The notes beneath the pieces were generated by a model. That model saw only the letters and a program-made list of their open reading frames with translations. It had not been told where the DNA came from and did not search any database. Shown piece by piece: positions 1-41,932 of a stretch of DNA of 41,932 nucleotides. Location: the IMG/VR virus record IMGVR_UViG_3300048836_000983, positions 1-41,932 of that record. One strand, 5' to 3'. Within the stretch, counting starts at the first letter, position 1; each line of letters starts with the position of its first letter. The translations under genes and the position numbers were made by a program. This DNA comes from a virus.

Positions 1-256
1 TAATGGCCACAGAGTCGTTGGTCACCATCCCATACAGTTTGAAGAGCTCCGGATCATAGTCCGACAAGGTCAGTGTCGCCTCCAGCTTCTCCATGCCCAG
101 GTCGATCTCCACGGGCACATCCATGCCTCCAGCCCGGTGCTCCTCGGTCTTGAGCGCCAGCTTGGGCAATTCGATCTCATCGACGCGTCCAGCATAGCCG
201 CGACCGTCGATGAAAAGATTCATATTCTTGAGAACCTTGGGCATCTTTATGCTCAT
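1..256 (-). CDS. FII: Phage major tail tube protein (P2 FII family), 3' end outside window
   Basis: The first 85 codons can be read; the rest lies beyond position 1. The product would form the inner tube of a contractile tail, through which DNA passes after sheath contraction. The N-terminus (MSIKMPKVLKNMNLFIDGRG) followed by an acidic strand, E-L-P-K-L and later D-L-G-M-E-K-L-E-A is typical of P2 FII-type tube proteins. The start at 256 overlaps the sheath stop as ATGA, indicating translational coupling. An in-frame ATG at 244 is possible but leaves no overlap. Its position directly after the sheath gene is the standard order in P2-like phages. Confidence 0.9.
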   Translation of the reverse strand, partial: MSIKMPKVLKNMNLFIDGRGYAGRVDEIELPKLALKTEEHRAGGMDVPVEIDLGMEKLEATLTLSDYDPELFKLYGMVTNDSVAI

Positions 257-1500
257 TTGAATACCTCCTCGATGTAGTCATCCACGAGATGCGAGCGGAA
301 GATCACATGCTCCGCCGGATAGGGCGGCGTGAAATCGAAGCTGAAGTAAATTTTCCCGTCCTGAATGGACTGCGGTGTGTTCAGGTCCGGGTCAGCCCAG
401 CACTTGCCGCCCAGGATGGCCCCTTGCGCTTTGAGGTGACGCAGGTAAGCGTTCACGCCCTCGGTGACTTCCTCGACATAGGTCTTGGTGATGTTGCGAT
501 CCACGGCCCAGAGGTGCGCGCACAGCAGGCTCTCGTTGATCATGTCTGCCGTACGGCGCACGGACAGGAATGCCCATCGCGAGTCGGAGGAACAGGTGCG
601 GTTGCCCCAGAGCCGGTAGCCGTCCTCCTGGATGATCGTGGTCACCTCGTTCTCATTGAGATGATTCGCCCGTGCGTTTGGATCACCCAGTGCAAAATCA
701 ATGGGCCGGTGCGTGCCCAGGATGCCGTTCATGACCTGGTTGGACGGCGACCACCAGAAGCCGCGATCGTTGTCGATCTTGGCGATGAGCCCGGCCACAC
801 GCGGACTGACAGGCTCGGTGACGATGTTTGTCCCGCGCAGCACCTTGACCGCCGGGTCAACGACAAAGACACGCGGGCTGCCCCAGTCCTCGCGGTAACT
901 GATGGCGTCGGCATCATTGGTATTTGGTCCGTCGGCGATGATGACCGCTTTGAGCCGTTCGGCGATGCCGACCAACTCAGCCACCACCGGGTTGGCCAGC
1001 CCCTGTCCGAGATTGTCTGGGTCCTCGGGCTTGTAGCTCGTAAATCCAGGAGCAATGAGGATGCGAGGGACCACCTTGGCGATGCTCTTGGCCGCGAGGA
1101 ACGCCTGGACGCCTTCGTATTGGCCGGTGGACGCGTCCGTGCCTCCAATGATGTTGGCCGTGGTCTCGTCGGCATCCGCGCCTTCGGCCACGCGGATCAC
1201 AACCACCATGGCTCCGATCTGGTCAAAGATGCCGTCCATGGCCACCGGCAAGGTGCCGGTGGCACCCAGCTTGGCGGCTTCGCGGCGGCTGCCAGCAATC
1301 AGCACAGGCGTGTTCAGCGGGAATGCGGCCTTGGCTGCGTTCCAGGATTCATCGTCGGCAAATGCAGCTGGCCTGATGGCCGCGTCCAGATCAGACGCTG
1401 TGCCGATCAGGCCAATGACGGACGATCTGACAGTGCGTATGGGCCGAGGGCCGTTGTCGATTTCAACGACCTCGACACCATGTAAAAAATAATCAGGCAT
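253..1500 (-). CDS. FI: Phage tail sheath protein (P2 FI family)
   Basis: 415 aa, close to the usual length of P2-type sheath proteins (about 390-490 aa). It should polymerise around the tail tube and contract during infection. The start (MPDYFLHGVEVVEIDNGPRP), with I-R-T-V-R-S-S-V-I-G-L-I-G-T-A just behind, is the hallmark N-terminal segment of the family, and the C-terminal part shows the conserved W-A-F-L-S-V-R-R-T-A-D-M-I region near residue 305. ATG at 1500 has a strong GGAGG ribosome site 5 bases upstream. The tube gene follows with an ATGA overlap. Upstream, a terminator-like hairpin separates it from the fibre assembly gene, so it may be partly uncoupled from the baseplate genes. Confidence 0.95.
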   Translation of the reverse strand: MPDYFLHGVEVVEIDNGPRPIRTVRSSVIGLIGTASDLDAAIRPAAFADDESWNAAKAAFPLNTPVLIAGSRREAAKLGATGTLPVAMDGIFDQIGAMVVVIRVAEGADADETTANIIGGTDASTGQYEGVQAFLAAKSIAKVVPRILIAPGFTSYKPEDPDNLGQGLANPVVAELVGIAERLKAVIIADGPNTNDADAISYREDWGSPRVFVVDPAVKVLRGTNIVTEPVSPRVAGLIAKIDNDRGFWWSPSNQVMNGILGTHRPIDFALGDPNARANHLNENEVTTIIQEDGYRLWGNRTCSSDSRWAFLSVRRTADMINESLLCAHLWAVDRNITKTYVEEVTEGVNAYLRHLKAQGAILGGKCWADPDLNTPQSIQDGKIYFSFDFTPPYPAEHVIFRSHLVDDYIEEVFK

Positions 1501-1514
1501 AGTTCCTCCAGAAA

Positions 1515-1537
1515 CAAAAAATCCGCCAATTGGCGGA
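1515..1537 (-). terminator. Intrinsic terminator between fibre-assembly and sheath genes
   Basis: A six-pair stem TCCGCC/GGCGGA with an AATT loop (1522-1537) is followed on the minus strand by a run of six T (1521-1516). It lies just after the tail fibre assembly gene and 15 bases upstream of the sheath start. It fits a rho-independent terminator read on the minus strand and would limit read-through from the fibre module into the sheath/tube genes. Confidence 0.7.
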
Positions 1538-1568
1538 ATTAAAATGGATGGGTCTGATGTTTGGTCGT

Positions 1569-2177
1569 TTACGTCGGCCAGCCCTGAGTGATGTCATACG
1601 AGGCCACGCCTTCACCATCTGCAGCTTCGACTAATTCCTTAATGGCATCCTTGTGCGTCCACGCAGCTGCGTATTGAGATGAAATCCAGCCCATGACATC
1701 TTGGGCCATTGCCAGCATCTCATGAGCGGTCATTTGGTGCGTCACATCCTCTTGGTCACGAAACTCCATCTTGGTTTCTGTGTCGCCAGCGGAAATCATC
1801 ATCATGGCAGCAGAACCCACTGCGTTGACATTGATAATGTCGCGTTCATGGCGAAGTTGAACGGTCCCCGCCAGCCCATCCGGAAAAACGTGCAGCTTGC
1901 CTTGGGCAATACGCTCGAAACGTTCGAAATCCACCGCGTCGATCAGTACGCGGGCACGTTGCTGGGCTGCTTCGCGCCGACTTTGTGCTATGAGGGTCTG
2001 CACGGTGCTTTCAGAGCTTACAATCTGCCAGCTTCCGCCCGTCCACAGTACGACCATATTTGGTGCGCACTTGGGTGGTGCCACAAATGTGTAATCGAAT
2101 GGCGCGGTTTCTGCTGCTGTCAGGGTGATTGTATTACCAAGTGTCTGATCGGCTTGAATTTGAAAAGCCTGTTTCAT
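1569..2177 (-). CDS. Putative tail fibre assembly protein (DUF4376-like C-terminus)
   Basis: 202 aa. The C-terminal part, with W-T-H-K-D-A-I-K-E-L and a closing A-S-Y-D-I-T-Q-G-W-P, resembles the DUF4376 domain found in tail fibre assembly chaperones of contractile phages and mobile tail modules. The N-terminal part (F-D-Y-T-F-V-A-P-P then W-T-G-G-S-W) looks like a small beta domain. Its start overlaps the stop of the large fibre gene (TGATG), so the two are translationally coupled, as fibre and chaperone genes usually are. It probably assists folding or attachment of the 667-aa fibre. Assignment rests on remembered family pattern and position. Confidence 0.6.
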   Translation of the reverse strand: MKQAFQIQADQTLGNTITLTAAETAPFDYTFVAPPKCAPNMVVLWTGGSWQIVSSESTVQTLIAQSRREAAQQRARVLIDAVDFERFERIAQGKLHVFPDGLAGTVQLRHERDIINVNAVGSAAMMMISAGDTETKMEFRDQEDVTHQMTAHEMLAMAQDVMGWISSQYAAAWTHKDAIKELVEAADGEGVASYDITQGWPT

Positions 2178-4180
2178 CAGCGCCCCCTTACGGCATAGCG
2201 CAGGGTCTGCCCTGTCGCATGATTGATGGTAAAACCGCCAAGCGTCGGCGCTGTGGGTAGCCTAAACTCGGTGGTGGGGTCATAATTTCTGGCGGAGGAG
2301 AGCCGTATTCCGCTCGTACCGTGTGTCAGCGTGACAAAGGCGTCGTCCACCCCCACTTCCCAGATTCCGTTGCTGTTGGAAAAACCCGAGGCCGTGCCAT
2401 GGCCTGCGAGATTCAGGGTGGTATCGATATAGCGGTAAACCATCGTCGAGTTTTGACTGCAACTGAAAGGGATGTAGTTCAGATCGCGATTAAATCGGAT
2501 TTGTGCACTGCTGACTGACGACGTGTAGTCATAAGCGACAGTCCAGCTGATGCCTGCATCGCGGCTGTAGCGCACTCGCATCGTGCCGGAACTTGTGCTG
2601 TAAGACAGTTGCTGGGTCGCGACGACCAGGCACCCTGGCGTCGCCCAAGCCGCCATGAACTCGCTGTAAGAACTGCTTGCGAATACCGACAGTGGTGTTG
2701 CAACAGCTGTGAAAAGCTCAAAATCTTCCGTTTTGATCAGGCCCCGGCGATGGCCCAGGTACCAGGCTCCATTCTCATAGGTGATGCCCAGCGGGTGCTC
2801 GGCGGGAAGGTAGGAAAACGCCGTCCACTGTTTGCCATCTACCGAGGTCCATCCTCCATCACCGCTACTACGCAAGATAATAGCGCGACCACCCAGTACA
2901 TCACACGGATTTTCTCCGTGTCTGGCGTTGTGATAGCCCTCGTCCATTTTGTCTGAAGCAATGCTGCTCACATCCAATGGCTGGCCAGTCGCCTTGTCGG
3001 TGGCCAAAGCCCAGGAGCGACCGTTGTCCTCCGTGTAAAACAATCTATAGCGGTTCGGGTTGGCCAGATAGGCCGCAAAGAAGGTCGTGCTGCCCACGCG
3101 CAAGAAGCGGCTACGGGGGTAAACGTAATCAGCCTCGCCTATCTCCGGTAAACTTACTCGGTGGATGGTTTGGCTGACGGTATCGACGCGGTGCACCTCC
3201 GAGCGCGAGTCGCTGCTGCGATGGACACCCAGTAGGAGCTGGTCACCGGCCACAGCACAGCTTCGATAACTCTGTGATGTATTGGTCTCTGGTCCCGCAA
3301 TACCCAACGGCGTGTAGGTCGTGCCGTTCAAGTTACCTATGTGCCAGCCGTAGTTCCCGGAGGTCGTTTGGCCAAAAAACGCGAGCACTCCATTGTGAAG
3401 TACCGGATTTGCATAGCCTGAGGGCATCGTCCTAGGGATAAGTGTAAAATTGACCCGATCGAGGCTGTAGGCGATGCCTGCAGAGCCCAGTGTGAGCACA
3501 TGACGGGTCTCAGGATCGTAGTTGAGATGGTTGAGACTGGTGCCAGTGTAGTCGGCGGTCACCACGGTCGCCCCAGTGCCATGCACCGTTTGAATCGTGT
3601 TGCGCTGTTGTTGCTGAGTATCGGCCAGGACTGGGAAGTCCTCAATCCGGGCCACGCCGCCATCAGCCAAAAGCCAGTTCTCTCCGAGCAACGGGTCAGG
3701 TACAAAGGCATAGGCGCCAACCGGTAGGTTTGGCGTTCCTGCCCACAGACCATCGTCACGCAGGAACTGACGTTCAAGACTGATTGGCGGCGCAGGCACC
3801 ATACCGAGGCTGCCTGCAGCGGTTGGGCTAGCTCCCTCAAAAGCCGCGAAGGCTTCCAGCGCTGCATCGAACTCGGCTCGGAGGGCTTGCGCCTGAGCGA
3901 TCACCTGCGCGAGCTGTACTTGGGTGGTGTTGTTAAGTTGACTGCTGGCTGTCGCGAGCTGGGCCTCCAGGGCCGCTAGTGCCTGGGTCAAGGCTTGCGT
4001 GAGTGCGTTCTTTTGTGCATCGCCATAATCGATCACATCGAACACCGTAGCCTGTCCCGAAATCGCCTCGATGGCCTTGGCAAGCATCACGACATCTTCC
4101 GCACTGGCATTCGCGGCAACAGCATCGATACGGCTCTGCAAGGCCGCGATTTGGGTTTGTAAGGCAAGGGTCACTGCCAT
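2177..4180 (-). CDS. Tail fibre with N-terminal coiled coil and Asp-box (BNR-like) beta-propeller segment
   Basis: 667 aa. Residues about 1-120 are Ala/Gln/Leu-rich with heptad character and no glycine, suggesting a trimeric coiled coil that anchors the fibre. The rest is beta-rich and contains several Asp-box-like motifs (S/T-x-D-x-G-x-x-W): TEDNGRSW, SRDAGISW and a looser GDGGWTSVDGKQW, as in sialidase-type propellers. Such propellers in phage fibres often bind or cleave surface glycans; no catalytic set is visible, so binding is the safer guess. ATG at 4180 follows an AGGAG site. It sits at the end of the baseplate/fibre module and is followed by its likely chaperone. Confidence 0.75.
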   Translation of the reverse strand: MAVTLALQTQIAALQSRIDAVAANASAEDVVMLAKAIEAISGQATVFDVIDYGDAQKNALTQALTQALAALEAQLATASSQLNNTTQVQLAQVIAQAQALRAEFDAALEAFAAFEGASPTAAGSLGMVPAPPISLERQFLRDDGLWAGTPNLPVGAYAFVPDPLLGENWLLADGGVARIEDFPVLADTQQQQRNTIQTVHGTGATVVTADYTGTSLNHLNYDPETRHVLTLGSAGIAYSLDRVNFTLIPRTMPSGYANPVLHNGVLAFFGQTTSGNYGWHIGNLNGTTYTPLGIAGPETNTSQSYRSCAVAGDQLLLGVHRSSDSRSEVHRVDTVSQTIHRVSLPEIGEADYVYPRSRFLRVGSTTFFAAYLANPNRYRLFYTEDNGRSWALATDKATGQPLDVSSIASDKMDEGYHNARHGENPCDVLGGRAIILRSSGDGGWTSVDGKQWTAFSYLPAEHPLGITYENGAWYLGHRRGLIKTEDFELFTAVATPLSVFASSSYSEFMAAWATPGCLVVATQQLSYSTSSGTMRVRYSRDAGISWTVAYDYTSSVSSAQIRFNRDLNYIPFSCSQNSTMVYRYIDTTLNLAGHGTASGFSNSNGIWEVGVDDAFVTLTHGTSGIRLSSARNYDPTTEFRLPTAPTLGGFTINHATGQTLRYAVRGR

Positions 4181-4193
4181 AAGGTCTCCTGAT

Positions 4194-4484
4194 TTAGTAC
4201 AGGTTTAAGTTGAGAAGCTGGTTCAGGCGCAGGCGGCGCAGCTGCCCGGTGAGATCCGCACTCACTTCATCCAGGGTATCGCCCACCGCCGTGGTCGTGG
4301 CGTCCAGCGCTGTGTTCACCTCGCTGCGCGTCTGAACCATTGTTGCCTGCACTTCAGCACGTTGCTGGCCGAAGCCGGTATCAACGGCCACCAAAGCCTC
4401 GCGCAAGCGCAGCACGTCATCTGTGAGCAAGTTGTCTGGATGCGGCAGTGGCAGGTCCAGATAGGGCGTGCGGTCATCGATCAT
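4194..4484 (-). CDS. Small phage tail-module protein, unknown function
   Basis: 96 aa, not recognised by name. It begins MIDDRTPYLDLPLPHPDNLL, a layout seen in N-terminal baseplate-attachment pieces of phage fibres, followed by a strongly helical, Thr/Val/Ala-rich stretch with heptad-like spacing (residues 20-85). It lies between the DUF4815 protein (8-base gap) and the large fibre (13-base gap) in the same operon. It may be a linker or adaptor between baseplate and fibre. The ORF is supported by its tight packing and sense with its neighbours. Confidence 0.6.
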   Translation of the reverse strand: MIDDRTPYLDLPLPHPDNLLTDDVLRLREALVAVDTGFGQQRAEVQATMVQTRSEVNTALDATTTAVGDTLDEVSADLTGQLRRLRLNQLLNLNLY

Positions 4485-4492
4485 GGCTTACC

Positions 4493-7400
4493 TCAAGTGA
4501 CGATCATGCGCAGGTTGCGCACTTGTGCGCGATACTGCGGCGTGTTGGTGATGGCGAGCTTGCAGCGTGTCGTGTCATCAATGCCAACGCCAGACAAACC
4601 CGTCTTCTTCCAGGTCATTTCCACCCAGCCATCTCCCACAGGCTCGCCGCGCTCAAAATCCACAGCTACGAAGTTGCCTGCAATATCGTGTTCGGCAAAC
4701 ACCGCCACAGAGCTGGTGCCGGGAACGAGCACCTCGGCCACCACCTGCACGCTAAATGTCGTGGCGGCAGTGACGGCCCGTGATATGTAAGTGGCTTCGT
4801 TTTCCATGGTGCCGACGATGAACTGTACGTCCGGAGCGAGTACAGGCGATGCCTGTAGTGTGCCGCGCAGTTCTGTGGTCAGGGCCATGGTGCCGGTGAA
4901 TCTGTCGGGTAGGCTTGCGCCCGCGAACTCGCCAAAGGTGAACTTGCGGCCATCGTCCAAGGTGGCCACAAAACGCACATCGCAGCCAGATGCAGGCCGT
5001 TCCACAACGCCCATGGCCATGATGTCGGTCATCAGGCTGACATTCACGTTCGTGGCCAAGGACATGGTTTGGCTGGTGGAAGTGAACCGGCAGCCAAGCA
5101 GGCGGAAGGCCAAGTCCTTGTCCTGATGAGCTGTCCAGGTACTCGCGTTGGAGGACGAGAGCAGCACGCCGATCTGGTAGGGCTGGCTGGTCACCCAGCG
5201 CCGGTTGTGGCTGTCCCATTTGCCAAGTTCGGCCACGGCCAACTCGTGCGTCGTATCGTCAGAGAGAATGCACATGGCGTATTCCGTACCAGCTTCCAGC
5301 CAAACCGGAGCATCAAAGGTGATGCGGGTGGCAGTGCCGTCGGTCTTGATGCCGGTGGCGGCAATGCGGCCCTCGGCCAGAACTCTGCGGGTGGGAAAGC
5401 CAACGCTTGTCTCGCGAATCTGAACCAGGACGTCCTTGTCGCCTTTGACTGTGAACCACAGATCAATGCCGCCAATCATGCGCGACGCATCGAGGGCAAA
5501 GGTCTGGGCCAAGGGGTCCCACCACCAACGCTGGATGGATGTGGTCACACGGTTGCGCCAGGTCTCGACCAAAATGCGCCCCTGGCCGACAAAGGTGGCC
5601 GTGCCATAGGACCCGCCTGAGCCCTCGATCTCAAAGAGCTTCTGTCCGGCTGGGATACTCTCGGGGATGGTGAACGAACCGCTGACCACACCACTTGCAT
5701 TAGCAGTAAGCTCGCCGGGCGCAGGAAGGGAGATCCCGTCAAAACGCAGGGCCGAGACGTTTTCGCTTGGGCCAAAGCCCTTGGCTGTGAATTGCACCGC
5801 GATCTGGCGCAGGAACTCGATATTCTGCGACTCCGACGCCACCCGTTCCTGGGTCGTGGCAGTGGAAGTACTGGCCATGTTGCCCGAGCCCTGGGTGATG
5901 GTCTGGGTGATCGCGTCCGTCCACTGGGTGACTACCTGGGTCCACTGATCCACGGACGGGTTTAGGGTCACCGTGGCAGGCATGGGCAAAATGGCCGCGT
6001 ACGGATTGACCTTCATGGACCCGGTCCGGGCGGTCTGTTCAAGCAGCGATTCTAAGACAAAGGGCAAATGCCGAGCCTGGCCAGACAGGTACGGACCAAC
6101 CACGGCTGCGCCAATCGGAGCCCGCATGGTGCCTCCAAAGATAGCGGCATTCTGCTGGGCTCCGGCATCGCGCATGTCGTTATCCAGGAACGGATCGACA
6201 AAGATTCCCTTCTTGGCAGCTGGTTCGCGGATGGTCAGATCGTTTTTGAGCTGCTCTCTGGCGATGAGTCCAAAGAGGCTGGCGATATCAGACTGCATGG
6301 CAGCCAGATCGTCCGTGCGCACAGTTCGAACGCCCACATTGCGTATCACCGGGTTCTGCTCGACAAACCAGGAATACTCGATGTTGGCCAGCCGCAGCTT
6401 GTCGGAAGGTACGGGCGCGGGCTTGGGATTGCGGGAGACAGATACGCCTTTGAGCACTTCGATGATTCCATCCTGGCTGATGGCCACTGCGTCCACGCGA
6501 GGCATCTTCCAGGTGTAGTCGAGCTGGACGATAGTACCGGGCACGATGCCGGAAACGGTCAGCGAGGCGTCAGTGACAGCCTCGGGCGAGAAGGTCTTGA
6601 TATAGCGGTAGGTGACCGAATAGCTGGAGCCGGGAGCCGGTTCGGCTCCGGCAGGCGACCAGTTGATCGCGCCGCCGGCCACGTTGTAATCGCTGCCCAC
6701 CACATATGTCGTACCGCCTTGTTTGACTTCGAGCACTTCGACCACAGTCGTGTCGGGCAGCGTGTCCGTGCCGCCGGAATATGCGCTGTGGGTGACATTG
6801 GCGGTTTTCTCGGTCGTCGCTGTGATGCGCACGACTTGAGACAACGGCGAGCGGTTCAGGGTAATGACCATCTTGCCATCGCCTCCGGGCGAAAACACAT
6901 GCGGTTCCGCAGTCACAGTTTCCAGGTCCGGATCGATGGCCAGACGCAGGCGCTGATCCTGTTCGCGTTCAACCTTGTAGCCGCGCACGTTGGCAAGGCC
7001 AGACGACACGAGAAAGACGTGCTCGTTGTCTCGCTCCACAAACTTGGCGCTCAGGCCGGACACGATGTAGTGGCCGTTGGCGTCATAGTCGTAGCGGGCT
7101 AGCATCTGGGTCACGCCGTCAAAGACCGGAGGGCGGGTCTTGTTCTGCAGGATGGCGTTTTCCACGGTATAGACCGGATAAAACTGGGCAGTGCCTCCGT
7201 CGCTGGAATTGTCCGGACCCACCCAGCCCCAGGATGCCGTTTCCTGAATGCGGCCAGCGCCGGGCTCCTGATAGTTGCGGGTGCCAACAGCAGGCTCGCG
7301 CAAGGCCGGGTCTTCCAGTTCCGTGACCACGGAGGTCGCCAGACGCACGCCAATGGCCACAATGCCGGAGGTTGGAATCGTAAACGTTGAGCTGGCCACG

Positions 7401-7654
7401 TCGCGCACGGCTCCTGCCAGGTAGACGCGGCCTTCGGACATAAAGACAGTCCCTGTCTGCGGATCCACTGACATGAAGCACCCTTGGACGATATCGCCGT
7501 CCTTGAGCAGGGCGTCGGCCACGCTTTTGAGCTGGTGCTTGAGGGTGGTCTGGATTTCGTTCAGCTCCCGGCTCTGCAGGCCATCGCCTGCCCTAAAGAG
7601 CAGTTCGGAGTAGCGCTTGGCTGGGTCAAAAAGGTTATAGTAGCGTTCAAGCAT
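4493..7654 (-). CDS. Large baseplate/tail protein of the DUF4815 type
   Basis: 1053 aa, the largest gene in the window. The N-terminus (MLERYYNLFDPAKRYSELLF, then R-A-G-D-G-L-Q-S-R-E-L-N-E-I-Q) matches the DUF4815 phage family as I remember it. Residues 1-150 look like a folded attachment domain; the remainder is beta-strand-rich with repeated short sandwich-like units and a segment around residues 690-760 resembling a carbohydrate-binding jelly roll (many V-x-I, W and G residues). A structural role near the host-recognition end of the tail is likely. ATG at 7654 is preceded by GGGAGG. It follows the collar-fibre gene and precedes a small linker gene. Confidence 0.75.
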   Translation of the reverse strand: MLERYYNLFDPAKRYSELLFRAGDGLQSRELNEIQTTLKHQLKSVADALLKDGDIVQGCFMSVDPQTGTVFMSEGRVYLAGAVRDVASSTFTIPTSGIVAIGVRLATSVVTELEDPALREPAVGTRNYQEPGAGRIQETASWGWVGPDNSSDGGTAQFYPVYTVENAILQNKTRPPVFDGVTQMLARYDYDANGHYIVSGLSAKFVERDNEHVFLVSSGLANVRGYKVEREQDQRLRLAIDPDLETVTAEPHVFSPGGDGKMVITLNRSPLSQVVRITATTEKTANVTHSAYSGGTDTLPDTTVVEVLEVKQGGTTYVVGSDYNVAGGAINWSPAGAEPAPGSSYSVTYRYIKTFSPEAVTDASLTVSGIVPGTIVQLDYTWKMPRVDAVAISQDGIIEVLKGVSVSRNPKPAPVPSDKLRLANIEYSWFVEQNPVIRNVGVRTVRTDDLAAMQSDIASLFGLIAREQLKNDLTIREPAAKKGIFVDPFLDNDMRDAGAQQNAAIFGGTMRAPIGAAVVGPYLSGQARHLPFVLESLLEQTARTGSMKVNPYAAILPMPATVTLNPSVDQWTQVVTQWTDAITQTITQGSGNMASTSTATTQERVASESQNIEFLRQIAVQFTAKGFGPSENVSALRFDGISLPAPGELTANASGVVSGSFTIPESIPAGQKLFEIEGSGGSYGTATFVGQGRILVETWRNRVTTSIQRWWWDPLAQTFALDASRMIGGIDLWFTVKGDKDVLVQIRETSVGFPTRRVLAEGRIAATGIKTDGTATRITFDAPVWLEAGTEYAMCILSDDTTHELAVAELGKWDSHNRRWVTSQPYQIGVLLSSSNASTWTAHQDKDLAFRLLGCRFTSTSQTMSLATNVNVSLMTDIMAMGVVERPASGCDVRFVATLDDGRKFTFGEFAGASLPDRFTGTMALTTELRGTLQASPVLAPDVQFIVGTMENEATYISRAVTAATTFSVQVVAEVLVPGTSSVAVFAEHDIAGNFVAVDFERGEPVGDGWVEMTWKKTGLSGVGIDDTTRCKLAITNTPQYRAQVRNLRMIVT

Positions 7655-7665
7655 GGATTTCCTCC

Positions 7666-8352
7666 CTAGAAGGTGACCACAAATTCAAAGGTTTCACGGG
7701 TCGAAGGCTGGCGAACAATGGGCACGGAATGCTGCAGGATGAGCAATATTCCCGGTTCTTCGATCTGGGCTGGGATGAAGAATTTCTGGCCGACCGGCAG
7801 GCCTTCGTTTGTCCCGGTGCCGACAAACAGGCCTTGTTCACGGATGGTGTTGGTGGCTGCGTCTTCGAAATCAAAGCGCACCCGAACAAAGAGATGGTTG
7901 GTGGGTTCTATACTGATAGTATAGCGGCCTGTGGGCACGACGATCTCGCCTTGCGCGTCAGGAGTGACAAAATGCACCTCGTCCACCACTCTTCTGCCGA
8001 CTTCGCGCAGCAGCGCAGTCCTGCCGGTATCCTCTGGAGGTCGACCCGCCATGAACGACACGGTGACTTCGCTGCCTTCCGGGATTGTTCCGGTTATGAC
8101 CCGGTTCAGCGTGCCGGTGGCTGCGTTCACCGTGTAGTCGTCGCCGATGGAGTAGGTTGCGGCCCCGCTTTTGACGACGACACCTGAGATGTGCGTGGAG
8201 CCGGTTTGCAGTTTGTTTTCGGCGTCGAACGCGCCAGAGATTTCCCGAGGAGTGTCCCAAGACGTCTCGCCTTCGCCAAGAGCCAGATGCAGAGGCTGCT
8301 GTTTGATGGCCGCAGCCAAGGCAGCCCGGCCAGATGTGGTCAGGATCGCCAT
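7666..8352 (-). CDS. Phage tail-collar fibre protein (N-terminal P2 gpH-like)
   Basis: 228 aa. The start (MAILTTSGRAALAAAIKQQP then L-H-L-A-L-G-E-G) is the typical N-terminal baseplate-binding segment of phage tail-collar fibre proteins; unlike P2 gpH the protein stops after about 230 residues and has no long shaft or receptor tip. It may be a collar or adaptor, with the DUF4815 protein and the 667-aa fibre supplying the distal parts. Position after gene I is the standard I-H order. Function is inferred from family and place. Confidence 0.8.
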   Translation of the reverse strand: MAILTTSGRAALAAAIKQQPLHLALGEGETSWDTPREISGAFDAENKLQTGSTHISGVVVKSGAATYSIGDDYTVNAATGTLNRVITGTIPEGSEVTVSFMAGRPPEDTGRTALLREVGRRVVDEVHFVTPDAQGEIVVPTGRYTISIEPTNHLFVRVRFDFEDAATNTIREQGLFVGTGTNEGLPVGQKFFIPAQIEEPGILLILQHSVPIVRQPSTRETFEFVVTF

Positions 8353-8381
8353 ATGTACCTCTTAATGAAATGAAGTCGGAG

Positions 8382-10160
8382 TTATTGAGAGACGTTACTG
8401 CTTGCAATGTTTTCGCGCAGGGACTGCCAGGAGGCGTTCTGCGGCCAGGAGATGCCGGTCCAAGTTTGTCCCGCCCATGAAGCGCCCACGGTTAGTGTGC
8501 TCTGGCGCGGGCAGGAAATGGGCGTATAGTCAGGTCTTGTGTCGTCCAGAAAGAAGCGCCCGAGCGCGTGGTCCAGGTGGACGGGAGTCTGCGTTGTTAG
8601 ACAGGGCAGGCTTGCCACCACTGGTAGCTGTACGGTTTGATGGTGCTGTGCACTTTCTGTTTGGGAGCGATCAAACCGCTCGGCGATTTCAACCCGGCAT
8701 ATTCCCCCCGGCGTATCCGAGAGCAGGCTTTGGCCCAAGCGTACCCTCTCGCCTGCTTCCTGCCAGAAGAATCTGGGCGTGCAGGCGTTGGTGCTCCCCA
8801 GGGCCTGACCATCATCTGACGGGACAATCTCAGCCCGGCAGAACTTGCGTTCAGGCGTTGTCAGTGCCGGAACCCTGGACCAATGCGAGGTTCTGCGCAC
8901 CGTCTTGGGCACAGACTCAAGCCGCCACAGCTCTCCGGTCCTGCCGTCAGACAGCCGCACCGGCCCGCCATGCTCGACCCGTACAAAGAGATCATCCTCA
9001 TCGATAACCTCGACTTGTTCGACCATGGGCGAATTCTCCCAGGTCTTGAGGGATTCTCTTTGCCATGCGTCACGGACGTCCTTGTCGGTGCAGGTGCGCA
9101 GCACGCCAAGCCAAAAGCCCAGACCCAGGCCATAGGCTCCGCGTATGGATGATCGAACAGGCGTAAACGCAAAGGTTGGAATTGCAACGTCGACAGGATG
9201 TGAACGATCAAAACGCTCGGTCACTTCCTCTCTCTCGATGCGCATCCGGGTGGCGTTCAGATCGCTCTCAGAGGATAAGCGGAACCAATCCCCCGTTTCG
9301 ACGAGCGTAAAGCGTGGCAGGCAGGCGTTGGTATCTCCCAAACGCCAGCCATCGTCGGATGGTACAACTTCGGCCTTGCAGAATTTCCTCCTTGGGAATG
9401 GCTGCGCGTCTCGGGCACCTTGGCTATTGGCATTCACAAACAGATGCGAGTGCATGATGAACGGATTGGGTACGGGTTGGCAGGTGTCCAGAAGCATCCA
9501 ATCAAGCAGGCAGCGGTCGCCATATTTGACCCCGCTCGCCCGGGTGGGCACCTGCGCCGATTCCAGCCTGACAGCGCCCAGGGTCGCGATCTCTTCCCGA
9601 GTACGTCCAAAGGAGAGCTTGGTATATCCGTCACCCCACCAGATCACGCCGCTGTTATCGCAGAGCAGGGCGTCGCCCAACAAATCCGTGTCCAGCAGGA
9701 AGCGGCGCAGATCGTAGCCATGATACATGCGCGAAAGCCGGGATCTGGCGGGCGCTGACAGCCGCACAATGGCCAGCACACGTTCTATCCACTTGTCATC
9801 GTCAATGACCCGGCCAGGATCGATTTGGAACTCGGCGTAATGCACGCCGGGCACCTCCTGCTCCACGGTGACAACCGTATCCACCCAGGACAGCGCCACT
9901 TTCAGGGCCCTCGGCGTGCCGCGCAGGCGTTGCCACAGGATGCCTTCGGCAATGGCCCGCCTGGGATCAGGCAGGTACGGGAGCAGTTCGCCAAGTCCGT
10001 ATTCCCAGATAAGCCAGGGTAAGAGCGAGACGACCGGGTCGAACTTGAAACTGCGCAGGGCGGCAATCCCTGGCCCAACCCGGGCCAGGGGATCCATGGA
10101 CAAGGACAGCGCCCGTTCCAGGTTCGTTGCGTTGGCGGGAAGCAGGTGCTGTGGAGTCAT
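8382..10160 (-). CDS. I: Tail protein I (P2 gpI family) with a long duplicated C-terminal extension
   Basis: 592 aa, more than three times the length of P2 gpI (about 180 aa). Residues 1-170 carry the gpI core: M-D-P-L-A-R-V, P-W-L-I-W-E-Y-G, G-T-P-R-A-L-K-V-A-L, the wedge/baseplate component that works next to gpJ. The rest is an extension with two related blocks: about residues 255-325 (R-R-K-F-C-K-A-E-V-V-P-S-D-D-G ... E-R-F-D-R-S) and about residues 440-510 (E-R-K-F-C-R-A-E-I-V-P-S-D-D-G ... E-R-F-D-R-S). These look like an internal duplication of a small beta domain. The start overlaps gene J by ATGA. Confidence 0.85.
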   Translation of the reverse strand: MTPQHLLPANATNLERALSLSMDPLARVGPGIAALRSFKFDPVVSLLPWLIWEYGLGELLPYLPDPRRAIAEGILWQRLRGTPRALKVALSWVDTVVTVEQEVPGVHYAEFQIDPGRVIDDDKWIERVLAIVRLSAPARSRLSRMYHGYDLRRFLLDTDLLGDALLCDNSGVIWWGDGYTKLSFGRTREEIATLGAVRLESAQVPTRASGVKYGDRCLLDWMLLDTCQPVPNPFIMHSHLFVNANSQGARDAQPFPRRKFCKAEVVPSDDGWRLGDTNACLPRFTLVETGDWFRLSSESDLNATRMRIEREEVTERFDRSHPVDVAIPTFAFTPVRSSIRGAYGLGLGFWLGVLRTCTDKDVRDAWQRESLKTWENSPMVEQVEVIDEDDLFVRVEHGGPVRLSDGRTGELWRLESVPKTVRRTSHWSRVPALTTPERKFCRAEIVPSDDGQALGSTNACTPRFFWQEAGERVRLGQSLLSDTPGGICRVEIAERFDRSQTESAQHHQTVQLPVVASLPCLTTQTPVHLDHALGRFFLDDTRPDYTPISCPRQSTLTVGASWAGQTWTGISWPQNASWQSLRENIASSNVSQ

Positions 10161-11041
10161 CGGTCACGTCCGGCAAATTCAAGATTGATACTGGTCAGGC
10201 GCACGGCTTGGTGCGCCAAGGCCCGGATGCTGGCAGTAGGCGAGGAGAGCTCTACTTTGTGCACGCCATCCTTGTGCAGTTCGCTGATGATCCAGGACTG
10301 GGTCAGATCCCAGCCAAGTCCGGCGCTCGCCAGGAGTCGTCTGGGAAACTCATGGGCGATGGCATCGATGATCTCAATCGGAGCATCGGGATAAAGCCAG
10401 ATTCTGGCCTGCACATTCACATGCAGGATTTCAGCGGGCACGACCATGACGGTATCGGTCAGTACCCGCACATCATCACGCATGATGACCGCCGAGACAG
10501 CATCCAGCACCTCCGGCGGCACGTTTTCCCTGTCACCAGTGGCCAGCACGTTTACCCGCACCTGTCCGGGAGCCGGGCTATCCACTGCCACATCGGCCAC
10601 CTCCGGCGAAGCGGACAAGGCCCAGTAGCGGTAGTGCGCAGCGCCACCCGCACAGGCAAAGCCAATGATTCTGGCCCTGATCCGCAGGCGAAGAGACGTG
10701 TCATCTTCCATGATGCGCGGCGTGATGGGCCGGGTAGCCAAGTCCTCTTCCTGGATGACCATGCGAAACACGCCATAAAAGCTGGCCAGATGATCAAGGT
10801 CACTGCCACCGGCAAAGGCGAGCAGGTTGGCCCTGGCCGCGCCGTTGACCCGCGCACGCAGGAGCAGTTCGCGGTATGCGGCCACCTCCAGGAGCTTTAT
10901 GGCCGGGTCGGATTCCAGAAAGGCGGAATAATCCGGCCAGCGGGCTTTGAAGTCGTCCTTGAGGGCGGCCAGAATCTTTTCGTAGTCCAAGGCCTCGATA
11001 ATTTGGGGCAAGGGCAGATCGGAGAGTTCCTTGACCTTCAT
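10157..11041 (-). CDS. J: Baseplate assembly protein J
   Basis: 294 aa, the normal length for P2 gpJ (about 300 aa). It forms the baseplate wedge with W and I. Recognisable are the N-terminal L-S-D-L-P-L-P-Q-I-I, the block around residues 60-90 with L-L-R-A-R-V-N-G-A-A-R-A-N-L-L-A-F-A and D-L-D-H-L, and the V-R-V-N-V-L-A segment of the Baseplate_J domain. Start and stop both overlap neighbours (W upstream, I downstream) as ATGA, so W-J-I form one coupled translation unit. Confidence 0.95.
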   Translation of the reverse strand: MKVKELSDLPLPQIIEALDYEKILAALKDDFKARWPDYSAFLESDPAIKLLEVAAYRELLLRARVNGAARANLLAFAGGSDLDHLASFYGVFRMVIQEEDLATRPITPRIMEDDTSLRLRIRARIIGFACAGGAAHYRYWALSASPEVADVAVDSPAPGQVRVNVLATGDRENVPPEVLDAVSAVIMRDDVRVLTDTVMVVPAEILHVNVQARIWLYPDAPIEIIDAIAHEFPRRLLASAGLGWDLTQSWIISELHKDGVHKVELSSPTASIRALAHQAVRLTSINLEFAGRDR

Positions 11042-11379
11042 GTGCTCACCTCCACGCCGGAAATCGTGATGTCATTACCGTCCGGCAGATAGACGCCCTC
11101 CAGATCCAGCATGACGCGACCGGCCACGGCTTCGACAATCCTGACGCGGGTCAGGCGCAGCCGGGGCTCCCATTTTTGCAGCGCCTCGGCAGTGGCTGCG
11201 TAGAGTTCCATGGCCAGTCTGGGTGTGATGGGATTATCCACCAATTCCGGCAGTCGCGAACCATAGTCGCGGCGCATGACCCGGGTGCCGTGCCTTGTAG
11301 TCAGGATGTCGCGGATGCTTTGATGCAGGTGGGAAAGGCTCGATAATGCCTGGCCTGTTTGCGCGTTGGTACCAAACAT
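11038..11379 (-). CDS. W: Baseplate wedge protein W (GPW/gp25 family)
   Basis: 113 aa, the usual length for the gpW/gp25 lysozyme-like baseplate family. Shows the conserved core: L-H-Q-S-I-R-D-I-L-T-T, R-H-G-T-R-V-M-R-R-D-Y-G-S-R-L-P-E-L-V-D and E-P-R-L-R-L-T-R-V. ATG at 11379 is preceded by AGGGAGG. Upstream the prlF-yhaV cassette of opposite polarity separates it from the PAAR and V genes, so its transcription must cross that cassette or start from an unseen promoter. Confidence 0.92.
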   Translation of the reverse strand: MFGTNAQTGQALSSLSHLHQSIRDILTTRHGTRVMRRDYGSRLPELVDNPITPRLAMELYAATAEALQKWEPRLRLTRVRIVEAVAGRVMLDLEGVYLPDGNDITISGVEVST

Positions 11380-11392
11380 TTAAGCGCCTCCC

Positions 11393-11421
11393 TTGACTGC
11401 GTAAGGAATAATCCTTACGAG
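11393..11421 (+). promoter_or_regulatory. Candidate prlF-yhaV promoter with operator palindrome
   Basis: TTGACT (11393-11398) could be a -35 box, with a weak -10 (TACGAG, 11416-11421) 17 bases later. Within it lies GTAAGGAATAATCCTTAC (11401-11418), two 7-base arms around a 4-base spacer. A palindrome between -35 and -10 just before a TA operon is where an AbrB-fold antitoxin such as PrlF would autorepress. The palindrome is certain; its use is inferred. Confidence 0.6.
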
Positions 11422-11453
11422 TTGATGAAAGTCTAATTCAAAAGAGGTTCGCC

Positions 11454-11774
11454 ATGCCTGCTATTCGCGAAGTTGCCACCATCACATCAAAAGGCCAGAT
11501 CACCCTGCCCAAGCCCATCCGTCAGGCTCTGGGAGTAGATGCTGGGGGCAAAGTTGCATTTGATTTTTCAGGTGGTCGAGTCATCGTGACGCGTGTGATG
11601 GATGAGCCTCATGAGGATCCGGCCATTGCGAGTTTCTTGGCTCTGTTGGAGAAAGACATTCGTTCTGGCCGGAACATCTCAGCCCTACCGGATGATTTGG
11701 CACGTTCAATGCTCGCGGCCCTTGGTGAGCAGGTGGATCTGAATGAAGACATCGTCGGCGACGTGTCGCTGTGA
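11454..11774 (+). CDS. prlF: Antitoxin PrlF (SohA) of the PrlF-YhaV toxin-antitoxin system
   Basis: 106 aa, similar to E. coli PrlF (about 111 aa). The N-terminal 50 residues form an AbrB/SpoVT-type swapped-hairpin DNA-binding domain with the classic T-S-K-G-Q-I-T-L-P-K-P-I-R-Q-A-L-G-V signature; the C-terminal half (D-P-A-I-A-S-F-L-A-L-L-E-K-D-I) is the toxin-neutralising part. A GAGG ribosome site lies ahead of ATG. The gene overlaps the toxin as GTGA. The cassette runs against the surrounding late operon, so it is an independent cargo module that could stabilise the prophage or act in defence; the latter is inferred. Confidence 0.92.
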   Translation: MPAIREVATITSKGQITLPKPIRQALGVDAGGKVAFDFSGGRVIVTRVMDEPHEDPAIASFLALLEKDIRSGRNISALPDDLARSMLAALGEQVDLNEDIVGDVSL

Positions 11775-12226
11775 TTCAGCGTCACGGATGGACTCTGCTC
11801 TTTCATGCTTGCCTGATCGAGCAGCTTCAAAAACTTGATGCCGCCGTCGTCCGCGCGAAGGCGCAAGATCCCCACTGCTTTGAGTCCAACGCCAACGTCA
11901 AGCTGTTCAATGCCTTGGCGGAGCTGATTTTTGAGACTGTCCCAAGCGATCCAAACCGAGACGAATACCGGCAAGGCAATACGATGGGCCCTGCATTTCG
12001 ACACTGGCGGCGTGCCAAGATTGGTCGCCGGTTTCGACTATTTTTCCGGTTCGATTCAAAGACCAAGATCGTCATCTTTGCTTGGGTCAATGATGAGAAT
12101 ACGTTGCGTTCCTCTGGTGCTAAGACCGACCCTTATGTGGTCTTCCAGAAAATGCTGAAGTCTGGCCATCCACCAGATGATTGGGATGCACTGCTAGCTG
12201 CCGGAAAATCCGACTGGAAAGGTTAA
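11771..12226 (+). CDS. yhaV: Toxin YhaV (RelE-like ribosome-dependent mRNA interferase)
   Basis: 151 aa, as in E. coli YhaV (154 aa). The C-terminal half carries the family signature: R-F-R-L-F-F-R-F, W-V-N-D-E-N-T-L-R, K-T-D-P-Y-V-V-F-Q-K-M-L-K and G-H-P-P-D-D-W. YhaV cleaves mRNA in association with the ribosome and is neutralised by PrlF. The start is GTG at 11771, overlapping the prlF stop by four bases, which keeps toxin synthesis tied to antitoxin translation. The module appears intact, so it is probably active. Confidence 0.93.
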   Translation: MIQRHGWTLLFHACLIEQLQKLDAAVVRAKAQDPHCFESNANVKLFNALAELIFETVPSDPNRDEYRQGNTMGPAFRHWRRAKIGRRFRLFFRFDSKTKIVIFAWVNDENTLRSSGAKTDPYVVFQKMLKSGHPPDDWDALLAAGKSDWKG

Positions 12227-12301
12227 CGGTACGACTTCGCGTTCTCATCCGCCGCGAAATGCAACTTTGATTTCTCTGGGCCTCAACTCCAATCATGAGT
12301 C

Positions 12302-12595
12302 TCATCCATTGATGAAAACGTTGTGCGATCCAGTCGCGTTTCGGCTTCCGCATGCGACCGCGTCGCCGACACGGGCATGAGCACGGCCGTTGACAAAGAC
12401 GTTGGGCGAGCCGCTTCCCTGGGATGAGCCGTGGCATTCCGGGATTGGCGGGCAGCAGTGGACGGCCCAGGTATCACCAACACGGTGCGATCCAAGGTTG
12501 TTGATGAACACGTTGGCCGATCCCTGGATGTTTGGACGTGGCGGCCAGCAGCCGTGGCCGGTGCAGATGTCTGTGTGTCGATGTGCGGCGGGCAT
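12302..12595 (-). CDS. PAAR-domain spike tip protein
   Basis: 97 aa, the typical length of a single PAAR domain. It would cap the central spike of the baseplate and, through a bound metal, sharpen the tip that pierces the cell surface. Visible features: H-R-H-T-D-I-C-T-G-H-G-C near the start, two N-V-F-I/V-N repeats (residues about 28-32 and 64-68) and a third N-V-F-I-N at the C-terminus, plus several Cys and His residues for metal binding. It follows baseplate V with a 9-base gap, the usual pairing of spike and tip. Confidence 0.88.
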   Translation of the reverse strand: MPAAHRHTDICTGHGCWPPRPNIQGSANVFINNLGSHRVGDTWAVHCCPPIPECHGSSQGSGSPNVFVNGRAHARVGDAVACGSRNATGSHNVFING

Positions 12596-12604
12596 GGCTG
12601 CTTC

Positions 12605-13096
12605 CTATCTGTCGTCGTTGAAGTCGATGCGGTCGGCCCTGATCCAGACATTGTGCGGACCAATGATGACCTGCGTGGTGCCGGTCAATATTTCCATAGT
12701 GCCATCGTTGGCCCGCATGTCGAGACGCCAGCGGTGCTCCTTGCGGTCGTACTCCTCGATGGTCCCGTCCTTGAAGATAGTCCGGCGCACGTCCTTTGTG
12801 CCTGCAGGTTGCGGGTGTGCGTCGCGGTAGCAAGACCCGATGACCACGGCCGCAGCCAAGTCGCCGCCAGGCGCCGCCAGAACCACCTGTTCGCCGGGTT
12901 CAGGCGCATGCCAAGTGCGATCTTCGCCAGCGCGCGGAGTCGTGAACGGCAGCCATCCCGTGAGGGTTTCTCCGGCCCGCACCCGTACTCTGGCTCTAGC
13001 CGCATCCAGTTCCGTTACCTGACCAATCACGATGATATTGCTGATGCGGCGCTCGGCATCACCCATGTCGCGCAGCATCTCGCGGTCAATGTTCAT
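12605..13096 (-). CDS. V: Baseplate assembly protein V (spike)
   Basis: 163 aa; P2 gpV is about 210 aa, so this is a short version, probably because the metal-binding apex is supplied by the separate PAAR protein next door. The OB-fold core is seen in G-Q-V-T-E-L-D-A-A-R-A-R-V-R-V with the following L-T-G-W-L-P-F and E-P-G-E-Q-V-V-L-A-A-P-G-G-D-L, and the C-terminal beta-helix portion in the repeated D-G-T-I-E, N-D-G-T-M-E and I-R-A-D-R pattern. ATG at 13096 overlaps the end of the preceding gene by 11 bases. Confidence 0.88.
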   Translation of the reverse strand: MNIDREMLRDMGDAERRISNIIVIGQVTELDAARARVRVRAGETLTGWLPFTTPRAGEDRTWHAPEPGEQVVLAAPGGDLAAAVVIGSCYRDAHPQPAGTKDVRRTIFKDGTIEEYDRKEHRWRLDMRANDGTMEILTGTTQVIIGPHNVWIRADRIDFNDDR

Positions 13097-13685
13097 TGTC
13101 GTGTCCTAAAAACGCCATGCAGTCGCAAAGGTCCTGGTCAAAGGTTTCATGGTCAGTTGGTTGGTCTCTCTGGCCGATGTCGGTAGTTCTTGGTACCGGG
13201 AGAGTGCTTATGAGTACCTGCATGGGCACAGGCGACCCTTCATCTTCCTGGGGATGGGTCCAATAGCTCACTTCATAGAGCAAGCGCAGGCCCAAGACAG
13301 GAGTGTCACCGTCCAGATCGTATTCCAAATCCGTGCGAGTCAGGCGCAGTCCTTCAATCATAGTGCCCAGGGTGTCGTCGGCTTCCAGAAAACCCTCCAC
13401 CGCTTGGGCGATGGTTTCGGCTTCCTCATCGGCCTGGCTTCCCGTGGTCACAACGTCCACGGCCAGTTCGAGTTTGCGGTAACGAAGTCCAGGGTGCGCA
13501 TTTGGCGTGTCTTCGACCCGTTCCGTAGCTGTGGTGATGAGGAGTGCCGGGAGTTTGCCAGGTACCAGCGGCATGGTGCGGTGGATGGAAATGCGCGAGG
13601 CAGCGAGACGCTCATCAACTTCCGGCAAATTTGCCACAAGTCGCTCACGCACCGCCTCGCGGATAAGGGTTCTGGGTGCCTTCAT
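13086..13685 (-). CDS. Phage tail terminator / minor tail protein-like
   Basis: 199 aa. The first 150 residues have the mixed alpha/beta order of tail-completion proteins: R-E-A-V-R-E-R-L-V-A-N-L-P-E-V at the N-terminus, then L-P-A-L-L-I-T-T-A-T-E-R-V, R-Y-R-K-L-E-L-A-V-D-V-V and L-R-L-L-Y-E-V-S-Y. It lies between the head-tail joining gene and baseplate V, where lambda gpU- or P2 gpR-like completion proteins sit. It would stop tail tube polymerisation and join tail to head. The Asp/Gln-rich last 40 residues look unfolded. It contains one of three copies of a 19-base word described in the findings. Confidence 0.65.
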   Translation of the reverse strand: MKAPRTLIREAVRERLVANLPEVDERLAASRISIHRTMPLVPGKLPALLITTATERVEDTPNAHPGLRYRKLELAVDVVTTGSQADEEAETIAQAVEGFLEADDTLGTMIEGLRLTRTDLEYDLDGDTPVLGLRLLYEVSYWTHPQEDEGSPVPMQVLISTLPVPRTTDIGQRDQPTDHETFDQDLCDCMAFLGHDNEH

Positions 13686-13688
13686 GGC

Positions 13689-14006
13689 TTATTTCCTGTG
13701 CAGCATAAGTTTGATGAAATCATGCCCGTCAGGACGAGCATTGACGATCATGTACCGCTGGCCGCGTACCGTCACCTCGTCGCCCTGGGTGGGCACGACG
13801 GGTACATCAAAAGAGGCCACTTCCAGCATGGGCTGGACCGTGGACACCGGAACTCCGGCATCCACGTCCAAGGATTCAAACTCCGCGACAAAGACGCCGC
13901 GAGCAGAGATGTCCACGCCTTCCACATGCAGGGTGACCGGTTCGGCCATGACCTTCATCAGCGCTGACATCGCTGGCCGGGAGAGCATGGCGAATACTGA
14001 GTCCAT
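13689..14006 (-). CDS. Head-tail joining protein (lambda gpFII-like)
   Basis: 105 aa, near the size of lambda FII (117 aa). The start M-D-S-V-F-A-M-L-S-R-P-A-M-S-A-L and the C-terminal beta pattern (P-T-Q-G-D-E-V-T-V-R-G-Q-R-Y-M-I-V-N-A-R-P-D-G) fit phage head-tail attachment proteins, in which the final strand carries the G-D-x-V-x-V-x-G-x-x-Y motif. Encoded between the capsid and the tail terminator, it should complete the neck and accept the tail. The gaps to its neighbours are three bases each, consistent with one operon. Confidence 0.78.
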   Translation of the reverse strand: MDSVFAMLSRPAMSALMKVMAEPVTLHVEGVDISARGVFVAEFESLDVDAGVPVSTVQPMLEVASFDVPVVPTQGDEVTVRGQRYMIVNARPDGHDFIKLMLHRK

Positions 14007-14009
14007 GGT

Positions 14010-15026
14010 TTACCAGCCGTTGCTGGAGAAGAGACGCACGGTGAGGGCAGGGCGTTTGACGATGGGTAGAGGATTGGACTCGGTCAGGATGTCGATACCG
14101 GTGCCATTCTGGCGGGCCAGCTGCCGGGCATAGAGCTCCTGTCCGTAGGTGCCAACTGCTTCCATGAAGTTACCCGGCGCAAAATAGGTCCGGAAGGTAT
14201 CGAAAGTGCCCAGCGGAAACGCGATGCCTTCCTGGGCGGTGATCAGTTGATCGATCGATCCGCCAAACAGGGTCACGCTGCCCGCGTACTCCTCGAACAC
14301 GATGCTGCCAAAACGAAAACCACGACGCACATCGTCGCGCAGCGGGTTCACGCCCTGCTGGAACTGGTAGGCTTCCTTGACGGACTTGTGCCTTACGAGC
14401 GCATCGAAGAATTCTGGACTGACAAGAGCGTGGACGCCAGTCATGGTCTCGCCCTTGAGGTTCTCTTCAATGTGCCGGGCCACGGCAGTGCATTTGTCGG
14501 CCAAGTCTGCGGCCGCATCGCCAAATTTGAAGTCCACGCTCTTCTTGGAGATTCCAAACTCGGCATGCCAATCATAGACCGTGTTGCCGGCGCCGTCCTT
14601 GGTCACGCCGGACAGGGCTTTGACGCGCATGTATTCCAGGGTCTGGCCATGCTTGCCGCGCATCTTCTGCAGCTTGCGGGTCATGACGGTTACCAGAGGA
14701 TCCTCTTCCTGGATGCCAAAGCCGCGTCTGCCTTGCACTTCCTCGGGCAGGACCACGTCATTGTGTGGGATATGCGGCACGGTGTAGGAACGCAGCTGTG
14801 GCAAATCATTAGAACCTACCGTGGCAGGAGCGCCAGGGCGGGTGGCCGGGAGCAGGCGCAGTTCTCCTTCCACCGATTCAATGAGCACGGCGCGCTGTGC
14901 GATGGGCTCGCTCACAAACAGGCCCATCTGGTTCAAACGTCCGTACTGGTTGGGCAGGATATTGATGGCCTGGGTCATCTCCGCCAGGGAGAAACCATTG
15001 CCAAAGGGATTGATGACGATACTCAT
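14010..15026 (-). CDS. Major capsid protein (lambda gpE family)
   Basis: 338 aa, matching lambda gpE (341 aa). It builds the HK97-fold icosahedral shell. Typical features: N-terminal M-T-Q-A-I-N-I-L-P-N-Q-Y-G-R-L-N-Q-M-G-L-F, the T-V-P-H-I-P-H-N-D-V-V-L-P-E-E-V-Q-G region at about residues 83-100, and G-E-T-M-T-G-V-H-A-L-V-S-P-E-F-F-D-A-L near the middle. The C-terminal E-S-N-P-L-P-I-V-K-R-P closes the fold as in relatives. Directly preceded by the decoration protein, as in lambda D-E. Confidence 0.95.
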   Translation of the reverse strand: MSIVINPFGNGFSLAEMTQAINILPNQYGRLNQMGLFVSEPIAQRAVLIESVEGELRLLPATRPGAPATVGSNDLPQLRSYTVPHIPHNDVVLPEEVQGRRGFGIQEEDPLVTVMTRKLQKMRGKHGQTLEYMRVKALSGVTKDGAGNTVYDWHAEFGISKKSVDFKFGDAAADLADKCTAVARHIEENLKGETMTGVHALVSPEFFDALVRHKSVKEAYQFQQGVNPLRDDVRRGFRFGSIVFEEYAGSVTLFGGSIDQLITAQEGIAFPLGTFDTFRTYFAPGNFMEAVGTYGQELYARQLARQNGTGIDILTESNPLPIVKRPALTVRLFSSNGW

Positions 15027-15037
15027 TGATACTCCTC

Positions 15038-15427
15038 CTAGCCCTGACGGACAACGATGCCGTAGGCTGCCAATTGCTGAGTTTTAAGTTCACGCTCCAG
15101 GGCAGTGTCTACGGACGCATCCATGGTCAGCGCGTTTTCGGCCACGATGGACATGCCGCGAGCCAGGACCAGGCCATCAGCTTCCGCAGTGGTGGCGTCG
15201 ACATTCTCCAACAAAACCGCGCACGCGACCTCCGCGCCTTCGAGGCCAGCGGTCTCCGTGGCGGGCGCGAGAGTGTAGTGTCCGGATGTGGTAATTTTGC
15301 CCAGGACAGCGCCAGCAGGATATTCCTGGCCAGATTTCAGTGTGACGATCTCCCGGGTGTACTCGGGATTGGCGTCATGCTTCACAAGGTCGGCAAGAGA
15401 GGGCGCAGCGGTCATAACGGTAGGCAT
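15038..15427 (-). CDS. Head decoration protein (lambda gpD-like)
   Basis: 129 aa (lambda gpD is 110 aa). It would form trimers on the capsid surface that stabilise the expanded head. It shows the family's N-terminal strand followed by G-Q-E-Y-P-A-G-A-V-L-G-K-I-T-T-S-G-H-Y and a closing A-L-E-R-E-L-K-T-Q-Q-L-A-A-Y-G-I-V-V-R. The gene is placed between the protease/scaffold gene (12-base gap) and the capsid gene (11-base gap), the lambda order C-D-E. Confidence 0.9.
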   Translation of the reverse strand: MPTVMTAAPSLADLVKHDANPEYTREIVTLKSGQEYPAGAVLGKITTSGHYTLAPATETAGLEGAEVACAVLLENVDATTAEADGLVLARGMSIVAENALTMDASVDTALERELKTQQLAAYGIVVRQG

Positions 15428-15439
15428 GGTTTCTCTCCT

Positions 15440-15811
15440 TTATTTCGAACCGGCAACGCGAGCGGCGGCATCCACCAGGGCGCTGGTTTTGGGTTGCGAT
15501 GGTGCGGGAATATGGGCTGCGATATCTTCCTGCGTATCGCGGGCGACGGCTTGCTCCAGGACGGATTTGCGCAGGGCGTCAGGCGTTACGCCCTTGGCCA
15601 TGGCCTCTGCCGGGTCCACGTTCACGCCCATGCGCTTTGCTTGGGCGGCGATCTCTGCCAGTTCGGACATCTGGGCTCGCAGGCGGGATTCGATCTGGGC
15701 TTCGATCTGGGACATGTCCACGGTATGTTCCTGAATGGTTGGCGTTGCCATGCTCGGCGAGCTGGTGGGCTCCGTGGCCATGACGGCAGGTTCGGATTCC
15801 ATGTGTGTCAT
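15440..15811 (-). CDS. Nested scaffold protein (Nu3-like), internal start in protease gene
   Basis: An in-frame ATG at 15811 is preceded by AAGGAG with a 6-base spacer, a far better ribosome site than expected by chance inside a coding region. It would produce the last 123 residues of the protease/scaffold protein. These are rich in Ala, Gln and Glu, with a helix around S-Q-I-E-A-Q-I-E-S-R-L-R-A-Q-M, as for head scaffolds. In lambda the scaffold Nu3 is made in exactly this way within gene C. The signal is seen; separate synthesis is inferred from the lambda precedent. Confidence 0.7.
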   Translation of the reverse strand: MTHMESEPAVMATEPTSSPSMATPTIQEHTVDMSQIEAQIESRLRAQMSELAEIAAQAKRMGVNVDPAEAMAKGVTPDALRKSVLEQAVARDTQEDIAAHIPAPSQPKTSALVDAAARVAGSK

Positions 15812-16663
15812 CGTTTTCTCCTTTTGGGATTTTGGTGATTCGTGAGCCCGGAGCGCATCAAGCGCCTCGGCCAGGGTTCCAATGTGATCAGCCAGGCCCG
15901 CTGTGATGGCCGCCTGGCCGCGATAGACGGCGGCTTCGGTTCCAAGCACCTCGCCTGGCGAAAGGTTCCTGTGGCCAGCCACTAGGGCTGCAAACTGATG
16001 ATGGAGGGCGTCCACGTCTTGCTGGATGCTGTCGCGGACACTGTCTGGCAGCGGTTCATGCGGATTGGCGTCTATTTTGTGGCGGCCAGCGTGGATGAAG
16101 GAATAGGAAAGGCCCATCTTCTTATCCGCAGCTGATTGGTCCGTATGCACAGCGACCACGCCAATAGAGCCGACCTCTGCCGTGCGGGTGAGCCAGATTT
16201 GGTCCGCTGCGCTGGCAATGGCGTAGGCTGCAGAAAGAGCTGCTTCATCAGCCACCGCCCATAGTGGCTTGCGGCTGCTTCTCGCCAGGCGCCGGAGTTT
16301 TTCGGCCAGATCAAAGACGCCGCCAGCTTCGCCGCCACAGGAGTCGAGTTCCAGGAGCACAGCGTTGACAGCCGAGTCTGCGAACGCATCTTCGGCCATG
16401 GTCTCAATGTGGTGGTAGCTCGTCAGTCCGCTCTCTGCGCTCATGAACGTCGAGCGGCGCACCAGCGTGCCCATGACCGGGATGATGGCCACGCCTCCTT
16501 CGGCAAAAGAAAAGCCTCCGTGGTGGAGGCTTTGTTGCGGGCTTTGCATGGCTTGGCCGGAGAGCTTGCGGTGCATGACATCCAAGATGACATCCAGCTT
16601 TGGCTTGGCGATGAGCAGCGGAGTCCCGACCACTCGGGACATGAGATAGGGAAAGTCTGTCAT
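15440..16663 (-). CDS. Prohead protease of the S49/ClpP-like family fused to scaffold (lambda gpC-like)
   Basis: 407 aa, close to lambda gpC (439 aa). Residues about 55-265 form an S49 serine peptidase: G-T-L-V-R-R near the start, L-E-L-D-S-C-G-G-E-A-G-G, the A-D-E-A-A-L-S-A-A-Y-A-I-A-S block holding the catalytic serine, and E-V-G-S-I-G-V-V. Residues about 285-407 are charged and helical, the scaffold part. The enzyme matures the prohead and removes the scaffold. An internal start at 15811 with its own AAGGAG site lets the scaffold be made alone. The ATG at 16663 overlaps the portal stop as ATGA. Confidence 0.92.
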   Translation of the reverse strand: MTDFPYLMSRVVGTPLLIAKPKLDVILDVMHRKLSGQAMQSPQQSLHHGGFSFAEGGVAIIPVMGTLVRRSTFMSAESGLTSYHHIETMAEDAFADSAVNAVLLELDSCGGEAGGVFDLAEKLRRLARSSRKPLWAVADEAALSAAYAIASAADQIWLTRTAEVGSIGVVAVHTDQSAADKKMGLSYSFIHAGRHKIDANPHEPLPDSVRDSIQQDVDALHHQFAALVAGHRNLSPGEVLGTEAAVYRGQAAITAGLADHIGTLAEALDALRAHESPKSQKEKTMTHMESEPAVMATEPTSSPSMATPTIQEHTVDMSQIEAQIESRLRAQMSELAEIAAQAKRMGVNVDPAEAMAKGVTPDALRKSVLEQAVARDTQEDIAAHIPAPSQPKTSALVDAAARVAGSK

Positions 16664-18054
16664 GGGAGTTGTCCTTGTGGGTTTATGCCCAGGCGCTCTT
16701 CGCGCTCCTGGTCTTCTGCAATCTCCTGATCCACCTGCGTTGCGTCATAGCCTCGCTCGGCAACGGCCTGGGTCCGGCTTTTGAGCTTGGCCTCGATGGC
16801 CATAATTTCAGCCTTGATGTCTTTAAGCGGATCCACCCAGTCCCAACGCGGCGGGAGCCAGTCGGTACCTAAATATTCTCGCCTATTCTGCGCATAGCCT
16901 GGAATATCCAAAGCTCCAGACAGCACCGCCACATCCATCCATCTCGCCCAGACCGGTCTGCATAACTGATACACAAGCACGCTGTGCTGGAACGCCTCAA
17001 CGCGGCGTCGAAACTCCAGAAGCGCCGCCCGGGTGTTTGAGTAGTTGGCCTTGAGCATGTCCGCTGTCAGGTTGGCATAGGGCAGGCCAAGAGCTGCTGC
17101 CACTTGGAGAAGGGTTCGGTATTGGAACGCCTCGTAATTGCCGCCCACGTCGGAGGGCTGAGAAAACGTGATGTCCTCGCCATCGTCCAGGAACTGCAGC
17201 TGCCCAGGTTCCAGCGGCAGCAAGGGTTCTCCCTGGGCGTCCATCTCTGCGCTATTGTCGAACTCTCGCTCTGGTCTGCGCACGAATCCTGCGAACATGG
17301 CCGCCACCTTTTTGCGGTCCAGTTCGGCGTCATCATACTGGTCGAGCAGGAAGAGCTTCACCACAGCGGGCGCAAACTTCGAGACGCCGCGCAGCTGGCC
17401 AGCATCCACAGGATCCACGATGTGGAGGACGGACGAAGCCGGGACGCGCACGGTTTCCCCGGCCAGGCCCGTTTCGGTTACGTCTCCTGGATGGCGGCGC
17501 AGAAAATGATAGGCAGCCCGGCGGCCAATGCGGTCAAACTCAATGCCCTGGCGGATGACGTTACCGTTCTCTGCCAGGCCGTTGAGCATGGGCAGCATTT
17601 CCGAGGAGAGCATCTGCAGTTGCAAGGGGACACAGAGCCCATCTTCGAGCCGTCTTGGCCTGAATCGAAAGAAGACCTCGCCCGCGATAAAGAGTTCGCG
17701 AGCAGCCCTGCGCTGCAGGCCATAGAAGTCTGTCAGCCATTCGCTGTCTGCCTCGTCTGTCCAAGTTGCCCACAGGCGCTGGATCTTGTCTTTGAGCTCT
17801 GCAGCCTGGATGTTTGACGACGGCTTGATGCCGGTGCCCACGGCATTGGAGGCAAAGCTCTCCACGGCGTTCGCTGCATATCCATTGTTGCGGATGAGGT
17901 AGCGGGCCCTGGCGGTCATGTCCTGCCCTGCAGCCTGGATCATGGTGTTGACGTGCGCACGGCTGGCCATAAAGGTCTTGAGCCTTCTGCTGGACATGCC
18001 GCCCTCAAACCCGCCAATCATGGCTCCGATCTTTCTGCGTAGATTCTTCAGCAT
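16660..18054 (-). CDS. Portal protein (lambda gpB family)
   Basis: 464 aa from ATG at 18054; the frame is open upstream to 18183, but that part overlaps the gpW gene, and 18054 places the start two bases after the gpW stop. It forms the dodecameric channel for DNA entry and exit. Family traits include N-N-G-Y-A-A-N-A-V-E-S-F-A-S-N-A-V-G-T-G-I-K-P, W-A-T-W-T-D-E-A-D-S-E-W at about residues 88-100, and G-V-S-K-F-A-P-A-V-V-K-L-F-L-L-D-Q-Y-D-D-A-E-L in the middle. The length is slightly short of lambda gpB (533 aa). Confidence 0.93.
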   Translation of the reverse strand: MLKNLRRKIGAMIGGFEGGMSSRRLKTFMASRAHVNTMIQAAGQDMTARARYLIRNNGYAANAVESFASNAVGTGIKPSSNIQAAELKDKIQRLWATWTDEADSEWLTDFYGLQRRAARELFIAGEVFFRFRPRRLEDGLCVPLQLQMLSSEMLPMLNGLAENGNVIRQGIEFDRIGRRAAYHFLRRHPGDVTETGLAGETVRVPASSVLHIVDPVDAGQLRGVSKFAPAVVKLFLLDQYDDAELDRKKVAAMFAGFVRRPEREFDNSAEMDAQGEPLLPLEPGQLQFLDDGEDITFSQPSDVGGNYEAFQYRTLLQVAAALGLPYANLTADMLKANYSNTRAALLEFRRRVEAFQHSVLVYQLCRPVWARWMDVAVLSGALDIPGYAQNRREYLGTDWLPPRWDWVDPLKDIKAEIMAIEAKLKSRTQAVAERGYDATQVDQEIAEDQEREERLGINPQGQLP

Positions 18055-18056
18055 TG

Positions 18057-18269
18057 TCAGAGCCCCTTGGAGCAATACGCCCGGATTCGTCTTGGACGCG
18101 GCCGGCCCTCCATTTGCGCAATCTCCCGGTCTACATCTGCCAGGGCCGCCTGGATTTCTTTGTCCGACCGATAGGTGATCCACTTGTCACCTGCCTTGAT
18201 CTGGAAGACGCCGCTGAGACGTGCCGCCTGCAAGGCTTCACGATGGGCTCTTAGTTGCTCAAGTGTCAT
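18057..18269 (-). CDS. Head-to-tail joining protein (lambda gpW-like)
   Basis: 70 aa from ATG at 18269, matching lambda gpW (68 aa). It plugs the portal after packaging and prepares the tail-binding site. The sequence starts M-T-L-E-Q-L-R-A-H-R-E-A-L and has V-Q/D-R-E-I-A-Q-M-E-G near the C-terminus, the common pattern in which a helix, a beta hairpin (W-I-T-Y-R-S-D) and a second helix follow each other. The frame continues upstream into the yefM promoter region, but the longer reading has no support. The order terminase - W - portal is that of lambda. Confidence 0.87.
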   Translation of the reverse strand: MTLEQLRAHREALQAARLSGVFQIKAGDKWITYRSDKEIQAALADVDREIAQMEGRPRPRRIRAYCSKGL

Positions 18270-18313
18270 GACGATTACCTCTGGCTGGTAGCGCAGTATG
18301 AAAAACTTCAGTC

Positions 18314-18365
18314 TTGCCAAAAGCGTTGGCGGGCTATAGTTGTACAAGAAATAGGACAACTCTGG
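18314..18365 (+). promoter_or_regulatory. yefM-yoeB promoter/operator
   Basis: TATAGT (18335-18340) is a good -10 box; a TTGCCA at 18314-18319 is a possible -35 at a short 15-base spacing. TTGTACAA (18340-18347) immediately follows and contains the TGTACA core known as the YefM operator in E. coli. AGTTGT and ACAACT arms (from 18339 and ending at 18361) form a larger inverted repeat around it. Together this fits an autorepressed TA promoter. Confidence 0.7.
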
Positions 18366-18390
18366 CCCGCCAGATGAGCAGGAGCGAAGT

Positions 18391-18651
18391 ATGAGAGTGG
18401 TGAATTTTTCCGAGGCGCGTAACAGCCTCAAGAATGTCATTGATCAGGTGGTCGACGATGCCGACTATACGGTTATTTCCAGACGGGATGCGGCAAATGC
18501 GGTAGTTATGTCCTTGGACACATTCAACAGTCTGATGGAGACCGTTCACCTTTTGCGTTCTCCAGCCAATGCCGCTCATTTGGCCATGTCCATAGCCCAG
18601 TATCGGCAAGGCAAAGTGCTTCAGAAGGACTTGATCCATGGAGAGGGATAG
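18391..18651 (+). CDS. yefM: Antitoxin YefM (Phd/YefM family)
   Basis: 86 aa, similar in size to E. coli YefM (about 83 aa). The N-terminal M-R-V-V-N-F-S-E-A-R-N-S-L-K-N-V-I-D-Q-V and following D-Y-T-V-I-S-R-R-D-A-A-N-A-V-V-M-S-L-D-T-F-N-S-L are diagnostic of the Phd/YefM DNA-binding fold. The C-terminal tail should wrap the toxin. ATG at 18391 is preceded by AGGAG. It overlaps the toxin gene by 14 bases and is transcribed against the late operon. Confidence 0.95.
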   Translation: MRVVNFSEARNSLKNVIDQVVDDADYTVISRRDAANAVVMSLDTFNSLMETVHLLRSPANAAHLAMSIAQYRQGKVLQKDLIHGEG

Positions 18652-18913
18652 GCTCTCCCGGCTCGTTTGGACGGTAGCTGCCTGGGATGATTACCAGTAT
18701 TGGCAAACTCAAGACCGCAAGACGCTCAAAAGGATCAATGCGCTCATCAAGGATTGTTTGCGACATCCTTTTGAGGGAATTGGAAAGCCCGAGCCCTTGC
18801 GAGAAAATCTCGCCGGATTTTGGTCGCGCCGCATCGACGACGCCAATCGGCTCGTCTATTGCGCCGAAGATACCGAGTTGGTGATCATCGCTTGCCGTTA
18901 TCATTACGATTAA
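18638..18913 (+). CDS. yoeB: Toxin YoeB (RelE-superfamily mRNA interferase)
   Basis: 91 aa (E. coli YoeB is 84 aa). Shows W-T-V-A-A-W-D-D-Y-Q-Y-W, K-R-I-N-A-L-I-K-D-C, H-P-F-E-G-I-G-K-P-E-P-L and the C-terminal W-S-R-R-I-D-D-A-N-R-L-V-Y ... R-Y-H-Y-D. The conserved Glu, Arg, His and C-terminal Tyr of the YoeB active site are all present, so it should be functional. It cleaves mRNA at the ribosomal A site when YefM is lost. Its stop overlaps the stop of the large terminase on the opposite strand. Confidence 0.96.
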   Translation: MERDRLSRLVWTVAAWDDYQYWQTQDRKTLKRINALIKDCLRHPFEGIGKPEPLRENLAGFWSRRIDDANRLVYCAEDTELVIIACRYHYD

Positions 18914-20754
18914 AGATAGGTCGATGACACTGCCATGCGTCTGCGCTTGGTCGGCTGCATGGGCTGGACATATGAGGGGCTTGGCGTCTGCTTCTTTGGT
19001 CGCACTGGCAGTGCGTCTGCTCTGCGGTTTAGGCTCAGGCCCATGGACATGAGTCCGTGCAGAGCCGCGTAGGCATAGACGCGGCAGTCCAGCGCCTCGT
19101 TGCGACGACTGTCGGGCTTGACCCATTCCCGTTTGGCGTGGCCCTTCACGTACCGGGTGCGCACGCGCTCTGCGGTTAGCTGCTCGAAATATGCAGCGTC
19201 CCGGTCCATGGGAAAATGCATGTACCCGGGTCCCGGTTCTGCTTTTTTAAGCCGGGCATGGATGGCTTCCTTGGCCGCGTCCACGCCCAAGGTGAACAGA
19301 TTCACCCGGCCCTTGTTGTTTTTGCTCGGGCGCCTGGGCCAGATGGGCTTTGCGCCCGCTGAACCCTTGATCGCCCAGATGCGGCGGCGCTCCTTGCCTT
19401 TGCAGAACGCGTATGCAGCCAGGGTATGATGGCCGCCAGTATCCAGGCATGCCGCCTCAATGGTCAGGCCAGAAGCAAGCGTCTCGTGCTCAAAGGTCTG
19501 CGACAGATAGCCTTCCAGCTCGTTCCATATCTGTGGCCCGGACGGATCGCCCCAGAGCACGCGGTAGTCCACGGACCAGGATTCTTCATCCCTGGCCCAG
19601 CCAACAACCTCCAGTTCCAAGCGGTCATCTTGGACGTCCACTCCGCAGGTCAGAACCGCGACCTCGGCGAGTACTGCCGGTCCATATCGTTCCCGCTTGG
19701 CCATGAGCCCTTCCGCATCCAGTTCTTCACCCTCACGGTCCTCCCACGTTTCCGCCAGCTTGGTATTCACCCAAACCTTGAGCCGTACAGGGTCATCCTT
19801 GGACGCCTTGTGCTCCATGGCGATTTCCGCCCAGGTCAGCCACGGAGAATACAGACTCGACATCCAGAAACCGGCAGTTTTGCCATCACCTTTGGCGGTC
19901 GCCCTCCACGCACCCCGCGCCAGCAAGGACGGTTTGCGAAATTCCGGATGGACATGGTCACAGTGCGGGCAGTGCCAGGACGCTTCTTCGATTTTTCCTT
20001 CGGGCCACCGGATGTCTTTCCAGTAAATGACGCTGCACACGCCGCACTGGTCGCAGGGGACCTCGAATACGCGCCTGTCTGATTCCTGATAAGCCGCCTC
20101 AATGCGTGAGAAATCCTTGATCGTCGGCGTTGAGCACAGGTAGATTTTGCGATTCGTGAATGTCGCGGCGCGCTGCACCGCCAGGTCGACAGGATCGCCC
20201 TCGCCGCCAGCATCGCCAGGGTAGGCGTCAATCTCGTCCAAGAACAGGTAGCGCACCGGCATGGAGCGCAGACCTACGGCGGAATTCGCACCGGTCATGA
20301 CCAGCACACCGCCCGGGAACTCCTTCATAAGGAGCGTGTTGCCCGAATCGCGACTCCTGGGATCCTTGACCCGCTCAGCCAACTCCGGACTGCCTTCGAT
20401 GAGGGCCGCAATGCGCTGTTTCGAGACTCGCTTCACTGCCTCTACGGTCGGCTGCACAAGGAGCATGGGGCCCGGCGCGTGATGCACCACAAATCCCACC
20501 CAGTTGAGCCCGACTTCAGTACCGCCGATCTGGCCACCTTTCATGAATACTACGCGTTCGAACCTGGCCTTGGGCGAGAGCGCGTCCATGATTTCCGCCA
20601 AATACGGGGTGCGCTGCGTGGACCAGCGGCCAGGCTCCGCAGATGCTACCGATGAGAGCATGCGGTGGCGATTGGCCCATTCGTCGACCGACAGCATTGG
20701 ATCTGGCGCAAATCCGCGATAGAATTCGTCCTTCAAGATGCGCTGGATTTGCAT
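18910..20754 (-). CDS. Terminase large subunit (GpA family)
   Basis: 614 aa, as expected for lambda gpA-type terminases (641 aa). It cuts concatemeric DNA and pumps it into the prohead. ATPase: K-G-G-Q-I-G-G-T-E at residues 72-80 (Walker A position) and Y-L-F-L-D-E-I-D-A-Y-P at 169-179 (Walker B). A C-D-Q-C-G-V-C ... C-P-H-C segment near 235-266 is a probable zinc-binding insert, common in this family. The C-terminal nuclease begins near V-L-T-C-G-V-D-V-Q-D-D-R-L-E. Its own small subunit is about 8 kb upstream, an unusual separation. Confidence 0.95.
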   Translation of the reverse strand: MQIQRILKDEFYRGFAPDPMLSVDEWANRHRMLSSVASAEPGRWSTQRTPYLAEIMDALSPKARFERVVFMKGGQIGGTEVGLNWVGFVVHHAPGPMLLVQPTVEAVKRVSKQRIAALIEGSPELAERVKDPRSRDSGNTLLMKEFPGGVLVMTGANSAVGLRSMPVRYLFLDEIDAYPGDAGGEGDPVDLAVQRAATFTNRKIYLCSTPTIKDFSRIEAAYQESDRRVFEVPCDQCGVCSVIYWKDIRWPEGKIEEASWHCPHCDHVHPEFRKPSLLARGAWRATAKGDGKTAGFWMSSLYSPWLTWAEIAMEHKASKDDPVRLKVWVNTKLAETWEDREGEELDAEGLMAKRERYGPAVLAEVAVLTCGVDVQDDRLELEVVGWARDEESWSVDYRVLWGDPSGPQIWNELEGYLSQTFEHETLASGLTIEAACLDTGGHHTLAAYAFCKGKERRRIWAIKGSAGAKPIWPRRPSKNNKGRVNLFTLGVDAAKEAIHARLKKAEPGPGYMHFPMDRDAAYFEQLTAERVRTRYVKGHAKREWVKPDSRRNEALDCRVYAYAALHGLMSMGLSLNRRADALPVRPKKQTPSPSYVQPMQPTKRRRMAVSSTYL

Positions 20755-20775
20755 TCACTCTTCACGCCTTTCAAA
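20755..20775. other. Divergent gap between terminase and plus-strand cassette array
   Basis: Only 21 bases separate the terminase start from the first leader repeat. Late transcription of the terminase on the minus strand must therefore begin inside, or to the right of, the plus-strand array, so the array DNA doubles as leader of the late operon. No clear minus-strand promoter was found here. Confidence 0.4.
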
Positions 20776-20878
20776 TAAAGATGATAAATTCCGACTATAT
20801 AGCTTGGCTTCTCCTTCAGTTAGAGCAAATGCTGAACTCAGGCGAAGGCACTGAACCCAAAACCAAAGGAGAAGCAAG
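20776..20878 (+). promoter_or_regulatory. Leader repeat, copy A
   Basis: First of four homologous leaders (others at 21121, 22580 and 23001). Conserved blocks: AAAGATnATAAATT; TATATAgCTTGGCTTCTC at 20796; TAGAGCAAATGcTGaACTCA; AGGCGAAGGC; then CAAAA and the ribosome site AAGGAG. The distance from TATATA to ATG is 83 bases (83-89 in all copies). CTC...GAG can pair around a loop. It may be a promoter plus 5' RNA element. No consensus -35 box is seen in the usual place. Confidence 0.75.
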
Positions 20879-21079
20879 ATGGATACAAAGATCAGGCAGC
20901 ACGCACAGTTCGACGAAAATGACTACGCCTACCTTTCAACCAAAGGGTGGACAGATGAGGAAATCCTGGAGCGTTGGGATCAAGAGCAAAAAGATGGAAA
21001 TGGTCCATGCCGCTGGGATCATCCAACAGCCAAGGCAAAATTGGAGAGCGTGCTCAAAAATCACGGGATTTTCAAATAA
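20879..21079 (+). CDS. Small protein of the leader-repeat array, unknown function
   Basis: 66 aa, acidic and hydrophilic, not recognised. A short central motif Y-L-S-T-K-G-W-T-D-E-E-I-L-E-R-W looks like a compact helical domain; the C-terminus has W-D-H-P-T-A-K-A-K-L. A good AAGGAG ribosome site precedes ATG. It is preceded by leader copy A and followed within 10 bases by a strong intrinsic terminator, so it forms a monocistronic cassette. Possible roles include host takeover or DNA mimicry, but nothing in the sequence decides. Confidence 0.7.
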   Translation: MDTKIRQHAQFDENDYAYLSTKGWTDEEILERWDQEQKDGNGPCRWDHPTAKAKLESVLKNHGIFK

Positions 21080-21088
21080 TTGAGATCC

Positions 21089-21115
21089 AGGCCCACCTTT
21101 GAGTGGGCCTCTTTT
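21089..21115 (+). terminator. Intrinsic terminator after cassette A
   Basis: Perfect 8-bp stem AGGCCCAC/GTGGGCCT with a 6-base loop, followed by CTTTT. It directly follows the 66-aa gene and precedes leader copy B, making each cassette an independent transcription unit. Confidence 0.85.
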
Positions 21116-21120
21116 GGTGA

Positions 21121-21227
21121 AAAGATAATAAATTTCAGATATATAACTTGGCTTCTCTTTCAATCAGAGCAAATGATGGATTCAGGCAAAGGCGAGGAAG
21201 GCAAACTCAAAAACACGGAGCAGCACG
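21121..21227 (+). promoter_or_regulatory. Leader repeat, copy B
   Basis: Second homologous leader, with AAAGATAATAAATTT, TATATAACTTGGCTTCTC (from 21140), AGAGCAAATGATGGATTCA, and GGCAAACTCAAAAA before the gene. CTCT and AGAG can pair around a 7-base loop. The GATAAT at its start resembles a -10 box, but the same position in the other copies is poorer. TATATA to ATG is 88 bases. Confidence 0.8.
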
Positions 21228-21581
21228 ATGGCAACGCAGATTCCCACCACGCAGAACACCGACTGGGGCTTTTACGGATCCATGGAAGAGAAAGCCAAGC
21301 AGGCCTGGACTCTGGCCATGACAAGCATCGCCCAGGCGACCAACACGGACCTCCACCAGGTGCAGACTTTCCTGGACAGCCGCCACGGACGACACTTTGC
21401 CGACGATGTTCGAAACAACCTGCATGATGGGATGAAGCTGGCCGAGGCTATCGGGCAGGCCACCTCCAGATGGATGACCTGGAAGATCAGCAAGTCGACC
21501 CAGCGCGAGTTTGGGATCCCAAAGGGGCTGCCTTACCTGACAGGCTTTGTGATCCACTGCGGGATCCTCGCAGAACAATAA
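21228..21581 (+). CDS. Conserved small phage/plasmid protein, unknown function
   Basis: 117 aa, unnamed; the pattern F-L-D-S-R-H-G-R-H-F-A-D-D-V at residues 50-63, I-G-Q-A-T-S-R-W-M-T-W and G-I-P-K-G-L-P-Y-L-T-G-F-V near the C-terminus looks like a widely spread hypothetical protein of proteobacterial mobile elements. It is mostly helical. The upstream GGAG site is modest. It is the first gene of the three-gene cassette B and is followed by the first of two nearly identical GAAA-loop hairpins. Confidence 0.75.
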   Translation: MATQIPTTQNTDWGFYGSMEEKAKQAWTLAMTSIAQATNTDLHQVQTFLDSRHGRHFADDVRNNLHDGMKLAEAIGQATSRWMTWKISKSTQREFGIPKGLPYLTGFVIHCGILAEQ

Positions 21582-21588
21582 CCACTTT

Positions 21589-21620
21589 GGGCCAGGGAAA
21601 CCTGGCCCTTTCATTTTAAC
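21589..21620 (+). terminator. Hairpin with GAAA tetraloop, copy 1
   Basis: GGGCCAGG-GAAA-CCTGGCCC (21589-21608), followed by TTTCATTTT. Very stable stem with a GNRA loop and a U-rich tail. It lies between two closely spaced genes, so it may terminate part of the transcripts or protect the 3' end of the upstream message. The same 20-base hairpin recurs at 21969. Confidence 0.75.
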
Positions 21621-21636
21621 CCATGGAGGACATGGC

Positions 21637-21957
21637 ATGAAGGTCCAAGCTCAAGAAACAAAGATGCGTTACCCAGACGGCACCCCGTACATATTCGAGA
21701 ATGTTCGAACTTTCGTCGAGCAGCACGGGCATAAGGTTTGGAGTGAATTGTGCGATGCAATGCCCGCAGACACTTGGTTTTCGGTCGGTGCGGCCGCAGG
21801 GCAATTGCCCAGTCTTGCCGGGCAAGATGATCCCGAACATTGCCTCAAGGCGGTGCTTTGCGCGATCTTGGCGGATTACACAGACCGCCCTGACGATTAT
21901 GAGCACCAGTCGCCGGTGGCATTTGGGGATTACGAATTCAACAACGCATGCATCTAG
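21637..21957 (+). CDS. Small protein of cassette B, unknown function
   Basis: 106 aa, acidic, not recognised. Features: M-R-Y-P-D-G-T-P-Y-I-F-E-N-V-R near the start, an aromatic-rich centre, C-L-K-A-V-L-C-A-I-L-A-D-Y and the C-terminal F-G-D-Y-E-F-N-N-A-C-I. The ATG has a strong GGAGG site. It is bracketed by two almost identical GAAA-loop hairpins and shares the leader of the gene before it. Two paired Cys residues are not arranged as a metal site. Confidence 0.7.
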   Translation: MKVQAQETKMRYPDGTPYIFENVRTFVEQHGHKVWSELCDAMPADTWFSVGAAAGQLPSLAGQDDPEHCLKAVLCAILADYTDRPDDYEHQSPVAFGDYEFNNACI

Positions 21958-21968
21958 GTCGCATTTCC

Positions 21969-21996
21969 GGGCCAGGGAAACCTGGCCCTCTCATTT
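21969..21996 (+). terminator. Hairpin with GAAA tetraloop, copy 2
   Basis: The same stem-loop as at 21589 (GGGCCAGG-GAAA-CCTGGCCC) at 21969-21988, followed by TCTCATTTCC. The tail is less U-rich than in copy 1, so termination may be weak and the element may act as an RNA stabiliser or processing site before the DUF3489 gene. Confidence 0.65.
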
Positions 21997-22018
21997 CCAA
22001 ACACGGGAGGACATTGCA

Positions 22019-22522
22019 ATGACGGAACAAACCACACTTACCGAGCGGCAGTTGGAACTGATCACCAAGGCGGAAACAGACCATGGCGGAATGATTGAGC
22101 CGCTGCTCGATTTGAAGGGCGGGGCCAAGGTCAAAATGATCGGCGCTCTCTCTCGGCGAGGGCTGATCCAAAAGCAAGACAACCAGTGGCGAACCAGCGC
22201 CTTGGCCCAGTCCATCGTTCGCGGTGACGCGTACCCCATCGCACCGGCAAACAAGCAGGCGCCCGATTGCGAACCGACCCAGGTGCGCAGGCACAGCAAA
22301 CAGTCCATGGTGGTGGACATGCTCTCAAGGCCCGAGGGCGCGACCATTGAGCAAATCGTGGAACGCACTGGCTGGCAAGCGCACACGGTACGCGGCGTAT
22401 TCGCAGGCGCCCTGAAGAAGAAACTCGGCCTGACCATTGCCTCCGAGAAAACCTCTGGCCCGGGTGGAGCTCAGCGGATTTATCGAATCGCCCAGGGTGC
22501 GCAGCCAGGTGTTCCGAAATGA
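22019..22522 (+). CDS. DUF3489-family protein with two winged-helix-like segments
   Basis: 167 aa from ATG at 22019, preceded by GGGAGG; the open frame extends upstream but overlaps the previous gene in a different frame. The C-terminal half carries the DUF3489 signature: S-K-Q-S-M-V-V-D-M-L-S-R-P-E-G-A-T-I-E-Q-I-V-E-R-T-G-W-Q-A-H-T-V-R-G-V-F-A-G-A-L-K-K-K-L-G, an HTH-like fold, then G-G-A-Q-R-I-Y-R-I. The N-terminal half resembles a second, degenerate helix-turn-helix (G-A-L-S-R-R-G-L-I). DNA or RNA binding is likely; regulation of the cassette array is a possible role. Last gene of cassette B. Confidence 0.85.
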   Translation: MTEQTTLTERQLELITKAETDHGGMIEPLLDLKGGAKVKMIGALSRRGLIQKQDNQWRTSALAQSIVRGDAYPIAPANKQAPDCEPTQVRRHSKQSMVVDMLSRPEGATIEQIVERTGWQAHTVRGVFAGALKKKLGLTIASEKTSGPGGAQRIYRIAQGAQPGVPK

Positions 22523-22579
22523 AATCCAGCAAATGGGTGCATGGCAAACCTCGAGCGATTCCTCGTGGGGCATGGAATA

Positions 22580-22684
22580 AAAGTGATAAAATTCAATTAT
22601 ATAACTTGGCTTCTCTTCGAAGTAGAGCAAATGATGGAGTCAACGAAGGCAAGGAATTTGAAACTCAAACCGAGGATAAGGAAA
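22580..22684 (+). promoter_or_regulatory. Leader repeat, copy C
   Basis: Third homologous leader, starting at AAAGTGATAAAATT and containing TATATAACTTGGCTTCTC (from 22598), AGAGCAAATGATGGAGTCA, GGCAAGGAA, GAAACTCAAA and a GGATAAGGAAA ribosome site. CTCT/AGAG can pair around TCGAAGT. TATATA to ATG is 87 bases. It lies 57 bases after the DUF3489 stop, with no clear terminator in between. Confidence 0.8.
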
Positions 22685-22963
22685 ATGAACGCACAGACCA
22701 CCAGACCCGAGCTCAAGGACATCATTGCCAATCAATACCGCGAGGATGGACGCGAGGCCCTCCTGACAGCCAGAGGGTCGCTTGAGCGGGCCATGCGAGA
22801 ACTCGACAGATACCTGGACAGGTACGAGCAGGCCGAAAGCACGCAGGACATGATCAACAACCTGAACTGGGCAATCAACGAACTGGCCTCGAACATTTTG
22901 GGCAATGCGAGGCTGGACATGCTGGCCCACGCACAGGCCAAGCTCGCAAGCCTGCCGAAGTAA
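22685..22963 (+). CDS. Small helical protein of cassette C, unknown function
   Basis: 92 aa from ATG at 22685; the frame is open further upstream, but that part is the leader. Highly helical and charged: R-G-S-L-E-R-A-M-R-E-L-D-R-Y-L-D-R-Y-E-Q-A in the middle, then N-L-N-W-A-I-N-E-L-A-S-N-I, likely forming a helical hairpin or dimer. No named family recognised. It is monocistronic, between leader C and a terminator at 22973-22995. Confidence 0.7.
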   Translation: MNAQTTRPELKDIIANQYREDGREALLTARGSLERAMRELDRYLDRYEQAESTQDMINNLNWAINELASNILGNARLDMLAHAQAKLASLPK

Positions 22964-22972
22964 GCCAGCCTG

Positions 22973-22995
22973 GCCCGGCCACACGCCGGGCTTTT
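22973..22995 (+). terminator. Intrinsic terminator after cassette C
   Basis: GCCCGGC (22973-22979), loop CACAC, GCCGGGC (22985-22991), tail TTTT. A textbook terminator just 9 bases after the stop of the 92-aa gene and directly before leader copy D. Confidence 0.88.
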
Positions 22996-23000
22996 CATGT

Positions 23001-23110
23001 AAAAAGATCATACAAATTGGATATATAACTTGGCTTGTTCTCTGATTAGAGCAAATGATGGACTCACCACAGGCAAGGAACGCAAACTTAAAAACCGAAG
23101 GAGAAGTTTG
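23001..23110 (+). promoter_or_regulatory. Leader repeat, copy D
   Basis: Fourth homologous leader: AAAAGATCATACAAATT, TATATAACTTGGCTT (from 23022), then a 3-base shorter hairpin loop (CTCT-GATT-AGAG), AGAGCAAATGATGGACTCA, GGCAAGGAA, CAAACTTAAAAA and a strong AAGGAGAAG site. TATATA to ATG is 89 bases. The shortened loop with an unchanged stem supports an RNA hairpin here. Confidence 0.8.
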
Positions 23111-23287
23111 ATGAACGCACGGACCAACGCATTGATCGAAAAGATTGCACAGAAACATCTCAACATTGATACGCTGAAAACCAGAAACAGCGATTCACTT
23201 GATTTTCATGATTGCCCAGTCTGGGCCATTAAGATTGCGCTCGAGGATGCCTATCGTGCAGGGATGGCAGCAGCGCAGAGCAAATAG
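23111..23287 (+). CDS. Small DUF6900-like protein, cassette D
   Basis: 58 aa from ATG at 23111 (the longer reading from 23030 is leader). Sequence has K-I-A-Q-K-H-L-N-I-D-T-L-K-T-R, S-L-D-F-H-D-C-P-V-W-A-I-K-I-A-L-E-D-A-Y-R-A-G, which I associate with the DUF6900 small proteins often found near DUF3489 genes; this recall is tentative. Strong AAGGAG site. No terminator of the usual form was seen directly after it; the next gene, on the opposite strand, ends at 23387. Confidence 0.72.
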   Translation: MNARTNALIEKIAQKHLNIDTLKTRNSDSLDFHDCPVWAIKIALEDAYRAGMAAAQSK

Positions 23288-23386
23288 ATATTCAGTCCTG
23301 GTCCGCCACCAAGCGAGTCTGTTCGTACCAAGGTCATGAACTAAAAGATTTGGGAGTCAAGGGCACAGGTACTTTAATCACTTGAG

Positions 23387-23824
23387 TCAGCGAGATCCAG
23401 CTATTTGGGGCTCAGAGTCCAGGAAAGATTGATTAACTTCCTTGGTTGAAGATACGCTGTGGTTTTTTTCGATAAACGAAAAGAGCGCCTTCCCAGCGGG
23501 GTAGTTGAGAACTTCAATATAGCCTACTTGGCAGGGATCAACGGTAGTTGAACCGGAAAATATCACGGATCCGATGGTTGAAATCGCGGCCATTGCGGCA
23601 ATACCTCCCGGAGTGCTGCACAGATCCTTCAGAGCCCTTCGCACGGAAATATCTTTTAAGGATGACTCGAGGCTCAAAAGTCTTGCCGTGACATCATCTC
23701 CTGGAAGCCCTCGGCCATCTTCGTATCGCCAGACCGTAGTTTTTGTTACGCTAAGGATTGTCGCTAGATCTTCTTGCGTCAACCTCAGTGTCGCTCTGAT
23801 TTTTTTTATTCTGCTTGGTGTCAT
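23387..23824 (-). CDS. XRE-type helix-turn-helix regulator with hydrophobic C-terminal segment
   Basis: 145 aa. Residues 1-65 are a clear HTH: M-T-P-S-R-I-K-K-I-R-A-T-L-R-L-T-Q-E-D-L-A-T-I-L-S-V-T-K-T-T-V-W-R-Y-E-D-G, the variant seen in MqsA/HigA-type regulators (V-W-R-Y-E-D-G-x-x-x-P). Residues about 90-115 (G-G-I-A-A-M-A-A-I-S-T-I-G-S-V-I-F-S-G) are hydrophobic and could be a membrane segment or buried core. The C-terminus is polar. The start has only a weak purine-rich site. It may regulate the chemoreceptor to its right or the plus-strand array it converges with. Base composition is visibly more AT-rich than the phage genes. Confidence 0.8.
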   Translation of the reverse strand: MTPSRIKKIRATLRLTQEDLATILSVTKTTVWRYEDGRGLPGDDVTARLLSLESSLKDISVRRALKDLCSTPGGIAAMAAISTIGSVIFSGSTTVDPCQVGYIEVLNYPAGKALFSFIEKNHSVSSTKEVNQSFLDSEPQIAGSR

Positions 23825-23925
23825 AAAATTCTTAATAGGCTGATAAATTGAATTTTTTTAGTCGGGTACATGTGCGGTAATCGGTCGCTGATACATCGCG
23901 CTGTTGCGATAATTCACAAGGATGA

Positions 23926-23962
23926 TAAAAAGTTATGGGCACGATTTTCCATGCCCATAACT
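23926..23962 (-). terminator. Intrinsic terminator of the chemoreceptor gene
   Basis: Perfect 11-bp stem AGTTATGGGCA/TGCCCATAACT (23931-23962) with a 10-base loop. Read on the minus strand it is followed by TTTTT (23930 downward). It lies 87 bases past the stop of the chemoreceptor gene, separating it from the HTH gene. Confidence 0.85.
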
Positions 23963-24048
23963 GTTCCCTGATTGGGTGCGTCATTTGATTAAATATGACG
24001 ATGCTAGCAGTAGAGGATTTTCTTTTTTTGAAATTTACATCACCGCGT

Positions 24049-26106
24049 TTATATCTTGAAGCGGGAAACCTGCTCTCTTAGGCGTTCAGCTAACTGTGAG
24101 AGCTCCGTAGCGCTTTCCTGGACAGTCTGGCTGCTTGCAGTCATCTCATCTGAAGCGGTGCGTACCTCGGCGATGTCGGAACTGATGGAGTGGGTCATAG
24201 AGGAACTGGCGGCCACATTGGTGTTGATTTCGGTGATCCCTGTGGAAGCCTGACCAACGTTTTCGGCAATGTCGCGGGTAGTCACGGACTGCTCTTCCAC
24301 CGCCGTGGCGATGGTTCCGACTATTTCGTTCATCTCTGCAATGACGCTTGTGATTTCTGAAATGTCACCTACGGTTTGAGACGTCACAGACTGAATCCCT
24401 GTGATTCGCTCACGGATATCTTCCGTTGCTCGAGCGGTCTGCTGAGCCAGTTCTTTGATTTCATTGGCCACGACCGCAAACCCCCGTCCGGCCTCACCAG
24501 CCCGCGCCGCTTCAATGGTAGCATTAAGGGCCAGCAGGTTTGTCTGGGAGGATATGGCGGTTATAGTGGCGGTTACCGCGCTTATCTCTTTGGCAGCCGA
24601 ACCCAGCTGGTCCACACGGCCGGATGTGGCCTGGGCCTTGGATACAGCGTTTGCCGTCGTACTCCTCGCCCGTTCGGAGTTTTGGGCGATTTCCTGAATG
24701 GTCGCAGACATTTCTTCGGCTGCTGACGCTACGGTAGTCATGTTCATGGAGGCCTGCTCCATGGCTGCGGAGACGGAGTTCATGCTGCTACTGACTTCTT
24801 CGGCCGATGTACTGACCGTGTTGGCCATACCCGCAGTCTGGGATGAACTTTGGGTCATTTGGGCGGAAATGCTGGAGAGCTGCGTAGAGGCAGTGGCAAG
24901 GGACTGGGTGGCAGTGTTGATCTCGCCAAGCATTTCTTTGGTGCGACCAACCATAGTATTCAAAGCTTCGGAAAGGTGTCCGATGGCATCCTTGGCGGGA
25001 TGGCTGAATGTAATTGTGTAATCGCCTTCGGCAACCAGCAAGCTTTTGGACGCGAGTTGGTTTAACGGCCTAGCGATGCCACGGATCAAGAGCACAGCGA
25101 TGAGTACGCCGAGCAGCATGACGGCGATGCCAACGAAGACGCATTTAGTGATGATTTCTGTATCTAATCCACGAACCATCTGTGCATCACTCAGACCTAC
25201 GCCAAGATGCCAGTCCCATGGCTCAAAATAATGAGTGAATGTACTCTTCCGCTCTCCTTCCCACAGGTAATCGAGAAAGCCATCCTTATGAGTGCGAAAA
25301 ATTTCTCCAATTCCTTGAACTTCAAAAAGGTTCTTCCCTTCGAGGGTAGGGTGTACGAGGACATTTCCCTTGGAATCGTAGACATAGAAATAACCAACTC
25401 CGGCTGCTTTGACGGTGCTCAACATATCTCGAAGCTGCGGAGTGAGTATCTTTCGTCCAACGAAGAGCACTGCTACGATTTTATTTTCGGCGCCACGCAC
25501 GGGCTTGTAGGAAGTCACATACCAGTCATCGACTACGAAGGCCCTACCGGTATAGGTGTTGCCGCTCATGACGGCCTTATACACAGGGCTGTCCGCAGGA
25601 ATGAACGTATCTATAGCTCGGCTATCGTTTACTCGCACGTTGGTGGAAACCCGCAGCAGTTTTCCATCGAGCACCTGAAAGATGGTTGTAACGCCTCCGG
25701 TCAGGGATTGTACCTTGTCGACGATTTCCGTATTGCCGTTAATTACCGTACTCCCGAGTCTGAGTCGGGGAATGCTAATACTCTCAGAGGCCCTGCTGGC
25801 TTGGTTGGTGATGGTTTTGTCCAGAGTATAACTCATGTCCAGTTGAAATAAACCGTAATGATTCAATTCTCCTTCCAGGATGGTCATATCGCCGGAAAGC
25901 TTTTCCAAAAGCAGGGAATTCTGTGCCTCTAAAGAAGCGAAGACGGAGTCGTTCATGTTTTCCAAGGCATCCTTGCCGAGGCTTTGAAGCCCGTCTTTTA
26001 CTAGGATGGTGGTCACGATGATGACCGAGACAATCGAGAGCACGAGGATGGACAGGATCCCTGTGAACAATTTTGTAGTAAACTTAACGGACTGGGTGTT
26101 GAGCAT
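24049..26106 (-). CDS. Methyl-accepting chemotaxis protein (Cache sensor, HAMP, MCP signal domain)
   Basis: 685 aa, complete. Membrane segment 1 at residues 14-36, then an extracytoplasmic sensor (about 40-315) of the Cache_3-Cache_2 type ([35 protein letters not shown]), membrane segment 2 at 322-342, HAMP to about 395, and a full MCP signalling region with the tip around [30 protein letters not shown]. No CheR-docking pentapeptide at the C-terminus (ends R-F-K-I). It would feed into CheA/CheW of the host. Very unusual among phage genes. AAAGAGG precedes ATG, and it has its own terminator. Its right edge coincides with loss of the end of a DUF7220-type gene. Confidence 0.97.
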
Positions 26107-26225
26107 TGATCCCTCTTTGATGTGAATTCGTTTTGTGATGCCAAATAATTACGTAATCAGACTTAAGAAATCAATATTCTTATTTAATACGCAATTAAGA
26201 CCAGGCCACGGACGAGGCGAACATT
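26107..26225. other. AT-rich upstream region of the chemoreceptor gene and likely insertion junction
   Basis: AT-rich DNA just upstream of the chemoreceptor start, overlapped at its right by the changed 3' end of the DUF7220-type gene. No flagellar sigma-28 promoter (TAAA ... GCCGATAA) is seen. The promoter for the chemoreceptor must be here or in the phage gene upstream; TATTAAATAAG on the minus strand is a possible AT-rich promoter element but not a clear one. Confidence 0.35.
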
Positions 26226-26382
26226 TCACCTTAAAGATGACGCCGATGACCAGGTTGTCATGCACGGAAGCTCGCATCCCAAAAAGCGGGAAGACGAGCA
26301 TCTGCGTCACCACGGCTACGCCATAGCCAACCACGACATTGGTCACAGACTCCGCAAAGGACATCCAGCGAGACTGCCTCAT
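26149..26382 (-). pseudogene. DUF7220-type small membrane protein, 3' end replaced
   Basis: 77 aa from ATG at 26382, which overlaps the methyltransferase stop as ATGA. Residues 1-52 follow a common phage protein: M-R-Q-S-R-W-M-S-F-A-E-S-V-T-N-V-V-V-G-Y-G-V-A-V, T-Q-M-L-V-F-P-L-F-G, D-N-L-V-I-G-V-I-F. Relatives continue with T-V-V-S-I-x-R-S-x-x-L-R-R-L-F-E; here the frame runs instead into K-V-K-C-S-P-R-P-W-P-G and an AT-rich tail with no likeness. The change falls near 26230, so the end was probably lost when the chemoreceptor segment arrived. Two hydrophobic helices remain. Confidence 0.7.
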
Positions 26383-27641
26383 GCTTGAGGCTCCTGCGTG
26401 GGCGCAAGAGAGTCGAACGTGGCGCCATCCGCCTCGCGCACAGCCTCCTTGCCCGTCCATTCCTGCCAGCGCCGCACAATCACATCGCAGTATTTGGGAT
26501 CCAACTCAATGAGCCGGGCAATGCGGCCGGTTTTTTCGGCAGCGATGAGCGTAGTCCCTGATCCGCCAAAGGCGTCCAGGATGATGTTCCCCGGGCGGCT
26601 GGAATTCTCGATGGCCCGTTCCACAAGCTCCACGGGCTTCATCGTCGGATGGAGATCGTTCTTAGCGGGCCTGGATATCTGCCACACATCACCCTGGTCG
26701 CGGTCGCCGCACCAATAGTGCGAGGAGCCCTCGCGCCACCCGTACAGGATGGGCTCATATTGGCGCTGGTAGTCGGAGCGGCCCAGGGTGAAGCGATCCT
26801 TGACCCAGGTGATGAACGTGGACCAGTGCCCGCCCGCGTTTCTGAATGCGGCCTGCAGCGTATCCAGTTCGGAGCTGGACATGGCGATATAGACTGCTCC
26901 ATCGCAGTGGGCGAGCAGTAGCGACAAGGCATCGTAGAGAAAATCGTAAAAGCCTGCGCCCAGGGCATCGTTCATGATGGGTCGTTTTTTGATGTGACCG
27001 TGGTTGCCGCTGGCATAGGTCACATTATAGGGCGGATCGGTGAACACCATGTCTGCCTTCTCGCCAGCAGCAAAAAGTAGGGCGTAGGCCTCGGCAGTGG
27101 TCGAGTCGCCGCACACCAGCCGATGCGTGCCCATGATCCATACGTCGCTGGCCGAGCTTACGGACGGGCCTTCGATGACATCTGGCACATTATCGCCGTC
27201 ATCGGCACCGTCAGTCACGGCCTCGGCCATGGCCAGCATCTCTTCTATTTCCTGGTCCGAGAAGCCGAGCAGGTCGAGATCAAAGGCGGATTCTTTAAGC
27301 TCGGCCAGTTCCAGGCGCAGCAGTTCCTCGTCCCATCCTGAGTTCTGCGCGATGCGGTTGTCTGCCAGGACAAGAGCCCTGCGCTGCGTGGCCGTCAAAT
27401 GCCCAAGGACCACGACCGGCACATGTGTCATGTTAAGCCTGCTGGCCGCCATGACCCGGCCATGGCCTGCCACGAGCACGCCGTCGTTTCCGACCAGGCA
27501 GGGATTGACGAAGCCAAACTCCGCAATGCTGGCCGCGATCTGCGCCACCTGCTCATCTGAATGAGTGCGGGCATTTCTTGCATATGGGATAACCTTGTCC
27601 ATGGACCAGAGTTCGATTTTATCAGCGAGCCATTTTTTCAT
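26379..27641 (-). CDS. ParB-like domain fused to DNA (adenine/cytosine-N4) methyltransferase
   Basis: 420 aa from ATG at 27641; the frame is open upstream, but that is the end of another gene. Residues 1-100 are ParB/sulfiredoxin-like (I-P-Y-A-R-N-A-R-T-H-S, V-A-G-H-G-R at 58-62, L-A-D-N-R-I-A). The methyltransferase part holds T-D-P-P-Y at 201-205, M-K-P-V-E-L-V-E-R-A-I and D-A-F-G-G-S-G-T-T, the AdoMet-binding motif, in the order of the beta class (DPPY before FxGxG). Phage enzymes of this kind methylate phage DNA and often protect it from host restriction. ATGA overlap with the DUF7220-type gene. Confidence 0.93.
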   Translation of the reverse strand: MKKWLADKIELWSMDKVIPYARNARTHSDEQVAQIAASIAEFGFVNPCLVGNDGVLVAGHGRVMAASRLNMTHVPVVVLGHLTATQRRALVLADNRIAQNSGWDEELLRLELAELKESAFDLDLLGFSDQEIEEMLAMAEAVTDGADDGDNVPDVIEGPSVSSASDVWIMGTHRLVCGDSTTAEAYALLFAAGEKADMVFTDPPYNVTYASGNHGHIKKRPIMNDALGAGFYDFLYDALSLLLAHCDGAVYIAMSSSELDTLQAAFRNAGGHWSTFITWVKDRFTLGRSDYQRQYEPILYGWREGSSHYWCGDRDQGDVWQISRPAKNDLHPTMKPVELVERAIENSSRPGNIILDAFGGSGTTLIAAEKTGRIARLIELDPKYCDVIVRRWQEWTGKEAVREADGATFDSLAPTQEPQA

Positions 27642-27855
27642 CGTGTTCTCGTTCTTTGACCACTTCAGGCCAGGTCTGGCCGGTGGCTTTGAGCATAGGC
27701 ATAGTGTGCGGGAATTTGAGCAGCCAGCGTTTGACGGCGACATCGACATAGGCAGGTTCCAGCTCCACGGCCCTCACCCGGCGGCCAGATTGTTCTGCAG
27801 CCAAGAGAGATGTGTCCGAGCCACAGAACGGCTCCAGCAATGGCGCTCGACATGT
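27622..27855 (-). pseudogene. C-terminal remnant of a second DNA methyltransferase
   Basis: The readable piece (L-L-E-P-F-C-G-S-D-T-S-L-L-A-A-E-Q-S-G-R, then A-V-E-L-E-P-A-Y-V-D-V-A-V-K-R-W) is the AdoMet motif region and C-terminus of a phage beta-class methyltransferase, about 70 residues. Upstream in the same frame a stop codon occurs within 10 codons (near 27865) and no DPPY half exists. The motif even has D for G in F-C-G-S-G. The 5' two-thirds were therefore lost, and AT-rich unrelated sequence begins at about 27860. The remnant still overlaps the start of the next methyltransferase by 20 bases, as the original pair did. Confidence 0.8.
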
Positions 27856-28174
27856 TCACGCGGTGGGACACAATTCGCTCCTAATTCGATGTCGAGAATC
27901 TTGTTTTTCCGGACAGTGTTTAGTTGAAAATTCTCCATGCTAAGAACTGAGATATCACCAAGAGCTTTGAGCAGGCGGATATTCTTGATGACAACTTGGT
28001 GGGGGGGAGGTTGGCTGGCATGGAATTTGAGTAATCCTTTTATTTAGCTAGATTTTCCTGAAAAGTTGGATTTTTGCGATGCTGATCTTCTCGCACATCA
28101 CTTTTTTTAACTTGTGCGTGGATTGTTTTTTAAGAAAATCACAATGATCTATTCAGAATGAAAGCGAGGTTTAA
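27856..28174. other. AT-rich segment without a recognised gene
   Basis: About 320 bases to the right of the beheaded methyltransferase. Base composition drops abruptly compared with the phage genes. It holds a run of seven G (near 28000) and several T runs. On the minus strand a 54-codon frame from 27937 runs across the junction into the remnant in another frame; it has no clear ribosome site and I do not call it. The last part probably contains the promoter for the 52-aa gene and the PilZ gene. Confidence 0.5.
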
Positions 28175-28333
28175 ATGAGAGTATGGTTGCCCGATCACCT
28201 TTATAATTCATTTCCTCTTTTTGTCGGAACGGTAGGGGTCGCAGGATGTTTAGTTGGTAGTCCTGGCAGCCTAGCACTCGGTGGGGTGCTAATGCTTTAT
28301 AGTGGTGGCGTTTTCTGGCTTCGCAAAAGTTGA
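28175..28333 (+). CDS. 52-aa membrane miniprotein
   Basis: Too short for most gene callers. Starts at ATG 28175 with a GCGAGG site 5 bases upstream and stops at TGA 28331-28333. The first ten residues (M-R-V-W-L-P-D-H-L-Y) are amphipathic; residues about 14-49 are almost wholly hydrophobic or small, ending in W-L-R-K-S. This fits one or two short membrane helices with a positive C-terminus, of the size of a membrane-active regulator or a small toxin. It precedes the PilZ gene by 50 bases on the same strand. Function unknown. Confidence 0.55.
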   Translation: MRVWLPDHLYNSFPLFVGTVGVAGCLVGSPGSLALGGVLMLYSGGVFWLRKS

Positions 28334-28383
28334 TTTTAAAAATATCAAATTTTTAATTTATTTTTTAATTATCAGGAGTGAAG

Positions 28384-28740
28384 ATGCTTCAATTAGAAAA
28401 AAATGGGTATTATGCAGTGCAAAATAAAAGAAAATCATTGCGCAAAGCTTCACTGACCATGTGTGTTGTTGAAAAGTGTTTCTCTGCGTGTGAAAAAATA
28501 TATTCACGCTCCATTAATTATAGCGATAATGGATGTATGCTCGAGATGGATTATTCTCTATCACCAGGGGATGCTATTAAAATTTATTTCACTCCCGATG
28601 CTGATGAGACGAAAATGTTTGGAAAAAATCCCTGCTTGGGCACCGTGCGATGGTGCAAGGCCCAGAACGGGAGTAGCGGCGGTTTTTATGGTGTGGGCGT
28701 GGAGTTGTTCAGTCAGGCTCCCCGGCGGCAAGCCTATTAG
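28384..28740 (+). CDS. PilZ-domain protein (probable c-di-GMP receptor)
   Basis: 118 aa from ATG at 28384, preceded by AGGAG with a 5-base gap (a GTG six bases earlier is inside that site). It has both PilZ c-di-GMP-binding motifs: RxxxR as R16-K-S-L-R20 and N-x-S-x-x-G as N45-Y-S-D-N-G50, followed by a beta barrel (M-L-E-M-D-Y-S-L-S-P-G-D-A-I-K-I-Y-F; G-T-V-R-W; F-Y-G-V-G-V-E-L-F). Single-domain PilZ proteins act on flagella, pili or exopolysaccharide. AT-rich, opposite in strand to the phage operon, and next to a truncated phage gene, it looks like acquired cargo. Confidence 0.88.
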   Translation: MLQLEKNGYYAVQNKRKSLRKASLTMCVVEKCFSACEKIYSRSINYSDNGCMLEMDYSLSPGDAIKIYFTPDADETKMFGKNPCLGTVRWCKAQNGSSGGFYGVGVELFSQAPRRQAY

Positions 28741-28910
28741 TCTTTTTCGGCTTAGAGTTGATTCGAAGTATAAGCCCAGTCATGGGCGTCGGTGTCTTTT
28801 CTTCCATGTCAACGAAGCTGCTAAACATTGCTGTTAGCATTGATGTTGGTTTTGAAGGCAGCAAAGCTGTGCAGGCGCGAGATGCTAGGAAATGCCGTCA
28901 AAGTGGAAAT

Positions 28911-28931
28911 CGGCAAATTTGCCGGAAGTTA
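28911..28931. repeat. Palindromic word CGGCAAATTTGCCG, intergenic copy
   Basis: A 21-base stretch whose reverse complement is identical to 39447-39467 inside the ParB-like gene; 19 of the bases also occur at 13617-13635. The core CGGCAAATTTGCCG is a perfect 14-bp palindrome. Here it lies between the PilZ stop and the small terminase stop, outside any called gene. Confidence 0.7.
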
Positions 28932-28959
28932 GGTTGAGGGTTCTTTCAGGGTCAGAAGA

Positions 28960-29448
28960 TCATCCCGGCAGACCCTCCAGCGCTTCCCGGATGGCCTCGC
29001 TGAGGATCTCCTCTACAGCGCGAGGTTCGGGACTGGTGGAAACCTCGGCCACGATGACCGGCGCGAGTTTCCGTGGAATCTGGAGCAGTCGATCCCGGGC
29101 TTGCCGGGCCATGGTGAACGTGGCAATCTTGACCTCGTCGACGCTGACCAGCTTGCCGGACTTCTCTTCGAAATCGAGCTTGGCGAGGCGGGCGGTGTAG
29201 GCTTCGCGGATGGCTCGGCTGACCTTGTAGTCCGGAGCGCCGCCAGTGCCGGTAGCCCTGCTGGCATCAGTCGCGGGTTCACCACTGTCCCCGCGTGGCC
29301 GCGTATTTTTGTTCCACAGGTCATCGGCTGTTTTGGGATCAATGCTGCCATCGGGTTCGGTGGTGATGCGTCCGGCGCTGACAGCCTTGACGACGGCGGT
29401 ATGGGACACGCCGCGCATGCGGGCATATTCGCGAAGGGAGACGCCCAT
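28960..29448 (-). CDS. Terminase small subunit (Nu1-like)
   Basis: 162 aa. The N-terminal helix-turn-helix M-G-V-S-L-R-E-Y-A-R-M-R-G-V-S-H-T-A-V-V-K-A-V-S-A-G-R-I is the DNA-binding part of phage small terminase or Nu1-like packaging proteins, followed by a linker and a C-terminal helical domain (A-R-L-A-K-L-D-F-E-E-K-S-G-K-L-V), which usually binds the large subunit. It recognises the packaging site. A strong AAGGAGG precedes ATG. It is unusual that its large partner starts about 8 kb further on, beyond the accessory region. Confidence 0.85.
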   Translation of the reverse strand: MGVSLREYARMRGVSHTAVVKAVSAGRITTEPDGSIDPKTADDLWNKNTRPRGDSGEPATDASRATGTGGAPDYKVSRAIREAYTARLAKLDFEEKSGKLVSVDEVKIATFTMARQARDRLLQIPRKLAPVIVAEVSTSPEPRAVEEILSEAIREALEGLPG

Positions 29449-29646
29449 TTTTGGCCTCCTTGGAAACCGGAAACTGGAAACTTTTATTTTTCGCTGACGC
29501 TAGAAAGCTCTCGGGCTGCGCGCGGCCGCGTATTTGCTAATCCGTGCACAGGAACCAAGCTGTATTTTGCCTCTACTGATTTGACTTTCACATCTGTTTT
29601 GCATCAACTCTTCAACTCTATATCTCGCTTATACAGTCTGTATTTC
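29449..29646 (-). promoter_or_regulatory. Possible promoter and operator upstream of the small terminase
   Basis: About 200 bases, AT-richer than the phage genes. TTGATG, a 17-base spacer and TCAAAT on the minus strand form a modest sigma-70-like promoter within it. ATACAGTCTGTAT (29631-29643) is a perfect 13-base palindrome of operator type. The region could hold a late or regulated promoter for the terminase; neither site resembles a named regulator closely. Confidence 0.4.
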
Positions 29647-30192
29647 TCAAATTGCATTGCATATGCGGTGTAAAAACTTTCTTTGTCTGACTGTTACGAT
29701 TCTGTCTGCTTGCATGGCCATCCCGAAACGTGCCTGGACTCTCTGTCTCCTGCGAAGCAAGTAGAGCACTCCGACCTGCTTGCCTCTGCGCTCAAAGACT
29801 TTCCCGTTGCGCACAAACACATTCCTGCGACTCCGCAGTGCCCGAGGCCAGAGCGACTTGGGCAGCACCTTGGTGCGAGCGATAGCGGCCATCCTGCCGA
29901 CCGGAATGGACAAGCGGCCGGATTTGGTCCCGCCTGTCTCCTGCTGCTCCATGAAACGGTCTCGGGAGAATACAGTGGCCGTGAGCGTTGATGCGCTGGC
30001 AGGAGCCACGCCGATGCCCTTGGCGACCCATGGCCTGCGGATGGTGAATCTGTTCGGGAGCGAGGCCCTGACACCGTCGCGCACGTCGTAAGCCAGACCG
30101 GTCAGCGCTTTGCCCACTGCCTTGCGCAACTGGCTCATGTCCCGGATGACCGCCAGTCGTGCGGCCTTGGCGTCAACTGTCAGCTTGAGCAT
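29647..30192 (-). CDS. Phage structural-type protein, unknown function
   Basis: 181 aa from ATG at 30192; the frame is open upstream, but that is within the previous gene. Basic protein beginning M-L-K-L-T-V-D-A-K-A-A-R-L-A-V-I-R-D; D-G-V-R-A-S-L-P-N-R-F-T-I-R-R-P-W-V-A-K-G-I and R-D-R-F-M-E-Q-Q-E-T-G-G are a pattern I associate with phage minor tail or virion proteins of uncertain role, similar in layout to HK97 gp10. The C-terminal 60 residues are very Arg-rich. It overlaps the preceding gene by 20 bases. Confidence 0.6.
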   Translation of the reverse strand: MLKLTVDAKAARLAVIRDMSQLRKAVGKALTGLAYDVRDGVRASLPNRFTIRRPWVAKGIGVAPASASTLTATVFSRDRFMEQQETGGTKSGRLSIPVGRMAAIARTKVLPKSLWPRALRSRRNVFVRNGKVFERRGKQVGVLYLLRRRQRVQARFGMAMQADRIVTVRQRKFLHRICNAI

Positions 30193-30388
30193 GTTTCTTC
30201 CTGCCGCGTCCGGGCTTGATGCTCTCAGGCTGGGCTTGCTCTTGGACGACCTGTTTGTCCTCTTCGAGAACGATTGCGGCCTTCTGGCGCAAGTACACTT
30301 CGCCAACGCTGGCCGGGACATCGATGATCACGCCTGGCGCAAGCATCTGTGCACCTTGGAACAAGGGTCTGGTAATGCGGATTTTCAT
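30173..30388 (-). CDS. Small phage protein, unknown function
   Basis: 71 aa. The first 40 residues (M-K-I-R-I-T-R-P-L-F-Q-G-A-Q-M-L-A-P-G-V-I-I-D-V-P-A-S-V-G-E-V-Y-L-R-Q-K-A-A) read as a small beta domain of the kind found beside phage head or connector genes; the tail is Gln/Glu/Lys-rich and ends in K-P-G-R-G-R-K-K. It is the first gene after the terminator at 30412, and overlaps the next gene. Confidence 0.65.
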   Translation of the reverse strand: MKIRITRPLFQGAQMLAPGVIIDVPASVGEVYLRQKAAIVLEEDKQVVQEQAQPESIKPGRGRKKHAQADS

Positions 30389-30411
30389 GGTGGGCCTCGC
30401 AGGTTTGAAAT

Positions 30412-30442
30412 AAAAAAGCCCACCAGGAGGTCCGGGCGGGCT
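30412..30442 (-). terminator. Intrinsic terminator at the end of the Rpn unit
   Basis: Stem AGCCCaCC / GGcGGGCT (30417-30424 with 30435-30442, one mismatch), followed on the minus strand by TTTTTT (30417-30412). It separates the Rpn unit from the two phage genes upstream of the small terminase. Confidence 0.8.
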
Positions 30443-30481
30443 AGGGTAGGCGCTGACGCCAAAGGGAGGATTCGAGGAGAT

Positions 30482-30760
30482 TTATGCGTTGTCTGAGAAA
30501 ACGTCGTCGATGGTTTTTGCGTCGAGGATGCGCTCTGCCCAGGTGTCCAACTGTTCTGGCGAGGAGCTCATGAGCCGGTCCTGCAGGCACAGGTCGATGG
30601 TGTTCTCGCCAAAACGTTTGACGAGCAGGCGGTGTAACATGGCCACCCGACCTTTGATTTCGCCTTCCTTTCGACCTTTGGCCTCACCTCTGGCTTCTCC
30701 TCTGGCCTCGTCTTCTGAAATCCATTTTCCGCTGAAAAGCGGAAGTCGTTCTGCAGGCAT
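30482..30760 (-). CDS. Detached copy of the Rpn C-terminal domain (RpnS-like)
   Basis: 92 aa from ATG at 30760, preceded by AAGGTGA; a GTG at 30769 is also possible. It is a second copy of the last 92 residues of the adjacent full-length Rpn protein, with 67 of 92 residues identical by my count and no indel. Its helix has five four-residue units (EARG, EARG, EAKG, RKEG, EIKG). In studied Rpn systems the separately made C-terminal domain (RpnS) blocks the toxic full-length nuclease; this gene would provide such a domain from its own reading frame. No nuclease residues are present. It is read 36 bases after the nuclease gene, before the terminator at 30412. Confidence 0.82.
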   Translation of the reverse strand: MPAERLPLFSGKWISEDEARGEARGEAKGRKEGEIKGRVAMLHRLLVKRFGENTIDLCLQDRLMSSSPEQLDTWAERILDAKTIDDVFSDNA

Positions 30761-30796
30761 TGCTATCACCTTGGCGAGTTCAAGTAAGTCGGGTGA

Positions 30797-31075
30797 TTAT
30801 GCCTTGTCTGAAAAAACTTCGTCGATGGTCTTGGCGTCGAGGATACGCTCTGCCCAGACGTCGAGCTGCTCCGGCGAGGAGTTCATGAGTCGTTCCTGCA
30901 GGCGCAGATCGATGATGTTTTTGCCGAAGCGTTTGACAAGCTGGCGGTGCAGGATGGCTGCGCGGCCCTTGGCCTCGCCTCTGGCCTCACCTCTGGCCTC
31001 GCCTTCCTTCCGGCCTATGGCCTCACCTTCCGAGATCCATTTTTCGCTGAACAGCGGGAGTTTATCTGCAAGCAT
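30797..31075 (-). CDS. Internal RpnS within the Rpn gene (predicted internal start)
   Basis: An in-frame ATG at codon 246 (31075) is preceded by a full GAGGTGA ribosome site (31087-31081) and a 5-base spacer. It would give 92 residues, exactly the length of the detached copy downstream. Internal translation of the C-terminal domain as an antitoxin is established for Rpn proteins of other bacteria; here it is inferred from the strong site. Confidence 0.7.
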   Translation of the reverse strand: MLADKLPLFSEKWISEGEAIGRKEGEARGEARGEAKGRAAILHRQLVKRFGKNIIDLRLQERLMNSSPEQLDVWAERILDAKTIDEVFSDKA

Positions 31076-31810
31076 GGCTATCACCTCTTCGAGTTCGGTT
31101 ACGTCGGGTATCTGTACGCTTTCGCCCAGACGTTGTCTGAGCACCCGTTTGGCCCAGACTGTCAGAGCCCGACGCAGGCTCAGATATTTGGGTCCACTAA
31201 ATATTTGCATAAAGCGAGCAAGGTCCAAAGACAAGTCCTGGAGGTCATCTCTGCGCTCCATGCGCACAAAGAGACTCGCCGCGCTCTCGTTCTGTAGGCT
31301 TTCTTCCGGCGTATGCCGAGCGTCCACGAGAAAGTAGCGCAGGCTCGGGTGGTACTTGGCCAGGAAGCGCGAGGTCGGAACGATCAGTTCGGAGACTTCC
31401 TCTCTGGCGTTCCAGGCAGAGGCTCCCCGGTAGAGCACCAGTGGGAAGACCGGTGGCAAAAGTTCTCCGGTTTTGACGGCGCCTGACTTAATCAAGTCCT
31501 GGTACAAGAGGCCCACGTAGACCATGATACGCACAGCCATCCACGGGTCAATCTCGCTTTGAAATTCGATGAGCAGGTACACGTAGAACCACTGGCCGCG
31601 AAACTTGACCCGCCAGATGACGTCGTCATGGCGTTCACGCAAATCATCGGTGACGTAGGAGCCGTTTTGCTTTTCAAGAGTCGAGAAGTCGAGATGGCTC
31701 ACCCACTCTTCAGGTACGAAGTCCCGGATAAGACTCTCGACCATCTCCTGGTGGCTGAACAGGAGCTTGTACGATTCGTCGTGCGGTGTGTTTTCACGGG
31801 TGCTGGCCAT
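30797..31810 (-). CDS. rpn: Rpn-family PD-(D/E)XK nuclease (recombination-promoting nuclease / transposase_31 type)
   Basis: 337 aa, usual length for Rpn proteins. N-terminal H-D-E-S-Y-K-L-L-F-S (residues 10-19), then the catalytic core D62-D63-V-I-W, V-Y-L-L-I-E82-F-Q84-S-E and R94 in M-A-V-R-I-M-V-Y, matching the family's D...ExQ active site. Residues 246-337 form the C-terminal DUF4351-like domain with five tetrads (EAIG, RKEG, EARG, EARG, EAKG). Full-length Rpn is known as a toxic DNase acting against phage. Bounded by terminators at 31852 and 30412, it is a separate module in the phage genome. AGGAG precedes ATG. Confidence 0.92.
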   Translation of the reverse strand: MASTRENTPHDESYKLLFSHQEMVESLIRDFVPEEWVSHLDFSTLEKQNGSYVTDDLRERHDDVIWRVKFRGQWFYVYLLIEFQSEIDPWMAVRIMVYVGLLYQDLIKSGAVKTGELLPPVFPLVLYRGASAWNAREEVSELIVPTSRFLAKYHPSLRYFLVDARHTPEESLQNESAASLFVRMERRDDLQDLSLDLARFMQIFSGPKYLSLRRALTVWAKRVLRQRLGESVQIPDVTELEEVIAMLADKLPLFSEKWISEGEAIGRKEGEARGEARGEAKGRAAILHRQLVKRFGKNIIDLRLQERLMNSSPEQLDVWAERILDAKTIDEVFSDKA

Positions 31811-31851
31811 AGGTAACTCCTAGCGTAGGCGGCGAAGGCAGGCAAGGCATG

Positions 31852-31885
31852 AAAAAACCCGCCGATGCGCAAATTCATCGACGGG
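31852..31885 (-). terminator. Intrinsic terminator closing the early operon
   Basis: CCCGcCGATG (31858-31867) pairs with CATCGaCGGG (31876-31885) around an 8-base loop, one mismatch, followed on the minus strand by TTTTTT (31857-31852). It lies 66 bases past the stop of the last early gene and upstream of the Rpn start. Confidence 0.85.
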
Positions 31886-31950
31886 CACAATTTCTGACTT
31901 TCGAGAAAAAACCTACTTTCTGTCTGACAGCTATGTCAACCCACGAATTT
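31886..31950 (-). promoter_or_regulatory. Possible promoter before the terminator
   Basis: TTGACA at 31939-31934 on the minus strand, with TAGGTT 18 bases later as a weak -10. It would start just ahead of the terminator, so it could drive the Rpn gene with attenuation or only a short terminated RNA. Weak evidence. Confidence 0.3.
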
Positions 31951-32523
31951 TCATCCCGGTCGATTTTTTGAAGACTCATTGCGCATGGCCCGGATCCTTC
32001 CGGTTCTGGGCACGAGGCCATAAACTCGAGTCAGACCCCACAGCGCACTGACCAGAACACCTTTGGCTTCGTCCGTGGTCATAGATCGTCCTCTCCAGCC
32101 GGCTCTGGTGGACCATTCACGCAGCGAGGCGCCAAGGCCCACCACATACCAGAGGGCGGCGGCGCTTGGGCTTTCGTGTCCGCCGACTGCCTCGATAGCG
32201 TTCCACACCGCCTGAGCTGAAGTGGCATTCGTGACAACGATTGATTCTCCCTGTCCGGAGCTGCTCAGGCCACTAATTTCCGACGGCCATCCAGAGCCGT
32301 AGCCTGATGCGAAGGCTCGGTGAAAATCCGCCTCGAAGATCCGCCCGGCATCGTGCATGTCCTGGTTGATGGCGTTGTTCTTGAGCAGAAGCGTCAGAGT
32401 GTCCATGACGCGGTAGTGGTCAGCGGTTTTGTTTTCGTCGTCACGCTCGCGCACAAACCGGGCAGTGCTGCCGTCAGGGCGTACCACGCAATCGCCAATT
32501 CGCGGTTTCTTACGTGCTCTCAT
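31951..32523 (-). CDS. Phage protein with DUF6456-like helical domain, possible regulator
   Basis: 190 aa, last gene of the early operon. The N-terminal G-D-C-V-V-R-P-D-G-S-T-A is a small beta part; the centre D-H-Y-R-V-M-D-T-L-T-L-L-L-K-N-N-A-I-N-Q-D-M-H-D-A-G-R-I-F-E-A-D-F-H-R-A-F resembles the DUF6456 family; W-N-A-I-E-A-V-G-G and L-W-Y-V-V-G-L-G-A-S-L-R-E-W follow. Its position at the end of the early operon, where antiterminators or late activators often sit, suggests a regulatory role; that is inference only. ATGA overlap with the gene before. Confidence 0.6.
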   Translation of the reverse strand: MRARKKPRIGDCVVRPDGSTARFVRERDDENKTADHYRVMDTLTLLLKNNAINQDMHDAGRIFEADFHRAFASGYGSGWPSEISGLSSSGQGESIVVTNATSAQAVWNAIEAVGGHESPSAAALWYVVGLGASLREWSTRAGWRGRSMTTDEAKGVLVSALWGLTRVYGLVPRTGRIRAMRNESSKNRPG

Positions 32524-32879
32524 CGTTCCTCCGTGATCTGCCAGGTTGTCCCAAGTGCTCCGTCTCGCTTGCGGCGAATGGTCACCCTGTCGTCGACCGT
32601 GGCCACGACCGTCCAGGTTTCACCGTCGCCTCGGTCGATGACGTTGCCGACCCGCCAGGGAATGCACTGCATGCTTGTGACGGTCCTGGCACCATAAAGG
32701 CGAGCGGCGATGCGGGTGAGCAGGGCTTGCTCCTCGGTATTTACGTCTTGCGGGTCCACGGTCACGATACCAAGTTTGTGCCAGAGGGTGGCTCGCAAGG
32801 CGCGAAGCTCTGTGGTGTCGGCAGTTTGCCGGGTTCGTGGCTGCGGAGCCTTAAAGTTTGGCCAGAGCTTGGTCTTCAT
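32520..32879 (-). CDS. Phage early protein, unknown function
   Basis: 119 aa, not recognised. N-terminal half helical (E-L-R-A-L-R-A-T-L-W-H-K-L-G-I-V), C-terminal half a small beta barrel (M-Q-C-I-P-W-R-V-G-N-V-I-D-R-G-D-G-E-T-W-T-V-V-A-T-V-D-D-R-V-T-I-R-R), SH3-like in its W-x-V/G-D/T-x-V pattern. Overlaps both neighbours by ATGA, so it belongs to the replication operon between the RuvC-like resolvase and the last gene. Confidence 0.7.
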   Translation of the reverse strand: MKTKLWPNFKAPQPRTRQTADTTELRALRATLWHKLGIVTVDPQDVNTEEQALLTRIAARLYGARTVTSMQCIPWRVGNVIDRGDGETWTVVATVDDRVTIRRKRDGALGTTWQITEER

Positions 32880-33343
32880 AGTGCGCCTCTCTGGTCCATG
32901 GTCCAGGTCAAAAGCGCCAAGGCGTCGGCCTCGTTATCGTCTTTGGGAGAAAAGCCCCTGACCCTCATGGCCACGATGACCTCGGCCTTGCCCGCGTTGC
33001 CCTTGCCAGTGACGTGCTTCTTGATCGTGCCGACCGGCACACCCAGGTAGGGAACTTGGTGGAGTTCGCACCACGCGGTCAGCGTGGCCATGAAGCCGCC
33101 GTAGACGTGGCTTGAGTCGGTGCTCACATGCCTGCGCACCTCCTCGTAGCTGATCAGGTCCAGCGACCCAGCCAGGTGTTTGATTTCGGTCAGCCAGTGC
33201 GTGAAGCGCAGGTAGCGGATGCCTCCGCCTTCAAATCGTCCGGTCTTGAAGTGCTCGGTACCGCTGGTGACCATGCCGCATGTATCCTTGAGCGCCCAGC
33301 CGGTGCGTGAGCCGAGGTCAAGTGAGAGGATGGAAGTATGCAT
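32876..33343 (-). CDS. RuvC-like Holliday junction resolvase
   Basis: 155 aa, near RuvC in length (173 aa). RNase-H fold with acidic residues in the right places: D9 in I-L-S-L-D-L-G-S-R-T-G-W-A, E67/E68 in L-I-S-Y-E-E-V, and D135/D136 with D140 in K-D-D-N-E-A-D-A-L-A-L. Also K-x-x-V-T-G-K-G-N-A-G-K, the RuvC family loop. It would resolve branched replication or recombination intermediates before packaging. It follows the primase across a 166-base spacer holding a 20-bp inverted repeat. Confidence 0.9.
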   Translation of the reverse strand: MHTSILSLDLGSRTGWALKDTCGMVTSGTEHFKTGRFEGGGIRYLRFTHWLTEIKHLAGSLDLISYEEVRRHVSTDSSHVYGGFMATLTAWCELHQVPYLGVPVGTIKKHVTGKGNAGKAEVIVAMRVRGFSPKDDNEADALALLTWTMDQRGAL

Positions 33344-33381
33344 ATTTCACTTTTCCTTTATTTTTAGTGCCTTGTGATGAT

Positions 33382-33478
33382 GTCTGAAGGATTTGAAGGG
33401 TCTGACGGTTAACCCCTTATACGTGTGTACGCGCGCGTGTGTGGGTGTAAATCATAGCACCCTTCAAATCCTTCAGAC
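33382..33478. repeat. Perfect 20-bp inverted repeat around an alternating purine-pyrimidine tract
   Basis: GTCTGAAGGATTTGAAGGGT at 33382-33401 is exactly repeated in reverse complement at 33459-33478. The 57-base interior holds TACGTGTGTACGCGCGCGTG (from 33420), a Z-DNA-prone alternating sequence. Located between the primase and the resolvase in one operon. Could form a cruciform, a replication origin site, or a long RNA hairpin. Confidence 0.9.
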
Positions 33479-33509
33479 TTTTTCATAAACCTTGAATTGA
33501 TTAGGAATT

Positions 33510-35780
33510 CTAATCTGGGTATCTGGAGTCGTCCGGATACTCTTTGGGCTGCAGGCTTATGCCTTGGAAGCCCATGGCTCCTTTGGAATTGCGCCAGCGA
33601 TCAAAGCGCCTAGAGAGTAAGGTTTCCGAGAATCGTTTCACAGATCCGACAAACTCGCCGCGCTTTTCGGCCCAATCTTTCCAGTCCGCAAAGAGCTCAG
33701 AAGTGGCCGAGCGTGCTGCAGACGAGATGTAGCAGCGTTCGGTCATCCACTGCCCAAGAGCATCTTCCGCCTCGAAGTATTCATCCGTGGCGTCGATGAT
33801 TGACTGCGGCGGGTTGAGTCCTTGGCTTTGCCATTCCAGGCAGCCTTGAACGCCCCAGGTGAAGATGCCATTGGCTTCGGCCAGGAGTTTGTTTGGAAGC
33901 TGTCTGTCGCGTTTCTCTGGCGGCACGGTGATCGTGAAAGGGATCAGGTGCAGCCGTCGTTTCATGGCCTCATCGATGTTGCGGATGGCTGGCTTGTGAT
34001 TGCCTGCGATGACGAGCTTGAACTGCGGGACAAAGGTGAAGAAATCTTGACGCATGAAGCGGGCGGACACCCGGTCGCCGCCAGTGATCTCTTTGATCTT
34101 GGACTCGTTCCAGCGCCGCCCTTGTTCAGTCTCGGTGGCACCGACGAATCGAGCACCGCGCAGGCCTGCCAGATCCGTGGGGTGTCGGTCGCCGCGAGAT
34201 TCCATGAAGGTGTCCATGGGCGCGTTGGCTGCGTAGTCACCCATGAGGGTGAAGAGGGTGTTGACGAAGACGGATTTCCCATTGGCGCCAGTGCCGTACA
34301 GGAAGAAGAGCGCATGCTCGCTGGTTGCGCCTGTCATGCAGTAGCCAAACATACGCTGCAGATAGGCGATGATGGCGTCGTCGTTGCCGGTGACCTGACG
34401 CAGGAACTGCATCCAGGCCGGGCAGGTTGCTTGCTTGTCCACTGTGGCGGCGGCAATTTTGGTCATACGATCAGACCTGTCGTGAGGGCGCATGTCCCCA
34501 GTGCTGAGATCGACGACCCCGCCAGGCGTATTGATAATCCAGCTATCCGAATCCCATTCGTCCGCCGTGGCTGCATGTCTGCGATCGGTGCGAGCGAGAC
34601 GTTCGACACCGCCAACAGTGCTGCTGGCCGCAAGTTTAGTCGCGACCTTGGGACTCTCTGCCTGGACAGCTGCGTGACGGCATACGTGGCGAATCAGGTC
34701 CGTGGCCGCGAGAGTTTCCTCGGTCCTCCAGCGCTGGCCATCCCACATGAGCCATTTGCCCCAGTTGGCTACGTAGCGCCAATCGCTGTGGTAGCGCCGG
34801 GTAAAGTTCACGGCCAGCGCGTCTTCTGTGCCCCAGACCGTGTTGTCGCTGTTGTCTGGGTCATCAGGGGCGTGGTCGCCGTCAGAGACAGGATGAACAG
34901 TCATGCGCGGCCCGGAAGCAACAAAAGCCTGGACGTCGAATCCTTCATCGATGGCGTCGGCTGCGTCCCAGCCATCAGGGCGTTCATCTGGCGGCAGGAG
35001 GATATTGCAAGAGCTTGCTCCAGCGCCCAGCACGGCCTGTGAGGCGGCCTCGGCATAACCAAAGCCGGGCCTGTCCCGGTCCGGCCAGATCAGCACGTCT
35101 TTTCCGGCCAGAGGTGACCAGTCGGTCTTGTTCACCGGAGCCTTGGCTCCGTGCATGGCGGTGGTGGCAGGGTATCCGGCTTCGATGAGCGCCAGGGCGC
35201 ACTTCTCGCCTTCGACCAGGATGATCGTTTCGGCTTGGAGCATGCCTGGCTGGTTGAAGAGGGGCCTCGGCTCGGGAGCCTTGTGTTTGCCTGTGGGCAC
35301 GTCATACGGACGAAACTCTTTTTTACGGCCTGGCGGGTCGTAGCGGTACACGCAGGCGATGAGTTTTCCCTGGGCGTCAAAGTAGTCGTACTTGGCTGTG
35401 ACGGGTCCCAAATCGTCGAGATTTTGTCTTCTAACTTTTTTAGGAGCCTGGCCGAGGAGGTTTTGAGCGCTCTCGAGCACCTGGGTGAAGTCGTTTTTTG
35501 CATCGAGGCTATGGGTCGCCGCTACAAGATCGAAGATGTCGCCACCCTCGCCTGTGGCAAAATCAAGCCACAGCCCTGCGCTCTCGCCATCCAGCGTGAC
35601 CGAGAGACTCTCGCCTGGTTCGCCCTGGATGTTGCCGACCACAAAGCGCTGACCATGGACGCGCCCACCTGGCAGGATGCGTTCCAGCACTGAGTCGAGC
35701 CGTGAAAGCAGTGCCTGCTTTACCTCGTTACGCAGAGCGCCTTGCGGTTGTTCTTTGGGTATATCGTTGAAATCAAGCAT
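33510..35780 (-). CDS. Phage primase-helicase (TOPRIM primase with D5-type SF3 helicase)
   Basis: 756 aa. N-terminal part has a G-L-W-L-D-F-A-T-G-E-G-G-D-I-F-D-L-V motif of primase relatives; TOPRIM at about 190-280 (I-I-L-V-E-G-E-K-C-A-L-A-L; L-I-W-P-D-R-D-R-P-G); then a D5_N segment and SF3 helicase with Walker A G-T-G-A-N-G-K-S near residue 493 and a conserved W-N-E-S-K-I-K-E-I-T-G-G-D. It starts replication by making primers and unwinding DNA, as the P4 alpha protein does. ATG at 35780 overlaps the gene before by eight bases. Confidence 0.95.
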   Translation of the reverse strand: MLDFNDIPKEQPQGALRNEVKQALLSRLDSVLERILPGGRVHGQRFVVGNIQGEPGESLSVTLDGESAGLWLDFATGEGGDIFDLVAATHSLDAKNDFTQVLESAQNLLGQAPKKVRRQNLDDLGPVTAKYDYFDAQGKLIACVYRYDPPGRKKEFRPYDVPTGKHKAPEPRPLFNQPGMLQAETIILVEGEKCALALIEAGYPATTAMHGAKAPVNKTDWSPLAGKDVLIWPDRDRPGFGYAEAASQAVLGAGASSCNILLPPDERPDGWDAADAIDEGFDVQAFVASGPRMTVHPVSDGDHAPDDPDNSDNTVWGTEDALAVNFTRRYHSDWRYVANWGKWLMWDGQRWRTEETLAATDLIRHVCRHAAVQAESPKVATKLAASSTVGGVERLARTDRRHAATADEWDSDSWIINTPGGVVDLSTGDMRPHDRSDRMTKIAAATVDKQATCPAWMQFLRQVTGNDDAIIAYLQRMFGYCMTGATSEHALFFLYGTGANGKSVFVNTLFTLMGDYAANAPMDTFMESRGDRHPTDLAGLRGARFVGATETEQGRRWNESKIKEITGGDRVSARFMRQDFFTFVPQFKLVIAGNHKPAIRNIDEAMKRRLHLIPFTITVPPEKRDRQLPNKLLAEANGIFTWGVQGCLEWQSQGLNPPQSIIDATDEYFEAEDALGQWMTERCYISSAARSATSELFADWKDWAEKRGEFVGSVKRFSETLLSRRFDRWRNSKGAMGFQGISLQPKEYPDDSRYPD

Positions 35781-36054
35781 GTTGATCTCCTTTTTTGGTT
35801 CTTGATTGCTTCCAGCATCTGGCCATTTCGCGCACGAACGCGGGGTCCAGCCCGGCTAAAGAACACCAGTGCGCACATGCCTTGCCATCCAGGAATACCT
35901 CGGCGCTCCGGCGCTGGCTGGACACACCCTGGTCCAGGATGGCCCTGGCAAGCAGGGCCACCACCAGACGGGATTCAGGCGAGTGAGTGAGGGTGTGCCG
36001 GGACAACATGCGCTCCACCGCTGTCATGGTGGACGTGGCTCTTATCCCGGCCAT
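35773..36054 (-). CDS. Small early protein, unknown function
   Basis: 93 aa from ATG at 36054 (the frame is open to 36099; the shorter start overlaps the nuclease gene by only 13 bases). Helical protein with M-T-A-V-E-R-M-L-S-R-H-T-L-T-H-S-P-E-S-R-L-V-V-A-L-L-A-R-A-I, F-L-D-G-K-A-C-A-H-W-C-S-L-A-G-L-D-P-A-F-V-R and a basic end. The middle resembles small phage proteins that lie beside primase genes, with no known role. It overlaps the primase start. Confidence 0.65.
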   Translation of the reverse strand: MAGIRATSTMTAVERMLSRHTLTHSPESRLVVALLARAILDQGVSSQRRSAEVFLDGKACAHWCSLAGLDPAFVREMARCWKQSRTKKGDQHA

Positions 36055-36788
36055 TGGTCGACCTCCCAGCACCGATGCTGCCAAGCGCACATTCTGCATT
36101 CGAAGTGGGAGCTTTCGGCGCAGCCTCGCGGCAGGAGTTCAACGGCTCGGCTGGCGGCCAGGATTTTTGCCGCCCGGTCGCTCATGCGCTGGGCCAGGGT
36201 CACGTCAAAGGGTACAAGCTCGGCGTGGATCTCCATGCTGTCGGCGTTTATGACCGTGAAGATGGCCGGGTTTTGGTGCAGTTCCAGGTAGGCTTGATAT
36301 ACAGCGACCTGTGCAGCGTAGACCGGCCTGGAAGCGGCGATCCCTAGGCGCTGGATCTCTTTGAAGCTCTTTGTATTCACGCATTTTGACTCCCAGAGGG
36401 CCGGGTAGGCGATGTCCTCTGGCCCACCCAGGAAAACTCCGTCGATATGCCCTTGCAGGAGCCCTTTGGCGACGCTGAAGCCAAACTGATGACCGTTTGC
36501 ATCATGTGTGCGCAGATCGAAACCTCCAAGGCGCAGCCAGCCCGCCAAGGCATCCTCAAGGATGTGCCCACGTTCAAAGATGCGCAGCAGTCGCCCATCG
36601 GGTTCCTTGCCCTGGTCTCTTGGGATATGATCGAACTCGTATTGCAGGGCGCGCTCGCAGGCCACGCCAAGCCTGGATGCTCCCAGGTATTCTCGGCGTT
36701 CCTGCGTGGCCCGGTGCGCAACCATCCCGGTATCGACCATGCCCTGCAGTTGCTCGGAGAAGGTGAGGGTGTGATTGAAATCAAGCAT
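36042..36788 (-). CDS. PD-(D/E)XK exonuclease, Cas4/RecB-like
   Basis: 248 aa. Nuclease core: G-H-I-D-G-V-F-L (Asp), then L-W-E-S-K-C (Glu-x-Lys), and the Q-V-A-V-Y-Q-A-Y helix typical of the PDDEXK_1 group. A Cys in V-A-C-E-R-A-L and three Cys in E-C-R-M-C-A-W-Q-H-R-C-W near the C-terminus match an iron-sulphur site as in Cas4. In this phage type it pairs with the Sak4-type protein for strand processing and recombination. Followed by the 93-aa gene with an overlap. Confidence 0.85.
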   Translation of the reverse strand: MLDFNHTLTFSEQLQGMVDTGMVAHRATQERREYLGASRLGVACERALQYEFDHIPRDQGKEPDGRLLRIFERGHILEDALAGWLRLGGFDLRTHDANGHQFGFSVAKGLLQGHIDGVFLGGPEDIAYPALWESKCVNTKSFKEIQRLGIAASRPVYAAQVAVYQAYLELHQNPAIFTVINADSMEIHAELVPFDVTLAQRMSDRAAKILAASRAVELLPRGCAESSHFECRMCAWQHRCWEVDQWPG

Positions 36789-36798
36789 TTCTCACCTC

Positions 36799-37389
36799 CT
36801 AGAACATCGCGTCGACAGGTATATTGCCGGTGGCCCAGGGCGGCTTGCCGTTTGAACTTGGCTGCGCAGCCGGGCTCGGCATGGTCACCGTGCCCATGAT
36901 AGCCGCGTAGTCCTTGTGCCCGGGTTCGATGGCGTTTTTGATGGTGTTCTTGTGTCCGCCCTTGGCGTCCTCCTCCACGTCGATGCGGGCCACGAAGACG
37001 ATGCCGTTCAAGTCCTCAAAGCCCTTGATGCGCCGTACCTCCATGGCTCGCGGGCTGTTGTCCCCTGGCAGGATCCCTTTGGCGGAGTTGAGCATGGCCC
37101 GCACAAGCGAGCGACCCATGTTTCCCCAGTCCGGGCCTTTGGCGCTGTAGAGGCCGATGTTGAACCAGACCTTGCGGCGCGCGAATTCGCCTTCAATGAC
37201 CACGGCTTCGCACGAAAGATAGACGGCTCCGGTGTTGGGTGAATACTTGGCCCAGCCACCGGTCCAGCCTTGGCTTGGATCATCGTAACCGCCTGGTCTT
37301 ATGAGCATGCGCACCTTGGCCAGTGTGCCCTTGGGGATGATGTCGTATTCGTGCTGCTGCTCGGCATCGTTGAAATCAAAGTATGACAT
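36799..37389 (-). CDS. Probable single-strand DNA-binding protein
   Basis: 196 aa. Beta-rich N-terminal domain with K-G-T-L-A-K-V-R-M-L-I-R-P-G-G-Y, Y-L-S-C-E-A-V-V-I-E-G-E-F-A-R-R-K-V-W-F-N-I-G-L-Y and F-V-A-R-I-D-V-E-E-D, an OB-fold-like layout, then a Pro/Gly/Ser-rich tail ending D-A-M-F as in SSB-type proteins. Located between the Sak4-like recombinase and the nuclease, where phages place their SSB. Identity rests on fold pattern and position; a tight 3-base gap joins it to the recombinase gene. Confidence 0.65.
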   Translation of the reverse strand: MSYFDFNDAEQQHEYDIIPKGTLAKVRMLIRPGGYDDPSQGWTGGWAKYSPNTGAVYLSCEAVVIEGEFARRKVWFNIGLYSAKGPDWGNMGRSLVRAMLNSAKGILPGDNSPRAMEVRRIKGFEDLNGIVFVARIDVEEDAKGGHKNTIKNAIEPGHKDYAAIMGTVTMPSPAAQPSSNGKPPWATGNIPVDAMF

Positions 37390-37392
37390 GGC

Positions 37393-38205
37393 TTACTCCT
37401 TGGGGGCTGTGGTTCGGGTCAGGCACTTGGCGATGAGCTTGCCCAGGTGCGGTTCTTCGATCGCTTCCAGACGGCCGCTGCGGTCCTTGCTGGGATATCC
37501 CCACGGGTTGTCCGCGCCGGTCACAAAGGCGCGATACGGTGTGCCGTCGTCAGTTTTCAGGATGGCCAAGGTCACGACTTCATCGAGGACGCCTGGCAGT
37601 TCTGCTCCGGTCTTGGCGCCTTCGAGCTGGAGGTGAAAGGAGCGGCGGTTGAAATCATCGAGCTTTTCCTCGAGGATGCAGACGTAAATGACGTGTTTGT
37701 CGCGCACATGCTGCAGGTGGGTGAGGGCTGCGATCATTTCGGTGCCAAGCAAGCCATAGGCTCCTCGCTGATCGGGCTTGCCGGTTTTCTCGGAGAATGC
37801 GGCAGGCTGGGTCTTGCACCAGGCCAGACACATGCGTGACAGCACGGTCAGCGAGTCGACGAAGTAGGTGTCGTATTTTTTCAGCTGGGCCGGGTCGCCA
37901 TAGCGCTCGCAGACATGTTGGTAATGAGCCTGGGAGAATGGCTGGTCCGGCAAGGCACTTGGCATGGGCCCGGCCAGGAAGACGACCAAGTCTTTGAACT
38001 CCGGCCAGGTCCGAGGACGCAGAGTGTCTCCTGGCCAGTCCAGAATGGACAGGTCGCCCGCTTCGGTGTCGACCAGGAGCGTGGATTTGGCGTTTAACGT
38101 GCGGATCTGTGTAGTTTTCCCAGCGCCAGGAACGCCCACCAAGGCAATCTTGGCGCAGCGCTTCTCGGCCAGTCGTTGGTCGGCAGTGATGATAGGCAGA
38201 GTCAT
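37393..38205 (-). CDS. RecA-like ATPase, Sak4-type single-strand annealing/recombination protein
   Basis: 270 aa, usual size for Sak4-type phage ATPases. Walker A G-V-P-G-A-G-K-T-T at residues 24-32, Walker B-like Y-D-T-Y-F-V-D-S near 110-117, and a RecA-core beta sheet order (V-I-Y-V-C-I-L-E-E). The N-terminus is short, without the RecA filament helix, as in Sak4 (AAA_24). It should promote strand annealing with its SSB partner encoded next. Overlaps the preceding gene by four bases. Confidence 0.85.
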   Translation of the reverse strand: MTLPIITADQRLAEKRCAKIALVGVPGAGKTTQIRTLNAKSTLLVDTEAGDLSILDWPGDTLRPRTWPEFKDLVVFLAGPMPSALPDQPFSQAHYQHVCERYGDPAQLKKYDTYFVDSLTVLSRMCLAWCKTQPAAFSEKTGKPDQRGAYGLLGTEMIAALTHLQHVRDKHVIYVCILEEKLDDFNRRSFHLQLEGAKTGAELPGVLDEVVTLAILKTDDGTPYRAFVTGADNPWGYPSKDRSGRLEAIEEPHLGKLIAKCLTRTTAPKE

Positions 38206-38804
38206 GAGCGCACCTCCGGAGTGAACGGGCGGGTTGGAACTTGTGGCAGAGTTGCCGGAAGTTGGGGCCGTGAATGCTTTTTCCCGCCAAATGGCGGAGT
38301 TTCTAAGCGGCCAAGCACCTCCATGACCACGCTCTGAGTCCTTGCTCCGGCCGCCACGGCCAGGTCGCGCAGCTCTTTGAGAGCCTGATGACGTTTGCGA
38401 TCAGCAAGGATCTGCGTGGCGAGAAGTCGCAGATGCGCCTCCACCTCGCCCAATGTGGCCTTGGACAGCGGCTTGTAGACGACCTTGTCCTCTGCCGAGT
38501 CGTCATCTGATGGGATGCTGATAGCCGCAGGCAGTTGCTCGACCAGGCTTGTCGGTACGATGGGCAGGCGCAGCTGCGTGTCCACGCCATGCTGGCGGGT
38601 CGAATTCTTGAGTTCGGTACGGGCCATGTCCGTGATGGCGTCTTCAGCCAGCCTCTTTCCGGCCAGCTCCACATCCTCCGGGTGGGCCGTCACGACCATC
38701 CGTGCGATTTCCCGAGGCCTGGCAAAGCCGTTCTCTTCAAATGCCTTGACGATTTCGCTGCGCACAAACCCGCGCAGAGGGGCAGTGATGGTTTTTTTAG
38801 GCAT
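38202..38804 (-). CDS. Early protein, unknown function
   Basis: 200 aa from ATG at 38804, preceded by GGAGG; the open frame upstream belongs to the previous gene. First part I-T-A-P-L-R-G-F-V-R-S-E-I-V-K-A-F-E-E-N-G-F-A-R-P-R-E-I-A-R-M-V-V looks like a helix-turn-helix-like segment; a long helix at about 110-165 (L-G-E-V-E-A-H-L-R-L-L-A-T-Q-I-L-A-D-R-K-R-H) and a basic Pro-rich end follow. Likely DNA-binding or a replisome helper; unproven. It overlaps the ParB-like gene by eight bases. Confidence 0.65.
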   Translation of the reverse strand: MPKKTITAPLRGFVRSEIVKAFEENGFARPREIARMVVTAHPEDVELAGKRLAEDAITDMARTELKNSTRQHGVDTQLRLPIVPTSLVEQLPAAISIPSDDDSAEDKVVYKPLSKATLGEVEAHLRLLATQILADRKRHQALKELRDLAVAAGARTQSVVMEVLGRLETPPFGGKKHSRPQLPATLPQVPTRPFTPEVRS

Positions 38805-39801
38805 GGTGATTCCTCCACAAGTCGCCCAGCTGGGAGACAAAGGTTTGAGCCCGGTCCAGCCAGGCATTGACGTTTTCGTGTTGGTAGTCGGGAATGCAGG
38901 AGATGGCCTGACTGGCCTCAAACGGCAGGGTGCCCAGCACCTCAAGGCCTGAGCGCAGCAGCATCCAGCTCTGCATGCGGGCGTCTTCTTCTGGGTCAGT
39001 TTGGGCCGCATGGTAGCGTCCGTCCGAACCCAGGACGATCAGCCCAGGTTCGCCCTGTTGGGCCAGGCGCTTGGCCTCAGATGGAGAGGGAAGGGACTCG
39101 GATTCCTGCTTGATCACTTCCACCACCGCGACCTGCTCCGAACCGGACAGGTTTTGTTCCTTGGCCACTTGGTCAAAGACCTTGACGGCAGATGGGCCAG
39201 CCACGCCGGAATCCTTGATGCGATGTTGCACGTCCTTGGCGATGGCCCGAAGCTCTTCAGGCGAGCGGGCCAGGACTTCGCGTTGGGTATCTTCTGGGAG
39301 TTTGGTCAGCGTCGCGGCTGTTGAAACGGCGAGCTGTCCCTGATCCACAGCCTGGACCAGCTCCGGAACTCCGTCTGTCTGTACATTGCGGGCGTGCCGA
39401 ATAAGTCGTTCGGAAACGTTCAGGTTGGACGCGGCCAGGCCTTGGGTAACTTCCGGCAAATTTGCCGAAGGTTGCAGGTCAGATCGTCGGCCTTGGCGAA
39501 GCGTCGTGATCCGAGCTGCGACCATGGCACGCTGGCTTTCGCTTAAGTGTCGCCGGTGCAGGTTGAGCGACAGGACAAGCCCGATGGGATCATCCAGTGC
39601 AGAATCCACCTCGCGGACTTTGGGCGCGATCCCAAGCTCCTCGCAGGCTCTGAGCCGATGTCGTCCGTCAATGACCTGCCCTCGCCACAGCAGGATAGGC
39701 TCATGCTGACCGTTTGTTCGGATGTCCTCCACGAGGTTTGAAAAGGACGCCTGATCCATGCCTGGGAAGATTTCAACGGCTGGGTGCAGAGGATACGACA
39801 T
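38797..39801 (-). CDS. ParB-like partition/nuclease-domain protein
   Basis: 334 aa. Residues 1-100 hold the ParB N-domain: H-P-A-V-E-I-F, then L-L-W-R-G-Q-V-I-D-G-R-H-R-L-R-A-C-E-E-L (GRHR at about 46-50) and L-V-L-S-L-N-L-H-R-R-H-L-S-E-S-Q-R. A KorB-like helix-turn-helix follows (L-A-A-S-N-L-N-V-S-E-R-L-I-R-H-A). The C-terminal half is helical. In phages such proteins act as DNA-binding or nuclease factors, sometimes for plasmid-like partition; no ParA is seen in the window. One copy of the 21-base palindromic word lies inside it. Confidence 0.85.
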   Translation of the reverse strand: MSYPLHPAVEIFPGMDQASFSNLVEDIRTNGQHEPILLWRGQVIDGRHRLRACEELGIAPKVREVDSALDDPIGLVLSLNLHRRHLSESQRAMVAARITTLRQGRRSDLQPSANLPEVTQGLAASNLNVSERLIRHARNVQTDGVPELVQAVDQGQLAVSTAATLTKLPEDTQREVLARSPEELRAIAKDVQHRIKDSGVAGPSAVKVFDQVAKEQNLSGSEQVAVVEVIKQESESLPSPSEAKRLAQQGEPGLIVLGSDGRYHAAQTDPEEDARMQSWMLLRSGLEVLGTLPFEASQAISCIPDYQHENVNAWLDRAQTFVSQLGDLWRNHHA

Positions 39802-40331
39802 TACCGATCCTCCGAGGCCTGGCGCAGGCTGATCTTGGGCTTGCCGGGTTTGACGGTGCGGGCGGCTTCAAAGGGACGGCGCAGGTTTTCCGGCCATGCC
39901 TTGAACTTTGCCTCCGAGACCGAATACTTGATGTCCACGTACTCTTCCGGGTCGCCGCCATTATCGGCGATGCGCCAGGTGATCTCGGCCAGCTTGCCTT
40001 GATCCCATTTCACGGTCTTGCCGATCTCGACAGCGACGTCGAAACCGTTCTCAAAGATGTGCGAAGTGCCGGTGTCCTTGCCCTGGGCCATGAGCTGGCC
40101 CTTGGCCGCATCCTCAAACCGCATTGTCAGCCCGGCCTGGATCATGGCTGAGAGGGTCGCCAGTTCCGACTTGGCGCGAGCCTCGAAACGCAGGAGCGCG
40201 TCCACAGTTTCCAGATCCATGTCACGGATGGCCTGGGCTGAGAGATTGGAGAGGGTGGTTGGGAGGTTGGTGATGGTGTCGGCGGGTGCCGAGCCTTGCG
40301 AGGTGGCCGGGTGGCCAATCTGTGTTGTCAT
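39801..40331 (-). CDS. First gene of the early operon, unknown function
   Basis: 176 aa. Residues 1-80 hold a helical segment (L-S-A-Q-A-I-R-D-M-D-L-E-T-V-D-A-L-L-R-F-E-A-R-A-K-S-E-L-A-T-L); residues 100-176 are beta-rich with V-K-W-D-Q-G-K-L-A-E-I-T-W-R-I-A, Y-V-D-I-K-Y-S-V-S-E-A-K-F-K-A-W-P. That second half is a conserved phage pattern I know as a hypothetical protein beside recombination genes. The start is preceded by GGAG; the stop overlaps the ParB-like start by one base. It is the first gene after the repeats at 40386-40428, so they likely control it. Confidence 0.72.
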   Translation of the reverse strand: MTTQIGHPATSQGSAPADTITNLPTTLSNLSAQAIRDMDLETVDALLRFEARAKSELATLSAMIQAGLTMRFEDAAKGQLMAQGKDTGTSHIFENGFDVAVEIGKTVKWDQGKLAEITWRIADNGGDPEEYVDIKYSVSEAKFKAWPENLRRPFEAARTVKPGKPKISLRQASEDR

Positions 40332-40385
40332 GAGAGACTCCAGGGTTAAGGTTGAACTTTCCTGGAGAAACCAATGGCGAACGCG

Positions 40386-40428
40386 ATGTTAGACGATCTA
40401 TGGCCCAATGTTAGACGGATATTAGACG
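40386..40428 (-). promoter_or_regulatory. Three phased direct repeats (CGTCTAAyAT) before the early operon
   Basis: CGTCTAATAT (40428-40419), CGTCTAACAT (40417-40408) and CGTCTAACAT (40395-40386) on the minus strand, with starts 11 and 22 bases apart, so all face one side of the helix. They lie 55-97 bases upstream of the first early gene. No consensus sigma-70 promoter is present here, so an activator or repressor that binds these sites is likely. Confidence 0.75.
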
Positions 40429-40464
40429 GGCAGGTCTTTGCCTTCGTAAGATTTTGAAATGAAA

Positions 40465-40489
40465 TAAAAAAAGCCGCACGAGGCGGCTT
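40465..40489 (-). terminator. Intrinsic terminator after the right-edge gene
   Basis: AAGCCGC (40471-40477) and GCGGCTT (40483-40489) form a perfect 7-bp stem with loop ACGAG. On the minus strand the stem is followed by a T run (40472-40466). It lies 25 bases past the stop at 40514 and insulates that gene from the early operon. Confidence 0.88.
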
Positions 40490-40513
40490 GAAAAAGATGG
40501 AAAATAATTGAGA

Positions 40514-41932
40514 TCAGGCCAGCAGCATCCAGTATCCTTTCTTCCCGTCGGCCAAGGCCATATACTCACCGTTGATAAATGCCCATTTTTCCTTGCGGAA
40601 CGCCTGGGCCGGGCTGGAAGCCTCGGAATCCATCATCAAGACGCTTGTTTTGACGGCAGGCGTCCCCTTTTGGTGGGCCTCAACCAGCCTTTTGAAGATG
40701 GAGATCTGTTTGTCTCCACAGAGAAACAGCGAGTCCTTGCCGGGAATGAACAGGGTCGCGGTTTCACCGTCATCGGATTCGACCAATTCCACGACCGAGC
40801 CGCCGCGTGCGAGTTGTCTTTGCTTGGCGAAGTCTTGGGTCAGGAGTCCAAAGTTCAGTCTGACGTCGCTGTCGTTGCCGGTCAGATAGTCCTGGAGTGC
40901 GACGACAACATTGGGGCCCAGGCATAAAGGATGCTGGTTGCCAATGCTTAAGATAATCCCGACTCCCGCATCACGATTGCTGCGCAGGTATGCATCAAGG
41001 GCAGCAAGTGTCTTGTGATCTTTGAGGTTTCTGGCGAGATAACAGGGGACGGCTTCTGCGCCGAGGTTCACTTTTCCTAGGTAAAGAAGAAGCTCGACAG
41101 CTGGTTTGAGGGCAGAGCGATGCGATATGCCGGGGGACAGAGTCTTGATGATGGTCTCTTGGACCCATTGGTGGTCAATGGTGTACAGTTCGGCATAGCT
41201 GGCAGGGCAATCGACCGTGTGACCGTCTACTGGATGGGAATAGCTGACCATGCCCGGGGTGTCGGATCGGAAGCATTCGACTTCGCGTTCGCCTTCGTCA
41301 TCTTGGATAATGAGCGTTTGGCAGAGTTTCTTGCGTATGATGTAGCCGCCTTCCCGCAGCATGTTCAGGTCCATACCCCGGGACTCAAAGAATTGCCCTT
41401 GCACCTCCTGGCTCGCGTCATCGTAGAGCGCAAGAAGCGTCGGCATTAGGCGCATCTGCTCTTCTCGGGCCAGGGTGCGGACTGGTTGGAGAATGCCCCA
41501 GGCCGAAAGGAGTGCGTTGCCCAGGTCGCGTTGCTCCGCATGACGATTGCTGCGCAGGTTGCATCGATTGGGCTCCGTGAGTGTGATGCTGAAGGTTTTG
41601 TGTTTGTTCTTCCCTCGGGGCAGATAGCGGACGGCAATGCCGACCTTGCAGATGCCGGTTGCCATTTTGATAACGCTGTTTTGGCCGAAGTACCGCTCGG
41701 CCATGGCATCAATGTCATCATCCATGGTCACCTTGAGCGATACCCTATGTTTTACGTTGTCGGGCTTGATATGGATTTCGACCACGGCCGCATGATCAAG
41801 GTCAAAGCCTTCAATGTCGGGTACATTCAGATGCAGTGATGTGAGAAATCTTGATAGGTTATACTGTTTTAGGGTCAAAGGTTTGGCCGATAGGTCCAGT
41901 TGCAGCGCCGACTCAACAAAGCAGGCCGCCAG
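40514..41932 (-). CDS. Large unrecognised protein, 5' end outside window
   Basis: The frame is open to the right edge: codons before the TTG at 41878 read L-A-A-C-F-V-E-S-A-L-Q-L-D-L-S-A-K-P without a stop, so the gene is partial at its 5' end and the visible part is at least 472 codons. Not recognised. It has mixed alpha/beta content, repeated basic strand patterns (R-H-R-V-S-L-K-V; K-H-K-T-F-S-I-T-L), an E-S-D-D-G-E-T-A-T-L-F-I-P-G segment and W-A-F-I-N-G-E-Y near the end. No membrane segment. Sits before the early operon with its own terminator, so it may be a lysogeny or accessory gene, or bacterial DNA next to the prophage; the window cannot tell. Confidence 0.7.
   Translation of the reverse strand: MAACFVESALQLDLSAKPLTLKQYNLSRFLTSLHLNVPDIEGFDLDHAAVVEIHIKPDNVKHRVSLKVTMDDDIDAMAERYFGQNSVIKMATGICKVGIAVRYLPRGKNKHKTFSITLTEPNRCNLRSNRHAEQRDLGNALLSAWGILQPVRTLAREEQMRLMPTLLALYDDASQEVQGQFFESRGMDLNMLREGGYIIRKKLCQTLIIQDDEGEREVECFRSDTPGMVSYSHPVDGHTVDCPASYAELYTIDHQWVQETIIKTLSPGISHRSALKPAVELLLYLGKVNLGAEAVPCYLARNLKDHKTLAALDAYLRSNRDAGVGIILSIGNQHPLCLGPNVVVALQDYLTGNDSDVRLNFGLLTQDFAKQRQLARGGSVVELVESDDGETATLFIPGKDSLFLCGDKQISIFKRLVEAHQKGTPAVKTSVLMMDSEASSPAQAFRKEKWAFINGEYMALADGKKGYWMLLA

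Follow-up and report, generated by a model that had tools for sequence, protein, structure and literature searches.

Repeated leaders before unrelated small genes of an AcaML1-related phage are probable copies of one promoter

Introduction

Small phage genes with unassigned roles are hard to find and to group. Two described systems bear on this problem. Several unrelated, mostly non-structural genes of cluster K mycobacteriophages are preceded by the extended start-associated sequence (ESAS), a non-coding repeat some 46-50 bp long. Its current interpretation is that it includes a promoter whose -35 and -10 hexamers are separated by 17-18 bp; it carries an imperfect 15-17 bp inverted repeat, is often paired with the SAS at the start codon, and tends to be kept by a given gene family between phages (PMC3203893, PMC11373665). 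Morons are phage genes that each carry a promoter and a terminator of their own (criteria as in PMC5567305). They are usually single, and their promoters are unrelated to one another.

Here we describe four leaders in a viral contig of 41,932 nucleotides (IMG/VR record IMGVR_UViG_3300048836_000983; hereafter the window), whose closest named relative is Acidithiobacillus phage AcaML1 (JX507079). The array occupies the equivalent position in both phages, next to the terminase, and its genes and leaders are orthologous; in AcaML1 a further leader precedes a DUF2924-recombinase module. They differ in cassette order and in the leaders themselves, those of AcaML1 having a 17-bp spacer and GTTCAT where the window has 18 bp and AATGAT. 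No mention of the leaders was found in one A. caldus genome paper (PMC3826726). From sequence comparison we consider, with a probability of roughly 80%, that the four leaders are copies of one phage promoter, a start signal in the DNA rather than a structured RNA. A shared start signal would make it possible to list the accessory genes carried by these prophages, would predict that the small genes are turned on along with the recombinase module, and raises the question of which factor controls them.

Results

Four homologous leaders precede unrelated small genes

A repeat search of the window returned a four-copy family of 91 nt, starting at the leader positions of Table 1, with 63-78% identity to copy 1. 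The pattern TATATARCTTGGCTTSTY had four matches in the window, where shuffles gave an expectation of 0.06, and a leader profile scored 93-101 bits on its own four training copies, with no score above 2.2 bits in the rest of the window. Repeat family, pattern and profile thus confirm the original prediction of four homologous leaders before small phage genes, and the distances that it gave from TATATA to the start codon (83, 88, 87 and 89) are correct. The proteins behind the leaders show no relation to one another, as had been claimed, to which we add that in copies 3 and 4 the similarity runs on into the first codons (ATGAACGCACRGACCA).

Table 1. Features of the leader array between positions 20777 and 23287 of the window
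Feature	Position	Strand	Details
Leader 1	20777..20878	+	UP-like 20777-20803; -35 TTGGCT 20804-20809; 18-bp spacer; -10 AATGCT 20828-20833
Leader 1, 3' part		+	Predicted start A 20840, then ribosome site; ATG 20879
66-aa gene	20879..21079	+	Homologues behind AcaML1-type leader elsewhere; 59% identity to L271
Intrinsic-terminator-like hairpin	21089..21110	+	Directly 5' of leader 2
Leader 2	21121..21227	+	UP-like 21121-21147; -35 TTGGCT 21148-21153; 18-bp spacer; -10 AATGAT 21172-21177; predicted start A 21184
117-aa gene, phrog_8020	21228..21581	+	Homologues behind leader in AcaML1
Terminator-like hairpin	21589..21608	+	Near-identical copy at 21969-21988
106-aa gene	21637..21957	+	Without own leader
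Terminator-like hairpin	21969..21988	+	3' of leaderless 106-aa gene; copy of 21589-21608
DUF3489 gene (PF11994)	22019..22522	+	Without leader in window; many relatives have one
Leader 3	22579..22684	+	UP-like 22579-22605; -35 TTGGCT 22606-22611; 18-bp spacer; -10 AATGAT 22630-22635; predicted start A 22642
92-aa gene	22685..22963	+	Homologue of AcaML1 gp30, itself leader-bearing
Terminator-like hairpin	22972..22992	+	Directly 5' of leader 4
Leader 4	23003..23110	+	UP-like 23003-23029; -35 TTGGCT 23030-23035; 18-bp spacer; -10 AATGAT 23054-23059; predicted start A 23066
DUF6900 gene (PF21841), 58 aa	23111..23287	+	Leader common in relatives

Terminator-like hairpins lie behind the genes of leaders 1, 2 and 3, bearing out the predicted order of gene and then hairpin in three of the four units, while the hairpin scan flagged none behind the DUF6900 gene. 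Because they end in a terminator, these three units resemble morons: each consists of leader, one gene and terminator, and the array lies beside the terminase and opposite to late transcription, its genes being outside the structural core and the promoter of each putative. Unlike morons, one promoter family would serve many genes, and terminators are often absent outside the window. For the phrog_8020 protein, a leader stands in front of the homologue in most of 76 contigs picked by that protein alone. A regulatory role for the DUF3489 protein is a guess.

A diverged form of the leader is widespread in related prophages

Among the retrieved loci, a 32-nt family core (CTTGGCTTC-N10-AGCGCGTTCATAC) was found at 645 sites, mostly in prophage or viral contigs; it occurs in 10 of 369 gammaproteobacterial genomes versus none of 142 alphaproteobacterial ones. 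A gene follows 618 of these 645 cores, with a median distance from core to ATG of 65 nt and 98% within 58-72 nt. Roughly 25 unrelated gene families stand behind the core, and all four leader-bearing genes of the window have homologues behind it elsewhere. Hundreds of related prophages carry the putative promoter before at least two dozen unrelated small genes. As this diverged version is widespread, the leaders are not restricted to recent duplication, and the search for further matches upstream of unrelated small ORFs, on which the original prediction was staked, yielded hundreds. A co-ordinated set of genes, which had been suggested as a regulon, appears likely.

The window variant itself occurred in no other contig or genome searched. 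Exact window-type patterns had no match in viral contigs and, with three mismatches allowed, gave two matches and one control match in the 369 genomes, which is chance level. The link to the family therefore rests on TTGGCTTC, on AG-N-GC at the same spacing and on the shared genes; two loci (L486 and L451) are partial intermediates. Matches to a looser pattern, TTGGCTTN{6,20}AGAGCAAATG, in genome contigs look like chance and were set aside.

The core has the geometry of a promoter

In the core, 16-18 bp separate TTGNNN from a -10-like hexamer whose last base is T, and six more bases lead to a pyrimidine-purine step at the expected start. Across 170 non-redundant leaders, the predicted -7 is T in 96%, -1 a pyrimidine in 98% and +1 a purine in 91%. 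The -35 box is TTGGCT in nearly all leaders, sharing four of six bases with TTGACA, and the spacer is usually 17 bp long, with 18 bp in each of the four leaders of the window and 16 bp in two others (L273 and L446). At the -10 position, 128 of the 170 leaders have GTTCAT, with T in place of A(-11), so that a TATAAT-like hexamer with both A(-11) and T(-7) does not characterise the family, which is therefore filed as promoter-like and not as a canonical sigma-70 promoter. The AATGAT of the window has both the A and the T, and the window version fits 8 of 12 consensus bases in all; a strict promoter scan did not flag it.

While the spacing of the boxes is constant, the sequence of the spacer is nearly free. 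An independent test used 11 sites lacking CTTGGCTT and retaining the -10: 5 of them have a TTG at a distance of exactly 17 bp upstream, as does none of 122 controls, the divergent boxes being TTGATA, TTGATC, TTGCTA, TTGATG and TTGCTG. This retention, together with the placement of genes behind the core, supports the phage-specific promoter that had been proposed. GTTCAT matches sigma-70 poorly, so recognition may require an additional phage factor, and sigma-70 does not account on its own for the conserved AGCGC and GAAC beside the -10.

As in the ESAS, a repeated element with a -35/-10 pair 17-18 bp apart precedes unrelated phage genes, and a given gene family is inclined to retain its element from one phage to another. 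In contrast to the ESAS, it has no conserved 15-17 bp inverted repeat and no dyad kept across variants. Its hosts are gammaproteobacteria in the broad sense, and it shows no relation to the ESAS in sequence.

Other assignments were considered and rejected. Neither TATATA nor TAAATT has a conserved -35 at the right distance or a counterpart in relatives; TATATA, which lies in the A/T-rich stretch upstream of the -35, is probably not the -10. The core does not fit the consensus spacings of sigma-54 or sigma-32. A dyad operator GAAC-AGCGC-GTTC is contradicted by changes in the right half without the left, and a leader peptide from the conserved ATGATGGA by reading frames that differ between copies (a 1-nt indel) and by the missing ATG in relatives.

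Taken together, each leader would constitute a complete promoter followed by a short 5' untranslated region, and all would be members of a single phage-borne family made up of a UP-like stretch rich in A/T, the -35 TTGGCT, a 16-18 bp spacer bearing a conserved AGCGC or AGAGC that adjoins the -10, and a degenerate -10 ending in T. RNA polymerase would start about 7 bases after the -10, at the predicted purine, ahead of the ribosome site, and each leader would drive a single small gene or a short operon. The copies may form one co-ordinated regulon that includes the DUF2924-recombinase module, with an extra phage or host factor possibly reading the AGCGC.

Structured RNA and antitermination

The leader could alternatively be a structured 5' RNA element, a riboregulator or translation element whose transcript begins at some promoter farther upstream. 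It does end at the ribosome site, and the hairpin CTC(T)/(A)GAG of the original prediction can pair in all four copies, the fourth pair of copy 1 being a C.A mismatch. Copy 4 retains this pairing through a shifted 5' arm; the loop reported as variable is no more than this shifted CTC, because the boxes TTGGCTT and AGAGC lie exactly 11 nt apart in every window copy. A stem of at least 4 bp forms inside the core in 44% of leaders, and in 36% once the spacers are shuffled. But RNAalifold predicted 0 pairs on the leaders, no folding excess (mean z -0.1 to +0.3) or covariation was found, and one pair of the proposed hairpin forms in just 9% of the 170 leaders. Compensatory stem changes were likewise absent among the matches elsewhere, and no Rfam family was detected in the arrays of the window and of AcaML1 or in 14 related loci. 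The leaders thus lack the conserved, covarying secondary structure of a structured cis-regulatory RNA. Leaders 2 and 4 also start 11 bp past terminator-like hairpins, which places the promoter inside the leader unless polymerase reads through. We regard an RNA element as improbable, and this part of the original prediction is not supported.

Read-through is what an unstructured antitermination or RNA-protein binding site (nut/put-like) on one long transcript would provide, and both the hairpins before leaders 2 and 4 and the strong conservation of the core sequence would suit it. Such a site requires an upstream promoter, however, and no conserved promoter-like block lies 5' of the core in 144-170 leaders; the core itself has -35/-10 geometry, and substitutions retain TTG at 17 bp. 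This explanation is very improbable.

Genes behind the leaders appear to be exchanged

The same upstream flank is found with different downstream genes, and the converse, the switch falling at the leader; by design, these junctions were counted around leaders, from pairs that are not independent of one another. The junctions support cassette swapping, and genes behind the putative promoter appear to be swapped in and out, in keeping with the earlier suggestion that cassettes are collected through the leaders. Homologous recombination within leaders could produce such swaps, and the mosaic junctions make gene swapping at promoters testable. The least probable reading makes the leader chiefly a DNA site at which cassettes are captured by recombination, without any part in transcription. 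In its favour, upstream and downstream modules are exchanged with junctions at the leader, and cassette order is unlike that of AcaML1. Against it, such a site has no need of a strict start-codon distance or a TTG at 17 bp, GAAC...GTTC does not persist in variants whose -10 is GTTACT or GTCAAT, and the junction counts carry the design bias just noted.

Within the promoter reading, a more specific proposal is speculative and on balance doubtful: a dedicated phage transcription factor or non-standard sigma would read the AGCGC/GAAC block by the non-consensus -10, and the same element would supply homology for the exchange between prophages of small, perhaps defence or counter-defence, genes, the promoter doubling as a cassette-exchange site.

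The four window leaders look homogenised. Such homogenisation within a phage is not general; in other contigs the spacers track the gene family, not the contig.

Four homologous leaders in the phage contig

The four homologous leaders of the original prediction proved to be real, their likeness lying far above chance, and, judged from sequence, they probably belong to a real and widespread family of repeated phage promoters. In all four, an 18-bp spacer precedes a -10 box reading AATGAT or AATGCT. Leaders 2 and 4 begin 11 bp past terminator-like hairpins, so that, absent readthrough, the promoter must sit inside them. Such hairpins also lie directly upstream of the two leaderless genes of the array; these two are near-identical copies, so that the array repeats terminators as well as leaders (Table). 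The four leaders are alike beyond the core (the 32-nt two-box signal of related leaders), their upstream blocks being 72% identical, as compared with 37% between leaders sharing a contig elsewhere, the stretches compared differing slightly; this likeness would be consistent with leaders having been duplicated or converted in the lineage of this phage. Similarity between copies 3 and 4 runs on past the start codon and takes in the opening five codons (ATGAACGCACRGACCA) of genes with no other relationship; this may be a conversion or duplication tract.

Table. Features of the leader array and its surroundings in the window
Feature	Position	Strand or direction	Remarks
Terminase, GpA type	18910-20754	leftward	start of late genes
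Leader 1	from 20777	+	66-aa gene
Leader 2	from 21121	+	117-aa gene (phrog_8020)
Terminator hairpin pair	21589-21616; 21969-21996		near-identical 28-nt copies, 96%
106-aa gene	21637-21957		leaderless
DUF3489 gene	22019-22522		leaderless
Leader 3	from 22579	+	92-aa gene
Leader 4	from 23003	+	DUF6900 gene
Stretch shared by copies 3 and 4	22665-22700; 23091-23126		
Methyl-accepting chemotaxis protein	24049-26106	-	complete-looking; Cache_3-Cache_2, HAMP and MCP signalling domains
YhgA-like putative transposase (PF04754)	30797-31810	-	DUF4351 tail; inside phage contig

Relationship to phage AcaML1 and distribution of the core

The nearest named phage is Acidithiobacillus phage AcaML1, with piecewise DNA identity of 70-73% in the late genes and leader region. 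Adjoining its terminase, and in the opposite orientation to it, are three leaders built as GCTTGGCTT-N11-AGCGCGTTCATAC, preceding a DUF6900 gene and orthologues of the 92-aa and 117-aa genes; a fourth precedes a DUF2924-recombinase module, and the order of cassettes is not the same as in the window. Since homologues of all four window leader genes follow the core in other contigs (51-69% identity), we treated the window leaders as a putative diverged branch of the AcaML1-type family, in which the second box, AGCGCGTTCATAC, has become AGAGCAAATGATGGA. Partial intermediates occur in Eleftheria terrae (locus L486; TCAGAGCGTGAATAGGGTCATC) and in locus L451 (CAGCGCGTCAATGGAGTCATC, versus GATGGAGTCAACG in copy 3).

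The pattern GCTTGGCTTY-N{8,16}-AGCGCGTTCATAC matched at least 120 viral stretches, of which many carry it two or three times; internal spacing was identical in every viral match listed. It was present in 10 of 369 evenly drawn gammaproteobacterial genomes (GTDB sense), against 0 for a reversed control pattern, and in none of 142 alphaproteobacterial genomes. Under a relaxed definition the fetched loci, mostly gathered via the leader or the phrog_8020 protein so that counts describe the family rather than a census, contained 645 core copies. A gene follows 618 of them, with its start codon a median of 65 nt from the core (58-72 nt in 98%). By sequence the encoded proteins fall into 30 clusters, of which some are misread or fragmentary frames, leaving about 25 real families, including DUF6900, DUF3489, phrog_8020, DUF2924, DUF932 and an HTH_17 protein; the occurrence in front of unrelated genes elsewhere, proposed as a check on the array, was thereby found. 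When the phrog_8020 protein was the sole criterion for picking contigs, the best-match score identified the leader, or a close variant of it, in 74 of the 76 with enough upstream sequence, and one further such contig (L446) has a leader with a 16-bp spacer, as does locus L273.

DNA promoter or RNA element

An RNA element found little favour: 144-170 non-redundant leaders showed no base-pair covariation, folding excess or RNAalifold consensus structure, Rfam gave no match to the window's four leaders, and the CTC(T)/(A)GAG hairpin proposed earlier gained no support, its middle pair forming in 9% of leaders without covariation. The layout of 170 leaders is instead promoter-like: TTGGCT, 17 bp, a hexamer, six bases, then a pyrimidine (98%) and a purine (91%). 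The hexamer is GTTCAT in 128 and GTTACT in 15, with GTCAAT, CTCAAT, GTGAAT and others also seen, and ends in T in 96%.

With the predicted start-site reading recorded beforehand, anchors lacking CTTGGCTT (a -10-like box, ribosome site and start codon) were examined for TTG at spacer 17, which was present in 5 of 11 versus 0 of 122 controls (anchors without start codon). These five retain TTG while the remainder has changed, as would be expected for a -35, and some may have descended from CTTGGCTT. In L246 (3240-3320), a DUF6900 gene is preceded by TTGATA-N17-GTTCAT and no CTTGGCTT box; its relatives L247-L254 are alike, the 17-bp spacing being verified on L246, and these leaders probably represent a remote branch of this promoter. 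Because the -10 lacks A(-11) and a strict sigma-70 scan did not flag the window leaders, we call the element promoter-like and consider an added factor reading it plausible.

The nearest published parallel is the ESAS of cluster K mycobacteriophages, reported in 2011 with a role not then known (PMC3203893) and later interpreted as SigA-like promoters whose hexamers are separated by 17-18 bp (PMC11373665); unlike the leaders studied here, ESAS contain a conserved inverted repeat. With their predicted promoters, the window's leader-gene-terminator units would match the moron definition (PMC5567305) on its structural side. No description of the element was found in a literature collection lacking most subscription journals: searching full texts for GCGCGTTCATAC gave a single paper, on the mapping of DNA breaks, and the word promoter is absent from the A. 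caldus genome paper (PMC3826726). Repeated phage promoters are already known as a kind; this family is apparently undescribed so far.

Possible exchange of cassettes at the leaders

Comparison of 483 distinct leader regions gave 227 pairs with a common upstream 200 bp and unrelated downstream genes, the switch point lying mostly at +27 to +54 of the core; in 493 pairs the downstream gene is common and the upstream sequence unrelated, with the switch mostly at -3 to -29 (clear examples: L271/L288, L301/L390 and L296/L381). As the analysis was centred on leaders and the pairs are non-independent, these switch points support the suggestion that cassettes are collected by recombination between leaders, short of proving it. 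Variable leader parts generally track the gene family rather than neighbouring leaders, the window's four being an exception. Of interest are the putative factor reading the conserved stretch next to the -10, and the leaders as possible exchange points for small genes.

Other genes of the phage contig

The window, a virus record from IMG/VR, is 41,932 bases long. Its late genes are oriented leftward, beginning at the terminase and continuing through a lambda-type portal and S49 protease; a primase-like D5_N gene and an AAA_24 gene are located near the opposite end. A phage-borne chemoreceptor gene would be unusual; the chemotaxis gene on this virus contig is flanked by phage genes.

What the first reader, a model, noticed from the sequence alone, without database searches (positions are those of the whole stretch)
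30482..31810. Rpn nuclease followed by a second, free-standing C-terminal domain gene
The full-length Rpn protein ends in a 92-residue domain with an internal start (31075, GAGGTGA site). Directly downstream, 30482-30760 encodes a separate 92-residue copy, 67 of 92 identical, with its own AAGGTGA site. Published work on Rpn describes the C-terminal domain (RpnS) as an intragenic antitoxin against a toxic antiphage nuclease, with a helix of four-residue repeats whose number varies. Here both copies carry five tetrads but in different order: EAIG-RKEG-EARG-EARG-EAKG against EARG-EARG-EAKG-RKEG-EIKG. A detached second antitoxin-like domain could raise antitoxin supply, allow a dual-specificity switch, or let the phage neutralise a host Rpn of the other repeat type.
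Basis: partly seen in the sequence, partly recalled or inferred. Interest (0 to 1): 0.78.

Follow-up and report, generated by a model that had tools for sequence, protein, structure and literature searches.

The report
Phage nuclease-antitoxin gene with detached antitoxin copy
A temperate bacterial virus carries a known kind of self-restrained DNA-cutting defence gene followed by a second, free-standing copy of its built-in antitoxin; that layout is already described in E. coli, but comparing copies shows that detached antitoxins elsewhere usually differ from the neighbouring nuclease in repeat number while this one matches, which makes their purpose testable.

Summary
RpnL (31810-30797, minus strand) has PF04754 and DUF4351 regions. 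Its stop codon is followed in frame, 12 codons later, by a separate 92-residue DUF4351 gene (30760-30482) that is 67/92 identical. Both copies keep five tetrads in permuted order. The detached copy is a maintained gene: dN/dS is about 0.13-0.18 outside the tetrads, and it is no more derived than its parent. The internal start is real by comparison: Met246 is invariant and preceded by a ribosome site in 23/23 homologues.

The arrangement is not new. Zhong et al. 2023 (PMC10327210) describe separate downstream rpnS genes (rpnE-ypaA, rpnC). New here: (1) in 12 E. coli genomes (9 allele pairs), three other bacterial loci and one more viral locus, the detached copy never has the neighbour's tetrad number; the window pair (5 = 5) is the only match. 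(2) The gene sits in a toxin-antitoxin/abortive-infection cargo hotspot of AcaML1-like phages, which holds ParDE, TacA/GNAT, AbiD, RelE or HigBA in relatives.

Best reading: a phage-borne RpnL/RpnS toxin-antitoxin module with a duplicated antitoxin that fits its own RpnL. It is a new member of a known kind. The fit itself is inferred, not shown.

The parts
30797..31810 (-). rpnL: full-length Rpn family nuclease, 337 aa (PF04754 residues 8-202, DUF4351-like C-terminus)
   Evidence: D63, E82, Q84 (PD-(D/E)XK type pattern) invariant in 23 homologues
30797..31075 (-). intragenic rpnS: C-terminal domain with its own ATG (31075), 92 aa
   Evidence: Met246 invariant in 23/23 homologues, Shine-Dalgarno match in 23/23 against 29% at other codon positions
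31081..31087 (-). GAGGTGA ribosome site of the internal start
30965..31024 (-). five tetrads of RpnL: EAIG-RKEG-EARG-EARG-EAKG
30482..30760 (-). rpnS2: detached, separately encoded C-terminal domain copy, 92 aa
   Evidence: DUF4351 E=6e-7, 29.9 bits, cut-off 25; dN/dS about 0.13-0.18 outside tetrads
30766..30772 (-). AAGGTGA ribosome site of rpnS2
30650..30709 (-). five tetrads of RpnS2: EARG-EARG-EAKG-RKEG-EIKG
30761..30799 (-). single TAA stop of rpnL plus 12 in-frame codons before the rpnS2 ATG; homologous to the linker upstream of the internal start
30417..30442 (-). intrinsic terminator after rpnS2 (hairpin then TTTTTT)
   Evidence: z = -2.8
31857..31886 (-). intrinsic terminator 46 nt upstream of the rpnL ATG (leader terminator)
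   Evidence: z = -2.9
31910..31939 (-). promoter-like TTGACA-18-TAGGTT before the leader terminator; the same promoter-terminator layout precedes cargo in L093, L099, L275 and L276
   Evidence: about one match to a pattern this loose is expected by chance in the window, so it rests on position and on the relatives
31951..32523 (-). DUF6456-like gene that marks the left border of the cargo site
30173..30388 (-). 71-aa gene that marks the right border (start of the late genes)

Best explanation
This is a phage-borne RpnL/RpnS nuclease toxin-antitoxin module whose antitoxin exists twice. RpnL is the PD-(D/E)XK nuclease. Its own 3' third makes RpnS from an internal start. An in-place tandem duplication of that 3' third, including linker and ribosome site, produced rpnS2 directly behind the rpnL stop codon. 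RpnS2 most likely forms the same helical dimer as RpnS and, having the same five-tetrad helix length, pairs with RpnL and adds to its restraint, so that the prophage can carry a nuclease aimed at competing phages without harming its lysogen or itself. Shown here by sequence: gene anatomy, duplication, selection to keep both copies, conserved internal start, matched tetrad number, cargo-site context. Inferred: translation, binding, neutralisation, defence.
For: Pfam assignment of both proteins. Invariant Met246 with ribosome site in 23/23 homologues, always over a GAG codon. Both copies share a two-residue insertion after FG that none of 22 aligned homologues has, so the duplication happened in this lineage or the copies were later homogenised. 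dN/dS about 0.13-0.18, and equal numbers of derived residues in the two copies. Tetrad number 5 = 5; published work says one extra repeat on one side abolishes neutralisation and restoring the match restores it (PMC10327210). The gene occupies a site that in related phages holds ParD/ParE, TacA/GNAT, AbiD, RelE+HTH, HigB+HTH or another rpn. K-12 rpnE-ypaA has the same in-frame, one-stop layout, and its detached protein was detected by tagging in that paper.
Against: Elsewhere detached copies never match their neighbour's tetrad number (0 of 9 E. coli allele pairs; also +1, -1, +2, -3, -3, -6 and -8 in other loci), so supplying the neighbour is not the general role, and one match in a series could be chance (about 0.24 for two random RpnL proteins). 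The effect of tetrad order is unknown. The structure models are weak (pLDDT 69 and 70) and gave no significant PDB match. PADLOC has no hit.
Confidence: 0.5

Rival explanations
1. RpnS2 is an antitoxin of different specificity: its permuted helix does not serve its own RpnL but neutralises another Rpn, for example one of the host or of a competing prophage, or switches which nuclease is free.
For: In E. coli (9 allele pairs), G157, G466, G404 and viral L279 the detached copy differs in tetrad number from the adjacent nuclease, so published rules predict no cross-neutralisation. RpnA and RpnB antitoxins do not cross-protect.
Against: The window pair is the one with equal number. No lone RpnS of this subtype was found in phage or viral collections.
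Confidence: 0.22
2. The detached copy is a donor cassette: recombination between the two C-terminal domains swaps the second domain onto the nuclease and changes its antitoxin type, as with orphan toxin or immunity modules.
For: In 4 of 4 sampled E. coli strains without the detached gene, RpnE ends in the detached copy's tail (FDRD/IDRD...SEADLAANNH), i.e. the interval was deleted and the cassette fused; the paper also reports such fusions. The G157 array holds at least four detached copies around one rpnL.
Against: A donor role does not by itself explain its own start, ribosome site and purifying selection. It is compatible with, not exclusive of, the antitoxin role. No switched relative of the window locus is known.
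Confidence: 0.18
3. rpnS2 is a non-functional remnant of a partial tandem duplication.
For: It is a partial duplication; tandem rpn duplications are common according to PMC10327210.
Against: Low dN/dS, no stop or frameshift after substantial divergence (dS about 0.65-0.85), same number of derived residues as the parent copy, intact start and ribosome site.
Confidence: 0.08

Closest known systems
E. coli rpnE-ypaA (rpnES) and rpnC-rpnCS, Zhong et al. 2023 (PMC10327210)
   Same: Full-length Rpn nuclease with intragenic RpnS followed directly by a detached RpnS gene, in frame behind one TAA (seen here for rpnE); tetrad helix varies between the copies.
   Different: Those are chromosomal; detached rpnES tetrad number never equals the neighbour's in 12 genomes. 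Here it is phage-borne, in a cargo site, with equal number and permuted order; overall sequence similarity to E. coli Rpn is low (NCBIfam RpnA E=3e-16, far below its cut-off).
Rpn/YhgA-like nucleases of the bacterial order of genome G157, e.g. loci L216-L219 (47-49% identity)
   Same: Same domain order, catalytic pattern D63-E82-x-Q84, internal Met246 and ribosome site.
   Different: Most lack a detached copy; arrays such as G157 (L202) carry several with different tetrad numbers.
Prophage defence and toxin-antitoxin cargo hotspots (ParDE, TacAT, AbiD, HigBA)
   Same: Same genomic site in related phages.
   Different: Those are classic two-gene or single-gene modules; here the antitoxin is both inside and behind the toxin gene.

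Membership tests
RpnL/RpnS toxin-antitoxin (Zhong et al. 2023) | N-terminal PF04754 PD-(D/E)XK nuclease domain | tested here: met
   PF04754 E=1e-34, 120 bits, cut-off 21; D63, E82, Q84 invariant in 23 homologues
RpnL/RpnS toxin-antitoxin (Zhong et al. 2023) | C-terminal domain with variable four-residue repeats | tested here: met
   five tetrads in each copy; span varies in steps of four in homologues
RpnL/RpnS toxin-antitoxin (Zhong et al. 2023) | internal translation start with ribosome site for RpnS | tested here: met
   invariant ATG and SD in 23/23, background 29%; translation itself not shown
RpnL/RpnS toxin-antitoxin (Zhong et al. 2023) | RpnS binds RpnL and blocks its nuclease and toxicity | not testable with these tools
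   needs bench work
RpnL/RpnS toxin-antitoxin (Zhong et al. 2023) | RpnS three-helix bundle dimer as in PDB 7TH0 | tested here: inconclusive
   the model shows helices after the tetrad region but pLDDT is 70 and no significant PDB match was found
RpnL/RpnS toxin-antitoxin (Zhong et al. 2023) | anti-phage protection | not testable with these tools
   only context: defence cargo site in relatives
Detached downstream rpnS (ypaA/rpnES type) | separate DUF4351-type ORF directly downstream, homologous to the adjacent RpnS | tested here: met
   same one-stop in-frame layout as K-12 rpnE-ypaA
DUF4351 (PF14261) | score above curated cut-off of 25 bits | tested here: met
   RpnS2 29.9 bits; RpnL C-terminus 24.2 bits, just below
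NCBIfam TIGR01784 subfamily | score above cut-off of 52.1 | tested here: not met
   32.1 bits; not filed there

The most novel reading that the evidence does not exclude
RpnS2 is a purpose-shaped better partner for RpnL than RpnL's own RpnS. Its tetrad order is close to the mirror image of RpnL's: RKEG and the isoleucine tetrad sit at positions 2 and 1 in RpnL, 4 and 5 in RpnS2. If the long helices pair antiparallel, like tetrads face each other with opposite charges and the RpnL:RpnS2 pair is favoured over either homodimer (simple charge score -8 against 0 and -2), so tetrad order, not just number, would encode specificity. Caveats: post hoc, helix orientation not checked, and 20% of random orders score as well.
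Probability: 0.08. Interest if true: 0.7.

Novelty: new member of a known kind. Interest (0 to 1): 0.42.

Why it matters
What detached RpnS genes are for is open: the 2023 paper showed one is made but not what it does. The comparison here splits the question. In E. coli the detached copy should not fit its neighbour by the published repeat rule, while in this phage it should. Testing both pairs would show whether detached copies are spare antitoxins, antitoxins of other specificity or recombination cassettes. The locus also places Rpn in a toxin-antitoxin and abortive-infection cargo hotspot of temperate phages, supporting a role in competition between phages, and shows strong conservation of the internal start outside E. 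coli.

Tried and rejected
Direct scans of viral and genome contigs with the two proteins found no relatives; an alignment of 23 homologues found five viral ones. Sequence search of the PDB found no homologue, including with the profile; Foldseek with the RpnL and RpnS2 models gave nothing significant. PADLOC has no Rpn model hit. A search for lone RpnS in viral contigs, phages and plasmids found none of this subtype beyond full-length Rpn. Remnant hypothesis rejected by dN/dS and the neutral simulation. Avoidance of equal tetrad numbers in E. coli cannot be claimed: 0.56 matches expected under random pairing of the nine alleles, 0 seen; only enforced matching is excluded. Stop-codon read-through giving a two-domain RpnL was considered (same frame, one TAA) but nothing supports it. 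No promoter-like site that passes the scan lies between the leader terminator and rpnL, so expression by read-through of that terminator is a guess.

Full report
CHECK. All stated coordinates, starts and identities are right. The detached ORF lies in the same frame as rpnL, behind one TAA and 12 codons. Homology between the two units begins just upstream of the internal ribosome site and runs through both stop codons; the downstream flanks are unrelated. This is a partial tandem duplication with a 315-bp period. Both copies share a two-residue insertion after the FG motif that none of the 22 aligned homologues has, so the copies arose in this lineage or were homogenised.

IS THE DETACHED COPY A GENE? 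Outside the tetrads the copies differ at 38 nucleotides, 24 of them at third codon positions; dN is 0.12 and dS 0.65 (NG86), or 0.11 and 0.85 (ML). Neutral placement of 38 changes gives 25 amino-acid differences on average (minimum 17) against 15 seen, and creates a stop in 73% of trials. Against the outgroup the two copies carry equal numbers of less typical residues, 6 and 6. It is a maintained coding sequence. Pfam calls it DUF4351 above the cut-off. A pairwise dN/dS averages both branches, so weak relaxation of one copy cannot be excluded.

INTERNAL START. In 23 Rpn proteins (window plus 22 homologues at 38-48% identity), Met246 is invariant and is preceded in all 23 by a Shine-Dalgarno match of at least four bases at proper spacing; 29% of other codon positions meet the same test. 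The catalytic pattern D63, E82-x-Q84 is invariant.

KNOWN STATUS. Zhong et al. 2023 (PMC10327210) established RpnL as toxin, RpnS as intragenic antitoxin and tetrad number as specificity determinant (one added repeat abolishes neutralisation), and also report that RpnS can be encoded as a separate downstream gene annotated as DUF4351 (ypaA = rpnES after rpnE; rpnCS after rpnC), arising independently. The layout found here is therefore a new instance, not a new kind. K-12 rpnE-ypaA shows the same one-stop, in-frame arrangement.

TETRAD NUMBERS OF PAIRS. Twelve E. coli genomes with both copies give nine distinct pairs, with differences of -7, -4, -4, -4, -3, -2, -2, +1 and +3, none zero. Random pairing of those alleles would give 0.56 matches, so avoidance is not shown, but a requirement to match is excluded. 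Other loci: G466 (L245) +1; G404 (L218, about 1 kb downstream) -1; G157 (L202) -3, -6, -8 and -3; viral L279 +2 (read by eye from the translations). The window pair is 0, while the chance of equality for two random RpnL proteins is about 0.24. Detached copies are uncommon: apart from the window and the chosen E. coli locus, three of 54 evaluable RpnL loci had one on the same strand within 600 bp downstream, one of them only a fragment, and no RpnL locus in a further order had one.

CASSETTE DYNAMICS. Four E. coli strains without the detached gene all have an RpnE that ends in the detached copy's tail, as expected from a deletion between the two domains. G157 has at least four detached copies around one rpnL.

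CONTEXT. The record is a virus of the AcaML1 group: its primase is 69% identical to Acidithiobacillus phage AcaML1 and up to 74% to relatives in proteobacterial genomes and viral contigs. Between a DUF6456-like gene and the first late gene, relatives have either little or nothing (32-121 bp: L006, L007, L089, L096, L098, AcaML1) or cargo: ParD/ParE (L003, L084, L086, L116), TacA/GNAT (L004, L005, L090), AbiD/Abi_2 (L093, L276), RelE with HTH (L099), HigB with HTH (L021), or rpn (window, L276, and L275 with its right border unseen). Several cargo units, this one included, begin with a promoter-like site and a terminator; here the leader terminator ends 46 nt before rpnL and a second terminator follows rpnS2. 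Regulation by terminator read-through is a guess.

MECHANISM. Most likely RpnS2 adds to the restraint of its own RpnL (0.5). Alternatives are other specificity (0.22), donor cassette (0.18; not exclusive) and remnant (0.08). No translation, binding or activity has been shown here.

LIMITS. E. coli pairs were picked for length diversity, not at random. Structure models are weak. Host of the phage unknown.

Noticed in passing
window 24049-26106 (-): Complete-looking methyl-accepting chemotaxis receptor (Cache_3-Cache_2, HAMP, MCPsignal) inside the phage, between a ParB-like/DNA methyltransferase gene and the large terminase gene; unusual phage cargo.
   Followed up: no
window 28378-28740 (+): PilZ domain protein (c-di-GMP binding family) on the opposite strand near the terminase small subunit gene; together with the chemoreceptor it suggests a second cargo region that touches motility signalling.
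   Followed up: no
window 30389-31950 and L003, L004, L005, L021, L084, L086, L090, L093, L099, L116, L275, L276: Cargo hotspot of AcaML1-like phages between a DUF6456-like gene and the first late gene, holding varied toxin-antitoxin and abortive-infection genes, often behind a promoter-terminator leader.
   Followed up: partly
L202 (G157) 4358-10206: Array of one rpnL with at least four detached C-terminal domain ORFs, plus other nuclease-like proteins ending in the same domain.
   Followed up: partly
L274, L312, L313, L315 (E. coli rpnE): Strains without the detached rpnES carry its tail on RpnE itself: deletion between the two domains swaps the antitoxin type.
   Followed up: partly
L279 69-1480 (+): Another viral contig with rpn followed by a 152-aa ORF ending in a second C-terminal domain, two tetrads longer than its neighbour's.
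   Followed up: partly
window 21701-22522 (+): DUF3489 protein on the opposite strand within the structural region.
   Followed up: no
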